A stretch of 34,201 bases of DNA, from assembly GCA_014728215.1 (NCBI GenBank), contig WJLZ01000197.1, positions 1 through 34,201 of the forward strand. The letters run 5' to 3'. A model generated the notes under the pieces. The model searched no databases and was not told where the DNA came from. It saw only the letters and a program-made list of their open reading frames with translations. Shown piece by piece: positions 1 to 34,201 of the stretch (the first letter of the stretch is position 1; each line of letters starts with the position of its first letter). A program made the translations under genes and the position numbers. This DNA comes from Chitinivibrionales bacterium (lineage in GTDB: Bacteria > Fibrobacterota > Chitinivibrionia > Chitinivibrionales > WJKA01).

Positions 1-54
1 CAGGCCTGCAACCAGACAGATGACCACGGCAAACTTATACATCATACATTTCAT
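1..54 (-). CDS. Start of an exported protein, cut by the left window edge
   Basis: Only the first 18 codons are in the window. They read MKCMMYKFAVVICLVAGL, a short basic start followed by a hydrophobic stretch, which fits a signal peptide or lipoprotein signal. The ATG at 52-54 is preceded by a GGAGA ribosome-binding site at good spacing. It begins 20 bases after the stop of the 1143-residue barrel-like protein on the same strand, so the two are probably co-transcribed. The function cannot be told from this fragment. Confidence 0.6.
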   Translation of the reverse strand, partial: MKCMMYKFAVVICLVAGL

Positions 55-74
55 ACAAATTCTCCATTAAATGA

Positions 75-3000
75 TTATGTTCCCGAAAAAATCTGTGCAA
101 AAAACTGCCATCCCCGGCGATCAAACCTGCTCCCGGTCTTCAGCACCGGGTCCCGGGTATTTACATCGTAGTCGTGATCCCACCATTGAGCGCCGACATA
201 AAAGGTAACGTTATATCCCTTATACGTTGCCCGGGAGACGACCTGAGCAAGAGTCGAAAGGAAAAAGCCATTCTCTTCCGGGGTAATTATATCGATAAAG
301 CGTTTCCCCTGAATTCCAAATTCAAATTGCGTGTTTTCTGCAATTTTGTAATTAGCACGCAAAATAGGTACATTGAGGAAATAGGTAATATTATTATCAC
401 GATATTCTTCAGCAATGATACGAGAATCCAGGGCCCGTTCGAGATTATCACCGATATCATCGTATACACTGTCGATATCACCGTCGGGAACCCCCTGTTT
501 GCCGTCATAATCCATTCGGAGATGAACTTCCAGATTACGAGGATCATGATCGGTGGGGCCATCGATTTCTTTTGACATGGCTAAAAGCAGCTTGTACTGG
601 GGAATTATTTCGAGTCTGTTGAAAAACTTGAGAAACCGGCGCCAATCGGCATAATCGGTTTTAAAACCGAATCGGTAACTCACCCTATTGGTGAAATAAA
701 AATCACCGATTGTCCGGTCGTAATAGGGTTGCCAGCGGGATTCGAATATTGTCCGTTTTGAAATATCATCGTAGAAACTGTAGGTTGTCAGGAACTCATC
801 ATCGATTTCGAACCGTTTCTGTGCCCCAACCTTTGCCCGTACGCCATACTCGAAATTTTTAATATTATTGTATATCAAACCACCTACAACATTACCGACA
901 AGGGCTTTTCTGAAATTAAGTGGATCGATATAGTAATAATAATTAACGAGATATTCTCCTCCGGAATTCCGCCCCTCCGACCGAATGGCGTCATTACGAA
1001 CAGCATCCCTGATATACCGGATTTCACCACCGATATCATACATTATTCCCTGACTGCGCTTGAGGATCTCATAGGTACCGGTTGCATATCCTACCAGAGA
1101 TTTTCCCTGATAAAAATCCCGGCCGTCATCAAAATCAATGTCGGTTTCTCGCCAGTCCTCGATCCCGTTGAGATCATGGTCGAGTACCGACTCGTAATAT
1201 CCGCCTACATCGACTTTGAAATCTGCGGAAGGACTCCACCGGAGATTGAGATTACTCCCTCGAATACCCTGCGTCTTAATGCCGTTGGAGGTAATGAAAT
1301 AGCCCACCGAATGCCCGAAATCAGGAAGAATATCATCATCTTCATAATCGGGAATACCATTATTATTCAAATCAATTCCCAGTTCGAATACCGGCGGATC
1401 GCTGCTGAAAAGAAGAAAATCTTCCCTGAAATCCGGCTTACCATTTCTGTTGCGATCGTCCTTCGATGCAATGACACCATCGGGATCATCATAAATAGTC
1501 AGCATTTCTGTAGGAAGTTCAACAAGCTTTGGCCCCACAATCGTGCCGTCATCTAATCTAACTTTGTACGCACCATCATCATAAAAATCACCTTGGTCAT
1601 CGGAACTCTGATCGCTGGGATAACGGCGTCGGTCACTTTCCACAAAAGCATCGTTATCATCGTTATCGTCGATATTATTCCAATTATTCGAAAGGGGCTT
1701 GGGATAGGAGAGATAATCTGCTATTCCGCTGTCTTTATAGGTAGTCTCCTTGAAATATCGGCTGGCCTGAAGATTATCGAGGTTCGTTTTCCAATCGGGA
1801 GAGATATAATAGAAATCACCGCTGAGCCCGAGGTTTCTCCCGATTTCTCTGTCGGCTTTCATGGTTCCGATTAGGCGTGTGGTCTTTTCCCTGCTTTGAT
1901 CGCTACCCGGCAATTTGTCTTCACGCTGATTAACCGCGACTTCGCCGTTGAAGTTTACACCCCTCAGTTCACCGCGGAAATCGACTCCATATGTCACCGA
2001 GGAAATGTTAATTCCATATTTATAGCTGTAGGTGTTGAAATTATATACTTCACGTGCCCGGCCGGCGTTATTCAACAGATTTCGTATCCGGTTTTCTTTG
2101 TTGACCGCATTTTCAAAAACGCCCTTTCTCATGGAAAGAACTTTCGGCGATTTCCGGATATACTGACCAAAATAGGTTGTCGAGAATGCCCGCTCATTTA
2201 GCGCATTATTGTCCTGATTGTCAATCCGAAGTGGTTCACCGCCGGGATTGTAGATATCTTCGATAGTCCTTTCGATATACTCATATTCAACTTCACCGGT
2301 CTGGGGATCCTGTTCCCCTTTTATCGCAAGAGGTATGCTTTTGCTTGTAGATACAAATACAAGGTAATTGCCTGCCACTGCGTATTCGTAGCGAACCTCT
2401 TTGACTTTATCGATGGATAAAAGCGACTGCTGTGTCCCTTTGAAATACCAGTACTGCGGATCGATCCTGAATCCGACAATGATCGGCGCATGACCGGACT
2501 GGGGACGTGCAACAGGGAGCGAAGCCGGAAGGAGGATCGAGTCACGGGAGCCGACATAGACCTGCCTGAAAATCCCCTGATAGGTCGGACGAGCTTGAAC
2601 TTCTTTCCCATTCACAAACATCCGGACATCATCAACATATACACCGGCATCATTGGTATCCAGCGGGGTCAGGTCCGAAAATTCAAAATGGATCTCTTCA
2701 GGCATCCAGACATCGGGAACATCCCCTCTGAACCATTTCTCACCCTTTTTCACATCGGTAACATGATGATTTATATACGTGAGTCCAACATCAACCTTGT
2801 TGGCGATAGTGTTCTGAGCATGAAACGACCAGAGCCAGTCGATATCACCGAAAGGCGATTTACCTGAAAAATCCCGTGTGCCTTTTATTCCACCGCCCGA
2901 CGAGGGGTTATAATATTTGGCCTCAAAACTTGAATCGCTGACAGGATATTCAACAAGCGATGTGCCACTCTTATCCTTTTTTGCTAAAAAACCGGGCCTG

Positions 3001-3506
3001 GTTCTGGACAACAAAAATGAAAATTGAAGCCCGGTTGACCACCAGTCAAACCGTACTCCGTTAAAATTGGTTTTGTTAAAGGTAAGGGGAGTAAATTTAG
3101 TTGTTATCTGATCGCCGATTAAAAAAGATGTTTTATTACCGCCGATGGCATCCTGAGTAATAACCAGGTTTGAAAATTTCTCAAAGAAATCTTCTTTCTG
3201 GAATTCAAGACTCTTGGAATAATCCATCGAATCATTAACACCTTCCCATTCACTATTAAGCCGTTCCGCCTTATTCTGCAATTCATAGAGATGGACACCG
3301 TCGGTAATATGCTCACCGAAATTATCATATAAACCAATAACATCCCGCTCTATCTTTAACTTATTATAGGTATCTTTTCCGTAATTTTTATAGAATGTTT
3401 CCTCTTCTTCCAATTTATCAGTCAGAGACTGAGCATGGATAGAGAGGGCAAAAAAAAGAAATGAAACTAAACACACTCTCAGCCACGCGACATGATTTTT
3501 TTTCAT
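75..3506 (-). CDS. Large outer-membrane beta-barrel-like protein with TSP3/dockerin-like Asp repeats
   Basis: This is an 1143-residue exported protein with a clear signal peptide (MKKNHVAWLRVCLVSFLFFA, cleavage after HAQ). An AAGGAG ribosome-binding site precedes the ATG. Most of the chain alternates aromatic and polar residues and is rich in Y, F, W, N and D, as in large outer-membrane barrels. Around residues 685-725 and 779 are three Asp/Asn loops (DRNRNGKPD, DLNNNGIPD, DHDLNGIED). They resemble thrombospondin type 3 or dockerin calcium-binding repeats. The protein ends in Thr rather than the usual C-terminal Phe. I do not recognise the family. SprA-like or other very large barrels of diderm bacteria are possible comparisons only. 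It lies downstream of a CsgG/FlgT-like protein on the same strand, so an envelope assembly or surface role is likely but inferred. Confidence 0.8.
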   Translation of the reverse strand: MKKNHVAWLRVCLVSFLFFALSIHAQSLTDKLEEEETFYKNYGKDTYNKLKIERDVIGLYDNFGEHITDGVHLYELQNKAERLNSEWEGVNDSMDYSKSLEFQKEDFFEKFSNLVITQDAIGGNKTSFLIGDQITTKFTPLTFNKTNFNGVRFDWWSTGLQFSFLLSRTRPGFLAKKDKSGTSLVEYPVSDSSFEAKYYNPSSGGGIKGTRDFSGKSPFGDIDWLWSFHAQNTIANKVDVGLTYINHHVTDVKKGEKWFRGDVPDVWMPEEIHFEFSDLTPLDTNDAGVYVDDVRMFVNGKEVQARPTYQGIFRQVYVGSRDSILLPASLPVARPQSGHAPIIVGFRIDPQYWYFKGTQQSLLSIDKVKEVRYEYAVAGNYLVFVSTSKSIPLAIKGEQDPQTGEVEYEYIERTIEDIYNPGGEPLRIDNQDNNALNERAFSTTYFGQYIRKSPKVLSMRKGVFENAVNKENRIRNLLNNAGRAREVYNFNTYSYKYGINISSVTYGVDFRGELRGVNFNGEVAVNQREDKLPGSDQSREKTTRLIGTMKADREIGRNLGLSGDFYYISPDWKTNLDNLQASRYFKETTYKDSGIADYLSYPKPLSNNWNNIDDNDDNDAFVESDRRRYPSDQSSDDQGDFYDDGAYKVRLDDGTIVGPKLVELPTEMLTIYDDPDGVIASKDDRNRNGKPDFREDFLLFSSDPPVFELGIDLNNNGIPDYEDDDILPDFGHSVGYFITSNGIKTQGIRGSNLNLRWSPSADFKVDVGGYYESVLDHDLNGIEDWRETDIDFDDGRDFYQGKSLVGYATGTYEILKRSQGIMYDIGGEIRYIRDAVRNDAIRSEGRNSGGEYLVNYYYYIDPLNFRKALVGNVVGGLIYNNIKNFEYGVRAKVGAQKRFEIDDEFLTTYSFYDDISKRTIFESRWQPYYDRTIGDFYFTNRVSYRFGFKTDYADWRRFLKFFNRLEIIPQYKLLLAMSKEIDGPTDHDPRNLEVHLRMDYDGKQGVPDGDIDSVYDDIGDNLERALDSRIIAEEYRDNNITYFLNVPILRANYKIAENTQFEFGIQGKRFIDIITPEENGFFLSTLAQVVSRATYKGYNVTFYVGAQWWDHDYDVNTRDPVLKTGSRFDRRGWQFFAQIFSGT

Positions 3507-3842
3507 TCGCTTACTCCTTAAAATTTCCCAGCTCTAATTAAGCATAAAAGATACAGGGGTGAAACACCGGCACGTCTTACAGTGAAAATAAATTATGAAC
3601 CTGGTTTTCCTTATAATATTATATAAGTATTTTTTTTCCGCTCTTGTTTTTCCTGTTTTATTGAGTAATTATATAATTTCTATCTAACTATAATAAGGAA
3701 AGTTATGAAAAATATCAACACTGTTTACGAGCATTTTTTTGAGTACACTCATTTGAATACATTTATCAGATCAGGCCTGTTTTTCCAAAAAATCAAAAGT
3801 GTAAAATAACTTTTAAGAAAAACGATGCCAAAAAGTGTCTGT
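3507..3842. other. AT-rich intergenic region between the barrel-like and CsgG-like genes
   Basis: About 336 bases of AT-rich sequence separate two minus-strand genes. It has several TATAAT-like hexamers on both strands (for example 3672-3677 and 3689-3694 on the plus strand). None has a convincing -35 box at proper spacing. The gap is large enough to hold the promoter of the 1143-residue gene. A 34-codon plus-strand reading frame with a ribosome-binding site lies at 3705-3809 and is listed separately. No clear intrinsic terminator is visible for the CsgG-like gene. Confidence 0.5.
3705..3809 (+). CDS. Possible 34-residue small protein
   Basis: A short frame starting MKNINTVYEHFFEY and ending KIKSVK lies in the AT-rich gap between two minus-strand genes. 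The ATG is preceded by AAGGAAAG at about the right distance for a ribosome-binding site. A TATAAT hexamer lies immediately upstream, too close to serve as promoter for a normal leader. The product has no evident signal peptide or membrane helix. It may be a chance frame. Only the ribosome-binding site and its position argue for it. Confidence 0.25.
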   Translation: MKNINTVYEHFFEYTHLNTFIRSGLFFQKIKSVK

Positions 3843-4892
3843 TTATTTCTTATCTTTCTTTTTTTCTCCAACCAGGGCCCTGATAGTCCATTCAGCCCGG
3901 ATACTGTCAGCCTCTTCGATAATATCGGCCACAGAGAAGTGCGCCGCCTTAATAAACCGCACCTTTATGGTCCCAACCGGCTTCTCAACCCACCCGAGCG
4001 TATCACCCTTTTCATCACGCACAGGACGGTCGGGCTTAAGGACCTCAAGCATTTCTCCCTGTAACAGTCTATCTTCCTTTCCCAGATTGATATAAACGTC
4101 GTTGCCCTCACGAGCCAATATGGCGCCTTCCATATACTCCTTTGAAACTTCTTCAACAACAGGAGCACCGGTTTCGGTGTGCCGATGAACCGCAAACTGA
4201 ACTTTTCTGGCAAAATGATGCATAACTGCGCCGGCGATGCTCCGCTGAAAATATACAGACCCAAAAGGCGATCGGGCCATATAATGAAAATTCAACTCCG
4301 GGTTGTCCTGTTGAAAGGAAAGGTACATCTTAAACCCTGCATCCTTTTCTTCACTGTCGAGATCAAGTGTTTGAATTCTCTGTCCGTTCTTTGTCTCATA
4401 AATATCAATCTCCATGGCAATATCGGCAGAATAGGACTGAAGCCCTCCCATGACGGTAATGCCTGCCTGCTGATGAGTCGAACGGTTGAACTCATTGGTA
4501 ACATTCATCGGCGCATCGGTATTTAAAGCCCGTTTTACCACACTGAAACGGGTTACTGTACCCGTAAGTGCATAATCAGCACCTAAAACCCCGGCAATGC
4601 GAACAATGCTCGAAGGCATCAGATAATCGTTCCGTTTCATGGCGCTTTTCTTTAATAGAGCGCAAACAGTATCGAAGGGAACACATACTATAGAAGAATC
4701 TCTTTCTCCGATTGTATCCAGCGTAGTGGAATACCACCGGGGAACATCAACCGTGAGATCCCAGGTATCCTTTAATTCAACTTTATCTTCGAAAGGAAAA
4801 AAGAAAACGGTTGTCCGAGCCCATGCATTAATAATGATTACAAGGGGCAGAATAAAAACCCATTGATTTAACTTGAAATGTACTCTATTCAT
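3843..4892 (-). CDS. CsgG-like envelope protein with FlgT-like C-terminal domain
   Basis: This is a 349-residue exported protein with an N-terminal hydrophobic signal (FILPLVIIINAWA). The first two thirds look like the CsgG/LpoB-type fold: PFED near the mature start, then a segment with LGADYALTGTVTRF, as in proteins that compute a lipoprotein-like alpha/beta domain. The last 120 residues (DVYINLGKEDRLLQGEMLEV through VGTIKVRF) resemble the C-terminal domain of FlgT-type proteins. No lipobox cysteine is seen, so unlike curli CsgG it is probably a soluble periplasmic protein. The Shine-Dalgarno-like GGGAG lies rather far (about 17 bases) from the chosen ATG. It is followed by the 1143-residue barrel-like gene, so a shared envelope function is likely. 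The exact role is unknown. Confidence 0.65.
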   Translation of the reverse strand: MNRVHFKLNQWVFILPLVIIINAWARTTVFFFPFEDKVELKDTWDLTVDVPRWYSTTLDTIGERDSSIVCVPFDTVCALLKKSAMKRNDYLMPSSIVRIAGVLGADYALTGTVTRFSVVKRALNTDAPMNVTNEFNRSTHQQAGITVMGGLQSYSADIAMEIDIYETKNGQRIQTLDLDSEEKDAGFKMYLSFQQDNPELNFHYMARSPFGSVYFQRSIAGAVMHHFARKVQFAVHRHTETGAPVVEEVSKEYMEGAILAREGNDVYINLGKEDRLLQGEMLEVLKPDRPVRDEKGDTLGWVEKPVGTIKVRFIKAAHFSVADIIEEADSIRAEWTIRALVGEKKKDKK

Positions 4893-5113
4893 GATTGCGG
4901 TGCGCTGTTCTCCCTTTGCTTACTTAAATTAATATACAGCATTTTATTTTATAGTTGTAGTACTTATAGTGCAGGTTCCGAAAAAACCGGTTAATGCCTT
5001 GCGAAACTCCCCTCACCTAATGCAAACATAATAATGTTGGTAATCCATTCCATCATGCTCTTTTCGGGCTTCCGGGATTCCTGCGGAAAAGCAAGAACAT
5101 CTTTTTCTCTGTA

Positions 5114-5771
5114 TCACTCGGTGAGAAGAGGGCAAAAGGACTGTTTATTTTTACATCCTAACCCCTGTTCTTCACAGGGAAGGACATTGGAATCCGGCAT
5201 ACGTATTGACGGTCCTGGAGTTCTTTCCCTGGGGGCATTGCTGCCTGCCTCAACTGCCACCTCCGCCTTGTCAAGATGCCGGCAATACCGGGTTTCCTCA
5301 GGAACACGCAACTGTTTTTTCCAGTTGTCATCATCAAAATCAGGCGCACGGCCGAATTGGTCGATGAAATACCTTTTTACAAGCTCTTCAACAACTTTTT
5401 TGCTCCGTTCGTACTCTTTCTCCCGTGCTGCATAAGCTGCGTTTCCAAGAGCAATCAGAGCAACCCCTTCGGATTCTCGAATATCTGATTCTCCTGTAAC
5501 CCGAAACATTTTTTCCGGAACCAGTTACTTTCTGAGATTCCCTCAATATAAAATCACGATAAATCCGCCGGTGAATTGCAGGAGTGACTGCATGGTGTGT
5601 CTTTGGCTTCTGTATCGGCGAATCTTTTGCTGTTTGTGACATATCAGCTGTTTGGGTTCCCGCACGGCGCGTGATGTATGATGGTGCAGATTGTATGCCG
5701 GTTTTCGACACCGTACTTTCGGGCAGAGCTGTTCCCTGTGAAGTATCAACCGAAATCGAAAGTGTTTGCAC
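5114..5771 (-). pseudogene. Unknown gene, apparently split by a frameshift, downstream of argH
   Basis: Two overlapping minus-strand frames look like halves of one gene. The upstream frame is open from directly after the argH stop and has a GTG at 5769-5771. It gives a Thr/Ser/Pro-rich N-terminal part that reaches RRIYRDFILRESQKVTGSGK. The downstream frame (5114-5509) continues with a coherent charged helix (AAYAAREKEYERSKKVVEEL, then KRYFIDQFGRAPDFDDDNW). The switch falls at a run of six A bases near 5510, which suggests an indel or sequencing error. Alternatively, the ATG at 5507-5509 starts a separate 131-residue protein after a weak GGAAAAA site. I do not recognise the product. The C-terminal 60 residues look less constrained. 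Confidence 0.4.
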
Positions 5772-5858
5772 CTCAGCAGATCCGGTGGCAATCTCTTTTA
5801 TCCAGGTTTCACCGTGGGAATCAACGCCCGGGATTGTATGATGCCCTTCCGCAGGTCG

Positions 5859-7235
5859 CTATTGCGGGAGGTTCAGCAGTTTACGGGCTTTGGTGATCTG
5901 CCGTTTCACACTTCTAAGGCCGGTTCCTCCTGGAATATTTCTCAGAGCGAGCGCCTTATCCCAGTTGAGTTGCCCGGTGATATCCTTGTTAAACTGAGGG
6001 GAGAATTTTTTCAGTTCCTCCAGAGAAAGCTCGCTGATCATAATCTTGTTTTTAATGCAATGGGATACCAGGGCGCCAACAATCCGGTGTGCCTCTCTGA
6101 AGGGGACCTCTTTTTTGGTAAGATAATCGGCAATATCGGTAGCAAGAAGCAAGGGATCGAGATTGTCGCGAATCTGCTCCTTTTTGACGTGCAATGTAGT
6201 AACGACCCGTGAAAAGACCAACAGCATGATCGTAATCTGACCAATGCTGTCGAATAGCGGCTCTTTATCTTCCTGCAAATCTTTATAATAGGTAAGACCA
6301 AGCCCTTTGAGTGTTGCGGCAAAGGAGGTATAATTGCCCAGGAGCCGTCCGGCTTTTCCGCGGAGCAGTTCGAGAGAGTCGGGATTTTTTTTCTGGGGCA
6401 TCATGCTCGAGCCGGTCGACCAGGAATCATCAAGCTCGATATACCCGAATTCCTTTGAGGACCAGATAATCAGGTCTTCGGCATACCGGCTCAGGAGAAT
6501 GCCCAAAGATGCTATGACAGAGAGTGTTTCGAGAACAAAATCGCGTGATGCAACGCCATCCATGCTGTTGTCGGATATTTCGGCAAAACCGAGTTCTTTA
6601 GCCAGAAACTTTCGGTCGACCGCAAAACCGCTTCCAGCCAGCGCGCCCGACCCTAAAGGCATGATATCTGCCATAGCCAGAGCATGTTCGCCCCTGCTTT
6701 TTTCCCTCTGAAGACTCCAGAAAAGGGAGAGCCAGTAATGGGACATAACCACCGGCTGCGCCTGCTGCAGATGAGTATAGCCGGGCATGATAACATCAAG
6801 ATCGCTCTCTGCCCGGGCGCAGACGACCTTTTGCAAAACAATGATTTCATCGATGATTTCACTAAGGGATTTTTTTACATATAAACGCAGGTCGGTGGCC
6901 ACCTGATCGTTGCGTGACCGGCCGGTATGAATCTTTCCCCCTGCAGCTCCGATTTTTTCACTGAGAATCCGCTCGATTGCCATATGGATGTCTTCGTCGC
7001 CCTCGGTAAACCTGATTTTTCCATTTTTATGGTCCCGGAGAATACCGTTGAGTGCAGAGAGGATCTTTTTTAATTCGGCCGACGTAAGTATGCCCTTTTT
7101 ATGGAGGGCTCCGGCCCAGGCACGGTTGACCGCAATATCTTCTTCGATAAGAATCTTGTCAAAGGCAAGTGAATTATTGAACAGTTCCATCAACATGTCG
7201 GTTTTTTTGGAAAACCGGCCGTCCCACATTTTCAT
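5859..7235 (-). CDS. argH: Argininosuccinate lyase
   Basis: This enzyme cleaves argininosuccinate to arginine and fumarate, the last step of arginine biosynthesis, in the cytoplasm. The 458-residue product has the usual length. It carries the fumarase/aspartase superfamily signature GSSMMPQKKNPD near residue 278, the catalytic loop of the family. TGRSRNDQV near residue 110 and the MPGYTHLQQAQP segment are typical of ArgH. The N-terminal MWDGRFSKKTD is also typical. It overlaps recJ by 4 bases, so the two are translationally coupled. No other arginine gene is present in the window, so it appears here as part of a mixed housekeeping operon. Confidence 0.97.
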   Translation of the reverse strand: MKMWDGRFSKKTDMLMELFNNSLAFDKILIEEDIAVNRAWAGALHKKGILTSAELKKILSALNGILRDHKNGKIRFTEGDEDIHMAIERILSEKIGAAGGKIHTGRSRNDQVATDLRLYVKKSLSEIIDEIIVLQKVVCARAESDLDVIMPGYTHLQQAQPVVMSHYWLSLFWSLQREKSRGEHALAMADIMPLGSGALAGSGFAVDRKFLAKELGFAEISDNSMDGVASRDFVLETLSVIASLGILLSRYAEDLIIWSSKEFGYIELDDSWSTGSSMMPQKKNPDSLELLRGKAGRLLGNYTSFAATLKGLGLTYYKDLQEDKEPLFDSIGQITIMLLVFSRVVTTLHVKKEQIRDNLDPLLLATDIADYLTKKEVPFREAHRIVGALVSHCIKNKIMISELSLEELKKFSPQFNKDITGQLNWDKALALRNIPGGTGLRSVKRQITKARKLLNLPQ

Positions 7236-8944
7236 GTTGTCACTCCCTTGAGTTTCATTTGAAGATTTTTTCGGCCGTTCCAGAAATTTTCATCCAGAGT
7301 AAAGGCCAGTGAAAAAGCTCCGGCATTGGTGACAGCATCCAGGCGATCGCCGAAATTAAATCCGATAGCATCCATAGCAGCCCGGCCGTCACTGACAAGC
7401 ATTTTCAGATGGCCCCGTCCTACAATGCGGGGAGCATAGCGATTCGTCAGATTCCTGCAATAGAGCACCGGACGCATATTACCCGGACCATAGGGCTCCA
7501 TCTTTTTGATATGCTCCATAAAATTCGGATTGATATCGGACAAGTATATTTCGGCATCCGCATTGACAACAGGAACAAGATCCCTGCCGGCGAGCATCTT
7601 CTTTACTTCTTCATTGAATGCCTGCCTGAATTTTCCGATATTCTCCTTTTTTATTACCATTCCTGCAGCAGCCTTATGCCCGCCGAATCCTTCAAGGAAT
7701 CCGCCGCACCGCGTCAGGGCTTCCATGAGATGAAATCCACTGATGCTTCTTCCCGATCCCCGCGCCAGACCGTCTTCACCAATCGAGAAAAGGATGGTGG
7801 GACGGTGAAATTTTTCTACAATCTTCGAAGCGACAATACCGATCACTCCGCAATGCCACCGTTCATTACCCGCAACAATACCAAAATCATTCTCCGGATC
7901 ACAGGATTCCTGTACCCAGGCCACGGCTTCTGCTTCAACCCGGCTGTCGAGTGACTGACGTTCCGAATTGGTTTCAATGAGTTTCTTTGCATAGAGTCGC
8001 GCTTGAGGACGGTCTTCGGTAAGCATGAGTTCGACTCCCCGCCGCGGATCTCCAAGCCGCCCGGCAGCATTAATACACGGAGCAAGTGCAAACACCGCCT
8101 GAGAAGTCGAAATTGCTTCACCCTCCAGCCCACGCTGCTTGATCAGGGTCCGCAGTCCCAGATTTTTTGATTTTGAAAGCTGTTCAAAACCGAATTTGGT
8201 GATTATCCTGTTCTCTCCTGTCAAAGGCACAATATCGGCGGCGGTTCCCAGTGCCGCCAGATCCAGGTACTCCACCCACAGATCATCGGAAAGAGAGCTG
8301 GAACGCACAAGCGCCTGGCACAGCTTGAGCGCAACACCCACGCCCGCAAGATTTTTGTCAGGATAGGCGCATCCCGGCATTTTTGGATTAATACGGGCAA
8401 CAGCATCGGGAGAAACCTCTTTTGGCTCATGATGGTCGGTGACAACAACATCGATACCCAGCGAATTCGCCAGGGATATTTCATCGCATGCATTGATACC
8501 GCAGTCGACGGAAATGATCAATTTCGCTCCTTCCGCCGCAATCTGCTCGATTCCGGTTTTAGAAAATCCGTACCCGTCGATAAGCCGGTTGGGAAGATAA
8601 TACATGCAGTCGGCTCCAAATTTCCGGAGGAGCCGAACCATCATGGCCGTCGAGGTAACACCATCAACATCATAATCACCATAGACCGCGATTTTCTCTT
8701 TATTGTAAAGAGCCTTCTGGATACGGTCGACCGCCTTGCGCATCTCACCGAAAATAAAAGGATCATGCATCTGCCCAAGAACAGGATTGAAAAAGTGATG
8801 ACATGCCTCGGCGCTTTTAAGCCCTCTCGAACAGAGTATTGATGCTATGGGACTGGGAACCGAAAGCTCCCGTGCCAGATGATCTACTTCCAGTGAATCG
8901 AGCTGCTTAAGAGTAATCTTTTCGATCGCCGGTGTAAATTTCAT
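7232..8944 (-). CDS. recJ: Single-stranded-DNA-specific exonuclease RecJ
   Basis: RecJ degrades single-stranded DNA 5' to 3' in recombination and mismatch repair. The 570-residue product has the DHH phosphoesterase motifs: DYDVDGVTS at residues 90-98 (motif I), VDCGIN near 147, and DHH at 170-172 (motif III). The DHHA1 segment FGGHKAAAGM lies near residue 420, followed by the C-terminal OB-fold region. Length and order match bacterial RecJ. The ATG overlaps the metG stop as TAATG, and its own end overlaps argH by 4 bases, so all three are probably one transcript. Confidence 0.96.
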   Translation of the reverse strand: MKFTPAIEKITLKQLDSLEVDHLARELSVPSPIASILCSRGLKSAEACHHFFNPVLGQMHDPFIFGEMRKAVDRIQKALYNKEKIAVYGDYDVDGVTSTAMMVRLLRKFGADCMYYLPNRLIDGYGFSKTGIEQIAAEGAKLIISVDCGINACDEISLANSLGIDVVVTDHHEPKEVSPDAVARINPKMPGCAYPDKNLAGVGVALKLCQALVRSSSLSDDLWVEYLDLAALGTAADIVPLTGENRIITKFGFEQLSKSKNLGLRTLIKQRGLEGEAISTSQAVFALAPCINAAGRLGDPRRGVELMLTEDRPQARLYAKKLIETNSERQSLDSRVEAEAVAWVQESCDPENDFGIVAGNERWHCGVIGIVASKIVEKFHRPTILFSIGEDGLARGSGRSISGFHLMEALTRCGGFLEGFGGHKAAAGMVIKKENIGKFRQAFNEEVKKMLAGRDLVPVVNADAEIYLSDINPNFMEHIKKMEPYGPGNMRPVLYCRNLTNRYAPRIVGRGHLKMLVSDGRAAMDAIGFNFGDRLDAVTNAGAFSLAFTLDENFWNGRKNLQMKLKGVTT

Positions 8945-10974
8945 TATGAAACCCGCGCTCCCGAGGTTATGGGTGATTCGGGGCTTACCAGTATTAATGA
9001 TTCTTCTTCCGAGGCTGCAAGGAGCATTCCCCTCGATTCGACTCCCATCAGTTTCGCAGGTTTAAGATTTGCTACCACAACCACCTGTTTTCCAGGCAGG
9101 GATTCGGGGGTGTACTTTTCTCCGATACCGGCAACCACCTGCCGCAGCTCAGAACCGATTTGTACCTGCAGTTTAATCAGCTTGCGGGATTTTTTTATCC
9201 GTTCGGCGGTTTTTATTATACCGGCCCGCAGGTCCACTTTTCCAAAGGTTTCGATATCGATCTCCGGCTTTGTTTCAAGTTTCGGGGATACGGCACCTGC
9301 CGTTTCACCCACACTGAAAAGATCTTTAAGAAGTGAAACATCAATAGGAACTGCCAGTTTCTCGGTTTTGTTCAAACCGGTGTTCCGCAGAGAAAAAGCA
9401 TAATCCGACCAGGAAAAATCAAACCCGAACTGTTGTTCGATCTTTGCGACAATATCGGGAACCACGGGCTTGAGAAAAACCGCAAGCGCTTTGATCAGAT
9501 TTGCACAGGTAACCATTACCCGGGCGGCACTCTCCCGGTCGGTTTTTATCAACTCCCAGGGCTTCGTGTCCTGATAATACTTGTTTCCCCGATTGCCAAG
9601 GGCATGGACCTTTTCAATCACCGCTTTATACTCGACAGCTTCATAGGACGCCTTGATCTCTTTTGCAGCCTTTTCGACTTCGGCGGCAATCGATTCGTCC
9701 CACTCAGCATCGGGTATCGATGAATCGAAATACCGGTCGCAGAATATGAATGTCCGGTGATGAAGGTTTCCGATATTGTTAACCAGGGTGGTATTTGCTT
9801 TATTACAGAATTCCTCACTGCTCAAGTCGATATCTCCGGCATGACTCGAGAGTTTCGAGGCATAAAAGAGGCGAAGATAGCCGGTTGCCTGGGGGTGCTC
9901 CAGTTTCTGGGCAAAGTCGCGGGCCAGAACAAAAGTCCCCCGAGTTTTTGACATCTTTTCACCTTCGACAGTGAGAAAACCGTGTACAAATATTTTCTTC
10001 GGCAGATTGAATTCTGCACTGTGGAGCATGACCGGCCAGAAAAGCGCATGAAAATAGACAATATCCTTGCCGATAAAGTGAATCACATCCGTACCGCTCT
10101 TCTTGTCCCAGAATGTCTCGGTCTTTTCGCCGTTATCCTTACACCACTTTTCGGTTGATGCAATATACCCGATAGGCGCATCGAGCCAGACATAAAAATA
10201 TTTATTCTCGGTATCCGGGATTTTAAAGCCGAAATATGGTCCATCACGGGAGATACACCATTCCCGCAACCCCTCTTCAATCCAGTGGTTAACGAAATTT
10301 TTCATGTCTTCGCCAAGAACCGACGTTGTATTGATATAGTCTCGAAGAAAGTCTTCATATTCACCCAGGCGTACAAACAGATGTCTTGAAGTCTTGCGAA
10401 TCGGAGTACTGTCACAAATATAACAGCGAGGCTCAACAAGATCTACCGGATCATAGGTCGAATTACAGACTTCACAGACATCCCCGTACTGGTTTGCGGC
10501 GCCGCATTTCGGACAGGCGCCGATAACAAACCGGTCGGGAAGAAATCGTTTATCATGTTCGCAGTAGAATTGAGTAAGCTCTTTCTCGACGATGAGCTCT
10601 TTTTCTCTCATCTTTTTGTAGATATATTCCGAATACTTTTTGTTCTCATCCGAATTGGTCGAATGAAAAATGTCAAAGCCGATCGAAAAGGCCGCATAAT
10701 CTCTCACATGATTTTCCCATGCCTCCGCAATCAGCGCTTCGGGGGCAATTCCTCTTTTGAGGGCCGACAATTCGATAGGAGTGCCGTGAGTATCATCGGC
10801 GCACACAAAAACAGCCCGGTTTCCACATAATTTCTGGAAACGTACATAGATATCGCTCTGCACCGCTTCCACCAGATGCCCCAGGTGAATATCACCGTTT
10901 GCGTAGGGAAGAGCCTGGGTGACAAGCATGGTCTTCTTTGCGGTATTTTCTGAGCCGTTATTCCGGGACTTCAT
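8944..10974 (-). CDS. metG: Methionyl-tRNA synthetase with C-terminal tRNA-binding domain
   Basis: This enzyme charges tRNA-Met with methionine. The 676-residue product has the class I signature HLGH at residues 30-33 and KMSKT near residue 345. The connective domain has two CxxC pairs (CPKCGAAN, CEVCNST) plus CEHD and CYICDS, typical of the zinc-binding MetG1 type. The last 110 residues (VDLRAGIIKTAERIKKSRKL onward) are the EMAP/Trbp111-like tRNA-binding domain that dimerises and binds the acceptor arm. The chosen ATG has an AAAGG site 8 bases upstream and overlaps the ricT-like gene by 17 bases. A second ATG at 10927-10929 would also give a typical N-terminus. The last S of KMSKS is replaced by T. 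Confidence 0.97.
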   Translation of the reverse strand: MKSRNNGSENTAKKTMLVTQALPYANGDIHLGHLVEAVQSDIYVRFQKLCGNRAVFVCADDTHGTPIELSALKRGIAPEALIAEAWENHVRDYAAFSIGFDIFHSTNSDENKKYSEYIYKKMREKELIVEKELTQFYCEHDKRFLPDRFVIGACPKCGAANQYGDVCEVCNSTYDPVDLVEPRCYICDSTPIRKTSRHLFVRLGEYEDFLRDYINTTSVLGEDMKNFVNHWIEEGLREWCISRDGPYFGFKIPDTENKYFYVWLDAPIGYIASTEKWCKDNGEKTETFWDKKSGTDVIHFIGKDIVYFHALFWPVMLHSAEFNLPKKIFVHGFLTVEGEKMSKTRGTFVLARDFAQKLEHPQATGYLRLFYASKLSSHAGDIDLSSEEFCNKANTTLVNNIGNLHHRTFIFCDRYFDSSIPDAEWDESIAAEVEKAAKEIKASYEAVEYKAVIEKVHALGNRGNKYYQDTKPWELIKTDRESAARVMVTCANLIKALAVFLKPVVPDIVAKIEQQFGFDFSWSDYAFSLRNTGLNKTEKLAVPIDVSLLKDLFSVGETAGAVSPKLETKPEIDIETFGKVDLRAGIIKTAERIKKSRKLIKLQVQIGSELRQVVAGIGEKYTPESLPGKQVVVVANLKPAKLMGVESRGMLLAASEEESLILVSPESPITSGARVS

Positions 10975-11785
10975 TCATTTTACCTTTCATCAGAACTTCA
11001 GGTTCACACCATTCTTCAGATCCGTCGTTAAAACGCACCCGCCCGAGATTTGTAAATACATTAATATAAACAAGGGCACCGGTTTTCTTTTTTACTTGGA
11101 CCGAACTGCCGAGAGGAGGAAATTTTTCAAAAACTTTATGGTATGTATTCTCTTCATAACGAAGGCAGCACAAAAGTCTTCCACAATTGCCGGATATTTT
11201 TGCAGGATTGAGTGACAACTGCTGATCCTTGGCCGATTGTGTGGTGATCTGTTCGAATTCGTTGAGAAATGCGCTGCAGCACTGAGTCCTTCCGCAAATC
11301 CCGTAACCATTGATCCGCTTTGCTTCATCACGCACACCAATCTGACGCAGTTCAATTCGTGTCCGGTACACCGATGCAAGATCCTTGACCAGTTCTCTGA
11401 AATCGATTCGCTGTGCGGCAGTGAAATAAAAGGTTATCTTGCTGCCGTCAAACTGCATTTCAACATCAACAAGCTTCATCTCCAGTTCATGCTCTTTGAT
11501 TTTTGTTTTACATACCCCAAATGCTTCGATTTCCTTATTTTTATTTTCATTGAATATTTTCAAATCACCTTCGGTGGCCTGACGAATTATGCTTTTTGTC
11601 TCGCCCTTACCCCGTTTCAGCCGGACCAGCCCCCCGATAAGGGACACCCGCCCGAGATCTTTACCCCGATCGGCTTCAACAATGACATATTCATCGTTGA
11701 CAAGCTCAAGTTCGTGGCGATTTCTGAAAAGAGCCTTTCGCTCACCTTTGAAGGTAACTTCAATCAATTTATCTTTTTTAGCCAT
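10958..11785 (-). CDS. ricT: PSP1-domain protein, RicT/YaaT family
   Basis: The 275-residue product belongs to the PSP1/YaaT family. In Bacillus, RicT forms a complex with RicA and RicF that carries iron-sulfur clusters and affects RNase Y-dependent mRNA maturation and sporulation. Family hallmarks are the cysteine clusters GICGRTQCC near residue 163 and GNCGRLLCCLRYE near residue 200, together with the preceding FYFTAAQRIDFRELVKDLA. It overlaps holB by 8 bases and metG by 17 bases. The holB-ricT-metG order echoes the holB-yaaT-metS neighbourhood of Firmicutes. No RicA or RicF homologue is in the window, so its role in this diderm is inferred from family only. Confidence 0.9.
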   Translation of the reverse strand: MAKKDKLIEVTFKGERKALFRNRHELELVNDEYVIVEADRGKDLGRVSLIGGLVRLKRGKGETKSIIRQATEGDLKIFNENKNKEIEAFGVCKTKIKEHELEMKLVDVEMQFDGSKITFYFTAAQRIDFRELVKDLASVYRTRIELRQIGVRDEAKRINGYGICGRTQCCSAFLNEFEQITTQSAKDQQLSLNPAKISGNCGRLLCCLRYEENTYHKVFEKFPPLGSSVQVKKKTGALVYINVFTNLGRVRFNDGSEEWCEPEVLMKGKMNEVPE

Positions 11786-12878
11786 TATTAAGTATCTCCA
11801 TAATTGACATTATAAAATTCACCAGTACTAATGCAGTATTTCCCCGTGCCCTGACAGCTGAAATCGCCCGACGGCAACTGTTAAACAACTCCTCAGCAAC
11901 GCACGGATCAATGGCGTGTTCTTTGTTAGTAATATACTTCTCAGGAGCCTCAATTCTCTGCATCACCCGCTCACGGACTGCATAGATGAAATGAATGAGC
12001 ACCTGTTCACAAGCATCGAAATTATCACGCGCCGACAAAACGTCGATAACATCGGCAATTCCCATCCAGTTGTTATTCAGGCACAATTCAAATAGTTCGG
12101 AGGCCTGTTCTGCCCACTGTGTTGTGGGGTTTTCGAGAAGGAAAAGCGCTCTTCCCACCGATCCCATGGCATACCTGACCGCTTCTTCACACTCTTCATC
12201 CGACAGCGGCTTGGAGCAGAGGCGGGATATAGATTCCCTGATCTGTTCATTGGTCACATAGCCGAACCGAAGACTCTGACACCGTGAAACGATGGTCGGC
12301 AATACGGCATGGTGTTTATCGGTCAAAAGGAGCATGATAGTATTTTCTGGCGGCTCCTCCAGCACCTTGAGCATCGCATTGCCCGATGCCTTATTCATCA
12401 TATCGACACAGTCGATTATGGTGACACTCATGGGGCCTTCAATCGTACCCCGTAAGATCGCATGGTTAACATCATGCAACCAGGCAACCGGAATATTAGG
12501 CACTCCTTTGGACCCGGGGTTTACATAGGGATTGTTGATCCGCTTCCGGGAGAGTTCCGCAATATGCTTCCACCCCTTTTCACTGATACCCTCACTGTCC
12601 TTCTGATCGCTCTGAAGATAGACCGGAAAGATGAAATGAAGGTCCGGATGGGCAAAATGAAGAATTTTCCGGCAGGATTCACAGGTATAGCAGGGCGCCT
12701 GCTCAGTATCGGCACAGAGCAGTCCCATGGCCAGTTCAACCGCGGCCTGGAGCTTTCCCGTCCCTTCTTCGCCGCAAAAAAGATAGGCATGGGCAAGGAT
12801 CTGCTTTTCAAAAGCAGCGGCCAGGACCTCTTTGACTTTGTTTTGTCCTATCAGATTATTAAAAACAAGCTTTGGCAT
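11778..12878 (-). CDS. holB: DNA polymerase III subunit delta'
   Basis: Delta' is part of the clamp loader that places the sliding clamp on DNA. The 366-residue AAA+ protein starts MPKLVFNNLIGQNKVKEVL. It has a P-loop variant GEEGTGK at residues 36-42, four cysteines (55, 63, 66, 69) forming the zinc module of delta'/gamma subunits, LKVLEEPPENT and the SRC motif (IVSRCQSLRF). The stop overlaps the next gene by 8 bases. The gap to the EnvC-like gene is 75 bases and contains a small hairpin, so holB could either continue the upstream transcript or have its own weak start. Confidence 0.93.
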   Translation of the reverse strand: MPKLVFNNLIGQNKVKEVLAAAFEKQILAHAYLFCGEEGTGKLQAAVELAMGLLCADTEQAPCYTCESCRKILHFAHPDLHFIFPVYLQSDQKDSEGISEKGWKHIAELSRKRINNPYVNPGSKGVPNIPVAWLHDVNHAILRGTIEGPMSVTIIDCVDMMNKASGNAMLKVLEEPPENTIMLLLTDKHHAVLPTIVSRCQSLRFGYVTNEQIRESISRLCSKPLSDEECEEAVRYAMGSVGRALFLLENPTTQWAEQASELFELCLNNNWMGIADVIDVLSARDNFDACEQVLIHFIYAVRERVMQRIEAPEKYITNKEHAIDPCVAEELFNSCRRAISAVRARGNTALVLVNFIMSIMEILNNG

Positions 12879-12936
12879 AGAATTACAATCAGGCTCAGGA
12901 TGCCGGTTCGGGCTCAGGCTTTAAAATAATTTTCTC

Positions 12937-12952
12937 CCTGCTCTCCGGCAGG
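12937..12952 (-). terminator. Small hairpin after the EnvC-like gene, possible weak terminator
   Basis: Directly after the EnvC stop on the minus strand lies a CCTGC/GCAGG stem with a 6-base loop. It is followed by GAGAAAATTATTTT rather than a clean T run. It could reduce read-through into holB or simply protect the 3' end. A short direct repeat (CCTGAGCC twice) follows in the same gap. Confidence 0.25.
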
Positions 12953-12953
12953 T

Positions 12954-14165
12954 TTACTCCAGCCACTTACGCGGATCGAGGGGTGAAGCCAGGTTTCGAA
13001 TTTCGAAATGAAGGCGAGATTCGCCGACATGGCCGCCTTTGCCCACAGTCCCCAGAACCGCTGCAAAGTCGACATTCTGCCCCTGGGTAACAGAAATCGT
13101 GCCCATTCGGGCATAGATGGTCGAATAACCTCCACCATGATCGATTACGATCAACTTGCCGAGTCCGCGAATCCAGTGAATAACCGCCACTTTTCCCGGC
13201 GCTACACACCGTACCGCACTGCCTTCATCAGCACGGATATCGACACCTGTATTTGTCGTTACGGTCTTATACACCGGATGAACAATTTTTCCATAACCTC
13301 TGACAATATCACCTATAACCGGCCAGGGGAGTTCACCTTTTCGTTTTTCAAAGGCGATCTGACGACCCTGTTGAAGTTCCGATTCGGCCTCTTTCCGTTG
13401 GCCGATTAGACTCTTCATTATTGCAGCAAGTTTTTCCTGGGCCGCTTCAAGCTCCTGTACCATTGCCATATATTCTTCCCGCTGAGAACGAATCTCCTGC
13501 AGCATGTTCTGCTGCGACTTCCGCTCGCTCATCAAAAGCTTCTGTTCATGCGTCTTTTCTTCCTTTGCGGCCGATAGTTCCGCCAGACGTGTCTCCAGGG
13601 TATCTCTGTGCTCTTCTATGACACCTTTTGTGCTGTCGATCTGGTGAAAAAGGACCTGGTCGTATCGCGAAAGCTCCTGAAAATACCGCACCCGGTGCAG
13701 CATATCCGACATACTCGATGATGTCATGATTATCTGGAGCAGACCGGCATTCCCCATTTTGTACATATTTTCCAGCCGTTTTTTCATTTTATTCTGACGG
13801 TAAACCAGGCTTTTCTTTTCCATGGCCAACGAATCGGAAAGCTCATCAACCCGCAAAGATAGTGAATTAATCTGACTGGTCAAAATATCGACATACTTCT
13901 CTGCAGCGACAATATTTGATTCAAGCTGCTTGAGCTGAGAAAGAGAGGTGCCTTCCTTTTTCTCCAGTTCTCGAAGTTTGGAACGTCCCTTTGCAATCAA
14001 GGTTTTTATCGAATCGAGTTGAGAGCGGTTGCTTTGTATTTTAGTATCATACTCCTTGAGAACGCGCCCCTTTCCTTTCTGCGCCACAGCTGGCGTAAGG
14101 AAGGGAAACAGAATAAGAAGTACTATGACAAAAACTTGCGAACCGCGTTTCTGCTTCCAATCCAA
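12954..14165 (-). CDS. envC: EnvC-like murein hydrolase activator with degenerate LytM domain
   Basis: This is a periplasmic coiled-coil plus LytM (peptidase M23) protein. EnvC-type proteins are recruited by FtsEX and activate cell-separation amidases. After a signal peptide (VFVIVLLILFPFLTPAVAQ), residues about 40-255 are heptad-rich coiled coil. The last 120 residues are the LytM fold. Zinc ligands are degenerate: NTGVD replaces the usual HxGxD, YARM replaces YAHL, and RLHFEIR has only one histidine of HxH. It is therefore probably non-hydrolytic, as in EnvC. I chose the TTG at 14163-14165 because it gives a compact signal peptide and only 43 bases of overlap with ftsX. An ATG at 14208-14210 is the alternative and would add 15 residues. 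It is downstream of ftsX, the expected partner. Confidence 0.85.
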   Translation of the reverse strand: MDWKQKRGSQVFVIVLLILFPFLTPAVAQKGKGRVLKEYDTKIQSNRSQLDSIKTLIAKGRSKLRELEKKEGTSLSQLKQLESNIVAAEKYVDILTSQINSLSLRVDELSDSLAMEKKSLVYRQNKMKKRLENMYKMGNAGLLQIIMTSSSMSDMLHRVRYFQELSRYDQVLFHQIDSTKGVIEEHRDTLETRLAELSAAKEEKTHEQKLLMSERKSQQNMLQEIRSQREEYMAMVQELEAAQEKLAAIMKSLIGQRKEAESELQQGRQIAFEKRKGELPWPVIGDIVRGYGKIVHPVYKTVTTNTGVDIRADEGSAVRCVAPGKVAVIHWIRGLGKLIVIDHGGGYSTIYARMGTISVTQGQNVDFAAVLGTVGKGGHVGESRLHFEIRNLASPLDPRKWLE

Positions 14166-14977
14166 CCGAACAGGACCCCTATGGGAAAAACGTAGTAGTG
14201 ATATTTCCATAATCCCCACTGCAACGGGAGATAGGATAAAGAAATGCGCATGAGCGAAAGTGCCAGAAAAGCAAGACCGGCGCCGATTAATCCTTGAAGC
14301 ATGCCTTCCAGAATAAAGGGCATTTGAATATAAGTATCGGTTGCTCCCACATACCGCATATTGGTCACCAGTTCTTTCCGGGCGTAAATGGTCAACTTTA
14401 TGGTATTGGATATCATAAAATTAAGGGCCAGCCCCACAACAATGAAAACAAAAACCGCACCCCAGAAAAAATAACGTTTCAATGCATCGAGACGGTCAAA
14501 CCACTCACGGGAATACCGCAAACCTTCAATCCCCTCAATCGATTCCAGCTCTCCCTTTATTTTCTCCATCTGATCGGGAGTCTGAAATTCCGATTTCAAT
14601 GAAAGCTCGATAGAAACCGGGAAAGGATTTTCATCAACAGCCTCGAGCATTTCGGAAGAGTACATTTTTTCAAACCGTTTCCATGCCGCATCCTTATCGA
14701 TTACAGTCATTTTTTCGACCGGCATTGATGCCTGAATGATTTCGACCAGCTCATCGAGGGACGCAGAATCGCCCCCGGTCCGGTCGTCGACAAATGCCAC
14801 AATATCAACCTGTTGAGCCGCATGCTGAAGCCATCCTTTGACATTGAAATAGCTCAATACGACCAGCCCCAGAAAAAAAAGAGAAATCCCCACCGAAAGG
14901 AGCGAAACGAAAGTCATCAGTTTGGCCTGGTAAAAACCGCGCACAGCTTCTTTAATGAAATAGATTACTTTATTCAT
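14123..14977 (-). CDS. ftsX: Cell division protein FtsX
   Basis: FtsX is the membrane subunit of FtsEX, which transmits ATP hydrolysis by FtsE to periplasmic amidase activators such as EnvC. The 284-residue product starts MNKVIYFIKEAVRGFYQAK. It has a first membrane helix at about 20-45, a periplasmic domain of roughly 120 residues (PDQMEKIKGELESIEGIEGL), and three further helices, the usual four-helix FtsX plan. I chose the ATG at 14975-14977 because an upstream frame extension would run into the lipoprotein gene. It overlaps the EnvC-like gene, giving the common ftsX-envC pairing. No ftsE is adjacent. The upstream gene is an unrelated lipoprotein. Confidence 0.92.
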   Translation of the reverse strand: MNKVIYFIKEAVRGFYQAKLMTFVSLLSVGISLFFLGLVVLSYFNVKGWLQHAAQQVDIVAFVDDRTGGDSASLDELVEIIQASMPVEKMTVIDKDAAWKRFEKMYSSEMLEAVDENPFPVSIELSLKSEFQTPDQMEKIKGELESIEGIEGLRYSREWFDRLDALKRYFFWGAVFVFIVVGLALNFMISNTIKLTIYARKELVTNMRYVGATDTYIQMPFILEGMLQGLIGAGLAFLALSLMRISLSYLPLQWGLWKYHYYVFPIGVLFGWIGSRNAVRKFLS

Positions 14978-14988
14978 AAATACTACTA

Positions 14989-17130
14989 TTATTGAAAGGA
15001 GTAGTAATTTTCTCCAAGGATATTCATACCCCACAAATCGATCAACAGCTGCATGGTTACAACATCGGGATTATCCAGCGCTGCTGTATTTTCGAAAATT
15101 CCATACACGACAGCCGAACCATCATAGGCCGGCGTTATCCCGATATTCAGCACTTGCGGTCTTGCCGGAGCATCACTGACTTCACTGTACGAACCGCTCA
15201 TGGCCCCGGTTTCATCCATAGCAAAATCGGCTTGAAACAAACGTGATGTATTCGGATCGGTATAAAGGACCTTGTATGTACTGTCTTTTTTCCACCTGAA
15301 GCTTCCCTGCAAGGGACAGGGGGCGCCGCAGATAACAAGCACCGAATCTACATCGATGCGAATTTCGAACTGGTCTACTCCGGATACCGTCGCGGTGCCG
15401 CACCCCGAACTGTCAAGGTTTCCGGAGATTGTCCTTATCCCTGAAGAGACCAGCGTATCGGTAATATGATACCCGGATGATACAGGCTCAAGTGCTCCCC
15501 GCCTCACCAGTTTTCCCCTTGCGTACGAGTAGCTGCTGTGTCCGGTGGAAAGATCGATATGCATTACGAGCCTGACCGTATCGCTGAAAACATCTCTGCT
15601 CCTGCCGGTCCAGGTATAGGTATATCTATTTGTACCTTCAGTCCCGGTCCCCGGATGCTCATATTTCCATTGTTCACTTTCATTGCCCGGCTGGTAAGCG
15701 GTCGTCGTGATATTCGTAATCTGTAATCCCGTTGTGTCAAACCATGCAAGCCCGACCGGTTCCAATGGAGTATAGTTCCAGAACACACTGTCGAATTCCG
15801 ATTGTGCAGAATAAAAATCGGTCCGGTAAAGAGAATTTACCTGGAGTGTATCCAGCGACGGGCTGCAGGTCAAATCGTAGGAGTAATGGGAACTCTCGGG
15901 TATGCCGAACCGGGACGGCACCAGGTCCTCTTTGGTAATGGCGGCAAATTCGATTTTCAGCGAACAACCGGAGAGGGTATCCACACCGCTCAATTCGTAA
16001 TCGGCCACATTTCCATTTGAGAAAACATCCCGCCGGGAATAAGAAAGAAGGCTGGTGCTTTCCGGAAATACTTTTTGCATATAATCGGCGTCACTGGTTT
16101 CTATTCGGGAGGTGAAAAAACTCTCGGTCTCAAGAACATGGACAACCTGAACAGTATCCCTGAAATCATAAACAATCCCATCGGATACAAGCCCCACGCT
16201 GCTGTCGGCAGCCTGCCCGATAATGGTATCGTTCAAGAGGGTGCGGACCCATCCATTCGGCCGACCAAGCGAATCTTTATACGCCGCAAGATAGAGTGTG
16301 GAATCCAGAGTGTTCCACCACACCTGAGATTCATCGCGGCGTTGAAGGTAAAAATAGTGATACGAATCGGCCCGCAGTACCTTGAGCGTGTCGAAGATAA
16401 TTTCTCCCGCGGTACCCGTAAGTCTCACCCGGTGTTTGTAGACTGTGTCTGCTCCCGAAAAAAACATCTGGTTTTTCCGTTCCAGAGAGAGTGTCGTATC
16501 ATTCACGACACTCCAGGTTTCTATGTCAAGGATACGCTTTGAAGCGGTATCCTTAACCTGAAAGCGCACCAGGCTTTCAAAGACCGGAACCGTATCCAGG
16601 AAATCAATATTCCAGGCGCCGGTTAATGAATCGGTCACCGAATCCCATATACCCAATGAAGAATCCCGATCGACAACAAGAGTGACGTTCAAGGAATCGA
16701 GGGCATAGAGGGAGTCATAATTGAGCGAGTCGGGAAGTGAAGGGAAGACCCGGCTTTTGGTTGCATAGCCAACACTTTGCCGAATTCTTTGCGCCAGGGC
16801 GTTCATATCGGTTCCCGATACTTTTGTCTTTTTTGCCAATCCTGTCGAAACGATTTCCTGGGCCTGATCCGGAGCCCAGAAAGCAATCGAAAGGGTTGGG
16901 GAATCCAGAACCGTCTGGTCGAATTCAAAGCGGTCGACCACCAAATCGAGATCATATACCGTTCTGAGCGTTTTTGCCATGAAAACGGCACCTTCAACAA
17001 TATGCTTTCCTTCGCCGCTTACCTGTATTTGGGTCGAGGGTTCCACGGCCGGGTCTGTTATCCTCGAACAGGACATCAGCCCGGCGCATATAAATAAAAA
17101 TATCACCGGAAGGCTGTTTTTGAGAGTCAT
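14989..17130 (-). CDS. Large lipoprotein of unknown function upstream of ftsX
   Basis: The 713-residue product has a type II signal peptide with lipobox LMSC, so Cys21 would be lipidated. The mature chain is rich in Asp, Ser and Thr and alternates in short beta-like segments. It repeatedly shows D-T-V/L-S phrases such as YDSLYALDSLNVTL and SLDTLQVNSLYRTDF. A CGAPCPLQGSF segment near residue 620 may hold a disulfide. No catalytic motif is apparent and I do not recognise a family. It starts 38 bases after the LpoA-like gene and ends 11 bases before ftsX, so it belongs to the same envelope operon. It occupies the position where ftsE would be expected. A role in the division or peptidoglycan machinery is inferred only from position. 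Confidence 0.75.
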   Translation of the reverse strand: MTLKNSLPVIFLFICAGLMSCSRITDPAVEPSTQIQVSGEGKHIVEGAVFMAKTLRTVYDLDLVVDRFEFDQTVLDSPTLSIAFWAPDQAQEIVSTGLAKKTKVSGTDMNALAQRIRQSVGYATKSRVFPSLPDSLNYDSLYALDSLNVTLVVDRDSSLGIWDSVTDSLTGAWNIDFLDTVPVFESLVRFQVKDTASKRILDIETWSVVNDTTLSLERKNQMFFSGADTVYKHRVRLTGTAGEIIFDTLKVLRADSYHYFYLQRRDESQVWWNTLDSTLYLAAYKDSLGRPNGWVRTLLNDTIIGQAADSSVGLVSDGIVYDFRDTVQVVHVLETESFFTSRIETSDADYMQKVFPESTSLLSYSRRDVFSNGNVADYELSGVDTLSGCSLKIEFAAITKEDLVPSRFGIPESSHYSYDLTCSPSLDTLQVNSLYRTDFYSAQSEFDSVFWNYTPLEPVGLAWFDTTGLQITNITTTAYQPGNESEQWKYEHPGTGTEGTNRYTYTWTGRSRDVFSDTVRLVMHIDLSTGHSSYSYARGKLVRRGALEPVSSGYHITDTLVSSGIRTISGNLDSSGCGTATVSGVDQFEIRIDVDSVLVICGAPCPLQGSFRWKKDSTYKVLYTDPNTSRLFQADFAMDETGAMSGSYSEVSDAPARPQVLNIGITPAYDGSAVVYGIFENTAALDNPDVVTMQLLIDLWGMNILGENYYSFQ

Positions 17131-17168
17131 CGGGAATTAAGCTTTTAACTAGGTTTACCGTACCACGC

Positions 17169-18974
17169 TTACTGGATACGGACAAATTTTTTATCGGTTA
17201 TTTTCATAATTGCGGCCTCACTATTTGCTCCGGTATGCGGATCGAACGAAACAGGGCCGGAGACGCCGATATGATTATTAATGGAAGCCAGGTAGTCTGC
17301 AATTTTTTCGGCATCGGGATTGCCGCCGGTTTTATTAAGCGCAGTTATGATGAGTTCGGCGGCGTCATACCCCAACGCGGCAACTCTGCCCGGTTCGGCA
17401 TTGTATTTCTTTTTATACCTATTTTTAAAGTCCGTCCACCGCTGATTATTGGCATTAATATCAAAATTCGTTGAAATAATTGCATCATTGACATACCGCT
17501 TACCGTCAAGGATAGTAGCAGCTGAATGCCATCCGGTAGAACCAAGCATCTGGGTACGAATTTTGTGGAAATAGGTCTGTGCGGCAACCTTGACGGCGTC
17601 TTCCGATTCGGCGGGGATAAAAAGTCCGCCGATTTCGATAGTTGAGTCGGCCTGGTAAAGGCTGTCGGCACGCCGGGCGGAACGGCTGTTAACATACTCC
17701 ATTCCCCTTTCAACAGCAAGCGCTTCTCTGCGACGCTCCGCCATTACAGTGCGCAAATTTACAAATTGAGCCCGGAAATCGTGAGCGCCTTCATCAAAAT
17801 ATTCCTCAGCGACAACTTCACCTCCAAGCCGTTCGACTTCCCGCTTGAATTTTGAGGACATCAGCTGACCATATTCCGACAGGGGAGAAAGAATGGCAAA
17901 CTCTCTTATATTGAGATTTTCCACAGCATACCGCGCCAGACGAATGCCAAGGGCTCCGATCGTTACATTCATCTGAAAGATATTTGAACCAAGCTTGGCA
18001 ATACCATCATCAGTTGCTGTCGGGGACAACATGACAACATCCCGCTCCCTGAGCACCGACGCCGCAACAACAGCCGTCTGGCTGAGCACAGGACCGATAA
18101 CAAGCGGAATGTTATGATCGTCTGCAAGTTCGAGGGTTTTTTGGGCAGTCTCAACCATATTTCCCTTTGTATTGCTGATTACCAGATTAAATTCGGTCAT
18201 GTTTTTTTTCTGGTAATCTTCAATCGCCAGTTGCACTCCCCGCACAATGCTTTTTCCGATTTCTGCATCATACCCGGACAGCGGAGCAAGAAGACCTACC
18301 TGAATTTTACCTCGCCGGTCCCTTTTCATGCGTCCTGAGAGATTTTTGATTTTTTCGAGATAAGGAGAACGGGGAAAATCACGGCGAAAATCCTCAGCCT
18401 GCTTTTCGGCTCTGGCAGTTTGTCCGGCACTATACGACTTATATATGATATAGTATTCCAGAATTTCAACAATCGGCACGGCCATTCCACGGCGGTCTGC
18501 GAGGAGCTGCAGTTCACGGTTCGTGAATGCCCGTTTGCATATCAATTCCACATTGTCAAAGGAATGCTGTTCCAGCGTTTCAGAAACACCGCCTTTCACC
18601 GCCTGCGAAAAGGCAACCACGGCATCGGTGTATTCTTCGGCTTTTGCCAGAGCAATACCCTCGGCATAATAAAGACGAGGCAGGTAATCGGAATTGGGGA
18701 ATTTCTTTTTAAAGATGTTGATCATCCGGCGGGCAACGGTAAAATCTTCTGTTCGAAGCAGCGCCTCCACCAAAAGCGGAACGAGGTGTTCGGTTGAAGC
18801 ATCCTTGCCGTGCGATTTGATATACGTCCGTATAACCGCAACAGTCGAATCATAGTCGCCGGCACGATATGCTGCCTTTGCTTTATCCAGTACCATAGCG
18901 GGATTACTCGGGACAGCTTTGCCGGAAAATGAAAAAATCAACACAAAAATGAAAACTATAAACTGCACTCGCAT
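17169..18974 (-). CDS. LpoA-like penicillin-binding-protein activator / periplasmic binding protein with TPR N-terminus
   Basis: This 601-residue exported protein has a signal peptide (FIVFIFVLIFSFSGKA). Residues 25-220 form helical TPR-like repeats (AYRAGDYDSTVAVIRTYIKS, YTDAVVAFSQAVKG). From about residue 233 a type 1 periplasmic-binding fold starts with KIQVGLLAPLSGYDAEIGK and runs to the end (ALGYDAAELIITALNKTGG). This order matches LpoA-type proteins that stimulate bifunctional penicillin-binding proteins. It also resembles branched-chain amino-acid binding proteins, but no ABC transporter genes are next to it. A GGAG site 7 bases before the ATG at 18972-18974 sets the start, 4 bases past the DUF151 stop. 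Being next to ftsX and envC supports a peptidoglycan role. Confidence 0.82.
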   Translation of the reverse strand: MRVQFIVFIFVLIFSFSGKAVPSNPAMVLDKAKAAYRAGDYDSTVAVIRTYIKSHGKDASTEHLVPLLVEALLRTEDFTVARRMINIFKKKFPNSDYLPRLYYAEGIALAKAEEYTDAVVAFSQAVKGGVSETLEQHSFDNVELICKRAFTNRELQLLADRRGMAVPIVEILEYYIIYKSYSAGQTARAEKQAEDFRRDFPRSPYLEKIKNLSGRMKRDRRGKIQVGLLAPLSGYDAEIGKSIVRGVQLAIEDYQKKNMTEFNLVISNTKGNMVETAQKTLELADDHNIPLVIGPVLSQTAVVAASVLRERDVVMLSPTATDDGIAKLGSNIFQMNVTIGALGIRLARYAVENLNIREFAILSPLSEYGQLMSSKFKREVERLGGEVVAEEYFDEGAHDFRAQFVNLRTVMAERRREALAVERGMEYVNSRSARRADSLYQADSTIEIGGLFIPAESEDAVKVAAQTYFHKIRTQMLGSTGWHSAATILDGKRYVNDAIISTNFDINANNQRWTDFKNRYKKKYNAEPGRVAALGYDAAELIITALNKTGGNPDAEKIADYLASINNHIGVSGPVSFDPHTGANSEAAIMKITDKKFVRIQ

Positions 18975-18978
18975 AGAT

Positions 18979-19458
18979 TTACTCCAGATAATATCTACCA
19001 AAATCAACAGTATCCATTGAGGTAATTGTATTTCTAATCTGATGAGCTTCGGTTAAAAAAAGTGATTGACCGCTTTTATCAAACACCGATTCTTCAACAT
19101 AAATATCCCCACTGCACCGCATGGCAAGCGCAATGCCGTCACAGGCACGGCACTCGATAACTTTCATTGTAGACCCGGATTTGATATAGAGACGTGCAAC
19201 AAAGGCATTGTCGACATAATCACAGATTACCGTTTTTGTGAGTTCCCCGCCGAGTTGCTCAATCGCAAGCTTTACACAGTCGATGGTAAGCGGTTTGTCT
19301 GAGTTTGCATTCAGGGTTTTTATTGCAATGGCGCCTGCTTCAAGATGACCGACAAGGATCGATAGCGTACGGCGGCCGCCGATTTCGCTTAATATGACAA
19401 CAGGTGAGCTTACCTGGGAATCCAGGGTCAGCGATGATACTTCGACAGGAACAAGCAT
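18979..19458 (-). CDS. Bifunctional-nuclease family (DUF151) protein
   Basis: The 159-residue product matches the DUF151/BFN family. Shared features are LSEIGGRRTLSILVG near residue 25, KPLTIDCVKLAIEQLGGEL around 55-73, DNAFVARLYI, and the signature ECRACDGIALAMRC. The family is conserved in bacteria and plants. One member was reported as a nuclease, but its cellular role is unsettled. It is the first gene of the minus-strand series and has a good promoter upstream. Its end is 4 bases from the start of the LpoA-like gene, so the two are co-transcribed. Confidence 0.85.
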   Translation of the reverse strand: MLVPVEVSSLTLDSQVSSPVVILSEIGGRRTLSILVGHLEAGAIAIKTLNANSDKPLTIDCVKLAIEQLGGELTKTVICDYVDNAFVARLYIKSGSTMKVIECRACDGIALAMRCSGDIYVEESVFDKSGQSLFLTEAHQIRNTITSMDTVDFGRYYLE

Positions 19459-19553
19459 AGCCGTGCGTTTTAATCGATTCTATGGATCAGGTACCAGTGG
19501 CTTTAATTATCGCTCTTATAAAATATACTTAATCTGTATGAAATAATTATAAT

Positions 19554-19582
19554 ATGATACTTCATTTGAAACAGCCCGTCAA
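19554..19582 (-). promoter_or_regulatory. Sigma70-type promoter for the minus-strand envelope operon
   Basis: On the minus strand TTGACG and TATCAT are separated by exactly 17 bases, each matching five of six consensus positions. Transcription would begin near 19546, giving a leader of about 90 bases before the DUF151 ATG. The site overlaps a weaker plus-strand candidate for the sugar-binding protein gene. Confidence 0.55.
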
Positions 19583-19594
19583 TTGCCATGTACT
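19566..19594 (+). promoter_or_regulatory. Possible promoter for the sugar ABC transporter
   Basis: On the plus strand TTGAAA and TGTACT are separated by 17 bases. The -35 box is good and the -10 box matches four of six positions. It lies about 100 bases before the ATG of the binding-protein gene. It overlaps the divergent minus-strand promoter, so the two may compete or share a regulator. Confidence 0.35.
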
Positions 19595-19692
19595 TTTTCG
19601 TCATAATTTAAGTTGTTTTTGGGGTGATGGTAAAAATATATTTGGGATATATACGCGCTGACACACACTATGCCGCCACAAAGGAGGTGCCG

Positions 19693-20673
19693 ATGAAATT
19701 ACCAGCCCTTTTTCTGAAATTATCGATTGTGGTCTCGATTCTTCTAACCACACATTCGTGTACAAAAGATGAAAAGACCACTATCGCGGTTGTTCCCAAA
19801 GGTACCTCGCACGTATTCTGGAAATCGGTGCATGCCGGCGCAAAAAAAGCCGAACAGGAACTGGGTATCGAGACAATCTGGCAGGGGCCGGAAAAAGAAG
19901 ACGACCGTCAGATGCAAATTCAGGTGGTACAGAATTTTATTTCACGAAATGTCGATGCTCTTGTTCTTGCGCCACTGGATGAGGTAGCGCTGATCCGTCC
20001 AGTGGAGGCTGCTATCAAAAGAAATATCCCGACGGTAATAATCGATTCGGACCTCAAAACCGACAATTATGTGAGTTTTGTTGCCACCGATAATTTCGAG
20101 GGCGGCAAAATTGCCGCCAAAGAGCTTGCCCGGCTTCTTAAGGGAAACGGCAATATTCTTATGATGCGCTATGCCGAAGGCTCGGCAAGCACGGCAAAGC
20201 GTGAGGAAGGTTTCCTGGAAGGCATAAACGAGTATGCACCCGATGTAACACTCCTTTCCACCGATCAGTATGCGGGTGTTACCGCAGAATCGGCCCTCCA
20301 GACGGGTCAAAATCTCATTAATAAATATGAAGAACTGGATGGAATATTCTGCCCCAACGAATCCACGACCTTCGGCATGCTCAGGGCACTGCAAACTGCT
20401 GCAAAGGCGGGAACAATCAAGTTTGTGGGATTTGATTCCAGCGAACCGCTTGTTACAGCTCTTGAAAAAGAAGAAATCCACGGGCTTGTGGTCCAGAATC
20501 CCTTTAAAATGGGATATCTTGGTGTTAAGACCGCCATGAAAGCCCTGAAAGGTAAACCGGTCGAAAAGCGGATCGATACCGGCGCCATGTTGGTAACAAA
20601 AGACAATCTCGATACCCCCCCGGTCCAACAGGCGATTTCGCCGGAACTGGATAAATGGCTTTCGGCAAAATAA
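19693..20673 (+). CDS. Monosaccharide ABC transporter substrate-binding protein (RbsB family)
   Basis: The 326-residue exported protein captures a sugar and delivers it to the membrane permease. The ATG at 19693 follows a strong AAGGAGG site and gives a signal peptide (LSIVVSILLTTHSC). Cys23 may be lipidated, although the lipobox TTHSC is imperfect. The mature protein has the RbsB/periplasmic-binding type 1 pattern: TIAVVPKGTSHVFWKSVHAG at the start, VDALVLAPLDEVALIRPVEA, IPTVIIDSDL, the hinge region GVTAESALQTGQNL and DGIFCPNESTTFGML. This matches pentose or related sugar binders. The true ligand cannot be read from sequence. The ATPase and permease follow 2.9 kb downstream on the same strand. 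Confidence 0.9.
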   Translation: MKLPALFLKLSIVVSILLTTHSCTKDEKTTIAVVPKGTSHVFWKSVHAGAKKAEQELGIETIWQGPEKEDDRQMQIQVVQNFISRNVDALVLAPLDEVALIRPVEAAIKRNIPTVIIDSDLKTDNYVSFVATDNFEGGKIAAKELARLLKGNGNILMMRYAEGSASTAKREEGFLEGINEYAPDVTLLSTDQYAGVTAESALQTGQNLINKYEELDGIFCPNESTTFGMLRALQTAAKAGTIKFVGFDSSEPLVTALEKEEIHGLVVQNPFKMGYLGVKTAMKALKGKPVEKRIDTGAMLVTKDNLDTPPVQQAISPELDKWLSAK

Positions 20674-20685
20674 AAACCGGCCGGG

Positions 20686-20714
20686 AATCTCCGGCGGAAA
20701 GGATGCCGGAGATT
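20686..20714 (+). other. Perfect 10-base-pair hairpin after the binding-protein gene
   Basis: AATCTCCGGC and GCCGGAGATT form a perfect stem with a 9-base loop, 13 bases after the stop codon. The plus strand has A-rich rather than T-rich sequence after it, so it is not a classic intrinsic terminator. In such operons a hairpin here often protects the abundant binding-protein mRNA. Confidence 0.55.
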
Positions 20715-20849
20715 TAAAAAAACAGCTCTTTGTGATCACCGTCACAGACTCCTCAATTTTTATTATATATTTTCATACTATCATTTGTATAATTTATTGA
20801 TGAATATTACGGCAGCGGCCCCACACCGCCGTCTGCCATATATTCACCC

Positions 20850-22226
20850 TTGAGCAAAAAACAGACGTCAACCAAGCATCAGTCAACCGGCATAATTTCC
20901 GAAACTTTTGCCGCCACGGGCATGACCGGTCTTGGCAACATCCTTCTCGCCGAGACCCCCACAATCATCATGGCCCAGGCAGAGCCACCGTCCTTTCCCC
21001 GTTTCCTTACCGTGTCCTACATCCAGAACATAGTCAAAACCGAAATCCTGCCCATTCTTAACGAGGTCCTGGCTGCAATCGGGCGGCTGCAAAACCGCAG
21101 CGACATGTCCCTCGTGGTTACGATATTCGAAGAAACCGGCGAAATAGACAAAGGTGAGATATATCTCCTCGAATCCGCGGTACGACTGTCCCGGGCGATG
21201 CTCTCGATGTTCTGCATCTATGATTTCGACATCTATTCGCCCGACGGCTCCAAAGATATGCGGTGGATCGACGATTATGTATCCCTTGTTCAAAATACCG
21301 AAGAACATGAAAAACTCAAATTCCGCCTGAGCCGAGATACCTTGTATGAAACCTGTACCTACGACCAGACGCAACTATCGTGCGAATTATCCGATATCAT
21401 AAGCTACAATCTTACTCGCAACGGTTTCCTCACAATGCAAAACAACTATTTTGACGCCGTTTACAACGATTTGAAAGCCGTTCCTCGGGCGATCAAGAAT
21501 GCACTGAGTTCAATTCGTGCCGAAACCGACAACCAGAACGATGATATCCTGATCAGGACCGATATTATCGATCTGGACGCCGATATGGCGTCAATCCAAA
21601 GCGATATGCTCAACGAAGGAATCAGTGAAGATCTGGCCGGAAAATTTTCTTCTCCCGAAGCCCTGATGGATTTTATCTCTACCCTTCTCACCCAACCGTA
21701 TACCTTCAACGAAACCATCGACAGTACTCCAATAACAATTAGAGTCGATCTCTCCAAATTCTTTACCAATCCCGCCGCCGACTTGAAAACCCGATGGCCG
21801 AAATACAAACTGGTTTCAGGGGACAATCGCATAGTGAGCACCAACTATGAATACAGCAACTGGAGTTCCTGGAGAGACTCAACCATCCATTATGACAGCT
21901 TCTACTACGACACGGTAATTATGGATATAGCCGACCATCAAATCGACAGCGTGTATACCTCAGACTGGGGCTATACAACGGTCATACTCAAAAACGGTTA
22001 CACCACACATGTCCAATCCGATTCAACATTAACCTGCGTGCCCTACAAGCTCATCGATGATCAATGACAGGAAATCGACTACCAAAGCCTGTACGACCTC
22101 GATGACGATGTTGCTATACTGGAAGCCGGGTTTCCGTATTTCAACGATTACACCTTCGGCGGCGTATTCCCCGACATGACAACCCGTCAAAGCTGGATCG
22201 ATTTTATCAAGCCCCTGATCAAGTAA
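20850..22226 (+). pseudogene. Unknown 405-codon gene with in-frame TGA and 52 further codons
   Basis: The frame opens at a TTG without a visible ribosome-binding site. It runs 405 codons to TGA at 22065-22067, then stays open and coding-like for 52 more codons (QEIDYQSLYDLDDD to WIDFIKPLIK) until TAA at 22224-22226. That pattern fits a nonsense mutation, perhaps TGG to TGA. The N-terminus lacks a signal peptide, so it may also be truncated. The product is acidic and helical in its first two thirds (FLTVSYIQNIVKTEILPIL, LLESAVRLSRAMLSMF). Its C-terminal part is rich in Tyr, Ser and Asp. I do not recognise the family. It overlaps the next gene by one base (TAATG). TGA is a normal stop elsewhere in the window, so recoding is unlikely. 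Confidence 0.6.
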
Positions 22227-22917
22227 TGACTCTTCTTTTAAGAATACCGGCGCCCTGGCCGAAAGCCGCTGCTTTCGGCCGTTTTGTTATCCTTACAATC
22301 GCCGCGGCCTTCTCTTCAGGCAATGCTTTTCACCCTTTCGATATTGCCGCAAACCTCACATTCGATCCCCGAATCTCAATCATTTCGGACACTTCATCAC
22401 TTGATCTTGCCTTTGCATATCACCCCCTTGTTCATGAATTTGGCCGTAGCGACGACGATACCTTCAATTCCTTTATCGATATCATGTATGCAAGAACCGG
22501 CGGTACCGTGTATCTGAATACTATCCCTGTGGGTTTGCGGTGTGAAGTAATGAATCATTTCGGCGCCTATCGAAAGGATAATCAGGAATATTCATTCGAT
22601 GTGAAGGGCAAAGCCGCAATGCTGACCGCAGCGACCCGCTTTCCAATCGAGCACCTCAGCGTTGAATGCTCTTTAGGTCGCCTCTTTCTCCCCGCTTACG
22701 ACAGGGATACGATGTACCACAGGGTGGTGAACAATCCCCGTGAATATATCTTGACCGGTCGCTGATCATTGGTATTGATCTGGGCCAGCGTATTCCCATT
22801 TTATTTCAAGACGCACAGAAATCATCATCCTCCCAACCATCAGGTCCCTCTATAGGGTTGAAAAGCCGTTATTTTGGCGGCACAACCATTCAAATCGATA
22901 TGCAGTTCACCTTCTGA
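22226..22917 (+). pseudogene. Barrel-like outer-membrane protein gene with a frameshift
   Basis: The first frame (to TGA at 22763-22765) encodes a signal peptide (FVILTIAAAFSSGNA) and beta-rich segments such as SLDLAFAYHPLVHEFG and YSFDVKGKAAMLTAATRF. After residue 175 the coherent sequence continues in the next frame as DRSLIIGIDLGQRIPILFQ. It ends GTTIQIDMQFTF with stop at 22915-22917. A terminal Phe and alternating residues fit a barrel C-terminus. The break lies between 22743 and 22763. Either one base was lost or gained in evolution or it is a sequencing error. The original product would be about 230 residues. It overlaps the preceding damaged gene by one base, as expected of a former operon. 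Confidence 0.6.
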
Positions 22918-22949
22918 AACAACACCGGGTGATTCTCCATTATCTTTTC

Positions 22950-22978
22950 TTTACTTGAAACCGAAAATTCGGTATAAT
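22950..22978 (+). promoter_or_regulatory. Possible sigma70-type promoter before the cyclic-nucleotide-domain remnant
   Basis: TTTACT and a perfect TATAAT are separated by 17 bases, about 40 bases before an ATG at 23021. The -10 box is ideal and the -35 box matches four of six. It lies just after the barrel-like pseudogene and could also drive the transporter genes downstream. Confidence 0.4.
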
Positions 22979-23020
22979 TTTAGTGCGGGGAATACTTTTT
23001 CTTTCGAATATCGGAAAACC

Positions 23021-23534
23021 ATGCCAATGAATGCTTCATCAACCGATATCCAACTGGAGCATATGAAACCGTGTGTTATTCCCGATGCGCAGTTCATACC
23101 CTTCAAACCGGGCATAACGTATCTCAAAAACCCTCATAGAGGCGCCTATTTAAAACTTCGTAAAGAAGATGCCGATTATATGCCAGCCCATGGAGGAACG
23201 CTTTGATACCGATGAAATTATTTTCAACCAGAACGACTGGGGAGATAAGGTTTATTGTATCAAAGAAGGTGAAGTCATTATCCGCCGTGATGAAGGAGAT
23301 GAAGTCGCCTTTTTGAAATACCTGAAGAAGGGTGAATGGTTTGGAGAAATTGCCCTTGTAAAAAATGTTCCCCGTACTACCAGTGTCATTGCAGCATCGC
23401 CAGTTCGTCTATTGACACTTTCCCGGCATGATTTTTATACTATCATTCAACAAAGTCTTCTCACCGGCGTGTCCTTTGATCATATTGCCGACGAACGCCT
23501 TGAGGAATTGGAAAAAGCAACAGCGATACAATAG
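23021..23534 (+). pseudogene. PqqD-like / cyclic-nucleotide-binding domain protein with a frame break
   Basis: An ATG at 23021 opens a frame whose middle (KPGITYLKNPHRGAYLKLRK) resembles PqqD-like small domains. It ends at TGA 23204-23206. From 23169 another frame encodes a clear cyclic-nucleotide-binding domain: GDKVYCIKEGEVIIRRDEG, then GEWFGEIALVKNVPRTTSV, and a C-terminal helix. That part begins near the second strand of the domain, so its first helix and probably an intervening stretch are missing. The two frames overlap. The simplest reading is one multi-domain gene that suffered a deletion plus frameshift. Alternatively, the 23169 or 23190 ATG makes a short stand-alone domain of about 115-121 residues. 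Ligand (cAMP, cGMP or none) cannot be told. Confidence 0.55.
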
Positions 23535-23620
23535 TGCTGGTTCTCTTTCCAGGCTTTCTGCCCCATTGTCTTCCTGCTAAAATCTATTTTAACGTCCTGT
23601 TTAATGCATTTTAAAAAGAT

Positions 23621-25135
23621 ATGAATACGCCAATTCTTCACATGAAAAAAATTTCCAAGCGTTTCGGTGCGGTAAAGGCACTGAAAAATGTCGACCTGAC
23701 TGTGGATAAAGGATCGGTTCATGCATTGATTGGAGAAAACGGGGCCGGCAAAAGTACGCTTATGAAAATTCTCAGCGGTGCGCTCCGTCCCGACTACGGT
23801 ACGGTTGCCCTGGATGGTTGCGCCTATGCTCCCGAATCGCCAAAAAAGGCGCGGGCTATGGGTATCGCAATGATCTATCAGGAACTGACCCTGGCGCCCC
23901 ATTTGACCATAGCCGAAAATATTACCCTGGGTATGGAACACCATCACTACGGCGTACTGAAAAAACAGGACCTGAAAATTTCACAAACCCTTACCCGTCT
24001 CGGCCATTCGGGTCTTGATCTCAACGCAAAAGTATCAACCCTGGGGATCGGGGAACAACAGATTGTTGAAATAGCCCGAGCCCTCATTACCGACGCCCGT
24101 GTAATTATCATGGATGAACCCACCAGTTCACTTTCGGCGTCCGATACTGAAACTCTTTTTGCAACAATCCGGCGGCTGAAACAGACCGGCGTTACCGTTA
24201 TTTATATCAGCCATTTCCTTGAGGAGATCAAACGGATTGCCGATCATTACACTGTTTTGCGGGACGGGCAAAGCGTTGACCGGGGCCCTATCGAAACAAC
24301 CGATTTACCACAGATTATTAACGCCATGATAGGAAGGCCACTCACCGAAATGTTTCCCCGCGTCCCCCATACAATCGGCGAAGTCCTTGTAACAATCAAC
24401 GACCTCTCCCGCACGCCCGACCTCGCCGAAACATCGTTTTGTATTCATAAAGGTGAGATCCTCGGCATTGCCGGCCTGGTAGGCGCCAAACGCACCGATA
24501 TGCTCAGAACTCTTTTCGGACTCGACCGTGCCGATAATGGAACGATCTCCTTCGCAAACGGCGTCACCCTGGCCCTTATCGACATCTCCCCGCGTACTTC
24601 GCTGAAAAACGGCGTCGATCTCCTCAGTGAAAACCGGAAAGAGGAAGGACTTGCACTCAATCTCCCCATACGGAACAATATCACCCTTTCTTCACTTGCC
24701 CAATTTATTATTCCGAACACCCCCGGGTTTATCGACACTCAAAAAGAAAACGACATTGTCGAGACTCAATGCAAATCACTTTCGCTGCGCTACACGTCAC
24801 CCTGTCAGAAAAGCGGCGATCTTTCGGGCGGCAATCAGCAGAAAGTTGCACTGGCGCGGCTGCTGGTCGACCAAAGCGACATATTGCTGCTGGATGAACC
24901 GACACGGGGGATTGATGTCGGCAGTAAAACCGAAATATACCGTCTTATCGGCGAACTTGCCCTGTTGGGCAAGTCCATTGTCATGGTAAGCTCCTATCTT
25001 CCGGAGCTTTTCGGGATGTGTGATTCCCTTGCGGTCATGTACCGGGGCACTTTAAGTCCGGTGTGGCCGTGTAATGAGTGGAATGAAAAACGAGTCATGG
25101 CCTGGGCCACCTCGGGAAAGGAACTGGACAGTTGA
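23621..25135 (+). CDS. Monosaccharide ABC transporter ATP-binding protein (RbsA/MglA family)
   Basis: The 504-residue protein has two fused ATPase domains and energises sugar import. Domain 1 has Walker A GENGAGKST (residues 38-46), signature LGIGEQQIVEIARA near 141 and Walker B VIIMDEPTS near 160. Domain 2 has a degenerate Walker A (GLVGAKRTDM, near 285), signature LSGGNQQKVALARLL near 401 and Walker B ILLLDEPTRGIDVGS. The degenerate second P-loop is usual for this family. It overlaps the permease gene by 4 bases (TTGA). The ATG follows only a weak AAAAAG site. Its partner binding-protein gene is separated by the damaged block. Confidence 0.95.
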   Translation: MNTPILHMKKISKRFGAVKALKNVDLTVDKGSVHALIGENGAGKSTLMKILSGALRPDYGTVALDGCAYAPESPKKARAMGIAMIYQELTLAPHLTIAENITLGMEHHHYGVLKKQDLKISQTLTRLGHSGLDLNAKVSTLGIGEQQIVEIARALITDARVIIMDEPTSSLSASDTETLFATIRRLKQTGVTVIYISHFLEEIKRIADHYTVLRDGQSVDRGPIETTDLPQIINAMIGRPLTEMFPRVPHTIGEVLVTINDLSRTPDLAETSFCIHKGEILGIAGLVGAKRTDMLRTLFGLDRADNGTISFANGVTLALIDISPRTSLKNGVDLLSENRKEEGLALNLPIRNNITLSSLAQFIIPNTPGFIDTQKENDIVETQCKSLSLRYTSPCQKSGDLSGGNQQKVALARLLVDQSDILLLDEPTRGIDVGSKTEIYRLIGELALLGKSIVMVSSYLPELFGMCDSLAVMYRGTLSPVWPCNEWNEKRVMAWATSGKELDS

Positions 25136-26103
25136 AAAAGCTCTTGAATTTCGCAAAATTATTCGGCCCCTTCTCGGGTCTGTTTCTTGTTTTTCTTCTC
25201 TTTATGGTTCTTGCCCCCTCCGCCTTTTACAGCCTTTACAACATAAAAACAATTATTACCCAAACGGTTATCATCGGAATCGGCGCCCTGGGCATGACGC
25301 TGGTTATTATCAGCGGCGGTATCGATCTGAGTATTGGCTCTGTCATTGCCCTGGGAACGGTTGTTACCGCCCGGATGCTCAATATCGGCGCCCCGGATAC
25401 CCCGCTCTGGGTCTCCGTTGCCGCGGTAGCCGGCGCAGTCGGCCTCTGTGCATTCTGTGGTTTCCTGAATGGTATTATTTCCGCCTCCCTGCGGATCGTT
25501 CCCTTTATCGTTACTCTCGGCATGATGCAGATCGCCCGGGGAACGGCCAAGTGGATCGGGGAAGAGCAGACGGTTATTGCTCCGCAAACCTGGTTGAATC
25601 GGTGGATGGAAGTCGATCCCGCACCGTCGTGGCTGGTTTTTGCACCCGGCGTCTGGCTGCTAATTATTCTTACGGTGATAATGACCATCGTGCTTAAACG
25701 GACTATTTTCGGGCGGTATGTTTTTGCTCTGGGCTCCAATGAATCGGCAGCCCGGCTATGTGGCGTCCGGGTTACATTCTACCGGACCATAATCTATACG
25801 GTATGCAGCGCCTTTGCCGGAATTGCCGGAATCATGCAGTTTTCGAATCTGACCGTGGGTGATCCTACCGCGGCCCAGGGCATGGAGTTGGATATCATTG
25901 CGGCGGTCGTGATCGGCGGCGGTTCACTCTCCGGCGGCGAAGGCAGCGCCGTAGGCTCGCTGGTTGGCGCGCTGCTCATGGCCGTGCTTCGCAACGGATG
26001 TAATCTTGTCGGGATACCCAACTATGTGCAGAATATCGTTATCGGCGCAATCATTATCGGCGCGGTCGCAGTCGACCGGTATAAGCAGCGGGTGAGCAGA
26101 TAG
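25132..26103 (+). CDS. Monosaccharide ABC transporter permease (RbsC family)
   Basis: The 323-residue membrane protein forms the sugar channel. Many hydrophobic helices are evident. The family motifs are GGIDLSIGSVIALGTVV (helix near residue 65), NGIISASLRIVPFIVTLG, FALGSNESAARLCGV (cytoplasmic coupling loop) and GGGSLSGGEGSAVGS near the end. The start is a TTG overlapping the ATPase stop, which supports translational coupling. Length and order match the RbsC/XylH type. Substrate is not evident. Confidence 0.94.
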   Translation: MKKLLNFAKLFGPFSGLFLVFLLFMVLAPSAFYSLYNIKTIITQTVIIGIGALGMTLVIISGGIDLSIGSVIALGTVVTARMLNIGAPDTPLWVSVAAVAGAVGLCAFCGFLNGIISASLRIVPFIVTLGMMQIARGTAKWIGEEQTVIAPQTWLNRWMEVDPAPSWLVFAPGVWLLIILTVIMTIVLKRTIFGRYVFALGSNESAARLCGVRVTFYRTIIYTVCSAFAGIAGIMQFSNLTVGDPTAAQGMELDIIAAVVIGGGSLSGGEGSAVGSLVGALLMAVLRNGCNLVGIPNYVQNIVIGAIIIGAVAVDRYKQRVSR

Positions 26104-26151
26104 ATAGTATATTTAACCTGATCTCACCCTGCAAATATTTATATTATTTGT

Positions 26152-26230
26152 AACTACTCAGATCCCTATGGGTAATTTCAACCGTTATTTTAGCGAAAGC
26201 CGGAATAAAAAACCGACCCCCTGAGTAGTT
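26152..26230. repeat. 10-base inverted repeat flanking the antitoxin leader
   Basis: AACTACTCAG at 26152-26161 and its exact reverse complement at 26221-26230 flank 59 bases upstream of the antitoxin gene. It could be an operator bound by the antitoxin or the ends of a small inserted element. No copy is seen elsewhere in the window. Confidence 0.4.
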
Positions 26231-26275
26231 GCTATTATCTTTGAAAGAAAACCATTAATAAGGAGCAAAGAAACC

Positions 26276-26479
26276 GTGTTCCCAACATACCAAGCAGAGG
26301 TTAAAAAAGGGAAAATTAATCTTCCTGATGATACCAAATTACCTGATGGAACTAAAGTTCTGGTAACAGTTATTTCGGATGACGAACTGAGATTCTGGTC
26401 TGATGCATCTACTACATCTTTAGATAAAATCTGGAACAATGAAGAGGATGATGCATATGCACAGCTACTCTCCGAATGA
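26276..26479 (+). CDS. Type II antitoxin-like protein
   Basis: The 67-residue product begins with an AbrB/AF2212-like strand pattern (YQAEVKKGKINLPDDTKLPD). It ends with a helix common in antitoxins (TSLDKIWNNEEDDAYAQLL), expected to cover the toxin. Translation would start at a GTG preceded by AAGGAG. The toxin frame overlaps its 3' end, the normal layout of such modules, but the toxin is truncated here. The antitoxin itself looks intact. Family assignment is by pattern only. Confidence 0.65.
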   Translation: MFPTYQAEVKKGKINLPDDTKLPDGTKVLVTVISDDELRFWSDASTTSLDKIWNNEEDDAYAQLLSE

Positions 26480-26516
26480 AGTTGTTCTTGCTAAATATCC
26501 ATTTTCAGACTATTGA
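26451..26516 (+). pseudogene. PemK/MazF-like toxin, truncated after about 20 residues
   Basis: A frame overlapping the antitoxin end reads MHMHSYSPNEVVLAKYPFSDY and then stops at TGA (26514-26516). The phrase NEVVLAKYPFSD is the typical start of PemK/MazF endoribonuclease toxins, where it is followed by a K/R-rich RPA(L/V)V segment. No continuation is found in any frame of the next 250 bases. Instead, repetitive intergenic sequence follows. This looks like deletion of the toxin body by replacement or insertion, leaving an orphan antitoxin. Confidence 0.5.
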
Positions 26517-26587
26517 TCATTGAATTATAAATGCGCAGTTATTTCACAAAACAAGAACGAAATTTACGATATACAATTATTTTGATT

Positions 26588-26731
26588 ATAGAACGCTGAC
26601 ACTTCGACAGGCTCAGTGCAGCGCAGGCTCAGTACAAGTGACGCCAATTTGGCTGATTATCGCAGATTTTTTGATACTTTTAGTTTTCTGACCAGCGAAT
26701 ATCAGCTTGATCAGCGTAATTAGCGTTCTAT
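26588..26731. repeat. Composite repeat bounded by a 10-base inverted repeat
   Basis: ATAGAACGCT at 26588-26597 and its exact reverse complement at 26722-26731 bound about 124 bases. Inside are a direct repeat (CAGGCTCAGT twice, six bases apart) within an ACTTCGACAGGCTCAG phrase. On the minus strand there are several 9-base units built on GCTGAT (ACGCTAATT, ACGCTGATC, AAGCTGATA). No protein is encoded. It follows directly on the truncated toxin. It is probably a dispersed intergenic repeat or a small nonautonomous element. Confidence 0.45.
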
Positions 26732-26780
26732 TTTGGACAAGACTGACTTTTTTATATTCATTAAAAAGAAAGGACCCCCA

Positions 26781-27353
26781 ATGTCAGGTAAAAACGTCGT
26801 CCTGTTCGGCCCTCCCGGAGCGGGAAAAGGGACCCAGGCAGCAAAACTCAGAGACCTTCTCGATGTCCCGCATATCTCCACCGGCGATATGTTCCGCTAC
26901 AATATCAAAAATGATACCGAGCTGGGCAAGCTTGCCAAATCCTATTCGGAGAAAGGGCAACTTGTTCCCGATGAAGTCACTATTGCCATGGTCAAGGACC
27001 GGTTGAGCCGGGATGATGTCAAAGCCGGTTTTCTTCTGGACGGATTTCCCCGGAGTGTACCGCAGGCAGAAGCCCTCGACAAAATTTTGAACGAGCTGGG
27101 AATTACCCTCGATCACGTAGTAAACATCGCTGTTTCCGATGACGAAATTCGGGCCAGGCTCTCAAAGCGGGCTTCCATTGAAGGCCGTGCCGATGATGCC
27201 GATCCAGCGGTGATCCAGAACCGGATCGACACCTATAAAAACCAGAGCGAACCATGCCTGGCATACTACCGCCCTAAAGAAATCGTGCGCGATATTGATG
27301 GAATCGGGACTATCGATGAGGTGTTCGATCGTATCAAGGAAGCGGTAGAATAA
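26781..27353 (+). CDS. adk: Adenylate kinase
   Basis: This enzyme interconverts ATP plus AMP and two ADP. The ATG at 26781 follows AAAGGA and gives a 190-residue protein starting MSGKNVVLFGPPGAGKGTQ. The P-loop is at about residues 10-18, with ISTGDMFRYN for AMP binding and LLDGFPRSVPQAE. The LID is the short form without a zinc finger (ASIEGRADDADPAVIQNRI). It is not next to secY or ribosomal-protein genes, which is a common place for adk. The upstream repeat region may have separated it from older neighbours. Confidence 0.96.
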   Translation: MSGKNVVLFGPPGAGKGTQAAKLRDLLDVPHISTGDMFRYNIKNDTELGKLAKSYSEKGQLVPDEVTIAMVKDRLSRDDVKAGFLLDGFPRSVPQAEALDKILNELGITLDHVVNIAVSDDEIRARLSKRASIEGRADDADPAVIQNRIDTYKNQSEPCLAYYRPKEIVRDIDGIGTIDEVFDRIKEAVE

Positions 27354-27440
27354 AAAATGGAGAGTTGGAGTGCTTGGATGATGGAGTATTGGTTGTCTTA
27401 AAAACCCAGTACTCCACTACTCCAACACTCCATCACTCCA
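27352..27440 (-). terminator. Long heptamer-rich hairpin terminator for the glycosyltransferase
   Basis: Arms of about 35 bases built from variants of TGGAGTR pair across a short loop near 27395-27402. The inner stem is TGGAGTATTGG against CCCAGTACTCCA. On the minus strand the stem is followed by CCATTTTTTATTC, a proper T run, so it can stop transcription of the glycosyltransferase. It lies between convergent genes and abuts the adk stop codon. The plus strand has no T run, so it may only protect the adk mRNA. Confidence 0.55.
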
Positions 27441-27451
27441 GATCTTCCCCC

Positions 27452-28588
27452 TCACGCCTTTCGCGAAAACCGCTGCTCTTTCCAGTTAAATTTCCCGAAC
27501 ACCCCGCCGAAAATCGCCGCAACGACCACCGGAAGCTGGATGATCGATGCCGGGAGGATATATTTACGGAGCGCTTCCTGATGAAACATCCGGGCGCCAG
27601 GGAGCATGAGGACATATTCGCCGATCAGCTTGGAGCAGAGCATAATCCCGGCGATTCCAAAGAACACCGGTGCAAAAAAACCGGCAACCAGCGCCGCGAT
27701 AATCCCCACATAAAACAGAAATACCCCTGATAAAACAAACACCTGGTTCAGGCCGTAGTGGACGGTTTTCGACCCCCACCGTTTCCGCTGCTCGAATACG
27801 CCGCGCAGTGTGGGGGTCGGAAGCGTTGTCACAGAGCCTTCACGGTCGAGCATAAACCTGATTTTCCATTTGCCCGATTCGTAAATTCTTTGCAGCAGAA
27901 GATCGTCATCGCCCGATATAATGCTCTCCATCGAGCCATACCCGTCAAGCTCATCAAAAACGCTTTTTCGGAAAGCAAAATTGTTGGCATTGGAGTTTAT
28001 CGGAAGGTTTGCGCCGATCCCGGCGGCGGATATGACCCCGTGCGACAGGAAATCTGTTGCCTGAAGACCGAAAAAGAGCCTGTTCATGCCGTCAACGTAC
28101 GAATATACCGTTACCCCCTGCACCATGCCTGTTTCACCTGTAAAGTACTTGTCGATTGTGGCAAGCCAGGTCGACGGGACCGCGCAATCGGCGTCGGTAA
28201 AGACGATTATTTCATTCCGGGCAGCCCGTACCCCCTGTGCCACGGCATGTTTTTTAGGCGATACTCCGGCCGGCGTTTCAGTTACCTGAATCAGCGAGAG
28301 ATTATTGTGCCGTCGCCGGTACGATGCAACAACATCGGCTGTTGCATCAGTCGAGCGGTCATCGACAATGATAACCTCAAAACGCTCTTCCGGGACCGAC
28401 TGATCCAGCACCCGCTTAAGGCAGTCGCCGATTATTGCTTCTTCATTGTGCGCGGCAATAACAACCGAAAAAGAGAGATTATGCGCCTGCGTCTGCGGTG
28501 AAATGGATAATAATCCCCGGAGAAAAAAGAGGATGCAGGAGAGATAATAGAGCGTTATAACAACAAGAATTATCAACAGGACATGCAT
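27452..28588 (-). CDS. Membrane-bound family 2 glycosyltransferase
   Basis: The 378-residue protein transfers a sugar from a nucleotide donor. An N-terminal membrane helix (VLLIILVVITLYYLSCILFF) precedes a GT-A domain with VVIAAHNEE near residue 43, VDDRST at 75-80, TDADC at 131-135 (metal site), SGDDDLLLQ near 224 and the QRKRW motif near 267 for processive-type GT2 enzymes. Two or three membrane helices close the C-terminus. This plan matches hopanoid, glycan or polysaccharide GT2 enzymes. The acceptor is unknown. It converges on adk and ends with a strong hairpin. Confidence 0.9.
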   Translation of the reverse strand: MHVLLIILVVITLYYLSCILFFLRGLLSISPQTQAHNLSFSVVIAAHNEEAIIGDCLKRVLDQSVPEERFEVIIVDDRSTDATADVVASYRRRHNNLSLIQVTETPAGVSPKKHAVAQGVRAARNEIIVFTDADCAVPSTWLATIDKYFTGETGMVQGVTVYSYVDGMNRLFFGLQATDFLSHGVISAAGIGANLPINSNANNFAFRKSVFDELDGYGSMESIISGDDDLLLQRIYESGKWKIRFMLDREGSVTTLPTPTLRGVFEQRKRWGSKTVHYGLNQVFVLSGVFLFYVGIIAALVAGFFAPVFFGIAGIMLCSKLIGEYVLMLPGARMFHQEALRKYILPASIIQLPVVVAAIFGGVFGKFNWKEQRFSRKA

Positions 28589-28960
28589 TCACATCAAAAT
28601 AAATGCCGCCACAACGGTGTTTCTTCCTGGACTGTATCCGGAGAGTTACGTTATCTCTCGCCCACCGCTGCGCTCTCCTGCAACAGGATCCTTTTGGTCC
28701 CCCGCTTATTCTCCCGAACGGGCAAAAAGGGGCCTTTGGCGCATCTGCAGCAAGAAATTCGGGACAATCGAATTACCGGCGGCTTAAAGTACAAAAGTTC
28801 GTCCGTCCCCGGAAATCCAAGTGGTATTGTGACTTTCTTTGAATCCCTTACATATATTCTTATGAATTTGCCTCCTTTTCAGCTATTCTTTCGTTTCATA
28901 ATGCGGTCATTTATTTTATTGATTGTATTTATTTCTATTTAAATATGCGAGAGGTTCCAA
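28589..28960. other. Noncoding region upstream of the ParD/ParE-like pair
   Basis: About 370 bases with a GC-rich left half and AT-rich right half. Frames of about 80-119 codons can be drawn on the plus strand. They lack a ribosome-binding site, use rare-looking residue combinations and change frame over the same bases, so I do not call a gene. The right end (28900-28955) is AT-rich and probably holds the promoter of the toxin-antitoxin pair. No clear hairpin or RNA is seen. Confidence 0.5.
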
Positions 28961-29143
28961 ATGAAAGTTAAAGATACAGCCCACCAGGTCATTGATTCTC
29001 TTCCTGAGAGAGTTTCAATGGATGATGTTATTCACGCGTTATACGTTGCATCGAAATTTGACCGCGGAGAACGTCAAATTCGAGCCGGAAAAGGCGTTTC
29101 AGACGAAAAAGCAAGAAAAAAGCTCGCAAAATGGCAAAAATAG
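28961..29143 (+). CDS. Antitoxin of a ParD/RelB type pair
   Basis: The 60-residue product (MKVKDTAHQVIDSLPERVSM start) is small and charged, with a C-terminal tail rich in Lys and Arg (SDEKARKKLAKWQK) that could wrap the toxin. A GAGAGG site precedes the ATG. It overlaps the toxin by 13 bases. The DDVIHALYVASKFDRGERQI segment resembles antitoxins found with RelE/ParE toxins in many MAGs. Pairing is by layout. Confidence 0.75.
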   Translation: MKVKDTAHQVIDSLPERVSMDDVIHALYVASKFDRGERQIRAGKGVSDEKARKKLAKWQK

Positions 29144-29421
29144 TCTGGTCGCCCGGCGCACTGGACGACATTGATGCCATAGCCGAATATATTGCTCGCG
29201 ATTCTGTTCATCATGCCTCTCTTTTTATTGACCGACTGTTCGAAACAGCGGATTTATTGCTTGAACAACCCTACCTTGGTCGAATTATTCCTGAAATCGG
29301 TCAGAATTCCTGTCGTGAAATAATCTACGGCTCTTACCGAATAATGTATAAAGTCGAAAAAAGCAATATCTGGATAACAGCTGTGATACATGGTGCAAAA
29401 AATTGGAAACCACCTCGATAA
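29131..29421 (+). CDS. RelE/ParE-family toxin
   Basis: The 96-residue product has the RelE/ParE pattern: VWSPGALDDIDAIAEYIARD at the start, LLEQPYLGRIIPEIGQ in the middle and REIIYGSYRIMYKVE before the last strand. ParE-type toxins poison DNA gyrase, while RelE types cleave mRNA. The sequence (GSYRIMYKVE, no clear RelE catalytic set) fits ParE better. The gene starts within the antitoxin's last codons. The frame is intact, so the pair is probably functional. Confidence 0.88.
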   Translation: MAKIVWSPGALDDIDAIAEYIARDSVHHASLFIDRLFETADLLLEQPYLGRIIPEIGQNSCREIIYGSYRIMYKVEKSNIWITAVIHGAKNWKPPR

Positions 29422-29931
29422 TCGGTTACAAATCAGCTAACTTATGCTCCTAGTGAAAGTGGAGGGCGAAATTGGATTTTTCACTATCATATTCATAAAT
29501 ACAATTTGCTTAAACCGTGGCTATGATTTAAAGAGACCCAAAATATGCAATAGGTTTTAGGAGGCGAGAAGTGTTGTATCTGCGATGGAATAAAGGTGAT
29601 ATTAATAATATTTCGCAATTATCAGTACCATACCTTGATCGGGCTTTACTTCGGAATATATGGAAATTGCGGGGGACGGGCCTGTGGGGAGTCTGCGCTT
29701 GTAAACGAAGCAAAATGTAATTAGAATATAATACAGATTGCTTGAATATTTATTGATTAATCTCATTCAAGATACCTTTATTATTTATATAGAAAATTAA
29801 AGAACAACCAAACAGCCGTTCCATAGCCTCGCAGGCGACATGTATATGCAGCAGCCGAAGCGGTCGTTTACAGACATGCCGGTTTTACGAACCTCATCGT
29901 AAGCAGAATCATTTATCCATCCTCTTCCTTT
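29422..29931. other. 510-base intergenic stretch with a candidate small gene
   Basis: The region is AT-rich and has no similarity that I can name. A 49-codon plus-strand frame with an AGGAGG site at 29571-29720 is listed separately. On the minus strand there is a frame of about 60 codons at 29528-29713 with no supporting site. The part from 29810 to 29930 follows the 604-residue gene on the minus strand and shows no evident terminator. Confidence 0.45.
29571..29720 (+). CDS. Possible 49-residue small protein with strong ribosome-binding site
   Basis: A GTG start is preceded by a perfect AGGAGG six bases upstream. The product (VLYLRWNKGDINNISQLSVP to CACKRSKM) is basic toward its C-terminus and has Cys and Trp residues near the end. 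No membrane segment is visible. It stands alone between a toxin gene and a secreted-protein gene. It could be a fragment of a mobile-element protein. The ribosome-binding site is the only strong support. Confidence 0.3.
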   Translation: MLYLRWNKGDINNISQLSVPYLDRALLRNIWKLRGTGLWGVCACKRSKM

Positions 29932-31746
29932 TCATTTCAGGATCTGAAGTTTATGGATATCGGATTGTATTTCCGAAAATGAAAAGCGATAATAATATAT
30001 TCCATTTGCCGGTATACCGTGAATTTCAACTGTTTTCTTGTTTTCTGATTTTATTGCCTTTAGCACTCTTCCTTTTAAATCATAAATAGTAACCTGCGCC
30101 TGTGCATTCTGAAATTGGGTTGGCACACTTATCGAATAGGTATCTCCCCGGATATTATATGCCATTTTTGCTTTTTGGCCTGTAAATGCGTTTTCTTCCT
30201 GCACAGAAGCATCATATCCATATTTTATTACCAGCGTATCGTTGTTAACCACATATATCAGACTATCTCCTTTATTCCATGAAAAGGTAGAGTCATAGTA
30301 GCCGCTGGACCAGCAAATGTTGGGATAATGCGGATTAAAATATTGTTCCGGAAAATATTCATACTTTGCATGAATGGTTAGCGAAGAAGGTGATAAATTC
30401 AAAGAGATGGCTGAGTTTGAGAAGTGTATGATTGGCTCAGAAAGGATGGTGCCACATGTATATAATTTGAAGTCATCAGGTATTTTTTCACCCGGAATAA
30501 TTGCATGCTTGACTGCCTGATCTTTTGTCGTTACTCTAATCGGATAATAGCAAGAATCAGCATTACATAAACAGATCGAAGGATCACGATTATTCCCATC
30601 ATCATCGTATGTAGCTATTTCAATCTGTTCTAAGCCAATGCCGCTATATATATATGGTCGAGTGTTAACAAATGTGATAAGGCTTTCAGGACTGGTCAGG
30701 GATATGAAAGTTGGATCGTTCTTATAGATATGAAAATGATAATTCCAATCCTCATCCAGAAGCTCTATAGCTGAACCGTTTGGATGCTTTATTAAATTGA
30801 AGTATCGATAATTCGCAGAATCAAGAGTGTAAAATATCCAGTTTTGGTTTTGATGAACGATTAAACTTCCGTTATCTCCAACAGCAGCGCTATTGTTGAT
30901 ATTCCAAAGAGGAAAGCTGCAAACCTGAGTATCAAGTAGAAAAAAGCCCGAACTATCGAAATGATATATGCTACCGGTATATGTTGCTGCATATCCGTCG
31001 CCATAGCATAAAACATCTTCATTCGATGAAATATCATATATGGATTCGTTAACAAATAGATTATCTGCAATATCCCACCTCCTTATAAGCCCGGAAGATC
31101 CTGTAATCCAGATATTGCTGTCACAGATTGCATTTTCAGATTCCGGAATGCTTTTTGGAGACGTCGTCATATTTATTATTTGTTGACCGGCCTTGAATGA
31201 AGAAAGCATTATCGTTTCAATTTTTTCTATAGTGAATGCAGGATTCTCATAAACCGATTCCATTGCAAATGAAATTAAACGTATCTCTCCTGCCGGCTGT
31301 GCAATTGCTAATGAAAAATTCAGATTTTCCAGGTCAAATTTATAAAAACAGAGCGGTGTTGATTGTGTTAATTCAACATTCTCGAGATAGATTTCAACGG
31401 GATTATAGTAATATCGCCAGGGTTGAAATCCTAAGACAAGAGGATAAACCATAGAACTTAATGCCAGATATAGCTTTTTCTGATGCGATACAACAGCAGA
31501 AATTGAATACTCGCCGGAATGCCTGGATGTATAGGATAAAGGGCGCAAAGTGCAGAGCGTGTCCGGCAAGGGCTGGTAGCATTCTTTCCAATAGCTGCAT
31601 AAGCGATCTGAAAAAATATAGCCATTTTCATCTGCAGAACATTGATTGTATTGTGAGTCTGCTTTGAAAGCCAGTATAAATAGAACAGCAAATATCTGTG
31701 TTAGAGCGCTACATGATATTTTTATAGAGTTGAAATATGAAGCCAT
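29932..31746 (-). CDS. Secreted protein with C-terminal sorting-like domain
   Basis: The 604-residue protein has an N-terminal signal (IFAVLFILAFKADSQ) and a beta-rich body. Repeated W-x-I and G-x-L phrases such as WITGSSGLIRRWDIADNLFV suggest a propeller-like fold. Residues about 530-604 form a type A sorting-like domain: QVTIYDLKGRVLKAI, then HGIPANGIYYYRFSF and a final strand HKLQILK. This pattern is known for type 9 secretion cargo in Bacteroidota and for similar domains in Fibrobacterota. Several cysteines near the start of the mature chain may form disulfides. An AGGGAT site precedes the ATG. Enzymatic motifs are not evident. It may be a surface protein. Confidence 0.75.
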   Translation of the reverse strand: MASYFNSIKISCSALTQIFAVLFILAFKADSQYNQCSADENGYIFSDRLCSYWKECYQPLPDTLCTLRPLSYTSRHSGEYSISAVVSHQKKLYLALSSMVYPLVLGFQPWRYYYNPVEIYLENVELTQSTPLCFYKFDLENLNFSLAIAQPAGEIRLISFAMESVYENPAFTIEKIETIMLSSFKAGQQIINMTTSPKSIPESENAICDSNIWITGSSGLIRRWDIADNLFVNESIYDISSNEDVLCYGDGYAATYTGSIYHFDSSGFFLLDTQVCSFPLWNINNSAAVGDNGSLIVHQNQNWIFYTLDSANYRYFNLIKHPNGSAIELLDEDWNYHFHIYKNDPTFISLTSPESLITFVNTRPYIYSGIGLEQIEIATYDDDGNNRDPSICLCNADSCYYPIRVTTKDQAVKHAIIPGEKIPDDFKLYTCGTILSEPIIHFSNSAISLNLSPSSLTIHAKYEYFPEQYFNPHYPNICWSSGYYDSTFSWNKGDSLIYVVNNDTLVIKYGYDASVQEENAFTGQKAKMAYNIRGDTYSISVPTQFQNAQAQVTIYDLKGRVLKAIKSENKKTVEIHGIPANGIYYYRFSFSEIQSDIHKLQILK

Positions 31747-32065
31747 GATATCCCTGCTTCAAATTAGATCGGGATATAGATAACCGATTTATGATAGACC
31801 GTTTTACATCTGAGATTGTTTCTTGTATGTAATATATAATAATCTGAGTCCATTATCAATTAAATTATAGCATACGTGTTTTCTGTTGGAAAACAGGTTG
31901 CATTAGAGCAATGTGGAAAGCAGATCACCTCGAATACCAACAGGAATATGAATTTAAGTTAAGCGCGTATGGTCGCGATTTAGTATATTTAATAAATGCA
32001 AAAGTCCTCTTTACCTGTAGCGGAGACCGTTGGCAGATTAGAAAAGCCGGCAAACAGAAAAGACT
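31747..32065. other. Divergent intergenic region between two secreted-protein genes
   Basis: About 319 bases hold the leaders of two divergent genes. A TATAAT-like hexamer is present on the plus strand near 31836 without a clear -35 box. A small stem (CTGTT/AACAG, GGAA loop) occurs near 31882-31895. A 58-codon plus-strand frame (31911-32087, MWKADHLEYQQEYEF start) overlaps the next gene out of frame and has only a weak AGAG site. I do not call it a gene. No known riboswitch was recognised. Confidence 0.4.
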
Positions 32066-33253
32066 ATGCGCTTTTTGTCAGACATAAAAATCTTTAGTTC
32101 CATTAGATTCGCGCTTTGCCTGGCGGGATTGCCGCTCTGTCTGCAGATAAAAGCAGCAGTCAACCAGCAAATAATCACGAATGCGAAGGAATGGAACCCG
32201 ATATATTCAATATCATATCTTGAAAATGATTCGGCAAAAGCCGTGCTGAGCGATCTTGCCGTATCCGGGGTGGAATGGACATACGACAGTACTCAGTTCC
32301 GATTGTTCCGATGGACCGAAAAAGGACCATCCGGCAATCAATGGATCGAGTATTCTGAAGAAAATGCTTCGCTGTTTGAATTCATTCCCGGCCGGCTTTT
32401 CTGGTTGAAGACGCGGGAGTCAAAGGTTATAAATCCCGGATCTCCACGAGTGGCGATTGTGCAGGATACATTTGAAGTCACATTGGCTTCAAAGCAATTT
32501 ACCGACTTTGCATCGCCTTTTTATCAAAATATTGCCATTAGCGATATACGGCTTGCAACCGGCGATGGTATGGATTCCATGGATTTTTTTGTCTGGACAA
32601 TTGAAGAAAATACGGTCCCGCCCGTAAAAATATATCTGACAGCGCCACTCTACATTCCGTGGATACCCGGACTGGATAATCAATCTTCGGTGATCTGCTC
32701 GGATCCGCTTACAGGTTATTCAATTTATAATCGAGCCGACAATGACCTGACGCTCAGAATTCCTCGTCCGCCATATTCCATGCCACCACCTGAAATGCCG
32801 CCGCAATCATCTGAAGAAACGGCAGGCCCTTCGCCGACCGGTCCCATTCAAATAGACGATCTCCCGCAACATCAACAAGATGCCCTACCGATCAATGATT
32901 TGCCGCTGCACCAATTAATCTACGAGGTCCCGTACAGCACGAAATTCTTTACACAGAAGAACAAAAAAGTTCCTGCTTTCATAAGCAGTGCAAACGGGTT
33001 TTCGGCAAACGGGCATTTTATCATCATCTCCGTACCGGATATTCACTACCGAAAAATGGTGCTGGAACTGCTCGATATCAGAGGAAGAATACTGGCCGAA
33101 ATTGACTTATCGGCGAGAATGGTTTCCAGAAAGTATAAGCTTCCTGTCGACAATATTCCCCTCTCCCCGGGAACCTCTATATATCCGGCCCGCATGAAAT
33201 TAGAGCGCCTCGACGGCAAAAAAGAAAAAAAAAGCTACCGGTTAATATTTTAG
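32066..33253 (+). CDS. Secreted protein with proline-rich linker and sorting-like C-terminus
   Basis: The 395-residue protein has a signal peptide (FALCLAGLPLCLQIKAA). Residues 30-230 form a beta-rich region with many aromatic residues (WNPIYSISYLEND, FRLFRWTEKGPSGNQWIEYS). Residues about 232-290 are a Pro/Gln-rich linker with a short repeat (DDLPQHQQDALP, NDLPLHQ). The C-terminal 75 residues (KMVLELLDIRGRILAEIDLS to KKEKKSYRLIF) resemble a divergent sorting domain like that of the neighbouring 604-residue protein. The ribosome-binding site (AGAAAAG) is weak. It is divergent from that neighbour, so they may share control and location. Function unknown. Confidence 0.7.
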   Translation: MRFLSDIKIFSSIRFALCLAGLPLCLQIKAAVNQQIITNAKEWNPIYSISYLENDSAKAVLSDLAVSGVEWTYDSTQFRLFRWTEKGPSGNQWIEYSEENASLFEFIPGRLFWLKTRESKVINPGSPRVAIVQDTFEVTLASKQFTDFASPFYQNIAISDIRLATGDGMDSMDFFVWTIEENTVPPVKIYLTAPLYIPWIPGLDNQSSVICSDPLTGYSIYNRADNDLTLRIPRPPYSMPPPEMPPQSSEETAGPSPTGPIQIDDLPQHQQDALPINDLPLHQLIYEVPYSTKFFTQKNKKVPAFISSANGFSANGHFIIISVPDIHYRKMVLELLDIRGRILAEIDLSARMVSRKYKLPVDNIPLSPGTSIYPARMKLERLDGKKEKKSYRLIF

Positions 33254-33287
33254 AGTGCGGGATTTGGGCTCGCACCAGTGCAACTTC

Positions 33288-33460
33288 TTTAAACCTAAAT
33301 TCCGCAGTCGAGCGTGGATAAGATGCGTAAGATATTGCGTCAGATAGCCTTGCGAAAACCGCAGGTGTGCCCGGGGAGGCACAGTGAGGATTTTTGCAAG
33401 GATAGATGGCGCAAGAGCTTATGCAGATTGCCACGATTCAACTGCGGATTTTAGGTTAAA
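33288..33460. repeat. 173-base nested imperfect palindrome
   Basis: Arms of about 84 bases (33288-33371 and 33378-33460) are complementary over nearly their whole length, around three quarters identity by eye. The outer ends are AACCTAAA and TTTTAGGTT with CCGCAGT against ACTGCGG. The middle pairs CCTTGCGAAAA with TTTTTGCAAGG. The centre is TGTGCC/GGCACA around a 6-base loop. It sits between two convergent genes, so it would form a very long hairpin in both transcripts. It resembles a MITE or a large palindromic unit rather than a simple terminator, because there is no T run next to the arms. No second copy is evident in this window. Confidence 0.75.
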
Positions 33461-33508
33461 ATCAAAAATCCCGGCAATTCCGTCAATCCTGTATCTTTTG
33501 CAAATATT

Positions 33509-34201
33509 TTATGAAGCCCAGTCTGCATATTCAACTGCAAGGGGGCCGAGGTAGTAGGGAAGGTTGATCAGGAGAAACCGCGCTCCGCCCGGCGTTGTAC
33601 ACTTTTCAACATGTATGGGGGAGGCATGAAGCCGAACTGCGGCGTTCACCCCGGTTCGCTCGATAAACTGGTGAAGAGATTTGAGTTTTCCAACCGGACC
33701 TGATTTCACTTCCACCGGAAGTACGGAATTCCTCCAGGGCGCCACAAAATCAACCTCGGCATTGGCCGTTCCTTTCTCTCTCACCCAGAATAACGGCTTC
33801 CGGTGGATGGGAGAACCTGCGGCAAGAAGCTCCTGACCTGCAGCCTGTTCGATAATTCTTCCTCTGTAGAGCGCACCCAGATCGCCGACACCGATAAGGC
33901 TTCGCTGCGCCCCGGCGAGAAAGTTGACAAGGCCGGTATCGATCAACTGCAGTCTGGGCGATTTTCTGCAGTCCGGTTCGAAAGGAGGGGCAGTCTGAGT
34001 TGACGGATACAGCAGGTACAGAAGCATTGCCCGCTCGAGTGTCCTCAGGCCCTCTCCAGCTTCACGTGATTTGTAGTTGGACTGGCCAAACCCTTCGAAC
34101 TTTATCCGTTCGCCGGCAGCATGCGGACCAGCTTCAATACAATGCCGCATCACGCGGGCCAGTGTCGGGTTTCGAGCATATTTCGGGACATCATTGACAA
34201 A
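33509..34201 (-). CDS. AAA/DUF4143 family ATPase, C-terminal part (cut by right edge)
   Basis: The visible 230 residues are open to the window edge, so the N-terminal ATPase lies outside. The part seen has the DUF4143 pattern: an ERAMLLYLLYP segment, LQLIDTGLVNFLAGA near the middle, YRGRIIEQAAGQEL and a nuclease-like AEVDFVAP with LPVEVKSG (the D/E-x-K type arrangement of PD-(D/E)XK-like folds). Such proteins are common accessory ATPases of unknown function. They often lie near toxin-antitoxin genes and repeats. A GTG at 34151-34153 could be read as an internal start, but the upstream frame is open and coding-like. Confidence 0.85.
   Translation of the reverse strand, partial: FVNDVPKYARNPTLARVMRHCIEAGPHAAGERIKFEGFGQSNYKSREAGEGLRTLERAMLLYLLYPSTQTAPPFEPDCRKSPRLQLIDTGLVNFLAGAQRSLIGVGDLGALYRGRIIEQAAGQELLAAGSPIHRKPLFWVREKGTANAEVDFVAPWRNSVLPVEVKSGPVGKLKSLHQFIERTGVNAAVRLHASPIHVEKCTTPGGARFLLINLPYYLGPLAVEYADWAS

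Follow-up and report, generated by a model that had tools for sequence, protein, structure and literature searches.

A probable pseudogene cluster between sugar ABC transporter genes of a Chitinivibrionales bacterium, and the conserved pair of lipoprotein and predicted barrel genes in its relatives

The closest described counterparts of the first two genes considered here, A and B, are the alginate export pair AlgK (a TPR lipoprotein) and AlgE (an outer-membrane barrel) and the fused BcsC. In all of these, a helical lipoprotein is encoded with a barrel, and the model of B, a predicted barrel, has BcsC and AlgE among its best Foldseek matches. However, no sequence similarity to solved structures was found, a TPR match for A is not confident, and many unrelated barrels match B about equally well. 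Unlike the alginate pair, A and B are adjoined by no recognised polysaccharide synthase genes; as read from ORF sequences, their neighbours vary by locus. The third gene, C, ends in a cyclic-nucleotide-binding domain as other PF00027 proteins do, but most of its parent is missing, and in that parent two such domains accompany a multi-helix membrane region. In their present state, the three genes resemble ordinary pseudogenes decaying by deletion, with a premature stop, a lost N-terminus, large internal deletions and no second copy; the only differences are that three neighbouring genes are affected and that they lie inside an operon. We found nothing in the literature on pseudogenes in Chitinivibrionia.

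The window analysed is an entire contig of 34,201 bp from a Fibrobacterota metagenome-assembled genome (MAG) of 5.0 Mb in 229 contigs (96% complete, 3.4% contamination). A preliminary description had placed three damaged genes in tandem on one strand inside a sugar-transporter locus, and both the arrangement and the site hold. All three genes are damaged and in the same orientation, and they occupy the 2947-bp gap between an intact sugar-binding-protein gene and an intact ATPase gene (Table 1). We conclude with high confidence that positions 20793-23534 are a pseudogene cluster, an A-B pair and a C segment between sugar ABC genes that decayed by large deletions and a premature stop.

Table 1. 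Relic and flanking genes in the window.
Feature	Position	Strand	Basis
Sugar-binding-protein gene (Peripla_BP_4), left flank	19624-20673	+	intact
Gene A relic, lipoprotein family	20793-22226	+	HMM match either side of in-frame TGA 22065-22067; original stop TAA 22224-22226
Gene B relic, N-terminal part (signal peptide, first barrel strands)	22226-22762	+	profile 36-155, E 6e-10; TAATG one-base overlap with A
Gene B relic, C-terminal strands, other frame	22765-22917	+	profile 455-504, E 1e-6; own stop TGA 22915-22917
Gene C relic, N-terminal ~57 residues	23028-23197	+	tblastn, L074 720-aa protein residues 1-57, 32% identity, E 8e-8
Gene C relic, C-terminal cyclic-nucleotide-binding domain	23190-23534	+	L074 residues 607-712, 42% identity, E 2e-26; PF00027 E 5.9e-21
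Sugar ABC ATPase gene, right flank	23621-25135	+	intact

Gene A had been described as a 405-codon frame with an in-frame TGA. This frame is present, running from TTG 20850 to the TGA and then open in the same frame to the original TAA. The TTG is not the start of the gene: homology to the family sets in within the stretch that is open from 20793, the true N-terminus is missing, and no ribosome-binding site is evident upstream of TTG 20850. Against a profile HMM built from 16 relatives, the relic matches positions 140-532 before the TGA (432 bits) and 544-574 after it (57 bits). It thus retains homology to the core region of the family (profile 140-574) and lacks positions 1-139, the ~140 positions that in intact relatives include the signal peptide and lipobox. 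Because this N-terminal signal is absent, gene A in the window is, as far as its sequence tells, a relic and not a working member of the family, and a single A match, with no second copy, was found in its own genome (96% complete). The codon-position bias of gene A is still gene-like, so its decay is probably recent. In a phylogenetic tree, the relic clusters with L056-L058, three MAGs filed as Fibrobacter sp. (support 100/99), and not with the same-family genome L065, a placement that is compatible with lateral arrival but is no proof of it.

The B relic (22226-22917) joins the start and the end of a barrel protein of ~510 residues. Relative to a 504-position profile, positions 156-454 (~300 codons) are absent, so that N- and C-terminal barrel regions follow directly after A and a complete barrel of ~500 residues does not. 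The reported frame break is present, near 22745-22765, but it is not a frameshift in origin. Since both ends of the profile match while the middle is missing, and since the C-terminal piece (22765-22914) scores 23.9 bits compared to a best of 7.0 among 300 shuffles of the region, the cause is a deletion that joined positions 36-155 to 455-504. The one-base overlap with A is as reported, with ATG 22226 overlapping the A stop codon, and can be compared to the TGATG overlap in the intact relative L057. No second copy of B was found in the source genome (96% complete). A terminator-like hairpin of 11 pairs with a T-rich tail (22256-22281) lies at the start of the B relic.

The C relic (23028-23534) consists of two parts in different frames, with ~550 codons missing in between. 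Its full-length relative, L074:7775-9937 in genome G158, codes for a protein of 720 residues, which include a multi-helix membrane region and, towards the C-terminus, two cyclic-nucleotide domains; this protein has no other confident Pfam match, and its N-terminal 450 residues carry no Pfam name. C had been called a PqqD-like/cyclic-nucleotide gene with a frame break. The cyclic-nucleotide domain stands, while the Pfam PqqD profile matches neither the fragment nor its full-length relative. Likewise, a frame break is present near 23190-23206, but with residues 1-57 joined to 607-712 of the 720-residue relative it is not a simple frameshift. The lesions in the cluster are thus two large internal deletions (B and C) and a lost N-terminus (A), rather than the simple frameshifts first proposed. 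A search for viral relatives of the C fragment gave a single, chance-like match of 26 residues, and a viral connection was rejected. Within the C relic, and thereby upstream of the sugar ATPase gene, there is a promoter-like site matching 11 of 12 positions (23412-23441).

Comparison with relatives suggests that the segment was inserted here and then decayed, rather than being lost from the relatives, because the same gap measures 351 bp in the same-genus genome G001 and 4 bp in G014; this ancestral state is read from two relatives, one of which is 77% complete and carries an unrelated spacer of its own, 300 bp long. The ATPase of the same-genus genome is 67% identical to that of the window. 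The G001 spacer is similar to the relic region only in the final ~80 bp of that region, up to and across the ATPase start, and by HMM contains no A or B remnants. A segment carrying the A-B pair and, behind it, a large cyclic-nucleotide membrane protein (C) would have come between the binding-protein and ATPase genes, and decay would then have proceeded mainly via large deletions, plus a premature stop. No long repeats were found at the junctions or flanking the relic, and mobile-element borders were rejected for lack of long flanking repeats. Plasmid origin was rejected as well, there being no match among 72,556 plasmids.

Most probably, the cluster itself has no function. It is unlikely, in our estimate, that the relic is still partly used, with either the 121-residue cyclic-nucleotide domain or the new spacer controlling the sugar ATPase and permease genes. 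The domain is almost complete, and the promoter-like and terminator-like elements noted above would fit such a role. However, consensus matches exceed the chance expectation only mildly (10 compared to 5.2 ± 2.3 expected, and 5 compared to 3.6 ± 1.8 expected), and the relatives have no orthologous short gene.

The preliminary description had also proposed that A, B and C were a former operon; with the products as now read, this would have been a functional envelope system of lipoprotein, barrel and cyclic-nucleotide protein, decaying as a unit. While the shared strand, the tandem order and the damage to all three genes agree with this, we consider it quite improbable. Intact versions of A and B exist in relatives with their order kept, but the order A-B-C was found nowhere: no relative has a third gene of the C kind after A-B, a full-length C occurs in 1 of 168 Fibrobacterota genomes (G158), and that genome has no A. 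Nor was the C fragment found elsewhere in the phylum at E ≤ 0.01. Since C is never beside A-B and the sole genome with full-length C lacks A, a three-gene system is not supported, and C probably came to stand beside A-B by accident. As this case shows, damaged genes in tandem are not necessarily the remains of one operon.

Very improbable, too, is an assembly artefact, in which the organism has intact genes, and a short-read assembly dropped parts of them and introduced errors. The fragmentation of the MAG (229 contigs) and its 3.4% contamination leave some room for this explanation. However, three separate large gaps and a point lesion would have to fall within 2.7 kb of one contig, between intact flanks that belong to one operon; it is this need for several unrelated large gaps that makes assembly error unlikely. 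In addition, the junctions lack long repeats, and elsewhere in the window the genes can be read without interruption. Finally, recoding of TGA 22065 as selenocysteine or a reassigned codon, which would leave A intact, has next to no chance of being correct: the frame does continue for 52 codons with homology past the TGA, but the residues aligned there in relatives are mostly small or polar and not Cys, TGA terminates intact genes elsewhere in the window, and the N-terminus of A is missing anyway.

If the cluster is taken as a set of pseudogenes, its interest lies in the intact relatives of A and B. Relatives of A, ~570-840 residues long, occur in a dozen Fibrobacterota genomes, and distant relatives are found more widely in the phylum (40 of 168 genomes) and beyond it in SM23_31, Cloacimonadota, Latescibacterota and Krumholzibacteriota. 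As judged from their sequences, the intact proteins have an N-terminal signal peptide, and many of them a lipobox cysteine, which does not fit the soluble protein first suggested for A. Intact B relatives (~455-540 residues) are encoded directly downstream. In all 14 readable loci, from Fibrobacterota, Cloacimonadota, Latescibacterota and SM23_31, the two genes are adjacent or overlapping; in 13 loci, B starts -43 to +124 bp from the A stop, and in one (SM23_31) 696 bp from it. No Pfam or NCBIfam family covers A or B. The earlier suggestion of an undescribed envelope system therefore holds for the pair, where "undescribed" is judged by these two databases.

Several families of the phylum have single loci with the same layout, a lipoprotein-type A directly followed by a secreted protein of ~480-530 residues. 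The B profile mostly misses the second protein in these loci, L110 being an exception (E 1.5e-53). One such locus, L106:1767-5067, is in the complete genome G057 and encodes an A-related lipoprotein (E 9e-23) directly followed by a 481-residue secreted protein missed by the B profile; it is likely a diverged A-B pair. This positional equivalent could make A-B function accessible to gene removal in a cultured member.

That the second product is a barrel, as first proposed, is supported by the match of the relic to the B profile and by an AlphaFold2 model of an intact B relative, which is all-beta (pLDDT 72, pTM 0.67). The Foldseek matches listed for this model are outer-membrane barrels of many kinds, with BcsC, Cir, OccAB3, OprD and AlgE among the best, although no single solved barrel is matched with a TM-score above ~0.5, a low value. 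No confident structural match was obtained for A (best Foldseek E 0.08). One relative has a weak TPR match below the cut-off (PF23914, 7.7e-4), and we regard a TPR-like A as a weak lead.

With the pairing observed, the export signals read from sequence and the barrel predicted, intact A-B is probably a lipoprotein-assisted outer-membrane transporter. In intact relatives, lipoprotein A would stay at the outer membrane and assist B, a barrel of ~16-20 strands, and B would pass a substrate through the membrane; we infer the substrate, the direction of passage and an interaction between A and B. More tentatively, and with somewhat less than even confidence, we propose that the pair is an undescribed two-gene device for secretion or uptake across the outer membrane, distributed throughout Fibrobacterota and more widely, and that the genome studied here is a natural case of its loss. 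The relic itself is ordinary; its decay has gone further than first noted. Its value is as a pointer to a conserved lipoprotein-barrel pair that lacks a family model, is present in Fibrobacterota, Cloacimonadota and Latescibacterota at least, and merits description as a family in its own right.

Three further genes of the window should also be noted. Upstream of the binding-protein gene, positions 17169-19007 encode TPR repeats fused to a periplasmic-binding-protein-like (LppC-like) domain, possibly a lipoprotein activator of peptidoglycan synthase. A ParE-type toxin gene of a type II toxin-antitoxin system lies at 29131-29421 (PF05016, E 4e-20). Positions 29932-31746 encode a 604-residue protein whose C-terminal match to the secretion-system sorting domain Por_Secre_tail is slightly under the Pfam cut-off.
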